In this document: positions 1 to 48,710 of the stretch, in pieces | Layout of the letters: every line of letters starts with the position of its first letter | Numbering within the stretch: position 1 is the first letter of the stretch | Assembly: GCA_003169975.1 (NCBI GenBank) | Contig: PNAA01000049.1 | Coordinates: 57,499 to 106,208, forward strand | Direction of reading: 5' to 3' | DNA: 48,710 nt | Source of the DNA: Spartobacteria bacterium | GTDB taxonomy: Bacteria > Verrucomicrobiota > Verrucomicrobiia > Chthoniobacterales > UBA10450 | The notes under the pieces: generated by a model | Database searches by the model: none | What the model was told of the DNA's origin: nothing | What the model saw: the letters and a program-made list of their open reading frames with translations, nothing else | Translations under genes and position numbers: made by a program

Positions 1-535
1 CGTAGAGTTCCGCGCTCGCGAGGCGGAGGCCGTTATAACCTCCTGCGACGAGCACCTTGCCGTTGGGCAGCAACGTTGCCGTGTGAAGATAGCGTGCGGT
101 GGCGAGGCTGCCGGTGGCCGTCCAGGTCCCGCTCGCCGGGTCATAGAGTTCCGCGCCCGCGAGGGGGAGGCCGTTATAACCTCCTGCGACGAGCACCTTG
201 CCGTTGGGCAACAACGTTGCCGTGTGTTCTTCGCGTGCGGTGACGAGGCTCCCGGTAGTCGTCCAGTGCCCCGTCGCCGGGTCGTAAAGTTCCGCGCTCG
301 CGAGAGGGGAGCCGTTCTTGTAACCTCCTGCGACAAGCACCTTGCCGTTGGGCAGCAATGTCGCCGTGTGACTATTGCGCGCGGTGGCGAGGCTGCCGGT
401 CTGCTCAAATGCGCCCGCGCAAGGGCGCACGAGCGCCAGTCCCGCACCGAGAAAAAGTAGCGGGAAGACAATCCACCGCGCAAGAATCGAGCTGGCCGGA
501 CGAAGTCCAGCGAGCAGAGAATGCAATGTTTTCAT
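1..535 (-). CDS. Secreted Kelch-repeat / galactose-oxidase-like beta-propeller protein (partial, C-terminus beyond left edge)
   Basis: Reading leftwards from the ATG at 535 the frame stays open to the window edge (178 codons). The first ~42 residues carry a basic stretch, a hydrophobic core ([14 protein letters not shown]) and an Ala-Gly-Ala site, so it is probably exported. After that comes a 47-48 residue unit seen three times, built around [17 protein letters not shown], then AELYDP, then a Trp-Thr and a TGSL.TAR linker. This is the Kelch blade pattern of secreted beta-propellers. The units are almost identical at DNA level (period 141-144 bp), so the array expanded recently or is being homogenised. 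Ligand and function cannot be told. No clear ribosome-binding site precedes the start. Confidence 0.8.
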
Positions 536-809
536 AGTTTCAGGCCGGATATCCCAACCGCGCGGAGCGTAACAAGCATTGAATGACGGCGTCAAGCAAG
601 AAACCGCGGGGGTTGGCCCGGAATGCGGATGAAAGGGTCCGCTGCAGAATGTCGCTTTATTCGAAGGCACCGAAGCGAAGGCAGAAAATGACAGTTGCTA
701 TATGTCATATAAAGTCGTGAGGTGTTGGGTCCGATTGAGTATGGGTTTTCGGCTCTAGACCCTTAGTGCGTTCTCCACTAGTCGTTAAAGCCGCGGCAAG
801 AATCCAACC

Positions 810-1676
810 TCAGATCGTGCTGCCGCTCCACTTCAGTTTTTGCCGCACGACTCCGAAGAAGGAAAGCTGCGGCAAGACGGCCAAGGGAAGAAGTTTTTCC
901 GCGCGCCGGATGGTGACGGTCGCGCCGAATTCCAACAGCACCGGACTGCGCCCATCAACCGTCAGGTAAACCGGGTAATCCGGCTCGCTTGCTTCGACTT
1001 CGATCACGGAGCGATCGCCGACGATGACCGAGCGATTGGTCAGAACGTGCGGGCAAATCGGCGTGATCACGAAGACGCCGGACTGCGGCTCGAGGATCGG
1101 TCCGCCCGCGGAGAGCGAATACGCGGTCGATCCGGTGGGCGTCGCGACGACCAGGCCATCGGCGTTGAATTCGGTCAGCGGCTCGCCATTGACTCGCGTC
1201 CGGAGGCGGATGAGACGCGAGATTTCCCCGCGAGTGATGACGGCGTCGTTGAGTGCGACCATCGCATGGCGGCCTTCGCCCGCTTTAACGATTTCCACCG
1301 AGAGCAGGACACGCTCGCTGAGGGCAAACTTCCCGCTCACGATAGAGCTGACGGCTTCGTGATAGGCCGATGAGTTGAGACAGGTCAGAAAACCGAGCGA
1401 CCCGATGTTGATTCCGAAGATCGGTTTGATGACTTCCTGCAAACTGCTCAGGACATTCAGAATGCTCCCGTCGCCTCCCAGGACGACGAGCAGATCCGTA
1501 TCGGCGCCGAGCTGCGCGATCGTGCGGCCGGACTTCGCACCGATCAGCGCTGCCGTTGCAGTTTCGATCAGCACTTTCACTCCCGCGCGCTCAAATTCCG
1601 TCTGCAGCCGCCGGACCAATTCCGCGGCTCCGGCTTTCCCGGTATGGGCGATTAGGCCGATGATTTTCGGAGACAT
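810..1676 (-). CDS. nadK: NAD kinase
   Basis: This cytoplasmic enzyme phosphorylates NAD to NADP using ATP or polyphosphate. Its 288 residues are the usual bacterial length. The diacylglycerol-kinase-type nucleotide motif GGDGS is at residues 67-71, followed by NIGSLGFL and the NAD-binding stretch NADGLVVATPTGSTAYSLSA in the second half. The start codon lies inside the 3' end of tlyA (25-bp overlap). The tlyA-nadK order is a common bacterial arrangement and points to translational coupling. Identification is secure; preference for ATP over polyphosphate cannot be read from sequence. Confidence 0.96.
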   Translation of the reverse strand: MSPKIIGLIAHTGKAGAAELVRRLQTEFERAGVKVLIETATAALIGAKSGRTIAQLGADTDLLVVLGGDGSILNVLSSLQEVIKPIFGINIGSLGFLTCLNSSAYHEAVSSIVSGKFALSERVLLSVEIVKAGEGRHAMVALNDAVITRGEISRLIRLRTRVNGEPLTEFNADGLVVATPTGSTAYSLSAGGPILEPQSGVFVITPICPHVLTNRSVIVGDRSVIEVEASEPDYPVYLTVDGRSPVLLEFGATVTIRRAEKLLPLAVLPQLSFFGVVRQKLKWSGSTI

Positions 1677-2392
1677 AGAAAAAATTCCTGGTTGCCGTCG
1701 GTCCCGGTAATGCTGGAGGGAAACAGGCCCCCCACCCGCGCGCCCATGTTTTCGGCGAAGGCGGCGACTTTCTGTTGCGCCTTTTCGTGCAGCGTCGCGG
1801 AGCGCACGATTCCGCCGCGGCCGACATCCTCGCGGGCGAGCTCGAACTGCGGTTTGATCAAGGCGAGGATCACACCGTCTGGAGTTAGCAAGTCAAAGGC
1901 ATTGGGCAAGATCAAAGTCAGCGAGATAAAAGAAACGTCGATCACACAAATCTCAATCGGCTCCGGGATTTCCTCCCGGGACAATTGGCGCGCATTCGTT
2001 TTTTCCAGAGTTACGACCCGGGAATCGTCGCGGATCTTCCAGGCGAGTTGCCCGTGGCCTACATCGACCGCAAAGACTCTGCGAGCGCCGTGCTGGAGCA
2101 GGCAATCCGTGAAACCGCCGGTCGAGGCCCCGATATCGAGCGCAATTTTGCCGTCGCAAACGATCCCAAAATGCTTGATCGCCCCTTCCAGCTTGATCCC
2201 GCCGCGACCAACGTAGCGCCTGCGTTCCGCGACGGAGATTTCGTGCTGGTCCTGGACGAAATCCGAGGCCTTCGCCGCGACCCGGCCGTCAATTCGCACT
2301 TCGCCGGCCATGATGGCGGTCTGGGCCTGCTGGCGGCTCGGGAAAAGTCCCCGCTGGACGAGCGCTTGATCGAGTCGAATCCCTCGAGCCAT
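1652..2392 (-). CDS. tlyA: TlyA-family rRNA 2'-O-methyltransferase
   Basis: The 246-residue protein has an N-terminal S4 RNA-binding domain (residues ~3-60, starting RLDQALVQRGLFPSR) and an FtsJ/RrmJ-like SAM methyltransferase domain. The SAM loop is ALDIGASTGGFTDCLL, and the family motifs DVGHGQL and KPQFE follow. Members methylate 2'-OH groups of cytidines in 16S and/or 23S rRNA; the older name is haemolysin A. It stops four bases before bioA ends on the same strand and overlaps nadK downstream, so bioA-tlyA-nadK probably share a transcript. Whether it modifies one or both rRNAs cannot be decided here. Confidence 0.93.
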   Translation of the reverse strand: MARGIRLDQALVQRGLFPSRQQAQTAIMAGEVRIDGRVAAKASDFVQDQHEISVAERRRYVGRGGIKLEGAIKHFGIVCDGKIALDIGASTGGFTDCLLQHGARRVFAVDVGHGQLAWKIRDDSRVVTLEKTNARQLSREEIPEPIEICVIDVSFISLTLILPNAFDLLTPDGVILALIKPQFELAREDVGRGGIVRSATLHEKAQQKVAAFAENMGARVGGLFPSSITGTDGNQEFFLCLRKSSA

Positions 2393-2396
2393 GAGA

Positions 2397-3701
2397 TCAC
2401 GCTGTCGCCGGAGCCGGCTCGAGTTGCTGTGATTGTTGCGTAATAACAGTCTGAACTGACTGTTTAAGAATGTTTAACGCGTTTTTCAATTGCGACATTG
2501 AGATAACCAAAGGCGACATGAGCACCACCGTGTTGCGGATATGCCGTGTGAGCAACCCCCGCTCCCGAGCGCCAAGGCAGACGCGCGCCGCAAGCAGGCT
2601 GTCGTCCGGTAGGTCAAACGCGCCGATCATTCCGCAGGCGCGAGCACCTGCAACGCCGGGAAGTTTTCCGATTGAAGCCAATCCTTCCTGGAGTAGCGCC
2701 ATTTTCGGCGGCAGAGATTCGATTGTGCCCTCAGTTTTGAAAACCTCCAGACTTGCTCGGGCAGCCGCGCAGCCAAGCGCGTGGCCGGTGAAACTATGCC
2801 CATAGTAGAGCGTCGCGTCGGAGCCAGAGCCTAAAAATGGCGCAAAGATTTCATGCGAAACCAGCGTCAGGGCCAAGGGCGAATATCCCCCGGTCAATCC
2901 TTTGCCGAAAACATAGATATCGGGATGTATTTCCTCGTGTTCGCAAGCAAACATCCTGCCCGTTCGACCGAAGCCGGTCATTACTTCATCCGCGAGCAAA
3001 AGCGTCCCGACCGAGTCGCACCATTCGCGCAGCCGCTTGAGCGTGCCGGCGGGCCAAATCTGCATTCCCGCCGCACCTTGAATGATCGGCTCGATCACAA
3101 CGGCGGCGATTTCGCCTGCGTTCGAGATTTCCGCCAGTTCCGCGACGGAGCCGATCCGCTGTACCGGGAAATGCCAGCTGCTGAGCGCACTTCCAAACAT
3201 GGCCGCGGCCCCGAGGCTCGCCGCGCCCGCCGTATCGCCATGATACGCGTCGCGAAACGAGATGAACACCCGCCGCTTCGATCCCTTCAACTGCCAGTAT
3301 TGGCTAACGATGCGCAGCGCGGCTTCCATCCCGGTGGAGCCGTCATCGGAATAGAATACGCGCCCGAATTTTTCCTCCGGAAATAATTGCACGATTTCTC
3401 GCGCCAACTGGATTGCCGGCGGGTTTGTCGTCCCGAGAAACGATGTGTGCGCGACGCGCTCGAGCTGCTCCCGGATCGCGGCGCTGATCCGCGGATGATT
3501 GTGACCATGGATGTTCGTCCAGATGGAAGAATTCCCGTCGATGTATTCGCGCCCGCGGCTGTCGCGCACGATCGCTCCCTCGCCGCCGACAAGAACGATC
3601 GGCTCATGGTCGGGAGCGCACCAGTCCCCCATCGAGGTAAACGGATGCCAGACGTAGCGCTTGTCGTCGGCGACCAACTGCGCGGTGTCCCAGTTATCCA
3701 T
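2397..3701 (-). CDS. bioA: Adenosylmethionine-8-amino-7-oxononanoate aminotransferase
   Basis: This fold-type I PLP aminotransferase makes 7,8-diaminopelargonic acid in biotin synthesis, using SAM as amino donor. I chose the ATG at 3701 (434 aa): the protein then opens NWDTAQLVADDKRYVWHPF, matching the family N-terminus WHP[FY]. The open frame continues further upstream, but that part is the out-of-frame shadow of the 86-codon gene there. Visible motifs are the substrate/PLP stretches DDGSTGMEAALR and DAYHGDT, the aspartate in LLLADEVMTGFGRTG, and the PLP lysine in FGKGLTGGYSPLA. No other bio gene is in the window. It overlaps the upstream small gene by 8 bp. Confidence 0.93.
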   Translation of the reverse strand: MDNWDTAQLVADDKRYVWHPFTSMGDWCAPDHEPIVLVGGEGAIVRDSRGREYIDGNSSIWTNIHGHNHPRISAAIREQLERVAHTSFLGTTNPPAIQLAREIVQLFPEEKFGRVFYSDDGSTGMEAALRIVSQYWQLKGSKRRVFISFRDAYHGDTAGAASLGAAAMFGSALSSWHFPVQRIGSVAELAEISNAGEIAAVVIEPIIQGAAGMQIWPAGTLKRLREWCDSVGTLLLADEVMTGFGRTGRMFACEHEEIHPDIYVFGKGLTGGYSPLALTLVSHEIFAPFLGSGSDATLYYGHSFTGHALGCAAARASLEVFKTEGTIESLPPKMALLQEGLASIGKLPGVAGARACGMIGAFDLPDDSLLAARVCLGARERGLLTRHIRNTVVLMSPLVISMSQLKNALNILKQSVQTVITQQSQQLEPAPATA

Positions 3702-3954
3702 CGCGGGTCTGATCGCGGAGCATCTTGTCGACCGCCGCGAAATCCTCCGCCGACGCGCGGCGGCGCTGATATTTTCGGAAAATGATGTCCCGCAACTCGC
3801 GCAGATCATCGATCGGCGGCACGTCGTAGTAGGTCCATCCCTCCTCGTCGTGGAATTTGGCCTGGAACTTCCAATTGCCGCCGAATTTCGTGACGCGCAC
3901 CTCGCGTTTGCGTCCGCCCCCATCCCGCGAGGTCCATATGTGTTGACTGCGCAT
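3694..3954 (-). CDS. Small conserved-looking hypothetical protein upstream of bioA
   Basis: This 86-residue soluble, highly charged protein starts MRSQHIWTSRDGGGRKREV and contains WKFQAKFHDEEGWTYYD. I recognise no domain. It is probably real: the stop codon overlaps the bioA start by 8 bp on the same strand, the codon pattern is GC3-rich in this frame, and the charged/aromatic composition is protein-like. The central part reads like a small beta-rich domain followed by a helix (DLRELRDIIFRKYQRRRAS). A role linked to biotin or to the transcript it leads is only inferred from position. Confidence concerns existence, not function. Confidence 0.62.
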   Translation of the reverse strand: MRSQHIWTSRDGGGRKREVRVTKFGGNWKFQAKFHDEEGWTYYDVPPIDDLRELRDIIFRKYQRRRASAEDFAAVDKMLRDQTRDG

Positions 3955-4003
3955 AGCGTCGGCTCCTTACATTAGGAGTCATCTCATAAACCCTAAAACG
4001 ATT

Positions 4004-4109
4004 TGTCATCCTGAAAAGAAACGAAGGATCTCTGACTTATTTTCTCTTCCACCCGCGCACCCGTCGCCAGAAATGATCGGAGATTCTTCGCTCCGCTCAA
4101 AATGACAGT
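4004..4109. repeat. Palindromic interspersed repeat (GTCATCCTG...AGCGAAG...ATGAC type)
   Basis: About 106 bp between the divergent 86-aa gene and the CPBP protease gene. The left arm begins TGTCATCCTGAAAAGAAACG and the right arm, read on the other strand, begins ACTGTCATTTTGAGCGGAGC. The arms form an imperfect inverted repeat around a non-conserved centre. A related but distinct element sits at 43010-43105. It looks like a small non-autonomous repeat, with no coding potential. Confidence 0.6.
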
Positions 4110-4121
4110 GCTATTTATGAG

Positions 4122-5045
4122 ATGCCTGTAGCATCCTTGAAAGACGCGGCCAAACTCCTCCTCTATCTCGCCGGGGTCATTGTGCTCGGGGCACTCGCGG
4201 CCCCGCCGCTTTTTTGGTTCGGACAATACCTGGTTGCGCAGCGCATTTTGCCGAGCCTCGCCGGCTTTGATTTCGAGACCTATTTCCATCGCGCGCTGCT
4301 CGTCGCCGCGCTTGTCTTGCTCTGGCCTCTCCTGCGCGCGGTGCGGGTGCGCGGTTGGCGCGATCTCGGCTTGGAGAAAAATGCGCACGCCGGGACCGAT
4401 GTCGCAGCCGGTTTTGTCTTAGCAGCGGTTCCCCTGCTCTGCTGCGGTGCGGTGCTCATCGCCATGCACGTTTATTCGCTGCGGCACGCGTTTCTCTGGC
4501 ACAAGATGCCGGCCGTGCTGGTCGCGGCCAGCGTCGTGCCGATCCTCGAGGAGCTGTTGTTCCGTGGCTTCATTATGGGCGTTTTGTTGCGCAGCTTTTC
4601 CCGATTGCGCGCGTTGCTCATCACCTCGGCGCTTTTTTCCATCGTTCATTTCCTGAAGGCGCCCGACCTGACCACGCCTAACGACGCCGTCGGTTGGTCG
4701 TCCGGCTTTGTCTCGATCGCGCATTCCTTCTGGCAGTTTGGCGATCCGGTCCTGCTCGCCGCCGGTTTCCTGACGCTCTTTGCGATCGGCTGCATCCTGG
4801 CCGACGCGCGCCTTCAGACCCGCTCGCTTTGGCTGGCGATCGGGCTGCACGCCGGCTGGATCTTCGCCAACGGCACTTTTAGTCGAGCAACGCGCCGCTC
4901 CACGGTCGCGCTGCCCTGGGTCGGGAAAGACTTGCTCGTCGGAATCGTGCCGCTCATGATCGCCCTCGCCAGCTGGGCGCTGATGCGCGGCTGGGTGAAA
5001 TATGCCCGCGCGCGCGCTCCCCAATCCCTTCCGCGGACTCGTTAG
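4122..5045 (+). CDS. CPBP (CAAX/Abi) family intramembrane metalloprotease
   Basis: The 307-aa polytopic membrane protein has hydrophobic segments throughout. The glutamate motif EELLFRG is at residues 143-149, a histidine follows in LFSIVHFL, and a second in LAIGLHAGWIF near the C-terminus. These are the three conserved CPBP motifs (EExxxR, FxxxH, HxxxN-like). Family members are glutamate intramembrane proteases with varied roles, including prenyl-protein processing, bacteriocin self-immunity and stress signalling; the substrate here is unknown. The 3' end overlaps the ComF-like gene by 44 bp, so both are probably co-translated. Confidence 0.88.
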   Translation: MPVASLKDAAKLLLYLAGVIVLGALAAPPLFWFGQYLVAQRILPSLAGFDFETYFHRALLVAALVLLWPLLRAVRVRGWRDLGLEKNAHAGTDVAAGFVLAAVPLLCCGAVLIAMHVYSLRHAFLWHKMPAVLVAASVVPILEELLFRGFIMGVLLRSFSRLRALLITSALFSIVHFLKAPDLTTPNDAVGWSSGFVSIAHSFWQFGDPVLLAAGFLTLFAIGCILADARLQTRSLWLAIGLHAGWIFANGTFSRATRRSTVALPWVGKDLLVGIVPLMIALASWALMRGWVKYARARAPQSLPRTR

Positions 5046-5730
5046 TCTCTTTTATCCGCCCTTCTGCGCGGTCTGTTCCGCGGTGGTCGATCCTGGCGAA
5101 AATCTCTGCGCGGTCTGCGCCGGGAAAGCGGCGCGCATCGTCCCTCCCTTCTGCGCGAAATGTTCGCAACCGTTCGAGGGCGCGATCACCGGTTCCTTCA
5201 CCTGTGCAAATTGCCAGGACCGCGTCCTGCACTTCGAGGCGGCGGTTTCCGCCTACCGCAGCCGGGGCGTGGTGCGCAAGGTGATGCTCGATTTCAAATA
5301 CGGCCGCCAGATTCATCTCCGGCATCTCCTCGGCCGCTGGCTCTCTGAAACGCTGGCCGATCCGCGCCTCGCCGGCCGCCGCTTTGATTTCATCGTGCCC
5401 GTTCCGTTGCATCCGGCGAAGAAACGCGAACGCGGTTTCAATCAGGCCGAGCTGCTCGCCGCCGCGCTCCGGCGCCGTTCCGGCGTCCGCGTCCAGAACG
5501 TGCTTCAGCGCACCCGCTATACCGCGACGCAGACGCAATTCGACCGAAGCGAGCGGATGGAAAATCTCAAGGGCGCCTTTCGTTTACGGCGCGGCAGCAA
5601 CGTGCAAGATTTACGAATGCTGCTAGTCGATGACGTCCTGACCACCGGTTCGACTTTAAGCGAATGCGCCTCGGTTTTGAAGAAGGCCGGCGCGCTTTCG
5701 GTCCACGCGGCGACCGCCGTCCGCGGCTAA
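5002..5730 (+). CDS. ComF family protein (zinc-ribbon phosphoribosyltransferase-like)
   Basis: The 242 residues follow the ComF/GntX layout. An N-terminal region carries cysteine pairs (CAVC, CAVC, CAKC, CANC) that can bind zinc. A type I phosphoribosyltransferase fold follows, with PVPLHPAKKRERGFNQAE and the PRPP loop LLVDDVLTTGSTLSEC. In naturally transformable bacteria ComF supports handling of incoming single-stranded DNA in the cytoplasm, but homologues also occur in non-competent species. The start lies within the preceding gene and accD begins 4 bp after the stop, giving a tight rightward unit. A role in competence is not shown by the sequence. Confidence 0.88.
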   Translation: MPARALPNPFRGLVSLFYPPFCAVCSAVVDPGENLCAVCAGKAARIVPPFCAKCSQPFEGAITGSFTCANCQDRVLHFEAAVSAYRSRGVVRKVMLDFKYGRQIHLRHLLGRWLSETLADPRLAGRRFDFIVPVPLHPAKKRERGFNQAELLAAALRRRSGVRVQNVLQRTRYTATQTQFDRSERMENLKGAFRLRRGSNVQDLRMLLVDDVLTTGSTLSECASVLKKAGALSVHAATAVRG

Positions 5731-5733
5731 ACA

Positions 5734-6579
5734 ATGGCCATTTTTAAAAAACCAGCGCTCAAAACCGAAAGCCGGAAAAAGCGCGAGATGCCGCCCGGCC
5801 TTTGGCAGAAGTGCGACGGTTGCGGCGAGGTCGTGCACGAAATCGAGCTGGTGGAAAACGACCGCGTCTGCCCGCGTTGCGATTACCATTTCACGCAGAC
5901 GGCCAAGGAGCGGATCGCGAAGTTGTGCGATCCTGACAGCTTCGTCGAGCTCGATGCCGGCCTGACCTCGATCGACACGCTCAAGTTCCAGGGCATGGCG
6001 AGTTACAAGGATCGCCTGCGCAAATATCAGGACAAGACCGGCCTGATCGACGCCGTCCTCAGCGGCCACGCGCTCATCGAAGGCTACAAGGTGGCCATCG
6101 CGGTGATGGATTTCAGCTTCCTCGCCGCCACGATGGGCTCTGTCGTCGGTGAGCGCATCACGCGGGTCATCGAGTACGGCACCGCCCACGGCGCCGCGGT
6201 GGTTATCGTCGCCGCCTCGGGCGGCGCGCGCATGTACGAGGGCATGCTCAGCCTCATGCAAATGGCGAAAACGAGCGGCGCGCTCGCCCTCCACGCGGAG
6301 AAGCGGCTGCCCTTCATCTCCGTCCTCACCAACCCGACCACCGCCGGGGTAATGGCCAGCTTCTCATCGTTAGGCGACGTCATCATCGCCGAGCCGAGAG
6401 CGATGGTCGGCTTCGCCGGGCCGCGCGTGATCAAGGAGACGACGCACCAGGATTTGCCGGAACGCTTCCAGACGGCCGAGTTTCTCGAAGAGCACGGCTT
6501 GATCGATCTTATCGTGCACCGCAAGCAATTGCGCATGCAGCTCGCGCAACTGCTGGCCTACTTCTCCTCGACGCGTTGA
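5734..6579 (+). CDS. accD: Acetyl-CoA carboxylase carboxyltransferase subunit beta
   Basis: This is the beta subunit of the carboxyltransferase that forms malonyl-CoA for fatty acid synthesis, pairing with AccA (not in the window). The 281-aa protein has the N-terminal four-cysteine zinc finger (C27, C30, C46, C49) and the crotonase-like carboxyltransferase domain with ASGGARMYEG, LSLMQMAKTSGAL and PTTAGVMASFSSLGD. Length and motifs are normal. Its stop overlaps the TTG start of folC; accD-folC is a known conserved neighbour pair. One copy of the CGTTAGGC octamer encodes Ser-Leu-Gly in the middle of the gene (6368). Confidence 0.96.
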   Translation: MAIFKKPALKTESRKKREMPPGLWQKCDGCGEVVHEIELVENDRVCPRCDYHFTQTAKERIAKLCDPDSFVELDAGLTSIDTLKFQGMASYKDRLRKYQDKTGLIDAVLSGHALIEGYKVAIAVMDFSFLAATMGSVVGERITRVIEYGTAHGAAVVIVAASGGARMYEGMLSLMQMAKTSGALALHAEKRLPFISVLTNPTTAGVMASFSSLGDVIIAEPRAMVGFAGPRVIKETTHQDLPERFQTAEFLEEHGLIDLIVHRKQLRMQLAQLLAYFSSTR

Positions 6580-7853
6580 ACGGGCCCGAAACCGCCGGGC
6601 CGCGATCTGCCGGAGCCGGCCTCGGGCCGCGAACCTCTTACGAGGAAGCGCTCGCCTGGCTTTTCGGCACCCAGCGTTTCGGGATCAAACTTGGGCTGGA
6701 GAATAGTCGCCGTCTTTTCGCCGCGCTGGGCGTGCTTTCGCCTAACGAAAGAATCATCCACGTCGCCGGCACGAACGGGAAAGGCTCCGTTTGCGCCATG
6801 CTCGATTCGATCTGCCGCGCGGCCGGCTATCGGACCGCCCTCTTTACCTCGCCGCACCTCGTTACGTTCCGCGAGCGGATCCAGTTCAATGGCGAACTGA
6901 TTTCCGAAAAAGAAGTGGCGCGCGACCTAACGAAAATCCGCGAACTGGTCGCCGGCTGGGACCCGCACCCGACTTTTTTCGAAATTACCACTGCGCTCGC
7001 GCTCGATTATTTTCGGAGGCGCGAGGCCGATATCATCGTGCTCGAAACGGGCATGGGCGGCCGGCTCGATGCGACCAACGCGGCGCAACCGGTTGTCTCC
7101 ATCCTCACGCCGATCGATTACGACCACCAGAAATGGCTCGGCCACAGCCTGACAGAAATCGCGGGCGAAAAAGCCGGCATCATCAAGGCCGACATCCCGG
7201 TCGTCTCCGCTCTGCAACCGGACGAAGCAGCCGCCGTCGTCCGCAGCCGGGCGGCAGAATGCGGCGCCCCGCTCGATTTCGTTAGGCAACCCTTCGACCG
7301 GTTTCCCATCGCTTTGCGCGGCCGGCATCAAAACGAAAACGCCGCGCTCGCCATCTCCGCGCTGCACACCGCGCAAATCGCGATCGACGACGCTGCCCTC
7401 GAACGCGGACTGGCCACGGTCGTGTGGCCAGCGCGGTTCCAGCAATGGGACGCGCGCACGATCATCGACGGCTCGCACAACCCGGCCGGAGCGCGCATTC
7501 TCGCCGAGACATGGCGGCAAACCTTCGGCGATCGGCGAGCCACAATTCTTCTCGCCGTGCTTCGCGACAAGGATGTCGCGGGCATTTGCTCGGCGCTGGA
7601 ACCGATCGCCCACCGCGCACTGCTCCCGGCGATCCGGAGCGAACGCGGCCTGCCACCGGAAGAACTTCGCCTAACGATTTGCGACCAACTCCCCGGACTG
7701 CCAGTGGCCGTTTTGCCCTCGCTCGCCGCCGCCTGGGAGGAGGCGCGGCGCGACGCCGCTCCGATCCTGATTTGCGGGTCGCTGCATTTCGCCGGCGAAG
7801 CGCTCGCCTTCCTGCGCGGCGAGCCGGCCGCGTTCGAAGAGTGCTTGCAGTGA
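6576..7853 (+). CDS. folC: Bifunctional folylpolyglutamate / dihydrofolate synthase
   Basis: This Mur-ligase-family enzyme adds glutamate to dihydropteroate and then to folates. The 425 residues show the P-loop GTNGKGSV (65-72), the LFTSPHL folate-binding stretch, LETGMGGRLDATN, the conserved YDHQKWLG, and the Mur central/C-terminal motif DGSHNPAGA. The TTG start at 6576 overlaps the accD stop (TTGA), consistent with translational coupling. An internal start is possible, since residues 1-20 are low-complexity. A 38-bp perfect palindrome follows directly after the stop codon. Confidence 0.94.
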   Translation: MNGPETAGPRSAGAGLGPRTSYEEALAWLFGTQRFGIKLGLENSRRLFAALGVLSPNERIIHVAGTNGKGSVCAMLDSICRAAGYRTALFTSPHLVTFRERIQFNGELISEKEVARDLTKIRELVAGWDPHPTFFEITTALALDYFRRREADIIVLETGMGGRLDATNAAQPVVSILTPIDYDHQKWLGHSLTEIAGEKAGIIKADIPVVSALQPDEAAAVVRSRAAECGAPLDFVRQPFDRFPIALRGRHQNENAALAISALHTAQIAIDDAALERGLATVVWPARFQQWDARTIIDGSHNPAGARILAETWRQTFGDRRATILLAVLRDKDVAGICSALEPIAHRALLPAIRSERGLPPEELRLTICDQLPGLPVAVLPSLAAAWEEARRDAAPILICGSLHFAGEALAFLRGEPAAFEECLQ

Positions 7854-7891
7854 TGTAGACGCTTCGCTCTGCGCAGAGCGAAGCGTCTACA
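7854..7891. repeat. Perfect 38-bp palindrome, TGTAGACGC repeat family
   Basis: Two 19-bp arms (TGTAGACGCTTCGCTCTGC and its exact complement) abut with no loop, starting on the base after the folC stop codon. Related longer elements with the same TGTAGAC ends occur at 26661-26761 and 31478-31567, also next to gene ends. It could form a strong hairpin in RNA, but there is no T-run, so I call it an interspersed repeat rather than an intrinsic terminator. Confidence 0.8.
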
Positions 7892-7978
7892 GGCGTCGCG
7901 ACGCGGCAGCGCAAGCGACCGCTAATAAATCGCAACCGACCGGCAGCGGAGCAATCGCCTTTATCCTAGCTTGGCGGT

Positions 7979-9079
7979 GTGAAATTGATGACGGCGACCG
8001 CCAGCATCGTCAATGTGCCGCCGCCGACGCGCGCGCACAAATCTGAAAGACGGTCGCCAACCGCCGCCGTGCGACGTTTCCTTCGCCCTCTGATCGGCTG
8101 CGGCGTGGTGGTGTCGACGCTTTGCGTGCTGGGCGTGCTCATCTGGCAGGGAATCACCGCGCAGGGCGCGCCCGACCCGACGCAGCCGCAGACCAGCCCG
8201 GCGATGGCGTTCCTCGATATCGGCGTGCTCGTTTTCCGCGAAGGCCTCGAGTGCATTCTCGTGCTCGCGGCGCTCACCGCCAGCATGACCGGGAGCAAAG
8301 CGGTCCATCGTCGGCCCGTCGCGCTCGGAGCGGGGCTGGGCTTTGTCGCCACCGGCGTCACCTGGTTGATCGCCATCGGCATCATGAAACAACTGATCGA
8401 CAGCGTACCGGCGCTTGATCTGCAGGCGGCGACGGGGTTGCTCGCGGTCGTCGTGCTGGTCGTGATCATGAACTGGTTCTTCCACAAGATTTATTGGGGC
8501 GGCTGGATTCGCGCGCATAACCGGAGGAAGAAAACGCTGCTCACCAGCGCCAGCTCGGTGCAGATCTCGCAGCGCCGTCTCCTTTGGGGCTTGGTCCTGC
8601 TCGGCTTCACCTCGCTTTATCGAGAAGGCTTCGAGGTCGTGCTTTTCCTGCAAAGTTATCGGCTGAAATTCGGCAACGGCGTCGTTTTGGAAGGCGCTCT
8701 CGTCGGTCTCATCCTCTCGGGGATGGTCGCAGTCCTCACCTTCGGCCTGCAGAAGCGGCTGCCTTATCGCCGCATGCTGATCACCACTGGCATTCTGCTC
8801 GGCGTCGTGCTGCTCGTGATGGTGGGCGAACAGGCGCAGGAGATGCAGCTCGCGCATTGGATCTCCACGACGCCCATCCCAGCGCTGGAATCGATGCTTC
8901 GCCCGTGGATGGGTCTCTGGTTCGCTGTCTTCCCGACGGTGGAAACGCTCGCCGCGCAACTGCTCGCTGCGATCGTCGTGATCGGCTCCTATTACGGCGC
9001 GAAACACCTGAGCCGAAACGGAATCCCGATTCTGCCGGCTCAGCCTAACGACGATTCGGCGGCCGCGGCCCGAAGGTGA
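7979..9079 (+). CDS. FTR1-family iron permease
   Basis: This 366-aa polytopic membrane protein has two REGxE iron-translocation motifs, REGLE at residues 87-91 and REGFE at 215-219, the hallmark of FTR1/EfeU permeases. About seven hydrophobic segments surround them. The soluble N-terminus (~35 residues, Pro/Arg-rich) is longer than usual. Translation may start at GTG 7979 or ATG 7988. No ferroxidase, cupredoxin or EfeO/EfeB partner is adjacent, so the oxidase partner, if any, is elsewhere. Its 3' end overlaps the convergent methyltransferase gene by 35 bp. Confidence 0.9.
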   Translation: MKLMTATASIVNVPPPTRAHKSERRSPTAAVRRFLRPLIGCGVVVSTLCVLGVLIWQGITAQGAPDPTQPQTSPAMAFLDIGVLVFREGLECILVLAALTASMTGSKAVHRRPVALGAGLGFVATGVTWLIAIGIMKQLIDSVPALDLQAATGLLAVVVLVVIMNWFFHKIYWGGWIRAHNRRKKTLLTSASSVQISQRRLLWGLVLLGFTSLYREGFEVVLFLQSYRLKFGNGVVLEGALVGLILSGMVAVLTFGLQKRLPYRRMLITTGILLGVVLLVMVGEQAQEMQLAHWISTTPIPALESMLRPWMGLWFAVFPTVETLAAQLLAAIVVIGSYYGAKHLSRNGIPILPAQPNDDSAAAARR

Positions 9080-9770
9080 CCCGGTGCTGGTCGATCCGCG
9101 CGCCGCGAGCGATGAAGTAGCGCCGCAATTCCTCGGTGTAAAAGGTGCCATCGTTCTCCTGATTGAACCCGAGCCGGATGCGGCCGCCGGGATTCAAACG
9201 CGTCTCGAGATCATCGAGGAGAAACGACCACTCCTTCGGTCCCCAGAGTGCCGGGCTCTTGTGTCCATTAAAGCAAATCATAAACGCCGTGATGAGATCG
9301 AACTTGCGGTCGAAAGCCGGCAACGGCTGAAACGCTTCCACCCTCCAGAGCACGCGCTTCAGCCCGAGCGCCTCGAACATTTCCGCATACATCGGCACAT
9401 CCTCGATATCGAGCCCGAGCGCGTCGTGGCCGAGCCATTGGCAAATGTAGAGGAAGTAGCCGGCGCCCGAGCCGATATCGAGAATGTGCTTTCGCCGGCC
9501 CCAATCGAGCTCGAGCTCACGGACCCGGCGCAGGTTGATCGCGACCCACCTTTTGAGATCGAGATATTTCCGCCAACTGCCACCCGGATTTTCGACCGCG
9601 TAACGCTCGTAAATCGCCTGGAATTCCAGCCGCTCGATGCTGGCGATGATCTTCCCGGCGTCGAGGCGAAAAACAAATCGCCGGGTCAACAGGATGCGGC
9701 CGAGGTGTTGCTTCGCGCTGCGCACGGTGCGCGGGTTGGCCAGTTTTGCGAGCTTGTGTGAGAGGCGCAT
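9045..9770 (-). CDS. Class I SAM-dependent methyltransferase
   Basis: The 241-residue protein (ATG at 9770; a TTG 15 codons earlier is also possible) has motif I ILDIGSGAGYFLYI, an acidic ribose-binding motif LGLDIED and a post-motif FDLITAFMICF. This is the Methyltransf_11/25 type. The N-terminal ~80 residues are helical and basic. The substrate cannot be assigned; homologues of this style often sit in surface-polysaccharide loci. It converges on the iron permease gene with a 35-bp overlap, and its TAG stop codon is part of a CGTTAGGC octamer at 9043. Confidence 0.82.
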   Translation of the reverse strand: MRLSHKLAKLANPRTVRSAKQHLGRILLTRRFVFRLDAGKIIASIERLEFQAIYERYAVENPGGSWRKYLDLKRWVAINLRRVRELELDWGRRKHILDIGSGAGYFLYICQWLGHDALGLDIEDVPMYAEMFEALGLKRVLWRVEAFQPLPAFDRKFDLITAFMICFNGHKSPALWGPKEWSFLLDDLETRLNPGGRIRLGFNQENDGTFYTEELRRYFIARGARIDQHRVTFGPRPPNRR

Positions 9771-9905
9771 GAGAGCGAAGGGCTCTATCCGTAACCCGCG
9801 AGCGGACCAAGTCAAAAGCGTCTTGCGGTCTCGGGCTGGAGCGACCGTAATGGCGAGGAAGGCGGGACGTTTTTCCCTGCTGGAGTCGGATCATTTAACG
9901 TTTCC

Positions 9906-10667
9906 ATGTCGGGATTATTTCACAATTGGCGTCACCCACGGCAGTGTTATCTCATTTGCGGGATCGCCCGCGCAGGGAGCAACCTCTTGAGCGATGGCCT
10001 CCGGGATACCGGCCGCGCAGGCCGGCCGAACCAGTTCTTTCTTCCTTCGTCGGAGAGTCAGTTTCGCGCCGCGCACCATTTCGCCGCGGACGTAACATTT
10101 GCGGATTACGTGCGCGGCATCGTCGAGAAATCAGCAACCTCCAACGAAGTCTTCGGATTCAAATTGATGGGGTGGTATCTGAACGATTTTCTCGAGCGGC
10201 TACGTCAAACCGGCGTCTTTGGCGGAGCGGAGAAATCTGATCTGGAGTTGCTGCTGACGGCGTTTCTCCGTCTGCGCTTCATCCAAATCACGCGTCGTGA
10301 AAAGTTGCGCCAGGCCATTTCCAAGGCCCGCGCCGTTCAAACCGGTCTCTGGAAAGTGCAGGAGGGCAAAACGGCCGCGGCAGGGCCGCAGTTCGATCGG
10401 CTTCTCATCACGCAGTGTCTCAAAGAGGCCGAAGAAGAAGAAAACACCTGGAGTGCTTTCTTTGCCCGTATCGGTCTCGAACCCTTCCGCGTGGAGTACG
10501 AGGAGCTTTGTCGCGATTACGAAACGACCATCCGCGCGGTTTTGGATTTTCTTGAGATTTCGCTGCCGCGTCGGATCAAGATTAGTCAGCCGGCAACGAT
10601 TCGGCAAAGCGATGCGCTTTCGGATGAATGGGATCGACAATATCGCGCAAGCGGCGCGGTTGAGTGA
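9906..10667 (+). CDS. Stf0-like sulfotransferase
   Basis: The 253-aa soluble protein opens with YLICGIARAGSNLLSDGL, a 5'-phosphosulfate-binding loop close to that of PAPS-dependent sulfotransferases. The conserved helix and the pattern FGFKLM, RREKLRQAISKARA and VEYEELCRDY fit the Stf0 (trehalose 2-sulfotransferase) family rather than the large Sulfotransfer_1/3 groups. It would transfer sulfate from PAPS to a small carbohydrate or lipid headgroup. There is no neighbour that names the acceptor. It converges on metG with a 9-bp gap. Confidence 0.82.
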   Translation: MSGLFHNWRHPRQCYLICGIARAGSNLLSDGLRDTGRAGRPNQFFLPSSESQFRAAHHFAADVTFADYVRGIVEKSATSNEVFGFKLMGWYLNDFLERLRQTGVFGGAEKSDLELLLTAFLRLRFIQITRREKLRQAISKARAVQTGLWKVQEGKTAAAGPQFDRLLITQCLKEAEEEENTWSAFFARIGLEPFRVEYEELCRDYETTIRAVLDFLEISLPRRIKISQPATIRQSDALSDEWDRQYRASGAVE

Positions 10668-10676
10668 CTCGCAAGA

Positions 10677-12311
10677 TCAGGCTTCGATCCGAGGAAAAAG
10701 CGGCGCCGGCTTTCCGACCACATGGCCGTCGGGCAGCTTCCCCCACTCCGCCTCGCCTAACGAAAAGCGCGCTTCCTGACCTCTCAGCTCGGGCTCCATC
10801 TTCCAATTGAGCTGGTCGAAAATTCCGTGCGCGGCCTTTGGGAGCATGGGCGAGATGAGGATGGCGATGATGCGGAGCGATTCACACAGCGAGTAAAGTA
10901 TGCAGTTCAGCAGCTTTTCCTGATGATCTTCCTTCGCGAGTTTCCAAGGTGCGGTCTGTTCAACGAGCCTGTTCGCATGGGATGAAATAGCCAGCGGATA
11001 GCCAACAGCGTTTTCAATCGCAAATGGCTCCAACACAATTGACGCGCGCTCCGACCCGTCCAAGGCGTCGACATAGTTCTGCACCTGCGACCAAACCAGC
11101 GCCTCGCAGGTTGAAAGGCGATTATCTTGGACATTTTCCTTCTTCACCTCACCCTCCCGGTACTTCCAACTCATGGTAAGCGAGCGGTTAAGTAGATTAC
11201 CTAATGAGTTTGCAAGGTCGGAGTTGTACCGGCTAACGAGCCGCTCTTCTGAAAAGTCGGCGTCCTTGCCCATCGCAATATCAGTCATCAAGTAATACCG
11301 GAGTGCTTCCGGTCCATATTTGTCGGCTAACGAGTCAGGGTCGACCACGTTGCCTAAAGACTTACTCATCTTCGCGCCGCTGATGTTCCACCAGCCATGG
11401 GCGAGGAACTTCGGCATCTGATCCGTCTCGCCTTCTTTAGAGCCGTCGGGGAAGCCAAGGGCGTGGAGCATGATCGGCCAGTAGATGCCGTGGGCGGGGA
11501 TGAGGATGTCCTTTCCGATGATGTGCAGGGCGGGCCACTTTTCTTGAAAGGATGAAGGCTGAAGGATGAAGGATGAAATGGAGGGATCGTAGCCGAGGAA
11601 GCTGATGTAGTTGGTGAGGGCGTCGAACCAGACGTAGTTGACGTAGTCGCGATCGAAAGGCAGCTCGATGCCCCAGCTCAAGCGCGATTTCGGACGCGAG
11701 ATGCAGAGGTCGCCGCCCAGTTTGTCGACCGCATTGATCAGCTCGGTCTGGCGGAAGTCGGGCTTAACGCAATCGGGATGCGAACGAAGATAACCGAGAA
11801 GCCACTCCTTGTGCTGAGCGAGCCGGAAGTAGTAATTTTCTTCTTCGCGGTGCTCGACCTGGCCCCACTCCGGACCGAACTCGCCATCGGGTCCGCGTTC
11901 TTTGTCGGTCAGGAATTGTTCCTGGCGGACGCTGTAGTAGCCCGCTTGTTTGTCCTTGTAGATCTGTTTCTCGTCGTAGAGTCGCTGCAGAATTCCCTGC
12001 ACACATTTTTTGTGCAATGGATCGGTCGTGGCGGCCCAGACGTCGTAGCGCACGTCGAGCTTTTCCCAGAGGGCGATGAATTTGGCGGTGATCTCGTCGA
12101 CGAATTGTTGCGGAGGCACACCTGCTTTCTCGGCCGATTGTTGCACTTTCTGGCCGTGCTGATCGACCCCGGTGAGGAAGAAAACTTCCTCGCCTTTCAG
12201 CCGGTGATAACGCGCGATGACGTCGGCCAGCACCTTCTCGTAGGCGTGGCCGATGTGCGGCGCGCCGTTGGTGTAGTCGATCGCGGTCGTGATGTAGAAG
12301 GGTTTCGGCAT
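10677..12311 (-). CDS. metG: Methionyl-tRNA synthetase
   Basis: This class I synthetase charges tRNA-Met and initiator tRNA. I start it at ATG 12311 (544 aa), giving MPKPFYITTAIDYTNGAPHI; the frame is open 57 codons further upstream but that part is not family-like. HIGH is present as HIGHAY (19-24), and KMSKS as GAKMSKSLGNVV. There is no C-terminal tRNA-binding (EMAP/Trbp111-like) domain and the zinc knuckle region is reduced, so it is the short single-domain form. A run of the sequence near 11540-11580 (SSFILQPSSF) reads as a small lineage-specific loop. Confidence 0.95.
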   Translation of the reverse strand: MPKPFYITTAIDYTNGAPHIGHAYEKVLADVIARYHRLKGEEVFFLTGVDQHGQKVQQSAEKAGVPPQQFVDEITAKFIALWEKLDVRYDVWAATTDPLHKKCVQGILQRLYDEKQIYKDKQAGYYSVRQEQFLTDKERGPDGEFGPEWGQVEHREEENYYFRLAQHKEWLLGYLRSHPDCVKPDFRQTELINAVDKLGGDLCISRPKSRLSWGIELPFDRDYVNYVWFDALTNYISFLGYDPSISSFILQPSSFQEKWPALHIIGKDILIPAHGIYWPIMLHALGFPDGSKEGETDQMPKFLAHGWWNISGAKMSKSLGNVVDPDSLADKYGPEALRYYLMTDIAMGKDADFSEERLVSRYNSDLANSLGNLLNRSLTMSWKYREGEVKKENVQDNRLSTCEALVWSQVQNYVDALDGSERASIVLEPFAIENAVGYPLAISSHANRLVEQTAPWKLAKEDHQEKLLNCILYSLCESLRIIAILISPMLPKAAHGIFDQLNWKMEPELRGQEARFSLGEAEWGKLPDGHVVGKPAPLFPRIEA

Positions 12312-12364
12312 GCGGGCTCGGAGATATTGCGGGCGCAGGTTGCGCCGCGCAACCGCGACCTTTG

Positions 12365-13093
12365 CTAACGATCCGCCTTTACCGCGAGGAGAGGCGCGCG
12401 CCACCGGCGGTGCAGGATGCGGTGCGTGCGCAGCAGCGGAAAAAGCGCGATGAAGATCACGCTGCTCCACTGCATCGTCCACGGAATCCGCGCGAGGACG
12501 GCGGCGGCCAACGCCACGCCGACCAGCACGAGCAGCCGGTAGATGGTGTGACGGGTGTCGAACCGCTCGAGCTCCGTCAGTTCCAGTTCGTCGCGCAAGC
12601 CGTAGGCATGGAGGTAAAGCAGGGTGAGCGCCGCGTAAACCGCCGCGAACCCGAGATCATAGATCGTGAGCAGATTGGAAAATTGCGCCCTGGCCATCCG
12701 CACGTGGTGCGCTGCGTTGCCGAAGACGAGGCCGGTGATGCTGATGTTAAAGAGAAATTTCAGCGGATAGATGTAAAACAAAACGACGAAGAGCAGCACG
12801 CAGGTGAGAAAGCGCGTCCGGCCGTCGTCGAGTCCGTAGCGGCGGCAGAATTTGTAATGGCTGTTCCAAATGAGGGCGAGGAAGAGAAAGCAGAGCGCAA
12901 ACGCCGGAAAGCCGCGCATCGCTTCAAAAAGATCGCCGACTGTTTTCGGAACATCGAGCGAGACGACGAGCAAGGTGAGGGCGAAACCGAAAACGGCGTC
13001 GCTGAAGCTTTCGAGGCGAGTGACCTCGAGACCGCGCTGGAGAAAGCCATCAATGACTTCGCGATCGTGTCTGGCGCGGTCGGCGCGGAACAT
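12365..13093 (-). CDS. TMEM175-family (DUF1211) potassium channel-like membrane protein
   Basis: With the ATG at 13093 the product has 242 residues. The first membrane helix carries RLESFSDAVFGFALTLLVV, matching the RxxxFSD signature of bacterial TMEM175 proteins, which form tetrameric potassium-permeable channels. Five or six further hydrophobic segments follow. The longer open frame upstream (to 13255) is basic and unlike the family, so I excluded it. Its TAG stop lies in TCGTTAGC, one base off the abundant CGTTAGGC octamer. It lies 53 bp upstream of metG on the same strand; no functional link is implied. Confidence 0.82.
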   Translation of the reverse strand: MFRADRARHDREVIDGFLQRGLEVTRLESFSDAVFGFALTLLVVSLDVPKTVGDLFEAMRGFPAFALCFLFLALIWNSHYKFCRRYGLDDGRTRFLTCVLLFVVLFYIYPLKFLFNISITGLVFGNAAHHVRMARAQFSNLLTIYDLGFAAVYAALTLLYLHAYGLRDELELTELERFDTRHTIYRLLVLVGVALAAAVLARIPWTMQWSSVIFIALFPLLRTHRILHRRWRAPLLAVKADR

Positions 13094-13351
13094 GGAGCAC
13101 TTTGATAAGCGAGCCGGTAGCGCGCGACAAGCGGTTAACGAGGCGCGGAGATCGTTGCTCCGGTCATGCGAACTGACGAAACGCCGCGCGGGCTGGCGCG
13201 GGCGATTCCGTTCCGGGTAGCGCATGCGTCCAGCGTGCTGGTTGCGGTGTTCCACCGCAACGGACTTTTCTTAAAGCGCCGCCATTCTCCTGACGTTCTC
13301 GCGGTTAGGAAAGTTCGTTGCCGCGAGACGCGGCCGTACCCAGGTAAAGCG

Positions 13352-14647
13352 CTATTCCAACCCGAGCGCGTGAAACGTTTGGTCCACGTAGCGGAAGTGC
13401 ACGTCGAGCGAGCAGAGCGCATCGATTTCGTCGGCGGAAAGAAGCACGGTGATCTCCGGCTCCTGCTTCGCATTCTCGGCGAAGGATTGGTCGCCTTTCC
13501 AGGTCCGCATCGCGGCGCGTTGCACCGCTTCGTAAGCGGTCTGGCGATTGGCGCCGGCGCGGGTGAGGGCGAGCAGGACCGATTGACTGAAATACAGCCC
13601 CTTCGTTAGGCCGAGATTGCGTTCCATGTTTTCGGGGTAAACCTGGAGGCGCTCGATCAGGTCGCGCAGCTGGTAAAGCATGTAATCGAGCAGCATGCAC
13701 GAATCCGGCAGGATGATCCGTTCCGCGCTTGAGTGGCTGATGTCGCGTTCGTGCCAGAGCGCGACATTCTCGAGCGCCGCGACCGCATTTCCCCTAACGA
13801 CACGGGCGAGTCCGCTTAACCGCTCGGCGGTAATCGGGTTGCGCTTGTGCGGCATGGCCGAACTGCCTTTCTGGCCGGCACTGAAGAATTCCTCCACTTC
13901 GAGCACCTCGGTCCGTTGCAGATGCCGCAACTCAGTCGCCCAGCGATCGATGCTGGAGGCGATGAGCGCGAGCGTGGTGCAAAATTCGGCGTGCCGATCC
14001 CGCTGGATGATCTGGGTGGAGAGGACCGCCGGTCGCAGCCCAAGTTTTTCGCAGACCTGCCGCTCGATCCGCGGGTCGAGATGCGCGTGGGTGCCAACGG
14101 CGCCGCTCAATTTGCCGACTCGGACACGCTCCAAGGTCTGCGTGAGGCGTTCTTCGGCACGGCCGAATTCGTCGAACATGAGCGCGAGCTTGAGCCCGAA
14201 GGTGATCGGCTCCGCGTGGATGCCGTGGCTCCGGCCGATCATCGGCGTCATCTTGTAGCGCCGTGCCTGCTCGCCGGTTACGCGGCGCAGTTCCCGGATG
14301 TCCTCCACTAGAATTTTGCCCGCGGCGACGAGCTGCACCGCCAGCGTCGTATCGAGGATGTCGGACGAGGTAAGGCCCTGATGAATCCAGCGTGCCGCGG
14401 GGCCCACGCTGGCGGCCACGTTTTCGAGGAACGCGATCACATCGTGATTCGTGCGTTTCTCGATCTCGTTGATTGCCGGGATGGAAAACCGGGCGCGCCG
14501 CCGGACCTCCGCCGCGTCGGCCGGCGGAATTTCGCCGATCGCGGCCATGGCTTCGCAGGCGAGGGTTTCGATCTCGAGCCAGATCTCGAACTTCCGCTGC
14601 TCGGACCAGAGCGCGCGCATCTCGGCGCGGGAATAACGATCAATCAC
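13352..14647 (-). CDS. purB: Adenylosuccinate lyase
   Basis: This fumarase/aspartase-superfamily lyase acts twice in purine synthesis, on SAICAR and on adenylosuccinate. The GTG at 14647 gives 431 residues beginning MIDRYSRAEMRALWSEQRKF, as in the family. Catalytic and substrate motifs include TNHDVIAFLE, GLTSSDILDT, RSHGIHAEP and the signature loop GSSAMPHKRNP. The length is that of the shorter Bacillus/Thermotoga-type enzyme. The open frame above GTG is not family-like. A 49-bp gap with a terminator hairpin separates it from the next upstream gene. Confidence 0.95.
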   Translation of the reverse strand: MIDRYSRAEMRALWSEQRKFEIWLEIETLACEAMAAIGEIPPADAAEVRRRARFSIPAINEIEKRTNHDVIAFLENVAASVGPAARWIHQGLTSSDILDTTLAVQLVAAGKILVEDIRELRRVTGEQARRYKMTPMIGRSHGIHAEPITFGLKLALMFDEFGRAEERLTQTLERVRVGKLSGAVGTHAHLDPRIERQVCEKLGLRPAVLSTQIIQRDRHAEFCTTLALIASSIDRWATELRHLQRTEVLEVEEFFSAGQKGSSAMPHKRNPITAERLSGLARVVRGNAVAALENVALWHERDISHSSAERIILPDSCMLLDYMLYQLRDLIERLQVYPENMERNLGLTKGLYFSQSVLLALTRAGANRQTAYEAVQRAAMRTWKGDQSFAENAKQEPEITVLLSADEIDALCSLDVHFRYVDQTFHALGLE

Positions 14648-14693
14648 CGCACGAACATAGAAAGCGCGACGATTGCGGCAAAGCGATTCGTCC

Positions 14694-14733
14694 AAAAAGA
14701 AAGTCGCCCCGGCGGATCAACCACCGGGGCGAC
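14694..14733 (-). terminator. Rho-independent terminator after the small gene at 14764
   Basis: Read on the minus strand: stem GTCGCCCCGG, an 11-base loop, stem CCGGGGCGAC, then TTTCTTTTT. The 10-bp perfect GC stem plus U-rich tail is a textbook intrinsic terminator. It ends the transcript of the small 60-codon gene and lies just upstream of purB. Confidence 0.85.
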
Positions 14734-14763
14734 GCTTCAAACGCGATTCGACCGAAATTTTTT

Positions 14764-14946
14764 TTAGCAGACCCGCGCCCGGCTGAACCGGCCGTTGTTC
14801 TCTACGCGCACCTGGCCACTGCCGAGCAGGTCGGCGACGGCCGCAACGGTCTCCTTCGTATTCTTGGTGCAGGAGCTAACGGCCAAAATCAGATCGCCGA
14901 GTGACAGCGGAGGACGGGTTTTGAGGATTTGGGTATTCTTTTTCAT
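14764..14946 (-). CDS. Small hypothetical protein, SLGDLILAVSSC family
   Basis: Sixty residues from ATG 14946, beginning MKKNTQILKTRPPLSLGD; the core is LILAVSSCTKNTKETVAAVA followed by DLLGSGQVRVENNGRF. The frame is open further upstream to a TTG at 15075, so a 103-residue form is possible. The MKKNT start looks like a natural N-terminus and I prefer it. The fold could be a small winged or helical domain, but I do not recognise it. A strong terminator 30 bp downstream supports it being a real, separately ended gene. Confidence 0.55.
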   Translation of the reverse strand: MKKNTQILKTRPPLSLGDLILAVSSCTKNTKETVAAVADLLGSGQVRVENNGRFSRARVC

Positions 14947-15105
14947 ATGAGGCTCTGCTTTTACGAGCAGATTGAATGCCATTTCCTCGATATAGACGGT
15001 TTTCCCGGCTAAACGTTCAAAAAAAGCCGAAATTTCGCGGAGATTGAGACCGTGTTCCTGACAACAGTGTATCAAACACGAACACTCAGCACTCAGAGAA
15101 AGGCG

Positions 15106-15741
15106 CTATTGCGCTGCTGGCCGCCTAGCGGTGAGGCGCAGAACCAACAGATATAAGACCGCCATTACCGCGAGGAAGATCACAATCCATTGGGACCGGG
15201 TTTTGATAAAGATGAGCCAACCATCGACGTTGGAGATCAGGTCTGGTTGCACCTGATACGCTTTGGCACCCAGATAGGCCAAAACGCTACACCACAGCCC
15301 GGCGCCGGCGATCGTTGCCAGGCTGAATTTCCAAAAATTCATCCGGACGAGCCCGGCCGGATAAGAAATCAGGTGGCGGATGACGGGTAAGACGCGGGCA
15401 AAGAAAACGCCGCCCGTCTCGTAACGCTGCAACCAGATTTCGGCACGCTCCAGTGTCTCCGGCGGAATGAGGAAATACCTTCCAAAGTTCAGGAGCACGG
15501 GCCGCCCGATCACGAGACAGATCCAATAGCCAAACGCGGCGCCGAGGTAGGACCCGAGCGTGCCGGCCAGGATGACGCCGGCGAGGTTGAGATCGCCACG
15601 GGCGGCGAGAAATGCCGCGGGCGGAATGATAATCTCGCTGGGAATCGGGATGATGGAACTCTCCATCGCCATGAGCAGGATGATGCCCCAATAACCGCCG
15701 TGCAAAACCCAGCCAAACCAGACTTCAAGTAAATGATGCAT
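15106..15741 (-). CDS. DedA family membrane protein
   Basis: The 211-aa inner-membrane protein shows the DedA/SNARE-associated (VTT) domain: the acidic motif ESSIIPIPSEIIIPPAAFLA in the first re-entrant region, GSYLGAAFGYWI, and the arginine-containing FFARVLPVIRHLISYPAG. DedA proteins are now thought to be lipid flippases or scramblases (undecaprenyl-phosphate or phosphatidylethanolamine), needed for envelope stability. No partner gene is adjacent on the strand. Confidence 0.9.
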   Translation of the reverse strand: MHHLLEVWFGWVLHGGYWGIILLMAMESSIIPIPSEIIIPPAAFLAARGDLNLAGVILAGTLGSYLGAAFGYWICLVIGRPVLLNFGRYFLIPPETLERAEIWLQRYETGGVFFARVLPVIRHLISYPAGLVRMNFWKFSLATIAGAGLWCSVLAYLGAKAYQVQPDLISNVDGWLIFIKTRSQWIVIFLAVMAVLYLLVLRLTARRPAAQ

Positions 15742-15840
15742 AGAGAGATTTCAGATTTCAGATTTCAAATTTCGGACTTAGCCTCAAACACACGTCGGTA
15801 GTTCAATCGCAATTCGACATTCCGCAATCGCAAAATCCAC

Positions 15841-17589
15841 ATGATTTATCGGCGCGTGCTTCGCTATTACCGGCCATTTCTGGCGCCGACCATCGCCGCC
15901 CTGGTGCTCACGCTCGTCGGAATCGGCGTCAACCTGCTCAAACCGTGGCCGCTCAAATTCATCGTTGATCAAATCCTCCCCGCCACCTCGGCCTTTCGGC
16001 ACGCGCATGCGGATTTTCGACGGTTTATTCCCCTGCTCTGTCTCGCGCTCATCGGTCTGCAACTGGTTTGGGGCATCATCAATCTGATTACCAATTACAT
16101 CTTCGTGAAGATTGGATTGCAGGCCCTGCTCAAGCTCCGCACCGATCTTTACGCCTACCTGCAATCGCTCTCGCTCAAATACCACGACGCGCGCCGCTCG
16201 GCCGATTCGAGCTTCCGCGTCGCTTACGATTCGCAGGCCATCCAGACGATCTACAACAAGGGCTTCACCAACATCTTCGGCTCCGTCATCACCCTCATCG
16301 GGACGTTCTTCATTATGCTGCGACTCGATTGGCAGCTCACCTTGCTGTCGTTAGGCATCGTGCCGCTGATCGTCGGCGCGATCTATTTTTTCGCGCACCG
16401 GATTCGGACGGAATCAACCTCACTCCAGGAACAGGAAAGCGCCGTCCTTGTGCAAACGCAGGAAGGCCTGGGCGCGATTCGCATGGTGCACGCTTTTGGC
16501 CGCGAAGATTTCGAGGTCTCGCAATTTCATCAGCGCGCGCAGCAAAGTTTGCAGGCCAACCTGCGTCTCACCCTCACGAACGTGAAAAGCGCGCTCGTCA
16601 TCAGCACGCTCACAGTCATTGGAACGTCGGCGATGTATTACCTCGGCACGTTGCACGTTCTCGACGGCCGGCTCACCCTCGGCGCGCTGCTCGTTTTCAG
16701 CGCTTATCTGCTCATGCTTTATCAACCGCTCGAAGCGCTCACCTACACCGCCTGGGCAATGGAAGGCGCTACCGCCGGCGCGCGGCGTTGCTTCGAGGTG
16801 CTCGATCGCGAAGACGATGTGCGCGATTCGCCCGGCGCGGTCGAGATCTCGCAAACCCGCGCCGCGATCGGATTCGATCAGGTCAGCTTCAGCTACGACG
16901 AGCAACACCCGGTCCTGAGCGGAGTCGACCTCCAGATTTTGCCTAACCAGATCGTCGCCCTAGTCGGCGGAACGGGCGCAGGCAAGAGCACCCTGCTCAG
17001 TTTGGTGCCGCGGTTTTACGATCCGAGCGCGGGCGTCGTTTCGCTCGATGCCCGCGACGTGCGCGAGATCACCAAGAAATCGCTCCGCGCGCAGGTCGCG
17101 ATTGTCCTCCAGGACACGCTGCTTTTTTCCACCACCATCCGCGAAAACATCGCCTACGGCCGGCCCGGCGCGACCGACGCCGAGATTCGCGAAGCCGCGC
17201 GCCGGGCGCAAGCGGATGATTTCATCAGCCGTTTGCCTAACGAATACGACAGCGCGGTCGGCGAACGCGGCGGGCATTTGAGCGTCGGCCAGCGGCAACG
17301 CATCGGGATTGCGCGCGCCTTTCTAAAGAACGCGCCCATCCTGCTCCTCGACGAGCCCACTTCCGCGCTCGACCCGACGACCGAGGCTGCCATCATGGAG
17401 ACGATCAAGGAACTGATGCACGGCCGCACCACGCTCATCGTTACGCATCGCCTCGCCACCATTCACAACGTCGACCAAATTGTTGTCCTCGAGCACGGCC
17501 GGATCGTCGAGAGCGGACGCGGCGCCGAGCTCGTCGCGCGCGGCGGCGCCTATGCGACGCTCTACGCCGCCGGCAACTATCCTGGTTGA
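15841..17589 (+). CDS. ABC exporter, MsbA/lipid-exporter type half-transporter
   Basis: The 582 residues have a type IV ABC transmembrane domain (~1-320, six helices), then a nucleotide-binding domain. The NBD has Walker A GGTGAGKST, Q-loop QVAIVLQDTLLFSTTIREN, signature LSVGQRQRIGIARA, Walker B ILLLDEPTSALD and the H-loop VTHRLAT. This fused half-transporter layout dimerises to export lipids, lipopolysaccharide cores, peptides or drugs. Neighbouring acyltransferase and glycosyltransferase genes suggest a lipid-linked glycan cargo, but that is inference. It is preceded by an AT-rich stretch with ATTTCAGATTTCA microrepeats. Confidence 0.9.
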   Translation: MIYRRVLRYYRPFLAPTIAALVLTLVGIGVNLLKPWPLKFIVDQILPATSAFRHAHADFRRFIPLLCLALIGLQLVWGIINLITNYIFVKIGLQALLKLRTDLYAYLQSLSLKYHDARRSADSSFRVAYDSQAIQTIYNKGFTNIFGSVITLIGTFFIMLRLDWQLTLLSLGIVPLIVGAIYFFAHRIRTESTSLQEQESAVLVQTQEGLGAIRMVHAFGREDFEVSQFHQRAQQSLQANLRLTLTNVKSALVISTLTVIGTSAMYYLGTLHVLDGRLTLGALLVFSAYLLMLYQPLEALTYTAWAMEGATAGARRCFEVLDREDDVRDSPGAVEISQTRAAIGFDQVSFSYDEQHPVLSGVDLQILPNQIVALVGGTGAGKSTLLSLVPRFYDPSAGVVSLDARDVREITKKSLRAQVAIVLQDTLLFSTTIRENIAYGRPGATDAEIREAARRAQADDFISRLPNEYDSAVGERGGHLSVGQRQRIGIARAFLKNAPILLLDEPTSALDPTTEAAIMETIKELMHGRTTLIVTHRLATIHNVDQIVVLEHGRIVESGRGAELVARGGAYATLYAAGNYPG

Positions 17590-17662
17590 ACCACGAGGGT
17601 CACGAAGTGGAAACATCGTCAGAACTGAAAATTCCTTCGTGAACTTCGTGTCCTTCGTGGTT
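17589..17662. repeat. CACGAAG inverted repeat, copy 1
   Basis: The left arm AACCACGAGGGTCACGAAG and right arm CTTCGTGTCCTTCGTGGTT are inverted around ~25 variable bases. Each arm is itself a degenerate 9-bp tandem (CACGAAGNN). It immediately follows the exporter stop codon. Confidence 0.8.
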
Positions 17663-17676
17663 AAAACCTCCGGCGC

Positions 17677-18261
17677 ATGAGCAACGTCAACAGCGACCGT
17701 AAGATCGAAGGCGATTGGTGGGCGGAGCCGATTCCGCCTAACGTTCAATTCGGCGCCGGCTTCTATTGCGAGACCGCGCAAATCTTTCGCTTCCTCCGCA
17801 ACCGCCGCGCGGATGCCCTGCGCCTGGGCGACTACGTTTCCTGTTACGCCGGTTGCTCGTTTTCGCTCGGCGCCAACGGCCGCTGCACCGTCGGCGACTT
17901 TACCCTGATGAACGGCGCCCTCGTCATGGCCGAGGAGTTGATCGAGATCGGCAGCTACTGCCTGATCTCCTGGAATGTCGGGATCGCCGATTCCGATTTT
18001 CATCCGATCGATCCCGCGCAGCGGCGAATCGACGCGCTCGCGCTCGCTCCCTACTACAAGGAGCGCCCGCCGCGCCCGCCCATCCGGACCGCGCCTGTCC
18101 GGATCGCCGATAACGTCTGGATCGGAATGAACGCCGTCATTTTGAAAGGCGTGACGATCGGCGAAAACTCCGTCGTCGCCGCCGGCTCGGTCGTCTCGAA
18201 AAGCGTGCCGCCAAACACCGTGGTTGCCGGGAATCCGGCAATCGTCGTGAAGCAGTTGTAA
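17677..18261 (+). CDS. Left-handed beta-helix (hexapeptide) acyltransferase
   Basis: The 194-aa soluble enzyme has hexapeptide repeats in two blocks ([LIV]-G-x4), first around [20 protein letters not shown] and then [21 protein letters not shown] ending in the typical [14 protein letters not shown]. The loop between contains SDFHPID, carrying the catalytic-type histidine of maltose/virginiamycin O-acetyltransferases. It probably O-acetylates a sugar or polyketide-like acceptor using acetyl-CoA. It sits between repeat copies, 14 bp past one and directly against the next. The glycosyltransferase two genes downstream makes a surface-glycan role plausible. Confidence 0.84.
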
Positions 18262-18345
18262 ACCACGAAGGACACGAAGTTCACGAAGATGGAAATGATG
18301 ACAAGTCCGTTCACCCCTTCGTGTCCTTCGTGAACTTCGTGGTTT
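18261..18345. repeat. CACGAAG inverted repeat, copy 2
   Basis: Arms AACCACGAAGGACACGAAG and CTTCGTGAACTTCGTGGTTT flank ~40 variable bases. The repeat touches the acyltransferase stop codon and ends 8 bp before the GxxExxY gene, forming its left border. Confidence 0.85.
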
Positions 18346-18353
18346 AAGATCCA

Positions 18354-18725
18354 ATGGAATTTGACGTGCTATCCAAGCGGGTGATCGGCTGCGCGCTGGA
18401 GGTGCATCGCACGCTCGGGCCGGGACTTCTCGAGTCGGCCTACCGACAATGCCTCGCGCATGAGCTCGCCGTCGCGAAAATTCCGTTTCGAATGGAGCTG
18501 CCGTTGCCAATCCAATACAAGGGTATCCTCCTCGACTGCGGCTACCGAATGGATCTGCTGGTCGATGACAACCTGGTCCTCGAACTAAAGAGCGTCGAGG
18601 CCGTCCTCCCGATACATCAAGCGCAGATCCTTTCCTATATGCGCTTGGCCGCCGTGCCGATCGGCCTCTTAATCAATTTCAACGTGGTCAAACTCATGAA
18701 TGGCATCAAGCGCTTCGTCCTCTGA
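18354..18725 (+). CDS. GxxExxY family protein (PD-(D/E)XK-like)
   Basis: The 123-residue protein has the family signature GPGLLESAYRQCLAHEL (G-x2-E-x2-Y), followed by the PD-(D/E)XK-like core YRMDLLVDDNLVLELKSVE and the C-terminal LLINFN motif. The nuclease-like Asp...ELK residues are intact, so metal-dependent nuclease activity is possible, but no function has been established for this family as far as I know. It is framed on both sides, within 10 bp, by inverted copies of the CACGAAG repeat. That suggests it moved as a repeat-flanked unit or inserted into a repeat. Confidence 0.88.
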   Translation: MEFDVLSKRVIGCALEVHRTLGPGLLESAYRQCLAHELAVAKIPFRMELPLPIQYKGILLDCGYRMDLLVDDNLVLELKSVEAVLPIHQAQILSYMRLAAVPIGLLINFNVVKLMNGIKRFVL

Positions 18726-18726
18726 A

Positions 18727-18808
18727 TCACCACGAAGCTCACGAAGACCACGAAGATGGATAACCTAAAACCCTTTCCTCCTTCGTGAACTTCGTGTCCT
18801 TCGTGGTG
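18727..18808. repeat. CACGAAG inverted repeat, copy 3
   Basis: Arms ATCACCACGAAGCTCACGAAG-like and CTTCGTGTCCTTCGTGGTG are separated by ~35 variable bases. It starts 2 bp after the GxxExxY stop and ends 9 bp before the glycosyltransferase start. Confidence 0.85.
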
Positions 18809-18816
18809 CAAAATAA

Positions 18817-19989
18817 ATGAAACGAAAACGCATCATCGTGATGGGCTTCATGGGCTCGATTCCGATTGCCGGTGTCATCTGGCAGCACATCCATTACCTC
18901 GTCGGCCTGCAACGGCTCGGGCACGACGTTTTTTACATCGAAGATTCCGCCCGACTGCCCTACAACGCGCAGACCTTCGATACGAGCAACGACTACTCGT
19001 ATGCCGCGCAGGTCCTCGCGCAATTGGCCAACGAATTCGGGTTCGAAAATCGCTGGGCCTTCTGCGCCCGCTACCTGCCCGGCAATCCCACCGCCGGATT
19101 GCGCCTCACGAAAATCCAGCAGCTTTACCTCGAGGCCGACGCGATCCTGAACGTCTGCGGCACCCAGGAATTCAATCCGGATCTGCTCAAGAGCGACAGC
19201 ATTCTCTATGTCGAGAGCGATCCGGGCGTCGAGCAGATCAAGGTCGACAAGCGCGTCCGCTCGACGATCGATTATCTCAGCCGGCATCGCGCCCTTTTCA
19301 CCTTCGGCGAAAACGTCGGCCGCAAACGCTTTCCGGTGCCGCTGCACAAGTTGAAGTGGCTCCCGACCCGTCAACCGGTCGTGACCGATCTCTGGAAAAC
19401 CAGACGCGCACCGGCGAGCACGGCCGTCTTCACTTCCATCGCCAACTGGTCCACCAGCGGCCTGAAAGACATCACGTGGCGCGGCGAAAAATATCTCTGG
19501 AGCAAGTCGCGCGAATTCCTGCGCTTCGTCGGCGCGCCGAAAAAATCCGGCGAACCGTTCGAGCTCGCGACCGACATCAAGGACGCGAAAACACGGGAAA
19601 AATTTCTTCGTTACAGCTGGCGCTTCCGCGGCCCGCACGAGATGAGCGTCGATTACTGGCAGTATCGCGATTACATCCGGCGTTCGAAAGGCGAGTTCAC
19701 CGTCGCGAAGGACCAATACGTCCGGCTGCACACTGGCTGGTTCAGCGACCGCAGCGCGTGCTACCTGGCGGCGGGGCGGCCGGTCATCACGCAGGAGACC
19801 GGGTTCACCGATCACTATGGCAACCACGGCGGCTTGTTCGCCTTCCGCTCGTTAGGCGAAATCGCCGAGGCGGTCCGCGCGATCAACGCCGATTACAAGA
19901 AGCAGAGCCGCGCCGCCCGCGCCGTCGCCTGCGAATATTTCGAAGCCGAAAAAGTTCTCCGCGACCTGCTCGATCGCGCCGGCATCTAG
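18817..19989 (+). CDS. Putative GT-B-fold glycosyltransferase
   Basis: The 390-aa soluble protein begins with an N-terminal Rossmann-like start (IIVMGFMGSIPIAGVIWQHI, then a long LxRLGHDVFYIED stretch). Its C-terminal part, LHTGWFSDRSACYLAAGRPV followed by ITQETGF, is typical of the donor-binding domain of CgeB-like and GT1/GT4-like glycosyltransferases. I infer transfer of a nucleotide-activated sugar in the cytoplasm. Donor and acceptor are unknown. It is the last gene of the rightward group that contains the MsbA-like exporter and the acyltransferase, which fits a glycan export locus. Confidence 0.7.
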   Translation: MKRKRIIVMGFMGSIPIAGVIWQHIHYLVGLQRLGHDVFYIEDSARLPYNAQTFDTSNDYSYAAQVLAQLANEFGFENRWAFCARYLPGNPTAGLRLTKIQQLYLEADAILNVCGTQEFNPDLLKSDSILYVESDPGVEQIKVDKRVRSTIDYLSRHRALFTFGENVGRKRFPVPLHKLKWLPTRQPVVTDLWKTRRAPASTAVFTSIANWSTSGLKDITWRGEKYLWSKSREFLRFVGAPKKSGEPFELATDIKDAKTREKFLRYSWRFRGPHEMSVDYWQYRDYIRRSKGEFTVAKDQYVRLHTGWFSDRSACYLAAGRPVITQETGFTDHYGNHGGLFAFRSLGEIAEAVRAINADYKKQSRAARAVACEYFEAEKVLRDLLDRAGI

Positions 19990-20054
19990 GAAAGCAGCAT
20001 CCATGGCTGCCCCACTGGAGGGAAGCACGCGTCGCTTCCCGCGAATTGCAATGA

Positions 20055-20136
20055 CACCACGAAAAACACGAAGGGCACGAAGAAATTAGATAGAATTTAA
20101 TCTCTGCCGTTCGTGCTCTTCGTGTCCTTCGTGGTG
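20055..20136. repeat. CACGAAG inverted repeat, copy 4
   Basis: Arms CACCACGAAAAACACGAAG and CTTCGTGTCCTTCGTGGTG, with an AT-rich centre. It lies directly after the 3' end of the beta-strand protein gene; this same junction is duplicated at 22023-22108. Confidence 0.82.
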
Positions 20137-20137
20137 A

Positions 20138-21916
20138 TTAGGGAACGACCGTCAGCGTGAGATCGTTGCCGTCGCCGCCTTCGTAGCTGGCTTGAAAGTT
20201 ATTCCCGTTGACGGTCAGGATCGCGCCGTCGGGCAGGTTGGCGAAGGTGCCAGTGATCGGCGTCGCGGCGGTGTTGCTGATCGCGGTCATTGTCAGCCCC
20301 GTTTTAAGCGTGCCTTGCGCGGTGCCTTGGAAGACAAAAATCGCTCCATTGATCGTCACCCCGTTGGCGATGACTTTGTCGGCCCGGGCCTTCCTGCCCT
20401 TGGCCTTGAAGGTGTAGGTGTAGGTCGCATCCGCTTGCAAGGTCAGCGCGCTTTGAGTGGTGAAGGTGGCTTGTTTCGTGGTGCCATGCGCCGGGACAAG
20501 GAAAGCCCCTGCCCCGCTGCCCGTGCCGACTGTCACTGCGCCCGAAACGATTCCGCTCCCGCCGAGCGTGCCAGCGTTCAACTGCACGGTTCCGCTTCCG
20601 GTTCCCGAGCCCGTCGTATTGCTCACGACCAGAGTACCCACGCTAACGGTCGTGCCGGCGGTATAAAGATTCGCGCCGCTTAAGGTCAACGTTGCGATGC
20701 CGATTTTGGTCAACGAGCCATCCGCGCCGCCATTCAATCCGCCGTCCTGGATTATCCCGGAGAACGTCGTACTCAGAGCGCTGCTGCCCACCGTCAGGTT
20801 GTTGCCGCCGAGAAAAACAAGGCCATCCCCTTCCAGAGATCCTATGCTTAGTCCAGGGGAGCCATGACCACTGATGTCTACCTCGCCGTTGCCGAAGACT
20901 TCGACCCGTGCCGTGCCACCGCTGCTGCTTTCCAAAAACTGGGTCAAACCTCCAACGGCTCCCGCGCCCATGCCGCCGTTCGTAACCAGGATCGCGCTGC
21001 TTGCGGCCGAATTACCCGAGAACTCCGCAACCCCACCACTCGCGCTCCCAGCCATGGCGCCACCGGTATTAAAATCGCCGTCACCAGCGGAGGCAGAATC
21101 AGAGAAACTTATCAGGCCGCCTCCTGCTCCGCTCGCGGTTCCACCAGTTATCGAAAAAGTGGCTGTTCCGGCAGTAGATGTGTCCAAAAACTCAATCATG
21201 CCGCCACCTGCACTTGGAAGCGTCCCGCCGCTCGCTAGAAAGGTGCCATCGGCACCGGTTGCATTTTGACCGAACTCCAGCAATCCTCCTTCGGCCCCGC
21301 GGAACAGACCCCCACCGATCGTAAAAGTTCCGCTGCCCGCGCCCGAATCATCGAGCAGAGCCATGAAGGCTCCGGTAGCTCCATTGACGCTGCCGCCATT
21401 GATCGCAAAGCTGGCGCTCCCGGCAGAAGCCGTGCCAAAGAATAAGATTCCAGCCCCCTCTCTGCTCGAAAGTACCGCTCCCTGCGCCGTGAAATTCGTT
21501 AAGGCACCGGCGCTGGCGGCATTCATGAAGGTAATTGTCCCAACGACTGGCTCAATACTCGCCGTGGCGATGAAATTCTGAGTTGCGCCGGAGTTATTAA
21601 TTATACCCGCGCCACTGATCGTGATGGTCAAAGGAGTAGTTAGGTGGCCCTGGGTAATGGTAAAGGAACTCGCGCCAGGATTGAAAATAGCGCCGTTAAT
21701 TTCAAAGCTGGATGACACGGAAACGGTAGTAATTCCCGAGGCACCGAACGTGGCCGTGTTGTCAGATCCATTTGGCACAGTGTTAGGCGTCCAATTGGCT
21801 GCCGTATTCCAATCCCCGCTGCTTGGGTGAAGATTCCAAGTCGCACTCCCAGCCCTGGCGACTTGATTCGTCAGTATCAGGAGCAGAGTCGGCAGGATGA
21901 GAAGGAGCTTTTTCAT
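20138..21916 (-). CDS. Secreted autotransporter-associated beta-strand repeat protein
   Basis: The 592-residue protein has a clear signal peptide (KKLLLILPTLLLILTNQVARA). A Gly/Ala/Ser/Thr-rich right-handed beta-helix follows, starting with the verrucomicrobial ATWNLHPSSGDWNTAANWTP motif, which is the usual N-terminal unit of these proteins. The middle has ~45-residue repeats ending GGGLI.F..SASAG. A TLTKIGxxTLTLSGANLYTAGTTV element (Pfam PATR) precedes a C-terminal module that repeats DATYTYTFKAKG and ends GNDLTLTVVP. It is probably surface-exposed or released. A typical autotransporter barrel is not visible. A decayed copy of the last ~120 codons lies 190 bp upstream. Confidence 0.85.
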   Translation of the reverse strand: MKKLLLILPTLLLILTNQVARAGSATWNLHPSSGDWNTAANWTPNTVPNGSDNTATFGASGITTVSVSSSFEINGAIFNPGASSFTITQGHLTTPLTITISGAGIINNSGATQNFIATASIEPVVGTITFMNAASAGALTNFTAQGAVLSSREGAGILFFGTASAGSASFAINGGSVNGATGAFMALLDDSGAGSGTFTIGGGLFRGAEGGLLEFGQNATGADGTFLASGGTLPSAGGGMIEFLDTSTAGTATFSITGGTASGAGGGLISFSDSASAGDGDFNTGGAMAGSASGGVAEFSGNSAASSAILVTNGGMGAGAVGGLTQFLESSSGGTARVEVFGNGEVDISGHGSPGLSIGSLEGDGLVFLGGNNLTVGSSALSTTFSGIIQDGGLNGGADGSLTKIGIATLTLSGANLYTAGTTVSVGTLVVSNTTGSGTGSGTVQLNAGTLGGSGIVSGAVTVGTGSGAGAFLVPAHGTTKQATFTTQSALTLQADATYTYTFKAKGRKARADKVIANGVTINGAIFVFQGTAQGTLKTGLTMTAISNTAATPITGTFANLPDGAILTVNGNNFQASYEGGDGNDLTLTVVP

Positions 21917-22022
21917 GGTGGGTTTCTTTGGGTTTGTCGCGCTGGCTGCTCGCGGGTGGCCTCTTTTAGCGGGTGGGAGCCGCCCTTGGCAAGCCTAAAA
22001 GTGCGGTGCAACTTCCCAAGAG

Positions 22023-22105
22023 TCACCACGAAGAACACGAAGGTCGCGAAGAAATCGGGGTTCCACCTTTCTTCTGCTTCGTGCTCTTCGTATCCTTCGT
22101 GGTGA
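22023..22105. repeat. CACGAAG inverted repeat, copy 5
   Basis: Arms TCACCACGAAGAACACGAAG and CTTCGTATCCTTCGTGGTGA. It abuts the stop-codon end of the pseudogene fragment exactly as copy 4 abuts the intact gene, so repeat plus gene tail were duplicated together. Confidence 0.85.
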
Positions 22106-22468
22106 TTAGGGAACGACCGTGAGGGTGAGATCGTTCCCGTCGCCGCCTTCATAGTTGGCCTTGAAATTATTCCCGTTGACGGTCACGATCGCGCCGTCGG
22201 CCAGGTTGCTGAAGGTGCCGATGATCGGCGTCGCAGCGGTGTTGCGATCACGGTCAATGTCAGCCCCCTCTTGAGCGTGCCCTGAGCGGTGCCTTGGAAA
22301 ACAAGCTCGCTCCGTTGATTGTCACTCCATTGGCCACCACTTTGTCCGTTCGCGCCTTCTTCTTTTTCGCTTTGAAGGTGTAGGTATAGGTCGCATCGGC
22401 GTTGAAGGTGAGCGCGCTTTGGATCGTGAGAGTGGCTTGCTTGTTGGTTTCCCGCGGCGGGAGCAAGG
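22106..22468 (-). pseudogene. Decayed duplicate of the C-terminal module of the beta-strand repeat protein
   Basis: On the minus strand this stretch matches the last ~120 codons of the gene at 20138-21916 base for base over long runs, including the TAA stop and the sequence for LTLTV, DGAILTVNGNNF-like, TLKTGLT-like and DATYTYTFKAK. Two single-base losses break the frame: one in the segment equal to SNTAATPIT (near 22240) and one near 22310. It has no start and no N-terminal part. It lies with its upstream end joined to an unrelated regulator fragment at ~22470, so it is a truncated relic of a duplication. Confidence 0.85.
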
Positions 22469-22469
22469 A

Positions 22470-22789
22470 ACGGATCTGCGGCGCCCTCCTCCGGCCCCTC
22501 TCCTCTCTCTCGGCCCCCTGCTCCGGGCGATCGGCGACGAGACGCGCTGGCGTATCCTCCGGGAGCTGACCGCCGGTGAACCCCTGATGGTGAAGGAGCT
22601 CGCGAAAGCCATCGGGCGCAGCGAGACGGTGACCGCCAAGCATCTCGCGGTGTTGCGCGCCGCGAGGTATCACCCAGATCGGGCGGGGCCGGTTGCAGCA
22701 GGTTCGGCGGCAATTTGTGGCCGATGCCGCCGCGCGGGTACTCGATTTCGGTTATTTGCAGATGCGGCTCGGGGTCGAGGAGCCCTGAA
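22470..22789 (+). pseudogene. Relic of an ArsR-type winged-helix regulator
   Basis: In one frame the translation reads LLRAIGDETRWRILRELTAG then MVKELAKAIGRSETVTAKHL, a clear ArsR-like winged helix. At ~22663 the frame slips, and the family-like continuation GITQIGRGRLQQVRRQFVAD then ARVLDFGYLQMRLG is found in the next frame, ending at a TGA at 22789. The N-terminal end is lost where it joins the beta-strand relic. The single frameshift plus missing start show it is inactive. Half a CACGAAG repeat begins at its stop codon. Confidence 0.75.
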
Positions 22790-22808
22790 CCACGAAGGAC
22801 ACGAAGCC
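22789..22808 (+). repeat. CACGAAG repeat, half copy 6
   Basis: A single left arm (AACCACGAAGGACACGAAG) with no matching right arm. The right part is replaced by a sequence beginning TTGGAGGGAAACGCG that resembles GGAGGGAAGCACGCG at 20018, and then by a hairpin (GCGGTGCC / GGCACCGC, 22861-22885). It looks like a repeat truncated by another repeat. Confidence 0.6.
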
Positions 22809-22980
22809 TTGGAGGGAAACGCGCCGTCGCTTCCGCACGCAACCCCAAGGCACCGACAGCGCGGTGCCCTCCAATCAGGCACCGCAACTGCTCTGAACGT
22901 TTTTGGCTTCCAGCCATCTAACGCTTCGATTCCCGTTTTACAGCCGCACTCTTCTGTTTGATCTTCCCGCTCTTTTCCTG

Positions 22981-24480
22981 ATGCACCGCTTCCGCTTTCT
23001 CATCTGCGCGCTCGCGCTTTTCATCGTCGCCGACGCGCACGGCCAGCCGAACGGCCAAATCCAAAGCAGTCTCGTCCGCATCACCTCGACCGAGGTGGAG
23101 CCCGATTATCGCGCGCCGTGGAACTCGGGCTCGATCGGGCGTGGGGTCGGCGCCGGGTTCGTGATCGACGGCCAGCGCATCCTGACCAACGCCCACGTGG
23201 TGAGCAACAGCCGTTACCTGACGGTCGAGCGCGAGGGCGATCCCAATAAATATCCCGCAACGGTCCTCTTCGTAGCGCACGATTGCGATCTCGCGCTCCT
23301 CCAGGTGGCAGCGCCGAATTTCTGGAAGGGCATGAAGCCGCTCAGCTTCGGCGGCATCCCGGCGCTCGAATCCACCGTCTCGGCTTACGGTTATCCGATC
23401 GGCGGCGAACGCATGTCGGTCACGACCGGGATCGTTTCGCGGATCGACTTCAATCTCTACACTCACTCGGCGATCGATTCGCATCTCGCGATCCAGATCA
23501 GCGCGCAGATCAACCCCGGCAACAGCGGCGGCCCGGTCATGCAGACGGGCAAAGTGGTGGGCGTCGCCTTCCAGGGCTACAGCGGCGACATCGCCCAGGG
23601 CGTCGCCTACATGATCCCGACGCCGGTGATTCGGCGATTCCTGAAGGACATCGAGGACGGCCACTACGATCGCTACGTCGATCTCGGGATCACCTACTCG
23701 AAGTTGCAAAATCCGGCGCAGCGCCATTATCTCGGGTTGAAAGATGACGACCGCGGCGTGCTTGTCGGCACCGTGATCGACGCCGGTCCGTGCGGGAAAC
23801 TGTTGCAGACGGGCGATGTGCTCCTGTCGATCGACGGGTATCCGATCGCGAGCGACGCGTTTGTCGAATACGAGGGCGAGCGGGTGCAGATGCCGGAGGT
23901 GGTCGAGCGAAAATTCAAGGGCGACACGGTGAAGCTCGATCTCTTACGCAACCAGCAGCCGATGAGCGTGGTGGTCACGTTAGGCTCGGTCTGGCCTTAT
24001 TTCATGCAGGGCCACAGCTACGATATTCGGCCGCGCTACGTCCTCTACGGCGGGCTCCTCTTTCAACCGATGTCGCTCGATCTGCTAGAGGCCTATCGCA
24101 TCAGCGATCTGCGGGTGCGGCACTTCTTCGATTTCTTCGTGACCGAGCAGATTTATTTGCAGCACCCCGAGGTCATCATTCTCACGAATATTCTGCCGGA
24201 TCCGACCAACACGTATCTGATGCCGTTCCGCTCCAGCATTGTGGATGAAATTAACGGCCAGAAGATCGGGACGCTGCAGGATTTGGCCCGCGCTTTCGAG
24301 CAACCGGCCGATCGTTTTGTTGTGAAGATGATCGGCGACGGTCCGCCCCTTGTGCTCGACCCGAAACAAGTGGAGGGAGCGCGGGAGCGAATCAAGACGC
24401 GCTACAACGTTTTCCAGGAACAGAATCTCGACGAACAGCCCCCCGCCAAACCCGCGGTCGCCGCGCAAACCCACAGCTGA
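22981..24480 (+). CDS. Secreted trypsin-like (S1C, HtrA-type) serine protease with PDZ
   Basis: With the ATG at 22981 the 499-aa product starts with a signal peptide (HRFRFLICALALFIVADAHG). The catalytic triad is intact: His in TNAHVV, Asp in HDCDLALL and Ser in INPGNSGGPV. A PDZ-like domain follows (GVLVGTVIDAGPCGKLLQTG ... SIDGYPI), and then a family-specific C-terminal domain (RPRYVLYGGLLFQPMSLDLL) that ends with a second PDZ-like region. The open frame above ATG is not signal-like. It likely degrades or inspects misfolded periplasmic proteins. It is followed after 2 bp by a paralogue lacking catalytic residues. Confidence 0.9.
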   Translation: MHRFRFLICALALFIVADAHGQPNGQIQSSLVRITSTEVEPDYRAPWNSGSIGRGVGAGFVIDGQRILTNAHVVSNSRYLTVEREGDPNKYPATVLFVAHDCDLALLQVAAPNFWKGMKPLSFGGIPALESTVSAYGYPIGGERMSVTTGIVSRIDFNLYTHSAIDSHLAIQISAQINPGNSGGPVMQTGKVVGVAFQGYSGDIAQGVAYMIPTPVIRRFLKDIEDGHYDRYVDLGITYSKLQNPAQRHYLGLKDDDRGVLVGTVIDAGPCGKLLQTGDVLLSIDGYPIASDAFVEYEGERVQMPEVVERKFKGDTVKLDLLRNQQPMSVVVTLGSVWPYFMQGHSYDIRPRYVLYGGLLFQPMSLDLLEAYRISDLRVRHFFDFFVTEQIYLQHPEVIILTNILPDPTNTYLMPFRSSIVDEINGQKIGTLQDLARAFEQPADRFVVKMIGDGPPLVLDPKQVEGARERIKTRYNVFQEQNLDEQPPAKPAVAAQTHS

Positions 24481-24482
24481 TC

Positions 24483-26003
24483 ATGCGCACCACTGCTCTT
24501 TTCCTGATCGCGCTCCTCGCGGCGTTCGCGCCGGCCGAGGCGAAGAAGGCGCCGGTCCCCGTGAAGGCCCTGCCGCCGATGGCGGCGCAAGGCGCGGTCC
24601 AGGCCAAGGAGGTCTCGTTAGTCCGGGTCAACGTCACCGGGCAACCGTTTGATTACTTTCGACCGTGGCAAAAGAAGGCGCCGTTTTCCAAGCGCGCGCT
24701 CGGCGCCGTCCTGGCGCACGATCGCGTGCTCGTGACCGCCGACCTGGTTGCGAACCAAAATTACGTCGAGCTGGAACGCGCGGAATCGGGCGAGAAAACC
24801 GCGGCCAACGTGGTGGTGGTCGATTACGAAGCGAACCTCGCGCTCCTCGAGCCGAGCGATAAGAAATTCCTCAACGGTTTGCAGCCGCTCGATCTCGCGC
24901 TCGATACCGTGGTCGGCGATCGGCTCGCCGCCTGGCAACTGGAAGCGACCGGCACACTCGTCGTGACGGAGGGAATCGTGACCACGATCGGCGTGACCCG
25001 CTACCCGGCCGACGTCAGCGATTTTCTCACCTATCGCCTCAGCATTCCGATGCAGTATCGCGACAACAGCTACACGGTGCCGTTGGTGAAAAACAACAAG
25101 CTGGCCGCGCTCCTCCTGCGCTTCGATCCGCGTTCGCAAACGCTGGACGCGATTCCCGCGCCGATCATCGCCCATTTCCTGAAGGACGCCAGCGGTCCGA
25201 AATACCAGGGTTTCCCGTCGTTAGGCGTTTCTTTCTTTCCGACGCGCGACCCGGAATTGCGCAGCTACGCCGGCGAGACTGGCAAGCCGGGCGGCGTCTA
25301 TGTCACGAGTATCGAACCCGGACAACCGGCGGACAAAGCGGGCTTGCAGCGGGGCGACATCGTCACGGCGGTGGGCGACCACGTGGTGGATGAAAACGGA
25401 AACTACGTCGACGCGCTCTACGGCAAGCTGGAGGTCAGCAACCTGCTCACCGGGAAAGCCTACGTCGGCGATACGGTCGCGCTCCACATCCAACGCACGG
25501 GCAAGCCGCTCACCCTCAATGTCAAGCTCGAGCATCGCGCGGAGGAGGATTACGTCGTCCCGCCCTACAACATCGATGACCCGCCGCCCTACTACGTCCT
25601 TGGCGGCCTGATTTTCCAGGAGCTCTCGCGGCAATACCTCAAGGAATGGGGCGCCAACTGGCAGAAGGACGCGCCGCAGGATTTCGTTTATCTCGATAAA
25701 TTCCAGTCGGAACTTTTCCCGGAAGGGAAACGGCGGGTGGTCATCCTGAGCCAGGTCCTGCCGGCCAACAGCACGATCGGTTACGACGACTTCAGTTACC
25801 TCGTGGTCAAGAAGGTCAATGGGAAAGTCATCAACTCGTTAGGCGACCTGGCCGAGGCGGTGAAAACGCCGGTCAACGGATTTCACGTCATCGAGACGGC
25901 GGACGATCCGAAGCAACTCGAGCTCGGCGCCAGCGAGGTGGCGGCGGAAGCCGACGCGTTGCAAAAAAACTACGGCCTGCCGGCGTTGCAACGGCTGCCG
26001 TGA
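24483..26003 (+). CDS. Catalytically degenerate paralogue of the upstream HtrA-type protease
   Basis: The 506-aa exported protein (signal peptide RTTALFLIALLAAFAPAEA) aligns with the preceding protease along its length: same N-terminal fold, PDZ (GGVYVTSIEPGQPADKAGL) and C-terminal domain (PPPYYVLGGLIFQELSRQYL). Catalytic positions are changed: TNAHVV is VTADLV (His to Asp), DCDLALL is EANLALL (Asp to Asn), and the GNSGGP region is DNSYTVP, losing the oxyanion glycines. It should be proteolytically dead. Two bases separate it from the protease stop, so both are made together; a regulatory or scaffold subunit is the likely role. The HAD gene overlaps its stop by 4 bp. Confidence 0.85.
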   Translation: MRTTALFLIALLAAFAPAEAKKAPVPVKALPPMAAQGAVQAKEVSLVRVNVTGQPFDYFRPWQKKAPFSKRALGAVLAHDRVLVTADLVANQNYVELERAESGEKTAANVVVVDYEANLALLEPSDKKFLNGLQPLDLALDTVVGDRLAAWQLEATGTLVVTEGIVTTIGVTRYPADVSDFLTYRLSIPMQYRDNSYTVPLVKNNKLAALLLRFDPRSQTLDAIPAPIIAHFLKDASGPKYQGFPSLGVSFFPTRDPELRSYAGETGKPGGVYVTSIEPGQPADKAGLQRGDIVTAVGDHVVDENGNYVDALYGKLEVSNLLTGKAYVGDTVALHIQRTGKPLTLNVKLEHRAEEDYVVPPYNIDDPPPYYVLGGLIFQELSRQYLKEWGANWQKDAPQDFVYLDKFQSELFPEGKRRVVILSQVLPANSTIGYDDFSYLVVKKVNGKVINSLGDLAEAVKTPVNGFHVIETADDPKQLELGASEVAAEADALQKNYGLPALQRLP

Positions 26004-26665
26004 GCGCGAGCGGCCCGCCGCTCTTCGGCGCGATCTTCGACTGGGACGGCGTCATTATCGACTCGGCCAGGCTGCATGAGCAGAGCTGGCGTCGGCTCGC
26101 GCAAGAACTGGGGAAAACAATCGCGCCGGACAGTTTCATCCGCGGCTTCGGGATGAAGAGCGCCCGGATCATCGAGGAAATTCACGGTTGGGCGAAGGAG
26201 CCGGCGGAGATTGCGCGCCTAACGAATCGCAAGGAAGCGCTCTATCGCGAGATCGTGGCGCGCAGCGCGATCGCGCCTTTGCCGGGAGTGGTGGCGTGGC
26301 TGCAGCGGCTGCGCGCGGCGGATGTCCCTTGCGCGGTGGCATCGTCCACCCAGCGCCTAAATATCGACGCGGTGCTCGATCGCATCGGGCTGAAGGCAGT
26401 TTTTCGCGAAATCGTTTCCGCCGAAGATGTGGTGCATGGAAAACCGAATCCGGAGGTTTTCCAAAAAGCGGCCGCGCGGCTCGGAGTGGCGGCGGAGCGC
26501 TGCGTCGTTTTTGAAGATGCCCACGTGGGCATCGAAGCCGCGCATGCCGCCGGCATGAAAGTGGTGGCCGTCACGACGACGCACCCGGTCGAGGAACTCG
26601 CCGCCGCCGATCTGGTCGTTAGGCAGCTCGACGAGCTCACGGTCGAAGCCGTCGCGCGGCTGTAG
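26000..26665 (+). CDS. HAD-family phosphatase, beta-phosphoglucomutase-like
   Basis: The 221-aa cytoplasmic hydrolase has all four HAD motifs: FDWDGVIIDS (nucleophile Asp and acid/base Asp), SST after CAVA, the lysine in VHGKPNPEVF and FEDAHVGIEAA. The cap domain is the C1 helical type of phosphoglycolate phosphatase/beta-PGM enzymes. The substrate is undefined (sugar phosphate likely). The GTG start overlaps the TGA of the pseudo-protease (GTGA). The stop codon TAG is supplied by the first bases of a TGTAGAC repeat element. Confidence 0.86.
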   Translation: MSASGPPLFGAIFDWDGVIIDSARLHEQSWRRLAQELGKTIAPDSFIRGFGMKSARIIEEIHGWAKEPAEIARLTNRKEALYREIVARSAIAPLPGVVAWLQRLRAADVPCAVASSTQRLNIDAVLDRIGLKAVFREIVSAEDVVHGKPNPEVFQKAAARLGVAAERCVVFEDAHVGIEAAHAAGMKVVAVTTTHPVEELAAADLVVRQLDELTVEAVARL

Positions 26666-26761
26666 ACGTTTCGCTCTGCGAAACGCGGGAGAAAACATCG
26701 CTCGCAGAATTGTCCCCGGAACCACCCTTCGTCCCGCGTTTCGCACAGCGAAAGGTCTACA
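26661..26761. repeat. TGTAGACG palindromic repeat, copy 2
   Basis: Ends TGTAGACGTTTCGCTCTGCG and, on the other strand, TTGTAGACCTTTCGCTGTGCG form inverted termini around ~55 bp. The left end overlaps the HAD stop codon and the right end is 2 bp from the pfkA stop, so it fills the whole gap between two convergent genes. Confidence 0.75.
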
Positions 26762-26763
26762 AT

Positions 26764-27843
26764 CTAATCCCCGAACGAAATCTCCACGTCGCGCGCCGTC
26801 TCCACCATCTGGCTCGAGGGCTGCACCAGTCGCAGGCGGTTCACGGCATCGGCGATCGGCACATGCTGCACCTGGTAGTTTTGGTAGCTCACCATCGAAC
26901 CAAAGTGGCCTTCATTGATCAGCTGCACCGCTTTCACCCCGAAGCGCGTCCCGAGAATGCGATCGAGAGTCGTCGGTGCGCCGCCGCGCTGGAGATGACC
27001 GAGCACACAGCAACGGGTCTCCTTCCCGGTCCGTGCGGCAAGCTCGTGCGCCACGACATCGCCGATCCCGCCGAAACGATATTCGCCCGCTTCGGTTTGA
27101 TGCAGAACCTGCTGGCCGTCTTTCGGGGTCGCGCCTTCTGCGACCACCACCATCGAACTCAGATTGCCCGCGGCCTCGCGTCGCTTGATGAAATCCGTGA
27201 GTTTTTCGTAATCGAAGGGAATTTCCGGGATCAAAATCGCGTCCGCGCCGCCTGCGATCCCGCCGTGCAAGGCGATCCAGCCCGCGTGGCGCCCCATCAC
27301 TTCGAGCACCATGATGCGTTTGTGGCTCGTGGCCGTGGTATGCAGTCGATCGAGCGCGTCAGCCACGGCCGCGACCGCGGAATCGAATCCGAAGGTCATT
27401 GCCGTCGCCTCCAGGTCGTTGTCGATCGTTTTGGGAACCCCGATGCAATCGATTCCTCCCGCCTGCAGTTGCAGCGCGGTCGTCATCGAGCCGTCGCCCC
27501 CGACAATAATCAGCGCCTTGACCTGCAACTGAGCGAGGACTGAGCGCGCCTGCTCGATCACCTCCGCGGCGACCACCGCGCGCTGGCCGGCGCCGATCTT
27601 GGCGATGAAATGGCCCTTGTTCGTCGTGCCGATGATGGTTCCGCCTAACGACATGATGCCGTCGGTGCGGGCACGATCGAGGATCATGTAATGACCCGGC
27701 GGGAGCAGACCTTCGAAGCCGTCCTTAAAGCCGACCACTTCCCAGCCCAGCTTCTCCGCCGCCAGGACCACGCCGCGCAGGACCGCGTTCAGCCCGGGGC
27801 AGTCCCCGCCGCTGGTCAGGACGCCAATCCGTGGCTTCATCAC
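26764..27843 (-). CDS. pfkA: 6-phosphofructokinase (group III type)
   Basis: This phosphorylates fructose 6-phosphate in glycolysis. The 359-aa enzyme has LTSGGDCPGLNAVLRG, GGDGSMTTAL, the catalytic PKTIDNDLE, MGRHAGWIAL and the substrate loop LGHLQRGGAPT. The phosphoryl-donor residues are mixed: Gly as in ATP-dependent enzymes at GGDG (PPi enzymes have GGDD), but Lys in PKTIDND as in PPi-dependent and actinobacterial ATP enzymes (E. coli has PGTIDND). Established rules make the Gly decisive, so ATP is the likely donor. It is co-transcribed with the upstream carboxypeptidase gene (4-bp ATGA overlap). Confidence 0.93.
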   Translation of the reverse strand: MMKPRIGVLTSGGDCPGLNAVLRGVVLAAEKLGWEVVGFKDGFEGLLPPGHYMILDRARTDGIMSLGGTIIGTTNKGHFIAKIGAGQRAVVAAEVIEQARSVLAQLQVKALIIVGGDGSMTTALQLQAGGIDCIGVPKTIDNDLEATAMTFGFDSAVAAVADALDRLHTTATSHKRIMVLEVMGRHAGWIALHGGIAGGADAILIPEIPFDYEKLTDFIKRREAAGNLSSMVVVAEGATPKDGQQVLHQTEAGEYRFGGIGDVVAHELAARTGKETRCCVLGHLQRGGAPTTLDRILGTRFGVKAVQLINEGHFGSMVSYQNYQVQHVPIADAVNRLRLVQPSSQMVETARDVEISFGD

Positions 27844-28817
27844 TCGCCAGGGCCGCCGAGCGCAGCCTTGGGATCGAGCGGACGGCCGGCGCCCGCCCAG
27901 CGATCGTAGAGCGACCAGCCGCGGGAGAGCAGCGCCGCTCCTTCAGCAAAGCGATTGGGACTACCGAGCACCACCACGATCAGGCGCCGCGGAGTGACGA
28001 GCGTGGTCGTGCCTTGCTGCACCACTTCCGACGGGCGAGCCGCGGAAAGCACCAGGCAGTCGCCGGCCCGCAGGGTGCGACCGGTCTTAACCCCGTCGAT
28101 GTTGTCGCGACCAAGCAACTCGTTCGTGTTCCGTAGCAGATAACGCACCCGCCCCGGGCCGCGGCCGATTTCGATTTCGCGCTCTTTTTGCGAGACGTAG
28201 AAAAGGAAGCCGGCATTGTTCATCGCGTACCTCGTTAGTCTGGCGATGTCCGCGGCGGTCGAGAACGGCTTCTCTTTCGTGTCGAGACCGCTCGGGTTGA
28301 GGAAACGCGTGCGCGCCATCCCGAGATGCTGCGCGAGCGCGTTCATCTGCAGGACAAAATAATCCATCGGCGTGCCGCGCGCCGCCTCCCCGCTCGGCGG
28401 GGCGCGTCTCAGCAGCGCGCGGCCAACGTGATCGCCCAAGGTGTAGGCGGCGATGTTGTCGGACTGCACGAGCGCGGCGTAGAGCAGGTCGCGCAGTGTG
28501 ACCGTGTCGCCCGGTTGAAAACCGACATTGTTTTCGCTCGTCCCGGCAAAGGCGGCCTCGGGGATAACGGCCACTTGCGCGAGATCGCCGCTTTCTTTGG
28601 CGGCCCAATCGAGTACCACCATCGCGGTCGCGATCTTCGTCAGACTGCCGACCTGGCGCTTTTTATCGGGCTGAAGCTTATCGAGAATGAAGCCGGTCTT
28701 GGCGTCGATCGTGATCGTCGCCTCGGCCGCATGCAGGGTCGTCGGCGCGCCCGAGAAAAGCGCCAGAACCGCGGCGAGGAGCAGGATTTTGCGAGAGAAA
28801 GCGATCACGGCGGTCAA
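27840..28817 (-). CDS. D-alanyl-D-alanine carboxypeptidase (peptidase S11, DacA-like)
   Basis: The 325-aa exported penicillin-binding enzyme has a signal peptide (ILLLAAVLALFSGAPTTLHA) and all three active-site motifs: SLTK at 58-61, SDN at 119-121 and KTG at 244-246. It trims terminal D-Ala from peptidoglycan stem peptides in the periplasm. There is no obvious C-terminal amphipathic anchor, so it ends soon after the catalytic domain. Overlap of its stop with the pfkA start indicates coupling, an unusual partner choice. The assignment to class C low-molecular-mass PBPs is firm; substrate finesse is not. Confidence 0.9.
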   Translation of the reverse strand: MTAVIAFSRKILLLAAVLALFSGAPTTLHAAEATITIDAKTGFILDKLQPDKKRQVGSLTKIATAMVVLDWAAKESGDLAQVAVIPEAAFAGTSENNVGFQPGDTVTLRDLLYAALVQSDNIAAYTLGDHVGRALLRRAPPSGEAARGTPMDYFVLQMNALAQHLGMARTRFLNPSGLDTKEKPFSTAADIARLTRYAMNNAGFLFYVSQKEREIEIGRGPGRVRYLLRNTNELLGRDNIDGVKTGRTLRAGDCLVLSAARPSEVVQQGTTTLVTPRRLIVVVLGSPNRFAEGAALLSRGWSLYDRWAGAGRPLDPKAALGGPGE

Positions 28818-28895
28818 AACCGCTGCACGTTAGCTGGCGCGATTCGCTTGGCAACCGCAATCATCGGCCGTGCGCGCTGACGAAGTGCGTTTCGC

Positions 28896-29579
28896 CTAAC
28901 GAAGTGCGAGCGACGAGCGCGCGCCGAAGCGGAACGGGTCGGGGCTGAGCACCAGGAGCACACGCTCAGCCGCATTCCGCAGATCGAACGGAGTCGCTTT
29001 GCCCAAGCCGCTGGCGCGGACCGTGCCGAGCTTCCCCTGCCCGCGGCTGCCGCCGGCCATGTCGAATTCATAAACAACGCGGTGCGTTGCCACCTCCGTC
29101 ACCTTGACGTGCAAGGCGAGCATCGACTGACCCGCGCCAAATTGACCGAAGAAGAAGCGGGCCAGCGGGCTGCCCCCATCGACGAGATCGAACTGACCTT
29201 CCACCAGCCAGCCAACGGTCGGAAATTCGTTCTCCGCGATGACGAGCGATGGCGCCATCTTGCTCAGCTCTTCTTTCAAATCATTGGCAAAGGCGACGGG
29301 AGTGAGCGCTTTGCGAATCGGCATTTCCCCGTCGGAAGGGGCTTCATCGCCCCGGAAAATGGCGGAATCGATGCAAAATGGGCGGATGTAAATCGCAACC
29401 GGGTTTGCCGCTCCAACTCCGCAGGTTTCATAATGCACGCCATCCTTGGCATCAAAATCCTTGGCATCGACGGTGGCGCGCGCCCGGCCCTCCGAGGACG
29501 AGACGGAACTTTTGGTAACGACCATATCGGCGCAGGAACAGAGCAACAGGCTGGAGGCAATAACGATAAAAGATTTCAT
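28896..29579 (-). CDS. DUF4410-like lipoprotein
   Basis: From ATG 29579, 227 residues begin with a lipoprotein signal (KSFIVIASSLLLCSCADM; Cys after LLCS). The C-terminal half matches DUF4410 as I remember it: VEGQFDLVDGGSPLARFFFG followed by a Gly-rich FGAGQSMLAL and the VYEFDMAGGSRG stretch. Function is unknown; it would be attached to a membrane on the periplasmic side. Starts further upstream (to 29630) would add residues before the signal and are less likely. Its TAG stop lies in a CGTTAGGC octamer. Confidence 0.75.
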   Translation of the reverse strand: MKSFIVIASSLLLCSCADMVVTKSSVSSSEGRARATVDAKDFDAKDGVHYETCGVGAANPVAIYIRPFCIDSAIFRGDEAPSDGEMPIRKALTPVAFANDLKEELSKMAPSLVIAENEFPTVGWLVEGQFDLVDGGSPLARFFFGQFGAGQSMLALHVKVTEVATHRVVYEFDMAGGSRGQGKLGTVRASGLGKATPFDLRNAAERVLLVLSPDPFRFGARSSLALR

Positions 29580-29682
29580 AATTTGGCTTTGCATATCACC
29601 GGCCTCCGTCTTCCCGACGACGCTCAGCAACTGCGTTTGGATGATGCAACTCCCGTGCCGTCGCCGCGAAAATCTGGGCCTT

Positions 29683-30183
29683 CTAGGGCTCTGCGCGCGT
29701 CGCCCGATGGCTCGTGACCAGGCCGCGGCAAATAAAATAGACGATCGCGGCGGAGGGCAGCCCGATGATGAGCGATCCGATGAGGAGCGGGCGACCGACC
29801 GAAAAGAACATTTCCCAGTGCACGTAGTCGCGAAATTCCAGCGTCCGAAAATTCATCCGCCGCGGGAGATGACCGTGCATCGCCCAATAACCAAACTTGT
29901 ATTCCCAAAGATAGATCGCCGGCATGAAAGGCAGGATGAGATCATGCAACTGGACGCTGATCGCGGCCGCGATCTTGTTGCTCTTGCAGACCCACGCGAC
30001 CGCGATCGAGAGCAGCGTCTTCAGACTCCAGAGCGGAGTAAATCCAAAGAAAATCCCAATCGCCACTCCGAGCGCAATCGAATGCGGCGTGTCCTCGATC
30101 GTGACGAGACGGAAGTGCAACCCGGCCGCCCAATGACGAAAACGTGCCCAGCTGCCTGGCTTGCCGGAAGATTGCTGATCCAT
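29683..30183 (-). CDS. DUF2062 membrane protein
   Basis: The ATG at 30183 gives 166 residues: RFRHWAAGLHFRLVTIEDTP, then SIALGVAIGIFFGFTPLWSL, the DUF2062 hallmark (ALGxAxGxFxGxxPxxG), followed by membrane helices and a C-terminal helix pair. The frame is open upstream but reads as low-complexity Arg/Ser. DUF2062 proteins occur alone or fused to glycosyltransferases; no function is established. It lies 13 bp downstream of the DUF72 gene on the same strand and is probably in its transcript. Confidence 0.82.
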   Translation of the reverse strand: MDQQSSGKPGSWARFRHWAAGLHFRLVTIEDTPHSIALGVAIGIFFGFTPLWSLKTLLSIAVAWVCKSNKIAAAISVQLHDLILPFMPAIYLWEYKFGYWAMHGHLPRRMNFRTLEFRDYVHWEMFFSVGRPLLIGSLIIGLPSAAIVYFICRGLVTSHRATRAEP

Positions 30184-30196
30184 GGAATTGACTCGC

Positions 30197-31138
30197 CTAA
30201 CGAAACAAATCCGCCTGTCGCGGCGGACCTTTCGCGATCTGCCCGAGCGCCGCGCGCAGGCGAAGAGCGGCATGCGGCGCGAAGTCGAGGGCGTTGTTGT
30301 TAAAAACAACGTGCACCGCCTCGGCCTCGTGCGCGAGCTTCTTCGCCCGCTGCGCGACTTCGTCGATTTCTTCGTCGCTGTAATCGTAGTAGAAGCGTTC
30401 CGCCACCGTCCGACCACGCAGGTAGGCTTGCGCGTCGCGGCCGTGGAGACGCAAGTAAGACAACGTGCGATACGTCACCGCGTCGAGATCGCTCGGCATG
30501 ATGGTGAAGTGCGCCTCGGCCGGCGCATCAACCAGCGCGAGCGTCGTGTGATGGCGCCGGAAGAAGTCCAGCGTCTTTGCCAGGTGCTCGTCCTCCGTCC
30601 AATTGCGATTCCGCAACTCCACCACCGCGCCGAACGGAGCGAGCCGCGCCAGCAGTTCGCCCAGTTCCGCGAGATCATGCTTCCGCGGCGAAAAGGCAGG
30701 CGAAAGTTGCAACAAAAAAGCGCCGAATTTCTGCGCGGCGCGCAACGGCTCGGTCGCCGCGACGATCCGCTCGAGCAACGCGCGCTCCAACTCCGCAGTC
30801 AGCTTCACCTTCCCTCCCGCGTCGGCCTCCGCGACGCGCTGGAGCGCGGGCGGGAGCGACTTCACCGTCGCGGCATGACGGGAAAGCAAGCGGTGCAACT
30901 TGACGTCGAAAACGAAGTCGTCAGGCGTGGCGCGCACCCAGCGCTCAACGAGACGGACCTCAGGCACGGCGTAGAAGGTCGAGTTCACCTCGACCATCTC
31001 GAAATGCTCCGCGTACCACGGCAACCGATCGCCCGTGGGCAGCTTGGGCGGATACCAGCGCTCGACAAAACCGGGGTCCGACCAACTCGCGGTGCCGACA
31101 AGGATGCGGCCTAACTGGCTGGATTGCTTCGAAGACAC
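30197..31138 (-). CDS. DUF72 (YecE-like) TIM-barrel protein
   Basis: The 313-aa soluble protein has the family's VGTASWSDPGFVERWYP near the N-terminus, EVNSTFYAVP, FVFDVKLHRLLSRH, LQLSPAF, VELRNRNW and the C-terminal YYDYSDEEIDEVA. DUF72 proteins form a TIM barrel, with no settled reaction. It ends in LFR followed by a TAG inside a CGTTAGGC octamer (30195), 11 bp before the DUF2062 start. It lies downstream of the initiator tRNA gene on the same strand. Confidence 0.88.
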   Translation of the reverse strand: MSSKQSSQLGRILVGTASWSDPGFVERWYPPKLPTGDRLPWYAEHFEMVEVNSTFYAVPEVRLVERWVRATPDDFVFDVKLHRLLSRHAATVKSLPPALQRVAEADAGGKVKLTAELERALLERIVAATEPLRAAQKFGAFLLQLSPAFSPRKHDLAELGELLARLAPFGAVVELRNRNWTEDEHLAKTLDFFRRHHTTLALVDAPAEAHFTIMPSDLDAVTYRTLSYLRLHGRDAQAYLRGRTVAERFYYDYSDEEIDEVAQRAKKLAHEAEAVHVVFNNNALDFAPHAALRLRAALGQIAKGPPRQADLFR

Positions 31139-31184
31139 GCAGAGAGAAAAAGCGGGCCTCAGTTCAAACGCAACCGCGATTACG

Positions 31185-31263
31185 TTTGGTTGCGGGGGCG
31201 GGATTTGAACCCGCGGCCTTCAGGTTATGAGCCTGACGAGCTACCAGACTGCTCCACCCCGCG
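31185..31263 (-). tRNA. Initiator tRNA-Met (CAU) with an enlarged T-arm
   Basis: Read on the minus strand: acceptor CGCGGGG/CCCCGCA leaves the first pair C-A unpaired, the initiator hallmark. The anticodon loop CTCATAA is closed by TCAGG/CCTGA, so the usual three G-C pairs are A-U, G-C, G-C. CCA is encoded. The T-arm is GCGGG, TTCAAAT, then CC before CCCGC, two bases longer than normal (79 nt in all, 77 expected). This implies a 9-base T-loop or a shifted stem. Sequencing error in the G-run is possible. Confidence 0.85.
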
Positions 31264-31397
31264 ATCTTGAGAGGCCAAGTATGACTGCGTTCGCACGGAA
31301 CGCAAATGGCGAATTCTTCCAGCTTCGCGGCGTGGACAAATCGCTTGCCGGTTCGATCTTCAGAGGCAAGGTATACGCCCGCTCAGGCGAGGGAAAT

Positions 31398-31472
31398 TCC
31401 AGCGTAGCTCAGTGGTAGAGCGGTCGGCTGTTAACCGATTGGTCGTAGGTTCAAATCCTACCGCTGGAGCCA
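31398..31472 (+). tRNA. tRNA-Asn (GUU)
   Basis: A complete 75-nt cloverleaf: acceptor TCCAGCG/CGCTGGA, D-arm GCTC/GAGC, anticodon stem GTCGG/CCGAT around CTGTTAA (GUU), T-arm GTAGG-TTCAAAT-CCTAC, G73 and encoded CCA. The gene is divergent from the initiator tRNA, 134 bp away; the stretch between (31264-31397) shows no feature. Confidence 0.95.
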
Positions 31473-31477
31473 ATCGC

Positions 31478-31567
31478 TGTAGACGCCTCCCTGTGGGAGG
31501 CGCGGGAAAAAGCGCGGTCGGCGGTTGGAGCGGTTGGCCCCGCGCTTCGCAGAGCGACGCGTCTACA
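31478..31567. repeat. TGTAGACG palindromic repeat, copy 3
   Basis: Ends TGTAGACGCCTCCCTGTGGG and, on the other strand, TGTAGACGCGTCGCTCTGCG. It begins 6 bp after tRNA-Asn and ends 3 bp before the DUF5069 stop. The inner bases contain a second small hairpin (CCTCCCTGTGGGAGG). Confidence 0.75.
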
Positions 31568-31569
31568 AC

Positions 31570-32037
31570 TCACGCTTTGCCGCCGAAGGTTACGTAGTCG
31601 TCGAGATCGAGCAGATCGGCCCAAGTCTTGATGTCCTCGCGCGTTTTGCTCACTTTGCCGACCATTTCCGCGAACGTCTGCAGCGTTTCGGCGTCGCTCT
31701 CCGGTCCGCGCCGCTGCATGTAATCGCTCCACTGCTCGATCTCCCACGGACTGTGCTGGTGTTTCGCGTTGGCCTGGATCCATTCGAGAATTTCGCCGTC
31801 TCCTTTCCCGGCGGACAGTTGTTCGCGCAAGGCCGCGGGATCGAGGCCGAGAAAACTGATGATCCGCTGGTCGAGCGGGCAGTTGTAATGATACTCGCCG
31901 TTTTTCCCGACAATCTCAGCGCGTCCCTTGTCGAGCATGCGCGGCAGAAGCACGTAGCCGCCGAGGCGAAGCCGCGGACTGCGCGGTGGACGTTGCGTGA
32001 GGTCAGGAGCGGAGATGTGGTTGCTGTCTGTGGTCAT
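31570..32037 (-). CDS. DUF5069 domain protein
   Basis: From ATG 32037, 155 residues: RSPRLRLGGYVLLPRMLDKG followed by EYHYNCPLDQRIISFLGLDP and a C-terminal LLDLDDYVTFGGK. This agrees with DUF5069, a small soluble family often seen in Verrucomicrobiota. Function is unknown. It is the last gene of a leftward run (TetR to here) with only 43 bp to thioredoxin upstream, so it probably shares that transcript. The frame above the ATG is not protein-like. Confidence 0.84.
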   Translation of the reverse strand: MTTDSNHISAPDLTQRPPRSPRLRLGGYVLLPRMLDKGRAEIVGKNGEYHYNCPLDQRIISFLGLDPAALREQLSAGKGDGEILEWIQANAKHQHSPWEIEQWSDYMQRRGPESDAETLQTFAEMVGKVSKTREDIKTWADLLDLDDYVTFGGKA

Positions 32038-32080
32038 ATGGTTCTTTGCTTGATAGCTGTTTTTAGTTCCGGAGAATTCG

Positions 32081-32422
32081 TTAGGCGGAGGTCGGGCTGC
32101 CCGCCAAGTTGGTAAGTTTTTCCACGATCGTTTTCTTGGGCGCGCCGCCGACCAACTGGCCGCGCAATTCGCCACCGTTGAAGAAGAGGAGGGTGGGCAC
32201 CGCCCGGACTTTGAAGCGCTCCATCAGCGCTGGGTCGTCCTCGATGTTCACCTTTGCGATCCGGAAACGTCCTTCGCTTTCCCGCGCGATTTCGTCGAGC
32301 AAGGGCGCGATCATTTTGCACGGTCCGCACCAGGTGGCCCAGAAATCGACCAGGACCGGGACGGGAGATTGCAGGACGGCTTTCTCAAAGCTGGCTTCGT
32401 TGATGTTGATGGGTTCGTTCAT
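32081..32422 (-). CDS. trxA: Thioredoxin
   Basis: The 113-aa cytoplasmic disulfide reductase has the active site WCGPC at residues 31-35 within VLVDFWATWCGPCKMIAPLL, the cis-proline stretch VRAVPTLLFFNGGE and a standard length. It accepts electrons from thioredoxin reductase (not in the window). Its stop TAA lies within the octamer CGTTAGGC, at 32079-32086. Gene spacing (24 bp from the protease upstream, 43 bp to DUF5069) suggests one operon. Confidence 0.95.
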   Translation of the reverse strand: MNEPININEASFEKAVLQSPVPVLVDFWATWCGPCKMIAPLLDEIARESEGRFRIAKVNIEDDPALMERFKVRAVPTLLFFNGGELRGQLVGGAPKKTIVEKLTNLAGSPTSA

Positions 32423-32446
32423 TTTTTGTTCTTTGGTTGGTCTTGA

Positions 32447-33469
32447 TTATTGATGCGCTCGTGGCCGGTTCCGCGCGGCGAGCGGCGGGAGTTCGCGCGG
32501 CACGACCATGCAGAAAAGCTGCTCCGTTCCGCGCAGAAACATGAGCGGCGACGCGACGCCGATTTCCGCGGCCACGAGTTGCTTGTGCAAATCGTCGACC
32601 GTCGCGATCGGCTGACCTTTGAAACCGACAATCGTGTCGTTTGCCTTCAGCCCCGCGATCGCCGCCGGACCGCCTGGTTCCACTTCCATGACGAGCACGC
32701 CGCGTTCGTTAGGCAACTTGTGAAAGCGGACGACGCGGGGATGCAATGGCACATTCTGGCCGGCGACGCCGATCGAGCTGCGCCGGATGCGCCCATCCTT
32801 GATCAGCCAGCCGGCGACGAACTTTGCGGTGTTGCTCGCGATGGCGAAACAAATTCCCTGCGCCGGGAGAATGACCGCGGTGTTCACGCCGATCACTTCT
32901 CCGGCGCTGTTGAGGAGCGGGCCGCCGGAGTTCCCCGGATTGAGCGCGGCATCTGTCTGAATGATTTCGTCCATCAAACGGCCCGACTCGGAACGCATCG
33001 AGCGACCGAGCGCGCTCACGATGCCCGCCGTCACCGTCTGCTGAAATCCGTAGGGCGAGCCGACCGCCACCGCGATCTGCCCAACCCGGATCTGCGACGA
33101 ATCGGCCAGCCGGACGTGTTGCACCTCCGGCGCGTCGATTCGGATGACGGCCAGGTCCGTTTCCGGATCGGTCCCGATAAGTTGTGCGGGATAGACGCGG
33201 GCATCGCGCAGTGTGACCTCGATCTCGCGGGCGCCGTTTACGACATGATTGTTCGTTAGGATAAAGCCGTCGCGCGCAAGGATGAAGCCGGATCCCCCAC
33301 CCGGCCCGCGTTCGCCGCTCAGGACGCGAATGTTCACCACGCTGGGAGCGACGCGGTTGACCACGGCGGCGATCGTCTGCGAGTAAACATCCAGCAGGCC
33401 CGCGTCGCCTAACGACTCATCCGGAAGCGCGCCAAAAGAGCTGTCGCTCGAGTCCCAGACGGGCGTCAT
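32447..33469 (-). CDS. HtrA-like serine protease with one PDZ domain, no visible export signal
   Basis: From ATG 33469, 340 residues: VAPSVVNIRVLSGERGPGGG-type trypsin core with His in TNNHVV, Asp in DPETDLAVIR and Ser in LNPGNSGGPLL, then a PDZ domain (GVLVMEVEPGGPAAIAGL ... VDDLHKQL). There is no N-terminal hydrophobic segment (it begins TPVWDSSDSSFGALPDESLG), unlike normal periplasmic HtrA. It is therefore cytoplasmic, or the true start is further upstream where the frame stays open (to 33619), but no signal peptide appears there either. It sits between an SDR gene and trxA. Confidence 0.88.
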   Translation of the reverse strand: MTPVWDSSDSSFGALPDESLGDAGLLDVYSQTIAAVVNRVAPSVVNIRVLSGERGPGGGSGFILARDGFILTNNHVVNGAREIEVTLRDARVYPAQLIGTDPETDLAVIRIDAPEVQHVRLADSSQIRVGQIAVAVGSPYGFQQTVTAGIVSALGRSMRSESGRLMDEIIQTDAALNPGNSGGPLLNSAGEVIGVNTAVILPAQGICFAIASNTAKFVAGWLIKDGRIRRSSIGVAGQNVPLHPRVVRFHKLPNERGVLVMEVEPGGPAAIAGLKANDTIVGFKGQPIATVDDLHKQLVAAEIGVASPLMFLRGTEQLFCMVVPRELPPLAARNRPRAHQ

Positions 33470-33527
33470 CGCGGGCGATCCCCTTCGCTGATTTTGCGAG
33501 AGCGTTTTCAAGTCGGTTGGGAGGCGG

Positions 33528-34262
33528 TTACCAGGGAAGCGGTTTGCCCATGTGCTCGAAGGTCCCGCTCGGCCCGTCGGGCCCGGCAGTCGCCAGCGCG
33601 ACGCTTGTCTTCGCGCCATCCTCGAGTTCCATCATCGCGCCAGGTCCGCCCATGTCGGTCTTGACCCAGCCCGGATGCGCCGCGTTGACCTTGATCTTGG
33701 TGTCCTTCAAGTCATGAGCGAGCTGCACGGTGTAGGCGTTGACCGCGGCTTTCGAGACGTTGTAGGCCGGCGTGTCCTTGCTCTCGTAAATCGGTGAGCC
33801 CGGCTTGGCGTGGAACCCGGTCGATCCGAGGATGCTCGAGAGATTGACGATACGTCCCGCTGCGCTCTTGCGCAGCAGGGGCAAAAAGGCATTGGTCGTC
33901 GCGATCAACCCAAAAACGTTGGTGTCGAAAGTTTCTCGCCACATCGCGAGCGATTGCTCGCTCACCTTCTTTCCCTTGTCGTCCGCCATCACGCCCGCGT
34001 TGTTCACGAGGATATCGAGACGGCCGAAGTCTTTTTCAACCTGGGCAGCGGCTTTCTGGATGCTCTCCGGGTCGCTCACATCGAGCACAATCGCGTGCGC
34101 ATCGATTCCCTCTCCGCGCAGTTTGTCCGCGGCGCGTTTTCCTTTCTCCGCATCACGCGCACCCACGAGCACCGTGATGTCTTTCTTTCCGAGTTGGCGG
34201 GCGGTCTCCAGTCCGATGCCCTTGTTGGCGCCGGTGATGAGTGCGGTCTTTTTGTTATTCAT
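33528..34262 (-). CDS. SDR-family NAD(P)-dependent oxidoreductase (carbonyl reductase-like)
   Basis: The 244-aa Rossmann-fold enzyme has the nucleotide-binding TGANKGIG (10-17), LDVSD, NNAGVM, catalytic Ser in NLSSILGS and the YNVSK catalytic Tyr/Lys. The overall style is that of plant/bacterial carbonyl-reductase-like SDRs with an NADPH-friendly Arg (ARDAEKGK). The substrate is unknown. It is preceded at 27 bp by a small conserved-looking gene and, further up, by a TetR regulator, suggesting an inducible detoxification run. Confidence 0.9.
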   Translation of the reverse strand: MNNKKTALITGANKGIGLETARQLGKKDITVLVGARDAEKGKRAADKLRGEGIDAHAIVLDVSDPESIQKAAAQVEKDFGRLDILVNNAGVMADDKGKKVSEQSLAMWRETFDTNVFGLIATTNAFLPLLRKSAAGRIVNLSSILGSTGFHAKPGSPIYESKDTPAYNVSKAAVNAYTVQLAHDLKDTKIKVNAAHPGWVKTDMGGPGAMMELEDGAKTSVALATAGPDGPSGTFEHMGKPLPW

Positions 34263-34289
34263 GCTGGTTATTCGTTTCTCGGTTGCAGG

Positions 34290-34580
34290 TCAGGCTGAGG
34301 GCATGCCTTCATGCACGCGCAGGTGCGCGAGCGCCGGGAAGAAAAGCGACGGAAACGGTGTGGCCCAGGCTGCCTTCTCCGCTTCGCGGACCGCGCGCGC
34401 GATCCATTCGTGTTCGGCCGGAAACGCTTCTTCGTATTGCGCCTGAATCGCGGTGCGGAGGCGGGCGATTCCGTTTTTCAACTTCTGGCAATAATCCGCC
34501 GGAGCGTTCTCGGGCGGACGGCAGTTGCCTGCTTTCGGGAGATTCTTTCTCGCATTAAGGGAGTTTACTTGACTGGTCAT
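34290..34580 (-). CDS. Small hypothetical protein between TetR and SDR genes
   Basis: The 96-residue soluble protein contains DYCQKLKNGIARLRTAIQAQ and the charged helix EHEWIARAVREAEKAAWATP, with no recognised domain. It fits the spacing of the run (44 bp below tetR, 27 bp above the SDR). An LTTAL-like amphipathic pattern suggests a helical fold. Its own start region contains TTGACTGGTCA (34569-34579), which resembles both halves of the TetR operator placed side by side. It is probably real but functionally unassigned. Confidence 0.6.
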   Translation of the reverse strand: MTSQVNSLNARKNLPKAGNCRPPENAPADYCQKLKNGIARLRTAIQAQYEEAFPAEHEWIARAVREAEKAAWATPFPSLFFPALAHLRVHEGMPSA

Positions 34581-34624
34581 CTATATTGTCTTTCTAGGTT
34601 TGGTTTTATGAAAGATTGGATCTC

Positions 34625-35236
34625 TTATTTCCTCGCGCGCGCCGGCCGCGCCCCGAGCAACTCCAACGCCCCCGCCGCGAGGCCCCGGAGCGGTTGCACG
34701 TCGTTTTCAATGCGCGCCTGCGCCAGGCATCCTTGAAAAAATGCCACCAGCATGCGCGCTTTCGCTTTCGCATCCGGCGCCGCGATCAGGCCTTGCGCAT
34801 GCGCGTCGCGGATTGCCGACTCAAAGTATCGGGCGTTGCGATCGAGAATTTTGTGCACCTGATCACCGATCGCACGATCCTGCGTTCCGATCTCACAGCC
34901 GAGTGTACAATAGGGACAGCCCAGGACCGAACCGCACTCGCCGTGTCGCTTGGTCTGCCCTTCGTAAACGTGTTTGAAATAGCTGCTCAGACGCTCCAAC
35001 GGCGGAACCGCGGCCGAAAAAATCTCGTCCATCCGCGCCTTCTTGCGCTGCCAGTCCGCCTCCAGGGCCGCGACCGCCAGTTCGGATTTGGATGCGAAGA
35101 AATAATAAAAGCTGCCTTTTTTCGCGCCCGCCTTCTCGCAGATGGCATCGACCGAGGTGGATCCGTAGCTGTTTTCCCAGATCAGATCCATCGCAGCATT
35201 CATCAAGCGCTCCTTGGCGTCGCTTTTCCTCGGCAT
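34625..35236 (-). CDS. TetR/AcrR-family transcriptional regulator
   Basis: The 203-aa protein has a TetR N-terminal helix-turn-helix (KERLMNAAMDLIWENSYGST then VDAICEKAGAKKGSFYYFF). The ligand-binding domain contains CGSVLGCPYCTLGCEIG, whose four cysteines look like a metal or redox site. It heads a leftward run and is divergent from an MFS exporter, with 95 bp between the starts. That arrangement usually means it represses both. A perfect-armed operator lies in the gap. Confidence 0.9.
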   Translation of the reverse strand: MPRKSDAKERLMNAAMDLIWENSYGSTSVDAICEKAGAKKGSFYYFFASKSELAVAALEADWQRKKARMDEIFSAAVPPLERLSSYFKHVYEGQTKRHGECGSVLGCPYCTLGCEIGTQDRAIGDQVHKILDRNARYFESAIRDAHAQGLIAAPDAKAKARMLVAFFQGCLAQARIENDVQPLRGLAAGALELLGARPARARK

Positions 35237-35254
35237 GGAAGAAAATGCATATAG

Positions 35255-35270
35255 TTGACCAAACAGTCAA
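35255..35270. promoter_or_regulatory. Probable TetR operator (TTGACCAAACAGTCAA)
   Basis: TTGAC and GTCAA form an inverted repeat around six bases, between the divergent tetR and MFS starts. The right arm, read on the minus strand, also supplies a TTGACT -35-like hexamer. Placement 19 bp upstream of tetR fits autorepression. The match is by pattern only. Confidence 0.6.
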
Positions 35271-35331
35271 ATACTTTTTCCGGCCAATCTGGACGCGCTT
35301 CCGCATGTCCACGCTCGTGCTCTAGTTAGGC

Positions 35332-36909
35332 GTGTCCGTTTCCGTGCGATTGCCTTGCGACGAGCCGCTCATCCGGTCGCGCGCGGCCGCCGCCCCCTGT
35401 TCCAAAGCGGCCGGACGCTGGGTGCTTGCCGCGACGATCCTGGGATCGAGCATGGCCTTTATCGACGGCACGGTCGTCAATGTCGCGTTGCCCGCATTGC
35501 AGCGGGAATTGAACGCCAGCGTCGTTGACGTGCAGTGGGTCATCGAGGCCTATTCGCTCCTGCTCGCCGCTTTCCTCCTGTCCGGCGGTTCGTTAGGCGA
35601 TCAGTTCGGACGCCGGCGGATTTTTTTGCTCGGCATCATGCTTTTCTCCGCCGCCTCGGCCTGGTGCGGCTTCGCTTCGTCGATCGGTCAGTTGATCGCC
35701 GCCCGCGCAGTGCAGGGGTTTGGCGCCGCGCTGCTCGTCCCCGGCAGTCTGGCCATCATCAGCAGCTCGTTCCCGATGGAGGAGCGTGGTCGCGCGATCG
35801 GGACGTGGTCGGGCTTTAGCGCGATCACTGCGGCCGTCGGCCCGGTGCTTGGCGGATGGCTGATCGAACACGTCTCTTGGCGCGCGGTATTTTTTATCAA
35901 CATCCCGTTCGCGCTCGTCGTGATTGTCATCTCGCTCTGGCGCGTCCCGGAGAGTTCAAGCGAGAATAAAACCACCCTGGACTGGCGGGGCGCAATTCTC
36001 GGAGTCCTGGGCCTGGGAGCTTTAGTCTACGGGCTGATTGAATCATCCCGCCTCGGCTTCGCGCGTCCGTCAGTCGCGATTGCGCTCGCCGCCGCCGTTG
36101 TTCTCCTCGCTCTCTTCTTGATCATCGAGGGGAAAATTTCGCAGCCGATGTTGCCGCTCGCACTCTTCCGCTCCCGCACCTTTGCCGGCGCGAACCTGCT
36201 GACGTTTCTACTTTACGGGGCGCTGGGCGGGACCCTCTTTTTTCTCCCGTTGAATTTGATTCAGGTCCAGCATTACGCCCCGACTGCGGCGGGCGCGGCC
36301 CTCCTTCCATTCATCCTGATCATCTTCCTCCTTTCGCGTTGGTCCGGCGGTCTGGTCGAAAGGTGCGGCGCAAAGATTCCGCTGGTGGCGGGTCCATTGA
36401 TCGCCGCCGCGGGCTTCGCCCTCTTCCTGCGGCCTGAGGTCGGCGGCACTTACTGGACCACTTTTTTCCCGGCCATCGTCGTCCTCGGGACGGGGATGGC
36501 TGTGAGCGTCGCGCCCCTCACGACCGCAGTGATGAACTCCGTCCCGGAAAATCGCGTCGGTGTCGCTTCGGGAATTAACAACGCGATTTCACGCACCGCG
36601 GGTCTGCTTGCGCTCGCGGTATTCGGAATTGTGATGCTGCAGACCTTTAATCGCCGGCTCGACCAGCGCTTGTCGGGAATTCAGCTATCAGCACCAGCGC
36701 GCGAAGCGCTCGGGAGTCAGCGGGATAAACTCGCCGGCGCGGAGCTTCCGGCGGAATTGAATCCGGACACCCGGACGCTCCTCACCCGCGCGATCGAAGA
36801 ATCTTTCGTCGGCGGTTTTCGCGTCGTCATGGGGCTGGGTGTTCTCCTGGCCGTGGGGAGCGCGGTCACTGCCTCCGTTCTCATTCGCGCGGAATCCCGA
36901 AAGGCCTGA
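35332..36909 (+). CDS. MFS drug exporter, DHA2 (EmrB/QacA) type
   Basis: The 525-aa inner-membrane transporter has ~14 hydrophobic segments. Key DHA2 motifs are FIDGTVVNVALPALQRELN (motif D1), GGSLGDQFGRRRIFLLGI (motif A) and RAVQGFGAALLVPGSLAI (motif B); the C-terminal domain carries SGINNAISRTAGLLA. The GTG start at 35332 comes directly after an in-frame stop. It would extrude amphiphilic toxins using proton motive force. Being divergent from a TetR gene, it is the likely target of that regulator. No EmrA adaptor gene lies nearby. Confidence 0.92.
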   Translation: MSVSVRLPCDEPLIRSRAAAAPCSKAAGRWVLAATILGSSMAFIDGTVVNVALPALQRELNASVVDVQWVIEAYSLLLAAFLLSGGSLGDQFGRRRIFLLGIMLFSAASAWCGFASSIGQLIAARAVQGFGAALLVPGSLAIISSSFPMEERGRAIGTWSGFSAITAAVGPVLGGWLIEHVSWRAVFFINIPFALVVIVISLWRVPESSSENKTTLDWRGAILGVLGLGALVYGLIESSRLGFARPSVAIALAAAVVLLALFLIIEGKISQPMLPLALFRSRTFAGANLLTFLLYGALGGTLFFLPLNLIQVQHYAPTAAGAALLPFILIIFLLSRWSGGLVERCGAKIPLVAGPLIAAAGFALFLRPEVGGTYWTTFFPAIVVLGTGMAVSVAPLTTAVMNSVPENRVGVASGINNAISRTAGLLALAVFGIVMLQTFNRRLDQRLSGIQLSAPAREALGSQRDKLAGAELPAELNPDTRTLLTRAIEESFVGGFRVVMGLGVLLAVGSAVTASVLIRAESRKA

Positions 36910-36999
36910 GCGCCTAACGAGCAACGCGCGGGCAAGGCCGCGGCAAAAATCCTCACGCGCAGGTGACGCCTCGTGCACGTAGGTTAGATTGCAGCACGC

Positions 37000-37407
37000 A
37001 TGAACACGATCCGCGGAATCAAGCTGCGCTGGCTCCACGAGACGCTCGGCGACGCCACTCACCAACTCGCCCGGCTCCAGTTTACCCAGCTCACGCCGTA
37101 TCGCTGGCATCCGGCGATCAACGCTTTCCAGTGCGACAAAGGACTGCGCATCTGCGTGGATCTCGCCGGGGTCGATCGCTCGCAGGTTGCGCTCACCGTC
37201 GAGCCGCGACGCGTCGCGATTCGCGGCACGCGCGAGGCGCCGGAACCGACCGACGCCGAAGGGCGCGCCGTGCAAATGATCGCTTTCGAAATTGATTATG
37301 GGCCGTTTGAGCGCGTCGTCCAACTGCCGTTGCCGGTCGACGTCGCTCAAGTGCAAGCCGAGCAGCGCAACGGATTTCTTTGGATCGAGCTGCCCTTCAA
37401 AAGATGA
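37000..37407 (+). CDS. Small heat shock protein (Hsp20/alpha-crystallin)
   Basis: The 135-aa cytoplasmic holdase has an alpha-crystallin domain: PAINAFQCDKGLRICVDLAG (A/P-rich start), VALTVEPRRVAIRGTREAP (beta2-beta5 strands), FERVVQLPLPVDVAQVQAEQ and the closing motif GFLWIELPFKR. It binds unfolding proteins without ATP. The stop overlaps the lon start (ATGA), so aggregation control and degradation are translated together. No heat-shock promoter element (CIRCE) is visible upstream. Confidence 0.9.
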   Translation: MNTIRGIKLRWLHETLGDATHQLARLQFTQLTPYRWHPAINAFQCDKGLRICVDLAGVDRSQVALTVEPRRVAIRGTREAPEPTDAEGRAVQMIAFEIDYGPFERVVQLPLPVDVAQVQAEQRNGFLWIELPFKR

Positions 37408-39833
37408 ACGAACAACCCTTCAGCGCCTTGCAAGGGGCGGGTGAGACTCCCTCGGCGGTCAGCAGCGCCGTGCCGACCGGCGGACCCGACGCCGTGCCGG
37501 CAATTCCGGGCGTGCTCGCGATTCTTCCCGTCCGCGGCTTTGTCGTTTTCCCGCGGACCATGTCACCGATCAACGTCCAGCGCGCGGCGTCGATCCAGTT
37601 GCTCAACGAAACGTTGCCGCAAAACAAAATCATCGGCCTGCTCGCGCAACGCGACGAGACCAAGGATGAACCGACAGCGGAGGATCTTTACCAGGTCGGC
37701 ACCGCCGCGCTCGTGCTGAAATTGTTACGCCAGGCGGATGATCGCGTTGTCATTATCGTGCAGGCTTTGCGGCGTTTTACCGTCCGCAAAATTACGCAAA
37801 CGGCGCCGTTCCTACGAGCGGAAATCGAGTTGCTCGACATGCCGCCGGCTCCGGCGACAAAGGAATTTGAAGCCGCTTTCCGCAACTTGCGCGATTCGGC
37901 GGCGAAGCTGCTCGAGTTGACGCCGGACGTGCCCGAGCAGGCGCGTGCGATCGTCCTCGGAATGGAGGACGCCGAGGAGCTGACCGATTTTCTGGCGCCG
38001 AATCTGAACATCGATGTCGCGCAAAAGCAGGCGTTGCTTGAGGAGAACGACATCGAGAAACGTCTCCGCGCGGTGCAAACGAGCATCTCGGCGCAGCTCG
38101 AGATCGCGCAGATTCAACAGAAGTTGCAACAGGATGTGCAATCGCAATTTTCCGATGCGCAGCGCCGGGCCTACCTGCGCGAGCAGGTAAAGGCGATTCA
38201 GCGCGAGCTGGGCGAGGGCGATTCCGGCGCGGAAGAGCAGGTGACGCAATTGCGGCAAAAACTCGAAGCCGCGCAGCCACCGGAAGAGGTGATGAAACAG
38301 GCGGAGCGCGAATTGAAGCGGCTCGATTTCATTCCGCAAGCGAGCCCGGATTATTCGGTCATCGTCACCTACATCGAGACGATCGCGGAATTGCCCTGGT
38401 CGAAAATGAGCGACGACCATCTCGATCTCGACCAGGCGCAGCAGATTCTCGATCGCGATCATTACGATCTCGAAAAAGTGAAACGGCGGCTGATCGAATA
38501 TCTCGCCGTGCGTAAACTCAATCCGCAAGGGCACGGAGCGATTCTTTGTTTTCTCGGGCCGCCCGGGGTGGGCAAGACCAGCCTCGGCCAATCGATCGCC
38601 GACGCGCTCGGACGGAAGTTCGTTAGGCTGAGCCTCGGCGGGATTCGGGACGAGGCGGAAATCCGCGGCCATCGCCGCACCTACATCGGCTCGATGCCCG
38701 GCCGGATCATCCAGGAGCTGCGCCGGGCCGGGACACGCAACCCGGTCATGATGTTGGACGAGATCGACAAGATCGGCACCGATTTCCGCGGCGATCCCGC
38801 GAGCGCACTCCTCGAGGTGCTCGATCCGCGGCAGAACCACGCCTTTGTCGATCGTTACCTCGATGTGCCGTTTGATCTCTCGCAGATTATTTTCATCGCG
38901 ACCGCCAACTACATTGAAGGCGTCCCGGAACCGATGCGCGACCGGATGGAAATCATTTCCCTCGCCGGCTACACCGGCCGCGAGAAACTCGAGATCGCGC
39001 GCCGCTATCTCGTTAGGCGACAACTGGAGGAGAACGGGCTCAAGCCGGAGCAATGCGAATGGCAGGAAGAAGCGCTCGTTAGGGTAATCGACGACTACAC
39101 GCACGAAGCCGGGGTGCGCGAACTGGAGCGTCAGATCGGCGCCGTCTGTCGCAGCGTGGCGGCGCAAGTCGCGCGCGGCAAAACGGAGCACGTGACCATC
39201 ACGCCGGCAGTGGTCGCCGAGTTGCTCGGCCCGGCCCGCTACATGCACGATACGAAACTGGCGGTGAACAAACCGGGCGTCGTGACCGGTCTCGCCTACA
39301 CCCCGGCGGGCGGCGAAGTGATGCACATCGAAGCGACTCGTTACCCGGGCAAAGGCAACATCACCCTCACCGGCCAGATCGGAAACGTGATGAAAGAATC
39401 GATGCAGGCGGCCCTCAGCCTGGTGCGCAGTCGCGACGGTCAGATCGGGGCGAAAGCGGAGGATTTTCGCGAGATGGACATTCACGTTCATGTGCCGGCC
39501 GGCGCGGTGCCGAAGGATGGCCCCTCGGCCGGGGTGGCGATGTTCACGGCGCTCGCTTCCCTTTTCAGCAACACGCCGGTGCGTTCCGATGTCGCGATGA
39601 CGGGCGAAATCACCCTGCGCGGGCTCGTCCTGCCGATCGGCGGCCTGAAGGAAAAAAGCCTGGCCGCGATGCGCGCGGGCATCACGACCGTGATCATCCC
39701 GAAGCAGAATGAAAAAGATCTGGTCGACATTCCGGAAGAGGCGAAACAGAAGATGCAATTCGTGCCGGTGGAAACGGTCGACGAAGTCCTGAAGACAGCG
39801 CTCGAGCAGCCGCCGTCGCCCTACGAAGGTTAA
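37404..39833 (+). CDS. lon: ATP-dependent Lon protease
   Basis: I choose ATG 37404 (809 aa), overlapping the hsp20 stop, over the upstream frame start at 37380. Layout: LON substrate-binding domain (ILPVRGFVVFPRTMSPI ...), coiled helical region, AAA+ module with Walker A GPPGVGKTSLGQ, Walker B MMLDEIDKIG, arginine-finger region ISLAGYTGREK, then the serine-lysine protease domain with catalytic Ser in PKDGPSAGVAM and the lysine in GLKEKSLAAM. It degrades damaged or regulatory proteins in the cytoplasm. The length is typical of bacterial LonA. A hairpin follows the stop. Confidence 0.96.
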   Translation: MNEQPFSALQGAGETPSAVSSAVPTGGPDAVPAIPGVLAILPVRGFVVFPRTMSPINVQRAASIQLLNETLPQNKIIGLLAQRDETKDEPTAEDLYQVGTAALVLKLLRQADDRVVIIVQALRRFTVRKITQTAPFLRAEIELLDMPPAPATKEFEAAFRNLRDSAAKLLELTPDVPEQARAIVLGMEDAEELTDFLAPNLNIDVAQKQALLEENDIEKRLRAVQTSISAQLEIAQIQQKLQQDVQSQFSDAQRRAYLREQVKAIQRELGEGDSGAEEQVTQLRQKLEAAQPPEEVMKQAERELKRLDFIPQASPDYSVIVTYIETIAELPWSKMSDDHLDLDQAQQILDRDHYDLEKVKRRLIEYLAVRKLNPQGHGAILCFLGPPGVGKTSLGQSIADALGRKFVRLSLGGIRDEAEIRGHRRTYIGSMPGRIIQELRRAGTRNPVMMLDEIDKIGTDFRGDPASALLEVLDPRQNHAFVDRYLDVPFDLSQIIFIATANYIEGVPEPMRDRMEIISLAGYTGREKLEIARRYLVRRQLEENGLKPEQCEWQEEALVRVIDDYTHEAGVRELERQIGAVCRSVAAQVARGKTEHVTITPAVVAELLGPARYMHDTKLAVNKPGVVTGLAYTPAGGEVMHIEATRYPGKGNITLTGQIGNVMKESMQAALSLVRSRDGQIGAKAEDFREMDIHVHVPAGAVPKDGPSAGVAMFTALASLFSNTPVRSDVAMTGEITLRGLVLPIGGLKEKSLAAMRAGITTVIIPKQNEKDLVDIPEEAKQKMQFVPVETVDEVLKTALEQPPSPYEG

Positions 39834-39851
39834 AAGCGCTTGAGCGCTTTT
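39832..39851 (+). terminator. Stem-loop after lon, likely terminator
   Basis: AAAAGCGCT and AGCGCTTTT form a 9-bp perfect stem with a 2-base loop, starting at the lon stop codon (its TAA provides the first As). The terminal T-run is inside the stem, so it could terminate transcription in either direction, but the loop is short. Confidence 0.55.
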
Positions 39852-39859
39852 GAAGCGTG

Positions 39860-39935
39860 TTGTAGCGGCGGTCTATGACCGCCGAACCGTGCGTGAGACC
39901 GAAATGGGATCGACGCTCATAGAGCGCCGCTACAA
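39860..39935. repeat. Palindromic repeat TTGTAGCGGCGGTCTATGACCGCCG
   Basis: Ends TTGTAGCGGCG and CGCCGCTACAA are inverted around an inner hairpin (GGCGGTCTATGACCGCC) and a second, ATAGAGCG-type arm. It is a single copy in the window, in the lon-hypothetical gap, and looks like a REP/MITE-type element. Confidence 0.65.
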
Positions 39936-40015
39936 GTCGCGCAGACCTTTGATGCGATTACCATTTCCGGTCTTTCTGCTTGCGATTTTGCACCCGGTGA
40001 CCTGACACTCGCGCT

Positions 40016-40468
40016 GTGCGTAAACTAAAGCTGACGTTAGGCATCCTGATGATCGCGGCGCTCTTCGTTCCGTTGAGCGAGTGCTCCCGCGGTAAGAAAC
40101 TGGACACGCCGCCGCCCCCGAAAACGTTCGTGCAGAAGATTTTTCCGCGAAGCGACGCGCAGACCGATTACGACTACGGCGCGACGCGCCTCGGTCCTTC
40201 GCTCAATGGAGTGCTGACGTTGATCGCGTTTGGCTGGCCGTTAACGCTGGCCCTGCTCAATGGCCGCGTCTCAGGAAAACGACGCGCCTGGATCTTTTAC
40301 ACGCTCGAAATTCTGCTCGGTGCGGGGACGATCTACTGGATTTACGCGGTGACCGAGGCCAGCACACGGCTCTGGGGAGCATACTTCGTTTTCTCGCTGA
40401 CGATCGCTTATATCATCGCCGCACTGGTCGACCTTGGGCGAGGCCTGCGCGGCGCCCGGGCACCCTGA
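40016..40468 (+). CDS. Hypothetical membrane protein with signal-like N-terminus
   Basis: The 150-residue protein (GTG start) has a hydrophobic N-terminus (LTLGILMIAALFVPLSECSRG) followed by a soluble Pro-rich stretch, then three membrane segments (VLTLIAFGWPLTLALL, IFYTLEILLGAGTIYWIY, AYFVFSLTIAYIIAALVDL). The Cys after LSE is near a lipobox position but the glutamate at -1 is wrong for a lipoprotein. No family is recognised. It contains a Thr-Leu-Gly encoded by the CGTTAGGC octamer at 40035. It is independent of lon. Confidence 0.6.
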   Translation: MRKLKLTLGILMIAALFVPLSECSRGKKLDTPPPPKTFVQKIFPRSDAQTDYDYGATRLGPSLNGVLTLIAFGWPLTLALLNGRVSGKRRAWIFYTLEILLGAGTIYWIYAVTEASTRLWGAYFVFSLTIAYIIAALVDLGRGLRGARAP

Positions 40469-40739
40469 GTCCGCGGGCCCAGGAGCAATCCGGCCCGTTT
40501 CTTCGGTGATCCAATTAAAATTCTTGTCGCCGGCGCGGGCCGCGTTATGATTGCGGTCCCGAATGGAGATTCACGGCGCGCGCTTCTGAACCGGCAGCCA
40601 GGCTGGAAGTTAGCGCGACGGTGAAGACCCAAAGGATGCACAACCTAATCAGCCATTTAATTGCAGATCACCGGAACGTTCGCAGGGCCGTTTCGATTCA
40701 AGTTTCGCCGCGCCAAATATTCTTGGGCGCGGTTTTTTT
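40469..40739 (+). other. Noncoding leader region upstream of the AONS-like gene
   Basis: 271 bp with no credible open frame. It is GC-rich with several short complementary blocks (for example GGTGATCCAATTAA near 40505 and GCAGATCACCGG near 40662) and ends in a strong terminator-like hairpin right at the next start codon. I do not recognise any known riboswitch or T-box here. It may be a structured leader, but this is only a suggestion from the terminator position. Confidence 0.4.
40708..40739 (+). terminator. Rho-independent terminator abutting the next start codon (possible attenuator)
   Basis: Stem CCGCGCC / GGCGCGG closes a loop around AAATATTCTTG and is followed by seven Ts, immediately before the ATG of the following gene (40740). 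Such a terminator would end the upstream transcript. Because no space is left for a separate promoter after it, transcripts for the next gene must pass through it, as in an attenuator, or the start codon used is further downstream. Confidence 0.75.
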
Positions 40740-41993
40740 ATGAGCGATAACCCAGCCAAACTTAGCCTGAGTAATTTCCTGGCGGCCGAAGGAAAAGATC
40801 CGCTGCAAGCGCCCCCTACTTTCACCCGGTGGATGCAGGCGGGCGCATGGGCGATCGAACTTTACGAACCGGAATTGCTCTCCGCGGCCGATGCGCGGAC
40901 GACGATTACCTACGACGGAAAACCGCAGCGGGTCATCAACCTCTGCTCCTACAATTACCTCGGGCTGGCCAACCACCCGGAGGTGATCGCCGCGGCGCGC
41001 GAAGCCCTAACGACCCACGGCCTCGGCGCCTGTGGCTCGCCCATGCTCTCCGGCATGACCGATCTGCACCGCGAGCTGGAGCGCAAGGTCGCGCAATTCC
41101 TCGGCCGCGAAGACGCGATGCTTTTCAATAGTGGATTTGGCGGTGCGCTGGGGACGATTTCCGGACTGCTCCGGAAAAACGATGTCGCGGTGCTCGATAA
41201 TCGGTCGCACCTCAGCCTGCGCGACGGGGCGACTCTTTCGCGCTGCCGGGCCGAGAAATTCGAGCATAACGATCCCGCTTCGCTTGATGCGTCGTTAGGC
41301 CGGAACAAGGGAAAGCGCCAGTTGGTCGTGATTGAAGGAATTTATTCGATGGACGGCGATTTCGGAAATCTCGAGGAGCTGATCACTGTCGCGGAGTCGC
41401 ACGGCGCCAGCGTCTTCATCGACGAAGCGCATTCCACCCTGGCCTGCGGCGAGCACGGGCGCGGCGCCGCGGAAAAGTTTGGCGTCGAAGACCGCATTCC
41501 CCTGACCTACGGAACTTTTTCGAAAGCCTTCGGAGCGCTCGGCGGTTTCGTCGCCGGGTCGAGGGAGACATTGCAGTATCTCCGCTTTTACGCACACCCC
41601 TACGTTTACTCGTGCGCGCTGCCCGCGGTCGTGGTCGCGGCCATTCTGAAATCGCTCGAGATCGGCATGAGCCAGCCGCAGTTGCGCACGAAGCTCTGGG
41701 AAAACGCCGATTATTTTCATCAGCAACTCCGCGGCCTCGGGATCGATAGCGGCGCTTCCACCACCTATGTGATGCCGCTCGTGATCGGCGACCGCGAGCG
41801 CATGTACCGCCTCGGCCATGAACTGCGGAGTCGCGGGCTCTGGGTCGCGCCGGTCGATTATCCGGCGGTGCCGCAGGACCGAATTTGTTTCCGCGCCTGT
41901 GTCACCGCGCTCCATACCCGGGCGGATTTGGATGAAGCGCTCAACATTCTCGCCGACACGCTCGTGCCCAGCCTGCTGGCGCAACACGCCTGA
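40740..41993 (+). CDS. Alpha-oxoamine synthase (serine palmitoyltransferase-like)
   Basis: The 417-aa PLP enzyme belongs to the AONS family (KBL, BioF, ALAS, SPT). Motifs: NLCSYNYLGLANHPEV, GLGACGSPMLSGMTDLHREL, FNSGFGGALG, VIEGIYSMDGD, FIDEAHSTLACGEHGRG and the PLP lysine in TYGTFSKAFGALGGFVAG. AONS enzymes condense an amino acid with an acyl-CoA; SPTs make 3-ketosphinganine. Neighbouring phosphotransferase and GNAT genes favour sphingolipid synthesis over biotin or threonine use. The frame is open to ATG 40740, with no obvious ribosome-binding site and a terminator directly upstream. SPT versus KBL cannot be settled from motifs alone. Confidence 0.85.
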   Translation: MSDNPAKLSLSNFLAAEGKDPLQAPPTFTRWMQAGAWAIELYEPELLSAADARTTITYDGKPQRVINLCSYNYLGLANHPEVIAAAREALTTHGLGACGSPMLSGMTDLHRELERKVAQFLGREDAMLFNSGFGGALGTISGLLRKNDVAVLDNRSHLSLRDGATLSRCRAEKFEHNDPASLDASLGRNKGKRQLVVIEGIYSMDGDFGNLEELITVAESHGASVFIDEAHSTLACGEHGRGAAEKFGVEDRIPLTYGTFSKAFGALGGFVAGSRETLQYLRFYAHPYVYSCALPAVVVAAILKSLEIGMSQPQLRTKLWENADYFHQQLRGLGIDSGASTTYVMPLVIGDRERMYRLGHELRSRGLWVAPVDYPAVPQDRICFRACVTALHTRADLDEALNILADTLVPSLLAQHA

Positions 41994-42019
41994 GCGAGAG
42001 AGCATTCGACTCGTTAGGC

Positions 42020-42925
42020 ATGCCGGCCCAGGGGGAGAAAACGCCGGCCATTCAGGCGACCTACAAGGCGCGGGAGGTGGAGGGTTTTCTCGACCTCCAC
42101 TTCTATCGCAAAATCGGTTTTCAGCTCGCGCTCCTTTTTGCGAAGCTGAAAATGACACCCGCGCAGGTGACATGGTGCGGGGCGGCACTCGGCATCGCCG
42201 CCGGGCATCTTTATTTCTATCGCGATTTGCGACTGAACCTGCTCGGGATGGTATTGCACGTCCTCAGCAACGCGTTCGACAACGCCGATGGCCAACTGGC
42301 CCGCCTGACGAAACAGGGCAGCCGCAGCGGGCGAGCGCTTGATGGGCTGGCCGACAACCTCGTTTTCATCAGCGTCTATGCCCACCTTTGTCTGCGTTAT
42401 ACGGCCAGCGGCGGATCGCAGCTCGTCTGGCTCCTGGCGCTCGCTGCCGGGGCGAGCCATTCGCTGCAAAGCGCGGCGGCGGACTATTTTCGGAACGCCT
42501 ATCTCTATTTCGCCGATGAAAAAGGGCGCGCGGAACTGGATTCGTCCGCTGCGTTGCAGACGGAGTTTGATCGTTTACGCTGGCGGAATCAGCCTTGGAA
42601 GAAATTTCTGCTCCGGCTTTATCTTAACTACACGCGACAACAGGAATGGCTCGCACCGCGGTTGGGTGATCTCAAACGAGCCGCCGCGCGGACTAACGAC
42701 GTCTCGATCGCGGAAGCCTACCGCCAACGGAGCAAACCGTTGATCAGATGGCTGAATCTCCTCGCCACCAATCCGCGGATGATTCTGCTCTTTGCCTTGC
42801 TTCTGGCGGGCCAGCCCGTCTGGTATTTTGTCCTTGAGCTCACGCTTCTTAATCTCGTGCTCGCTTTTCTGCTGCGGGAAGAGAATGCCCTCTGCCGCCG
42901 TCTCCTCGCGAACCAGCCAACGTAA
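42020..42925 (+). CDS. CDP-alcohol phosphotransferase (inositol-phosphoceramide synthase-like)
   Basis: The 301-aa integral membrane protein has the full catalytic motif DG-x2-AR-x8-G-x3-D-x3-D (within ADGQLARL, then GRALDGLADN). The N-terminus ATYKAREVEGFLDLHFYRKI resembles, as I recall, the CDP-alcohol phosphotransferases in the inositol-lipid cluster of Bacteroides. The enzyme would move a phospho-alcohol from a CDP-activated donor to an acceptor alcohol in the membrane. It starts 26 bp after the AONS gene, and the octamer CGTTAGGC lies directly against its ATG (42012-42019). The substrate is inferred from context only. Confidence 0.82.
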   Translation: MPAQGEKTPAIQATYKAREVEGFLDLHFYRKIGFQLALLFAKLKMTPAQVTWCGAALGIAAGHLYFYRDLRLNLLGMVLHVLSNAFDNADGQLARLTKQGSRSGRALDGLADNLVFISVYAHLCLRYTASGGSQLVWLLALAAGASHSLQSAAADYFRNAYLYFADEKGRAELDSSAALQTEFDRLRWRNQPWKKFLLRLYLNYTRQQEWLAPRLGDLKRAAARTNDVSIAEAYRQRSKPLIRWLNLLATNPRMILLFALLLAGQPVWYFVLELTLLNLVLAFLLREENALCRRLLANQPT

Positions 42926-43009
42926 AAACGCCTAACGAACATCACGGAACGGATCGAAGTCGCCGAGGTCAGGCGGCACGCCGCAATCTTTGATCCCGCC
43001 CTGCACGCA

Positions 43010-43105
43010 CGTCATCTCGAGCGGAGTCGAGGGATCCCGGGGAAGTTACCTTAAAGAAAGCGCCACGGGATCCCTCGACTCCGCTGCGCTCCGCTCGGGG
43101 TGACG
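43010..43105. repeat. Palindromic interspersed repeat, GTCATCTCGAGCGGAG...GGGATCCC type
   Basis: Left arm CGTCATCTCGAGCGGAGTCG and right arm (other strand) CGTCACCCCGAGCGGAGCGC, each continuing with GAGGGATCCC, around ~25 bp (AAGTTACCTTAAAGAAAG). It is the same style as the element at 4004-4109 but with different arms, and it fills the gap between two convergent genes. Confidence 0.7.
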
Positions 43106-43118
43106 AAAATCTGCCGCG

Positions 43119-44267
43119 TTAGGCGAGCGCCTGGCTCAACCGCTTTTGGTAAACGCGAAACCGCTTGTAAAGTTCGCTTCCTAAATTCTCGTACTCGGCA
43201 CACATCAACCTGTTGCTCTCCAGCACGAGATGGCTGTCGATGAATTCGAAACCGCGCGCGAGCGCAGTCTGGGTTAATGCTTTCCCCAGCAAGACATTGA
43301 CTCCCCGGTTGCGGAATTCCTCTTTGACCGCGCCCAGCACGGCGTTGAGTTGCCTGGTTTTCCTGGCCGCCGCCAACATGTGCAGGAAACCGAACGGCAA
43401 AAGTTTCCCTCTCGCTTTTTGAATCCCCCGGCTCATGTCGGGAATGGCGACGACAAACCCGATCATTTCCTTCTGCTCATTTCGGACCAGCTTCAAAAAG
43501 GCTGGGTCGATGACCGGCAAGTACTGCGCTGCGAGGCGCCGCATTTCCGGTTCGCTCATCGGCACAAAGCCAAACAAGGGTGCGTAAGTTTCATTCACCA
43601 GACGCAAGGCCGGGATGATGTACGGCTTGATCTCCCGTTTGGTCTTGAACTCGACCAGTTCGAATTTGTGATTGCGCAGCAGGCGCTGGTAGACCTTCTC
43701 GTACAAAGCGGGATACTCTGCCCGCACGGGCAGTTTGTAGGACACGCAATCCAGTTCCTTGGTATAGCATTCGGCTTCCACCAACGCTCGCAGATAGGGC
43801 GGATTCGTCGGCGCCGCGATCACGGGCAGATGCTCGAAACCATCGATTTGGAGGCCCTGGGGATCTTTGTCCGAAAAACCAAACGGACCAATCAACCGAT
43901 CCATCCCTTTCTCGGCCGCCCATCCTTCCACGAAGCGAAGGAGGGTTTGGGCGATCACCTGTTCGTCGAGGCAATCCAGATTGAAAAAGCGCGCCGTTCT
44001 TTGCTCGGTCTGCTCGTTGTGCCGTCGATTAATGATCCCCATGATGCGGCCGACCGGTGCACCGTCCCGGCAGGCGATGACCCTGACGACTTCAGAATAA
44101 GCCAGCGCTGCGTTCGTTTTTGGGTTGTGGAACTTCCATTCATCCGCATAAATCGGCGGCACCCAGGAGGGGGAGGATTGGTAGAGCCGCTGCGGCAGAT
44201 AGATGTAGCGGCGAAGCGATTTTCTATCCGTCACTTTCAGGAGAGCGATGGATTCAGACGTATGCAA
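43119..44267 (-). CDS. GNAT-like acyltransferase, candidate bacterial ceramide synthase
   Basis: The 382-residue soluble protein (TTG at 44267 preferred; the upstream open frame to 44444 is not protein-like) starts near ALLKVTDRKSLRRYIYLPQR, then LYQSSPSWVPPIYADEW, GRIMGIINRRHNEQ, a RLIGPFGFSDKDPQGLQIDG block, and a C-terminal region with GNAT-like folding, VLGAVKEEFRNRGVNVLLGK. It resembles a Bacteroidota family of double-GNAT proteins. Bacterial ceramide synthases (bCerS) are GNAT acyltransferases too, so an N-acylation of a long-chain base is plausible. It is convergent with the phosphotransferase upstream. Start and role are uncertain. Confidence 0.6.
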   Translation of the reverse strand: MHTSESIALLKVTDRKSLRRYIYLPQRLYQSSPSWVPPIYADEWKFHNPKTNAALAYSEVVRVIACRDGAPVGRIMGIINRRHNEQTEQRTARFFNLDCLDEQVIAQTLLRFVEGWAAEKGMDRLIGPFGFSDKDPQGLQIDGFEHLPVIAAPTNPPYLRALVEAECYTKELDCVSYKLPVRAEYPALYEKVYQRLLRNHKFELVEFKTKREIKPYIIPALRLVNETYAPLFGFVPMSEPEMRRLAAQYLPVIDPAFLKLVRNEQKEMIGFVVAIPDMSRGIQKARGKLLPFGFLHMLAAARKTRQLNAVLGAVKEEFRNRGVNVLLGKALTQTALARGFEFIDSHLVLESNRLMCAEYENLGSELYKRFRVYQKRLSQALA

Positions 44268-44347
44268 GGGGTGACACTCTACATCAAAATTCCGCCGCCA
44301 ACGCACGCCTGCGCTGGCGAAATTTTTCTCCCGGACGCTTTCGCACC

Positions 44348-45493
44348 ATGCGCCAGGTCTTGATCCTGGCCGACGAATCCGCCGATTGGATCGTCGCTGG
44401 TCTGAGACAGCTCGAGCGGCTGCTGTGTGCGCTTGACGAATCACTGCGCGAGCCGGCCAAGGTGTGGGTAGTTTGGGATCCCAGGCTTTCTTCGGACCGG
44501 CGCTGGTTGCCGCGAGAACGGAACTTCACCCAGCTCGAAGTCTGCGAACTAGACGTGACCCCGGAAGATAAACTGCCCGCGGTTGAAATTGTTCTCGAGA
44601 CGCGACTCTTCCTTTATCGACAGTCCGGGGCGAGCGAATCACTACTTGCCACGATGGCGCAGGCTCGTGCCGAACGGCGAACCTACGCGCAGCATCTCGC
44701 CGCTCTGCAAATCACATGGGAGCGCTCGCGCGCGACCGACGGATGGGAGTACCTAACAGATGCCGCGCAAATTCCCGCCTGCGAAAAGCGGTTCCTGCGC
44801 GGCAGCGGCAAGTCGCAGGATGGATTGATCTCGCGTTTCATCAATCGTCCGATTTCCCGGGTGATGAGTCGCGCGCTTTTGAAAACTCCAGTTACCCCAA
44901 GCGCGTGGACGTTATCGATCTTTCTGCTCCCGCTCGCCGGCGCGGCGTTTTTGACTCGCGGCGATTACACCAGTGTGATCGTCGGGCTGCTCTTTTTCCA
45001 GCTTTACAGCATCCTCGACGGCTGCGATGGCGAGATTGCGCGCGCCAAATATATCGAGTCGCGGCGTGGCCGGCAGCTCGATACCTGGTGCGACACTCTC
45101 GGAAATCTGCTGCTGGTTGTCGGGCTCGGCTATGGCCTTTCGCGGCAAACGGCGCCGTCAACATTTTACTTTATTGAAAGTATAATCGTCGCGATTCTGA
45201 TTGTGACGAACGAGTTGCTCCTGGCCGCTCCAGCTCCGTCTCCGAAGAGAGCCGATGGCGCCCTCTACCCGCGTCATCAGCAAATGGTCGAGCGCTCGGG
45301 GCTCAATTTTCTCGGTGAACGATTCGTCTGGTGGCTGGTTCAGCTCACCAAACGCGACGTCGCGCTCCTCGCCTTCCTCTTCATCGCCTGGGCGGGCCGA
45401 CCAGCCTGGATCTTGCACCTGCTCGGCGCGGTGGCGGCGATCAGTTCGCTGCTCGCCGTTACATCATTCGCCCGCTCGAAACTCGCCCGTTAG
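44348..45493 (+). CDS. CDP-alcohol phosphotransferase with N-terminal domain (DIPP/PIP-synthase-like)
   Basis: The 381-aa membrane protein has an N-terminal soluble domain (~1-170) that looks like a degenerate nucleotidyltransferase, then FINRPISRVMSRALLKTPVT leading to the membrane domain. The catalytic motif is complete: DGEIAR, eight residues, G-x3-D-x3-D (GRQLDTWCD). The layout resembles enzymes that transfer CDP-inositol onto inositol phosphate or a diacylglycerol backbone. Its 3' end overlaps the convergent nucleotidyltransferase gene by 30 bp, and its TAG is part of the octamer CGTTAGGC. The exact alcohol cannot be read. Confidence 0.75.
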   Translation: MRQVLILADESADWIVAGLRQLERLLCALDESLREPAKVWVVWDPRLSSDRRWLPRERNFTQLEVCELDVTPEDKLPAVEIVLETRLFLYRQSGASESLLATMAQARAERRTYAQHLAALQITWERSRATDGWEYLTDAAQIPACEKRFLRGSGKSQDGLISRFINRPISRVMSRALLKTPVTPSAWTLSIFLLPLAGAAFLTRGDYTSVIVGLLFFQLYSILDGCDGEIARAKYIESRRGRQLDTWCDTLGNLLLVVGLGYGLSRQTAPSTFYFIESIIVAILIVTNELLLAAPAPSPKRADGALYPRHQQMVERSGLNFLGERFVWWLVQLTKRDVALLAFLFIAWAGRPAWILHLLGAVAAISSLLAVTSFARSKLAR

Positions 45494-46210
45494 GCGCGTC
45501 GCGGCTTCCTCCGCCTGCCCCAGCATCCCGCCGTCGTCGACGTCCTGCCACCACGCGTCCCCGATATCGATCGCGCGCGCCTTGTGGTCGGCCGCCATGG
45601 CACGGACGCCATCAGCTAGGCTGCAGTCGCCGTCGCGCCGGGCTTTGGCGAGATAACCAAAAATCTCCGGCGGACAGACAAAGATTCCGGTGTCGATCGC
45701 GTCGTAGCGGGCCAGTGTCTTTCCGATCGCGACAATGCGGTCCCCTTTGGTTTGCACCTTCATCGCATCGTCGAGATCGAAAATGGAACTGATCTTCCGG
45801 TCGATCGCGAGATTGAGTAGATCGGGATTCGCCTGCCTAACGAAAGTCTCCAGCAGCCGCGCTTCAAACAAGTGATCTCCCATCAGCAGCAAAAATGGCG
45901 TGGAGAGATGCGGCGCCGCGCAGAGAAGCGAAACCCCGTTTTGCTTTTGCCATTGAGCGTTGTGAATCGGACGCAGCCGCATCTCCTTCGGAACCAAAGG
46001 CGTCAATCCCGCGAGCAGCATTTCGCTTTCCCAGCCGACCACTGCGTGCAGCGTGGTCACGCCGACTTCGCGTAGCGCGTCGAGCGTATAGGAAATAAGC
46101 GGCCGTCCGCGGATCGGCACGAGCGCTTTGGGCAATGATTTGCCAGAAGCGCGCAGCCGCGAGCCCGTTCCGGCCATGAGAATGACTGCGTCGGTGAGCG
46201 AATTCATCAT
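45464..46210 (-). CDS. Nucleotidyltransferase, inositol-1-phosphate cytidylyltransferase-like
   Basis: The 248-aa soluble enzyme has the nucleotide-binding GTGSRLRASGKSLPKALVPI, the metal site LLLMGDHLFE and, later, IFDLDDAMKVQTKGD then DAIDTGIF. These last motifs match, as I remember, the inositol-1-phosphate cytidylyltransferases (IPCT) of archaea and Thermotogales, more than sugar-1-phosphate enzymes. It would make CDP-inositol or a similar activated alcohol for the two CDP-alcohol phosphotransferases. It is on the opposite strand to them, converging with the second by 30 bp. Confidence 0.7.
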   Translation of the reverse strand: MMNSLTDAVILMAGTGSRLRASGKSLPKALVPIRGRPLISYTLDALREVGVTTLHAVVGWESEMLLAGLTPLVPKEMRLRPIHNAQWQKQNGVSLLCAAPHLSTPFLLLMGDHLFEARLLETFVRQANPDLLNLAIDRKISSIFDLDDAMKVQTKGDRIVAIGKTLARYDAIDTGIFVCPPEIFGYLAKARRDGDCSLADGVRAMAADHKARAIDIGDAWWQDVDDGGMLGQAEEAATRLTGEFRAGE

Positions 46211-46954
46211 TTACCGCAACGGGTGCCCATAGCAGCTCAAATTCCAGCAGAAATGCCCCCTCCTCTACCAGCAAACTCTTGTCGCGCGCCGCCGCAGACG
46301 TAGCCGGGGGCGTTGACCACGGTCGAACCCAGCCGCACGGCCCTCGTTCGCGTCAGCGTCACCCCCGTTTTTGCTGGGCTGCCCTTGTTTGCATCAACAT
46401 TGCCTCTGTTTTTGTGGTGCCGTTGCGCGCGAGGAAGGAGGAGCAGCGAGCGGAGGAATTATTGCGTCAGGGTTTGGCCTGTCGGAGAGCAGTCCCGAGT
46501 TCGCGGCCTTGATGAAGCGTATCGTGTCTACCTGGAATATGGCGAGATGACCAAGATCGACCCCTATTTCGCTATTTCCGGACTTCAAAGGGGTGAAGAA
46601 TACGATTTTCCCAGGGGGTCTGAACTTCAAAGGGGTCAGGAAAATCATTTTCCTGAGGTGTCTGAAGACCGGAGGGTCAGGAAAATGATCGGGGCGACCC
46701 CTTGAAACGCCGTCGTGGCAATCTCCTTCGCCGCTTGTCCTCCGCAGGCTGGGATGTCGCAGATTCGAGCCCGGCATCGCACATTTTGTGTCGATAGTAA
46801 GCTCCGCCCCCCGCTTTCCGCCGCTTGGGCAGGCAGAGCGAGATTTGTGAAGCTGACCCCAATCCTCCAATCCCGCGGATGAGTAACCTTTGGTGCCGGG
46901 CGTAGCGCTTGATTGGCGCACCGTCCCGGCGCATCGGGTATCCAGAGCGGGTCC
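46211..46954. other. 744-bp stretch without a supportable gene
   Basis: No frame here has protein-like composition; the open frames overlap in all directions. The right half holds decayed REP-like repeats: TTCAAAGGGGTCAGGAAAAT and GGAGGGTCAGGAAAATGATC are near-copies, and a 21-bp palindrome lies at 46636-46656. Near 46745 a GATTCGAGCCCGGCATCGC piece looks like a tRNA 3' fragment, but it does not fold. Confidence 0.5.
46636..46656. repeat. 21-bp near-perfect palindrome, REP-like
   Basis: TCAGGAAAAT, one base, ATTTTCCTGA. It is part of a GGGGTCAGGAAAAT repeat also present just upstream and downstream. Such repeats accompany REP-associated (Y1) transposases elsewhere; no such gene is seen in this window. 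Confidence 0.6.
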
Positions 46955-48027
46955 CTAATCCAGCGGACTCTTCACCCCGAGGCCCGGCTTATTGAGCACA
47001 TGGGTATAGATCATGGTTGTCGAAACATCCTTGTGCCCCAACAACTCCTGCACCGTCCGAATGTCATACCCATTCTCCAGCAAGTGCGTCGCAAACGAAT
47101 GCCGCAGCGTGTGACAGCTCGCTGGCTTGGCGATGCGCGACTTTTGCACCGCCACCTTGACGGCGTTTTGCAGATTTTTCTCGCCCACATGATGCCGACG
47201 CAGCACCGGACGACCGTCCGCCGCTGCCCCGCGCGGATCGACCGACCGCTTCTCCGCGGGAAAGACCCATTGCCGCGCCGCGCCGGGATTCTTCCGTGCA
47301 TTGGCATCGGGCAACCAGACCGTGCCAAACCCCTCCGCCAGTTCCCGCTCATGAACCGCTTGCACCCGCTCCAGATGCTCGCGCAGCGCCGGCGCCACCG
47401 TCACCGGCAGCATCGTCACCCGATCCTTGCCGCCTTTGGCATGGCGCAAAGTGATCTGCAGATAGCGGAAATCGACATCCTTGACTCGCAAACGCAGGCA
47501 TTCGAGGAGGCGCAGCCCGCTGCCGTAAAGGAGATCCGCCATGAGCCGGTATTGCCCGCCCAACTCCCGCAAGACCGCCTGCACCTCATCCCTGGCCAGC
47601 ACCACCGGCAGCTTGGGTGACGGCGCACCCGCTGGAGGCCCTCCACCACGCCCAATTTGCGTTCCAACACCACCTCGTAAAGGAAGAGCAGCGCATTGGG
47701 GGCCTGAATGGAGCAGCTAGGTGGCTGCGACATAGACTTCGCGAAGCGAAGCCCGCAGGGTTAGCTAGCCGGGAAGGCTAGCTAATCATTCTGGGTGGCT
47801 GCGGCCACTCTGCGTTCGCCCGCCAGGTAATTCAGGAACGCCGCCACCTCGGTCCCTCCCATTTCCTGCGGATGGCGTTTGCCATGGAAGAGAATAAAGC
47901 GCCGGATCCAGCCCAAATAGGCCTCCTCGGTGCGCAGGCTGTAATGGCGGGTGCGCAAAATCGTCCGCACTTGTTCGAGAAATTTAGGCTTGGCTCTTTC
48001 GCTTTTGTCGGGCAGACTCGTTGCTAT
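46955..48027 (-). pseudogene. intI: Integron-type tyrosine recombinase (IntI-like), disrupted
   Basis: Fragments of one gene on the minus strand. N-terminal: KPKFLEQVRTILRTRHYSLR then TEEAYLGWIRRFILFHGKRH, stopped at 47787 by an 81-bp insertion; middle: [18 protein letters not shown]; a single-base frameshift at ~47620; C-terminal: [12 protein letters not shown] onward to KSPLD. Catalytic residues of the C-terminal part survive (GLRLLE Arg, [17 protein letters not shown] His/Arg, LLGHKD His, TTMIYTHV Tyr). The insert between boxes with [12 protein letters not shown] and RRHHV is the extra region typical of integron integrases. The probable start codon is changed to ATA (48025-48027). The protein cannot be made full length. 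Confidence 0.85.
47707..47787. mobile_element. 81-bp palindromic insertion inside the integrase gene
   Basis: It separates CAGAAT from CAGGCC in the gene and keeps the frame (27 codons), but introduces a stop right at its left end on the gene's strand. Two hairpins: TTAGCTAGCC/GGCTAGCTAA with a GGGAA loop (47761-47785) and CTTCGCGAAG (47737-47746). A 10-bp GGTGGCTGCG occurs at 47720 and 47794, near the two ends. It resembles a miniature mobile repeat. Confidence 0.6.
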
Positions 48028-48098
48028 GCCTTCCTTTTATCCCCAATCCTGCCTCTTGAGCAACCGAAATAGGCGAATATCCGTTTCGTATACTATCT

Positions 48099-48105
48099 GT
48101 TAGAC
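48099..48105 (+). other. attI-like recombination core site GTTAGAC
   Basis: GTTAGAC fits the integron core consensus GTTRRRY, with crossover between G and T. It lies just beyond the 5' end of the integrase, where attI sits in integrons, and 37 bp before the start of the next, divergently read gene. A TATACT -10-like box at 48089-48094 could belong to the cassette promoter. No L-box or DR repeats were resolved. Confidence 0.55.
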
Positions 48106-48141
48106 GACTAGCACTCACTTCCAGTATTCTACCAAACAATT

Positions 48142-48710
48142 ATGTCCACACCTACTGGAGAAACGGTTCCCATCGAGAACAAGCGAGGCCGGCTAAAAGC
48201 ACTCTGGGCGGACCCGGTATGGAGCAAGGTAATTTCTAGTGGAATAATCGCAGTAATCGGAGTGATCGTCGGCGGTCTCGCATATCACTACAGGACTACT
48301 CCCGCCGCGATACCCCAGACTCCCGCCGTGACGCACGAGAGCTCAATAATCGAAACACGCAACGCGCTCATCAATGGATCGACATGGTATGGTACAACAT
48401 CCAGCATTAAGGTTCCCGGCGAAGAACCGGGTATTCCTCCATTCCCGATCACGTTCCATTTTGTCGTACGAGATAACCAGGTCACTGGTGGTACTACGTT
48501 CGAACACGATGGACGATGGTTCGAAACAAAATTTAAGGGTGAATTTTATAACGAGTCTTATATCAAGTTGGAGTACTGGCACATCAACGGCGTCAATGCA
48601 TTCGGCTACATGATACTTAAACTTGATCACCTCGCTACGACAATGTCCGGTAAATGTGTCGTATATGGCTCAATTACTCAGCGAATAAGCGTAGAAGCTA
48701 TCCGAAAAGT
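48142..48710 (+). CDS. First integron cassette gene: membrane-anchored hypothetical protein (partial at right edge)
   Basis: From ATG 48142 the frame runs to the window end (189 codons). Features: a charged cytoplasmic N-terminus, one transmembrane helix (ISSGIIAVIGVIVGGLAYHY, residues 31-50), and a long extracytoplasmic part with WYGTTSSIKVPGE and TFHFVVRDNQVTGGTTFEHD. No domain is recognised. The base composition is clearly more AT-rich than the host genes, with codons such as ATA and TTA used freely. That and its position after attI fit a recently acquired cassette. The attC end lies beyond the window. Confidence 0.75.
   Translation, partial: MSTPTGETVPIENKRGRLKALWADPVWSKVISSGIIAVIGVIVGGLAYHYRTTPAAIPQTPAVTHESSIIETRNALINGSTWYGTTSSIKVPGEEPGIPPFPITFHFVVRDNQVTGGTTFEHDGRWFETKFKGEFYNESYIKLEYWHINGVNAFGYMILKLDHLATTMSGKCVVYGSITQRISVEAIRK

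Follow-up and report, generated by a model that had tools for sequence, protein, structure and literature searches.

Ceramide lipids with an inositol-phosphate head are known mainly from plants, from fungi and from Bacteroides of the gut. The BT1522-BT1526 genes of Bacteroides thetaiotaomicron encode a PIP-DAG synthase, a PgpA-like phosphatase and an AUR1-like IPC synthase (PMC8791184, PMC9246714), whereas Prevotella and Phocaeicola (Bacteroides) vulgatus possess a CDP-inositol-type cluster of a CDP-alcohol phosphotransferase, a cytidylyltransferase-like nucleotidyltransferase and a HAD hydrolase, with myo-inositol-phosphate synthase (MIPS) nearby (Heaver 2022, PMC9246714). Ceramide formation in Caulobacter crescentus involves Spt, bCerS and CerR (PMC11087976, PMC11324152), and the IPCT-DIPPS enzymes of archaea and Thermotoga serve di-myo-inositol phosphate synthesis. 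A potential for sphingolipids has already been inferred in Verrucomicrobiota, for 22 MAGs from the Black Sea (PMC11334938), which qualifies the suggestion, made in an earlier note on this DNA, that such a pathway is little described in the phylum; the locus described below was not included there.

The window (the whole 48,710-nucleotide stretch of Spartobacteria contig PNAA01000049.1 that was analysed) contains five intact open reading frames between positions 40740 and 46210:

40740..41993, + strand: SPT-like alpha-oxoamine synthase, 417 aa (PF00155)
42020..42925, + strand: CDP-alcohol phosphotransferase A (CDPA), 301 aa (PF01066)
43119..44267, - strand: GNAT acyltransferase, predicted ceramide synthase, about 382 aa (weak Acetyltransf_1)
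44348..45493, + strand: CDP-alcohol phosphotransferase B (CDPB), 381 aa, start ATG 44348
45464..46210, - strand: CTP:inositol-1-phosphate cytidylyltransferase-like (IPCT-like) protein, 248 aa (NTP_transf_3)

The domain families found (Aminotran_1_2 of the BioF-KBL-SPT superfamily, two CDP-OH_P_transf, a weak Acetyltransf_1 and NTP_transf_3) agree with the enzyme types that had been assigned to these genes. The length of the orthologous gene at a related locus (L109) makes TTG 44267 the most likely start of the GNAT gene. All five genes are under purifying selection (dN/dS of 0.05-0.27 versus relatives).

Chance proximity of the five genes is ruled out by their conserved linkage in relatives. 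Synthase orthologs (79-92% identity) are found on 46 named Chthoniobacterales contigs, many of them short, with CDPA (39 contigs), a bCerS-type GNAT (36), CDPB (30) and IPCT (24) within 8.5 kb. On most of the 46, the synthase is accompanied by CDP-alcohol phosphotransferases, a YghO-family GNAT, an IPCT-like protein and a 3-ketosphinganine-reductase-like SDR, and on 30-35 of them also by a sphingolipid desaturase resembling DES1 and a ceramide hydroxylase resembling SCS7/FA2H. The window's five genes are one half of a conserved locus of the Chthoniobacterales family to which Candidatus Udaeobacter belongs. Within the order, the family-type synthase is encoded by 26 of 29 family genomes (plus one fragment) versus none of 118 others. 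MIPS, which had been reported as missing, is absent from the window's locus, yet a search of the same genome located it on another contig (C54) with the SDR, flippase and ABC/TolC export genes; in three sister genomes (G167, G013 and the same-genus G484) it lies in one block with the rest of the cluster. Within the order MIPS is present in 27/29 family genomes versus 9/118 others, an enrichment that is confounded by phylogeny. The SDR (PF00106) matches 3-ketodihydrosphingosine reductase end to end as the second-best of 207 NCBIfam models.

The window probably encodes the synthetic half of a pathway to inositol-phosphosphingolipids, namely inositol phosphoceramide (probability about 0.7). The analysis establishes the genes, their families, their conserved linkage and the selection acting on them; the substrates, the reactions and the role in export that follow are all inferred. 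The SPT-like synthase would join an acyl thioester (acyl-CoA or acyl-ACP) and an amino acid, presumably serine, into a 3-keto long-chain base, which the ketosphinganine-reductase-type SDR encoded on C54 would reduce and the GNAT would N-acylate to ceramide. MIPS, also encoded on C54, would convert glucose-6-phosphate to inositol-phosphate, from which the IPCT-like enzyme would form CDP-inositol with CTP; CDPA would then transfer phospho-inositol to ceramide, a direct route to inositol phosphoceramide with no need for a phosphatase. CDPB would perform a further or alternative phospho-head-group transfer. The flippase and the MacB/HlyD/TolC-type ABC system beside MIPS may take the lipid to the outer membrane. 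Most relatives have two further genes in this cluster, one for a delta-4 desaturase of DES1 type and one for an acyl hydroxylase of SCS7/FA2H type. The core idea of the earlier note, an SPT-like enzyme and a ceramide synthase combined with CDP-inositol head-group genes, is supported by the surroundings of the synthase in 46 relatives, by the DES1-like and SCS7-like genes that most of these also carry, and by the presence of MIPS in the sister-genome block.

With respect to the head group, the comparison with Bacteroides made in the earlier note needs correction: the nearest parallel is the Prevotella/Phocaeicola CDP-inositol-type cluster rather than BT1522-BT1526. CDPA shares 32-42% identity along its whole length with the phosphotransferase of Bacteroidota clusters that include an NTP transferase and a HAD hydrolase, some of which also hold inositol-3-phosphate synthase, and is predicted to be a CDP-inositol:ceramide (or DAG) phosphoinositol transferase. 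The Prevotella/Phocaeicola cluster also resembles the present one in its cytidylyltransferase-like nucleotidyltransferase, its predicted CDP-inositol route and the proximity of MIPS (here, in relatives of the window's genome), but the two nucleotidyltransferases belong to different subfamilies (about 20% identity), the five-gene locus showed no HAD hydrolase, and here the head-group genes are joined with the SPT-like synthase, the ceramide synthase and ceramide-modifying enzymes. The likeness to BT1522-BT1526 is in MIPS and a CDP-alcohol phosphotransferase leading to inositol phosphoceramide, but no AUR1-like or PgpA-like domain was found among the five locus proteins; a phosphatase is indeed missing among them, as had been remarked, but the CDP-inositol route requires none.

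The IPCT-like protein is the predicted source of CDP-inositol. Its best NCBIfam match is the inositol-1-phosphate cytidylyltransferase model (112 bits, below the equivalog cut-off of 580 for a model that spans a fused DIPPS domain absent here), its top three PDB matches are the IPCTs of A. fulgidus (2xme, 4mnd) and T. maritima (4jd0), with which it has the motif IGKxLxxYDxxDTGxFV in common, and its best non-verrucomicrobial match found adjoins inositol-3-phosphate synthase and a CDP-alcohol phosphotransferase in Sphingomonas parapaucimobilis; a search of viral contigs gave no match. CDPB, predicted to be a second phospho-head-group transferase, has a predicted alpha/beta cytidylyltransferase-like N-terminal domain that lacks the nucleotide-binding motif, followed by an intact phosphotransferase domain (catalytic motif invariant in 8 homologs) for which bifunctional IPCT/DIPPS is the best NCBIfam match. 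The best Foldseek matches of CDPB (moderate model, pLDDT 65) are AF2299, IPCT-DIPPS 4mnd and PIP synthases. The IPCT fold and motif and the resemblance of CDPB to AF2299 and IPCT-DIPPS recall the archaeal/Thermotoga system, which differs in that the genes here are separate, the N-terminal domain of CDPB is without its nucleotide-binding motif and lipid genes adjoin. The DxxDGxxAR...GxxxDxxxD motif is intact in both CDPA and CDPB, and neither groups with ordinary PgsA/PssA, an identity rejected because the matches are weak.

Because the IPCT-like protein and both CDP-alcohol phosphotransferases score far below equivalog cut-offs, the choice of inositol over another polyol-phosphate is an inference, and the locus might instead place a different CDP-activated polyol or amino-alcohol phosphate on ceramide. 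This would fit the variety of CDPB types among relatives (identity down to 21-28%), suggestive of head-group variety, and the Caulobacter nucleotidyltransferases that serve a phosphoglycerate head group (PMC11324152). We consider a non-inositol head group rather unlikely, given the structural and NCBIfam matches and the motif of the nucleotidyltransferase, the MIPS gene in the same block of three sister genomes and in nearly all family genomes, and the occurrence of the CDPA family in Bacteroidota clusters with MIPS.

As for the ceramide backbone, the synthase (dN/dS 0.05) agrees with canonical bacterial SPT in some respects and not in others. Its best solved relative is the Sphingobacterium SPT (3a2b/8guh), ranked above KBL, and like SPTs it contains the PLP-lysine motif GTFSK (GTFSKAFGALGGF in all family members; GTLGK in KBL). 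The BioF model (336 bits) and gly_Cac_T_rel (332 bits) outscore the SPT models (309 bits at most, under every curated SPT cut-off of 500-670). In a tree rebuilt without the very long branches of its first version, the synthase family falls outside the canonical SPT clade (support 98/97), on its KBL side, without joining the KBL or the BioF clade, and union with SPT is not rejected (AU test, p 0.09). A grouping with KBL/BioF, which the earlier note had named as counter-evidence, is not seen, and the position of the synthase relative to the SPT clade is tentative. An ordinary BioF or KBL is rejected, as the genome has its own separate paralogs of both.

The window's GNAT is homologous over its full length to GNATs that adjoin SPT, ACP and CerR genes in E. 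coli (yghO), Roseomonas, Rubrobacter and Streptomyces (30-31% identity to the Roseomonas protein over about 95% coverage, E 2e-34 to 9e-38; 37-43% for the GNATs of relatives), and in four unrelated lineages members of its family accompany genes for an SPT-like synthase and a reductase. Its membership in the bCerS/YghO family, a relation to bacterial ceramide synthase that had been proposed, is supported by this homology, its identity resting on the layout of homologous loci; a plain acetyltransferase is rejected in view of those neighbours. A PDB search with the GNAT profile gave short GNAT-core matches only, and PG1348, considered as a ceramide synthase candidate, was dropped as a sphingoid-base kinase. 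The window's GNAT is not the type kept by relatives (28% identity between them) but groups with those of Bacteroidota and Chloroflexota (support 100/100); the genome has swapped the cluster GNAT for a Bacteroidota-like one. The Roseomonas and E. coli loci have the same layout as the Caulobacter pathway, which the present locus resembles in its SPT-type synthase and N-acyltransferase and from which it differs in its reductase (a KdsR-like SDR, not an epimerase-type CerR), in the head-group genes and in that no ACP or acyl-ACP synthetase was seen here; the canonical Spt-GNAT-CerR trio is found in another family of the same order (L151).

A KBL/BioF-like or other aminoketone synthase beside genes for an inositol glycerophospholipid or for a soluble inositol phosphodiester, with no ceramide made, would accord with the model ranking and the tree position of the synthase, but is very unlikely considering the separate paralogs, the TFSK motif, the AU test and the relatives' bCerS-type GNAT, DES1-like and SCS7-like neighbours, which would have no obvious role. 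Slightly less probable still is decay of the cluster to the point that the lipid may no longer be made, for although the genes are on two contigs (contiguous in the same-genus G484), the desaturase and hydroxylase genes were not found in the window's genome, the GNAT is replaced and an integron-integrase-like ORF lacking its N-terminal third adjoins the contig break, the remaining ORFs are all intact and under the selection noted above, the Bacteroidota-like GNAT also adjoins the synthase in L109, and the break may be a mere assembly gap.

Returning to inositol phosphoceramide synthesis, the cluster of the Ca. Udaeobacter relatives probably builds ceramide-type membrane lipids with an inositol-phosphate head. 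Their DES1-like protein has a Lipid_DES domain (PF08557) above cut-off, and their hydroxylase matches yeast SCS7 (E 7e-33); both adjoin the synthase, recalling eukaryotic DES1 and SCS7/FA2H, but are bacterial and in one gene cluster. Searches with DES1 found no match in plasmid records and, by sequence, none in PDB, and none of the papers listed in literature searches on sphingolipids in Udaeobacter or on bacterial DES1 was relevant. Tentatively, at slightly less than even odds, this uncultivated, abundant family of soil bacteria may make complex sphingolipids of eukaryotic type, delta-4-desaturated, 2-hydroxylated inositol phosphoceramides, by means of an independently evolved SPT lineage, a KdsR-type reductase, a CDP-inositol-dependent IPC synthase and a dedicated exporter, all encoded in one cluster.

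Ca. Udaeobacter is regarded as among the commonest soil bacteria. Should the family produce inositol phosphoceramides, bacteria may be the source of some of the sphingolipids in soil that are commonly attributed to plants and fungi, and sphingolipid biomarkers would need revision. The cluster is also a compact experimental system. In a single bacterial block it unites a CDP-inositol route and a bacterial ceramide synthase with enzymes that resemble eukaryotic DES1 and SCS7, so that the origin of such ceramide-modifying enzymes, and IPC synthesis without a phosphatase, can be tested directly.

In the window, a terminator-like hairpin that is not conserved in relatives lies right before the ATG of the synthase (about 40698-40738), and the 3' ends of the CDPB and IPCT genes overlap at 45464-45493.

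Five intact open reading frames in the window, whose family names in the earlier note are borne out by Pfam and NCBIfam, belong to a cluster that is well supported, on sequence grounds, as a sphingolipid locus, its product being probably inositol-headed:

40740-41993, + strand, SPT-like alpha-oxoamine synthase
42020-42925, + strand, CDP-alcohol phosphotransferase CDPA
43119 to about 44267, - strand, GNAT protein, predicted ceramide synthase
44348-45493, + strand, second CDP-alcohol phosphotransferase, CDPB
45464-46210, - strand, IPCT-like (CTP:inositol-1-phosphate cytidylyltransferase) gene

Nei-Gojobori-type dN/dS estimates against relatives (synthase 0.05, CDPA 0.11, GNAT 0.11, IPCT 0.17, CDPB 0.27) are imprecise and close to synonymous saturation, and therefore indicate constraint rather than precise values. 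Immediately 5' of the synthase ATG lies a terminator-like GC-rich hairpin followed by seven T (about 40698-40738), with no Shine-Dalgarno sequence visible; the hairpin is not kept in the relatives compared. Spt-like genes have been reported for 22 Verrucomicrobiota MAGs from the Black Sea (PMC11334938); in the literature, with few subscription papers covered, neither this gene cluster nor a bacterial cluster of the kind with DES1/SCS7-like enzymes was found described, and Udaeobacter was not found to be linked with sphingolipids.

When named genomes were scanned with the window synthase, orthologs (79-92% identical) turned up on 46 contigs, all labelled Chthoniobacterales, Spartobacteria, Verrucomicrobia or Candidatus Udaeobacter (AEW3, L101), below which the next matches belong to other phyla (at most 39% identity). 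Within 8.5 kb of the synthase on these contigs, many of them truncated, are found CDPA (39 of 46, two being distant homologs), a GNAT of the bacterial ceramide synthase (bCerS) type (36), an SCS7/FA2H-like hydroxylase (35), a DES1-like desaturase (30), a CDPB-type protein (30), IPCT (24), a reductase of the SDR type (22) and a flippase (12). One relative (G167) carries a single 18-kb block in the order DES1, FA2H, synthase, CDPA, GNAT, CDPB, IPCT, SDR, flippase, membrane protein, LolD-like ATPase, MacB-like permease, HlyD, two TolC-like proteins and myo-inositol-phosphate synthase (MIPS); the block of another (G013) is similar, with an added radical-SAM gene. Across the order (147 genomes), 29 family genomes contain 26 complete copies and one fragment of the family-type synthase and the 118 others contain none, and MIPS is present in 27 of 29 versus 9 of 118, a co-occurrence that is consistent with a pathway and is confounded by common descent.

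The earlier note's statement that MIPS is missing does not hold for the whole genome (G000; 4.47 Mb, 59 contigs, about 97% complete), in which contig C54 encodes SDR, glycosyltransferase, flippase, LolD-like ATPase and MIPS, then more TolC/HlyD/MacB-type genes in a row. The split between C54 and the window's contig (C30, of which the window spans 57499-106208) is recent, or merely an assembly gap, because in G484, of the same genus, synthase, PF05118 hydroxylase, CDPA, GNAT, CDPB, IPCT, SDR, glycosyltransferase, flippase, LolD and MIPS are contiguous, with orientations matching C30 then C54. Between the IPCT gene and the site of SDR in relatives, near the contig end at 48710, is an integron-integrase-like ORF (46955-47605, - strand; TIGR02249 over cut-off) that matches model positions 101-313 only, apparently lacking the N-terminal third; a simple repeat search found no obvious attC array.

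The synthase passes no curated SPT cut-off, and models for BioF and gly_Cac_T_rel marginally outscore those for SPT; its closest PDB entry is the Sphingobacterium SPT (261 bits), followed by KBL (240 bits). Separate KBL-like (37% identical) and BioF-like (33% identical) paralogs are encoded in G000. In the tree, the family's synthases branch deeply as a separate clade that excludes the 13 canonical SPTs (98/97) and lies towards KBL, though far from it; a topology uniting them with the SPTs passes the AU test without rejection (p 0.09). The motif GTFSK is shared with SPTs; KBL has GTLGK. We read the synthase as an independent SPT-like lineage, with serine as its likely substrate.

The GNAT of the relatives has full-length homologs (37-43% identity) encoded with sphingolipid-type genes in four lineages. 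In Streptomyces and in Rubrobacter these homologs adjoin an SPT-like synthase and reductases of the epimerase type, in Roseomonas mucosa they lie inside a sphingolipid locus resembling that of Caulobacter, and in E. coli (yghO) they are encoded with ACP and a fatty acyl-AMP ligase. Other families of the order have a synthase-GNAT pair, followed in one genome (G281) by a gene resembling the epimerase-type reductase CerR. The window GNAT is of the same superfamily, but groups with GNATs of Bacteroidota and Chloroflexota (100/100), as does its ortholog adjoining the synthase at locus L109, so the predicted acyltransferase of G000 is exchanged rather than lost. A Streptomyces sp. NBC_01001 plasmid (L067:7766-12292) encodes an alpha-oxoamine synthase, bCerS-family GNAT, NAD-dependent epimerase and then a condensation-domain protein, possibly a locus for a ceramide-like natural product.

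Unlike CerR, the cluster reductase is of the SDR type, as is the reductase shown for Bacteroides BT_0972 (PMC9278070). For the G013 protein, to which the G000 SDR is 64-65% identical, the 3-ketodihydrosphingosine reductase model ranked second among 207 from NCBIfam, with an alignment over the full length (162 bits against a cut-off of 400). The relatives' desaturase has a Lipid_DES domain (28.7 bits, cut-off 23) and FA_desaturase, and their hydroxylase matches yeast SCS7 (E 7e-33). Since a search of G000 found no DES1 ortholog (best match 25% identity), SCS7-like FA_hydroxylase or PF05118 gene, the predicted chain desaturation and hydroxylation are traits of relatives, not of G000. The distant verrucomicrobial genome G121, of another class, encodes a 55% identical desaturase whose neighbours are a related GNAT and a reductase of the epimerase type. 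The links to DES1- and SCS7-like enzymes, including the one in G121, are the strongest independent argument for ceramide. The three G121 genes (DES1-like desaturase, bCerS-family GNAT, reductase; L062:12111-15047) lie in a transposase-rich region, and in the genome search the GNAT frame was interrupted by a single in-frame TAG. In G484, a PF05118 aspartyl/asparaginyl beta-hydroxylase-family gene (L089:11274-12020) lies between synthase and CDPA, the SCS7-like hydroxylase being upstream in others; it is possibly a non-homologous replacement of the acyl-chain hydroxylase.

The three best solved relatives of the IPCT-like protein are inositol-1-phosphate cytidylyltransferases or a T. maritima homolog of them, and share with it the stretch IGKxLxxYDxxDTGxFV; of the matches found in organisms outside the family, the best, in Sphingomonas parapaucimobilis, is beside inositol-3-phosphate synthase and a CDP-alcohol phosphotransferase. 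CDPA belongs to the phosphotransferase family of Bacteroidota clusters with an NTP transferase and HAD protein, two of them with inositol-3-phosphate synthase, a layout proposed by Heaver et al. to act via CDP-inositol (PMC9246714). Such a route would give the phospho-inositol lipid directly, so that a phosphatase would be unneeded. In CDPB, an intact phosphotransferase follows an N-terminal domain that is of alpha/beta type and degenerate; the predicted structure of CDPB, of moderate confidence (mean pLDDT 65), matches AF2299, IPCT-DIPPS and PIP synthases, and our guess is that CDPB might carry out a second phospho-inositol transfer. Another verrucomicrobial lineage (G132) has a Bacteroidota-like cluster of NTP transferase, hypothetical protein, CDP-alcohol phosphotransferase and HAD (L028:240-3476). 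Several relatives (L101, L105, L126, L157-L158) have extra or diverged CDPB-type proteins with adjoining radical-SAM genes, which suggests that head groups may have diversified.
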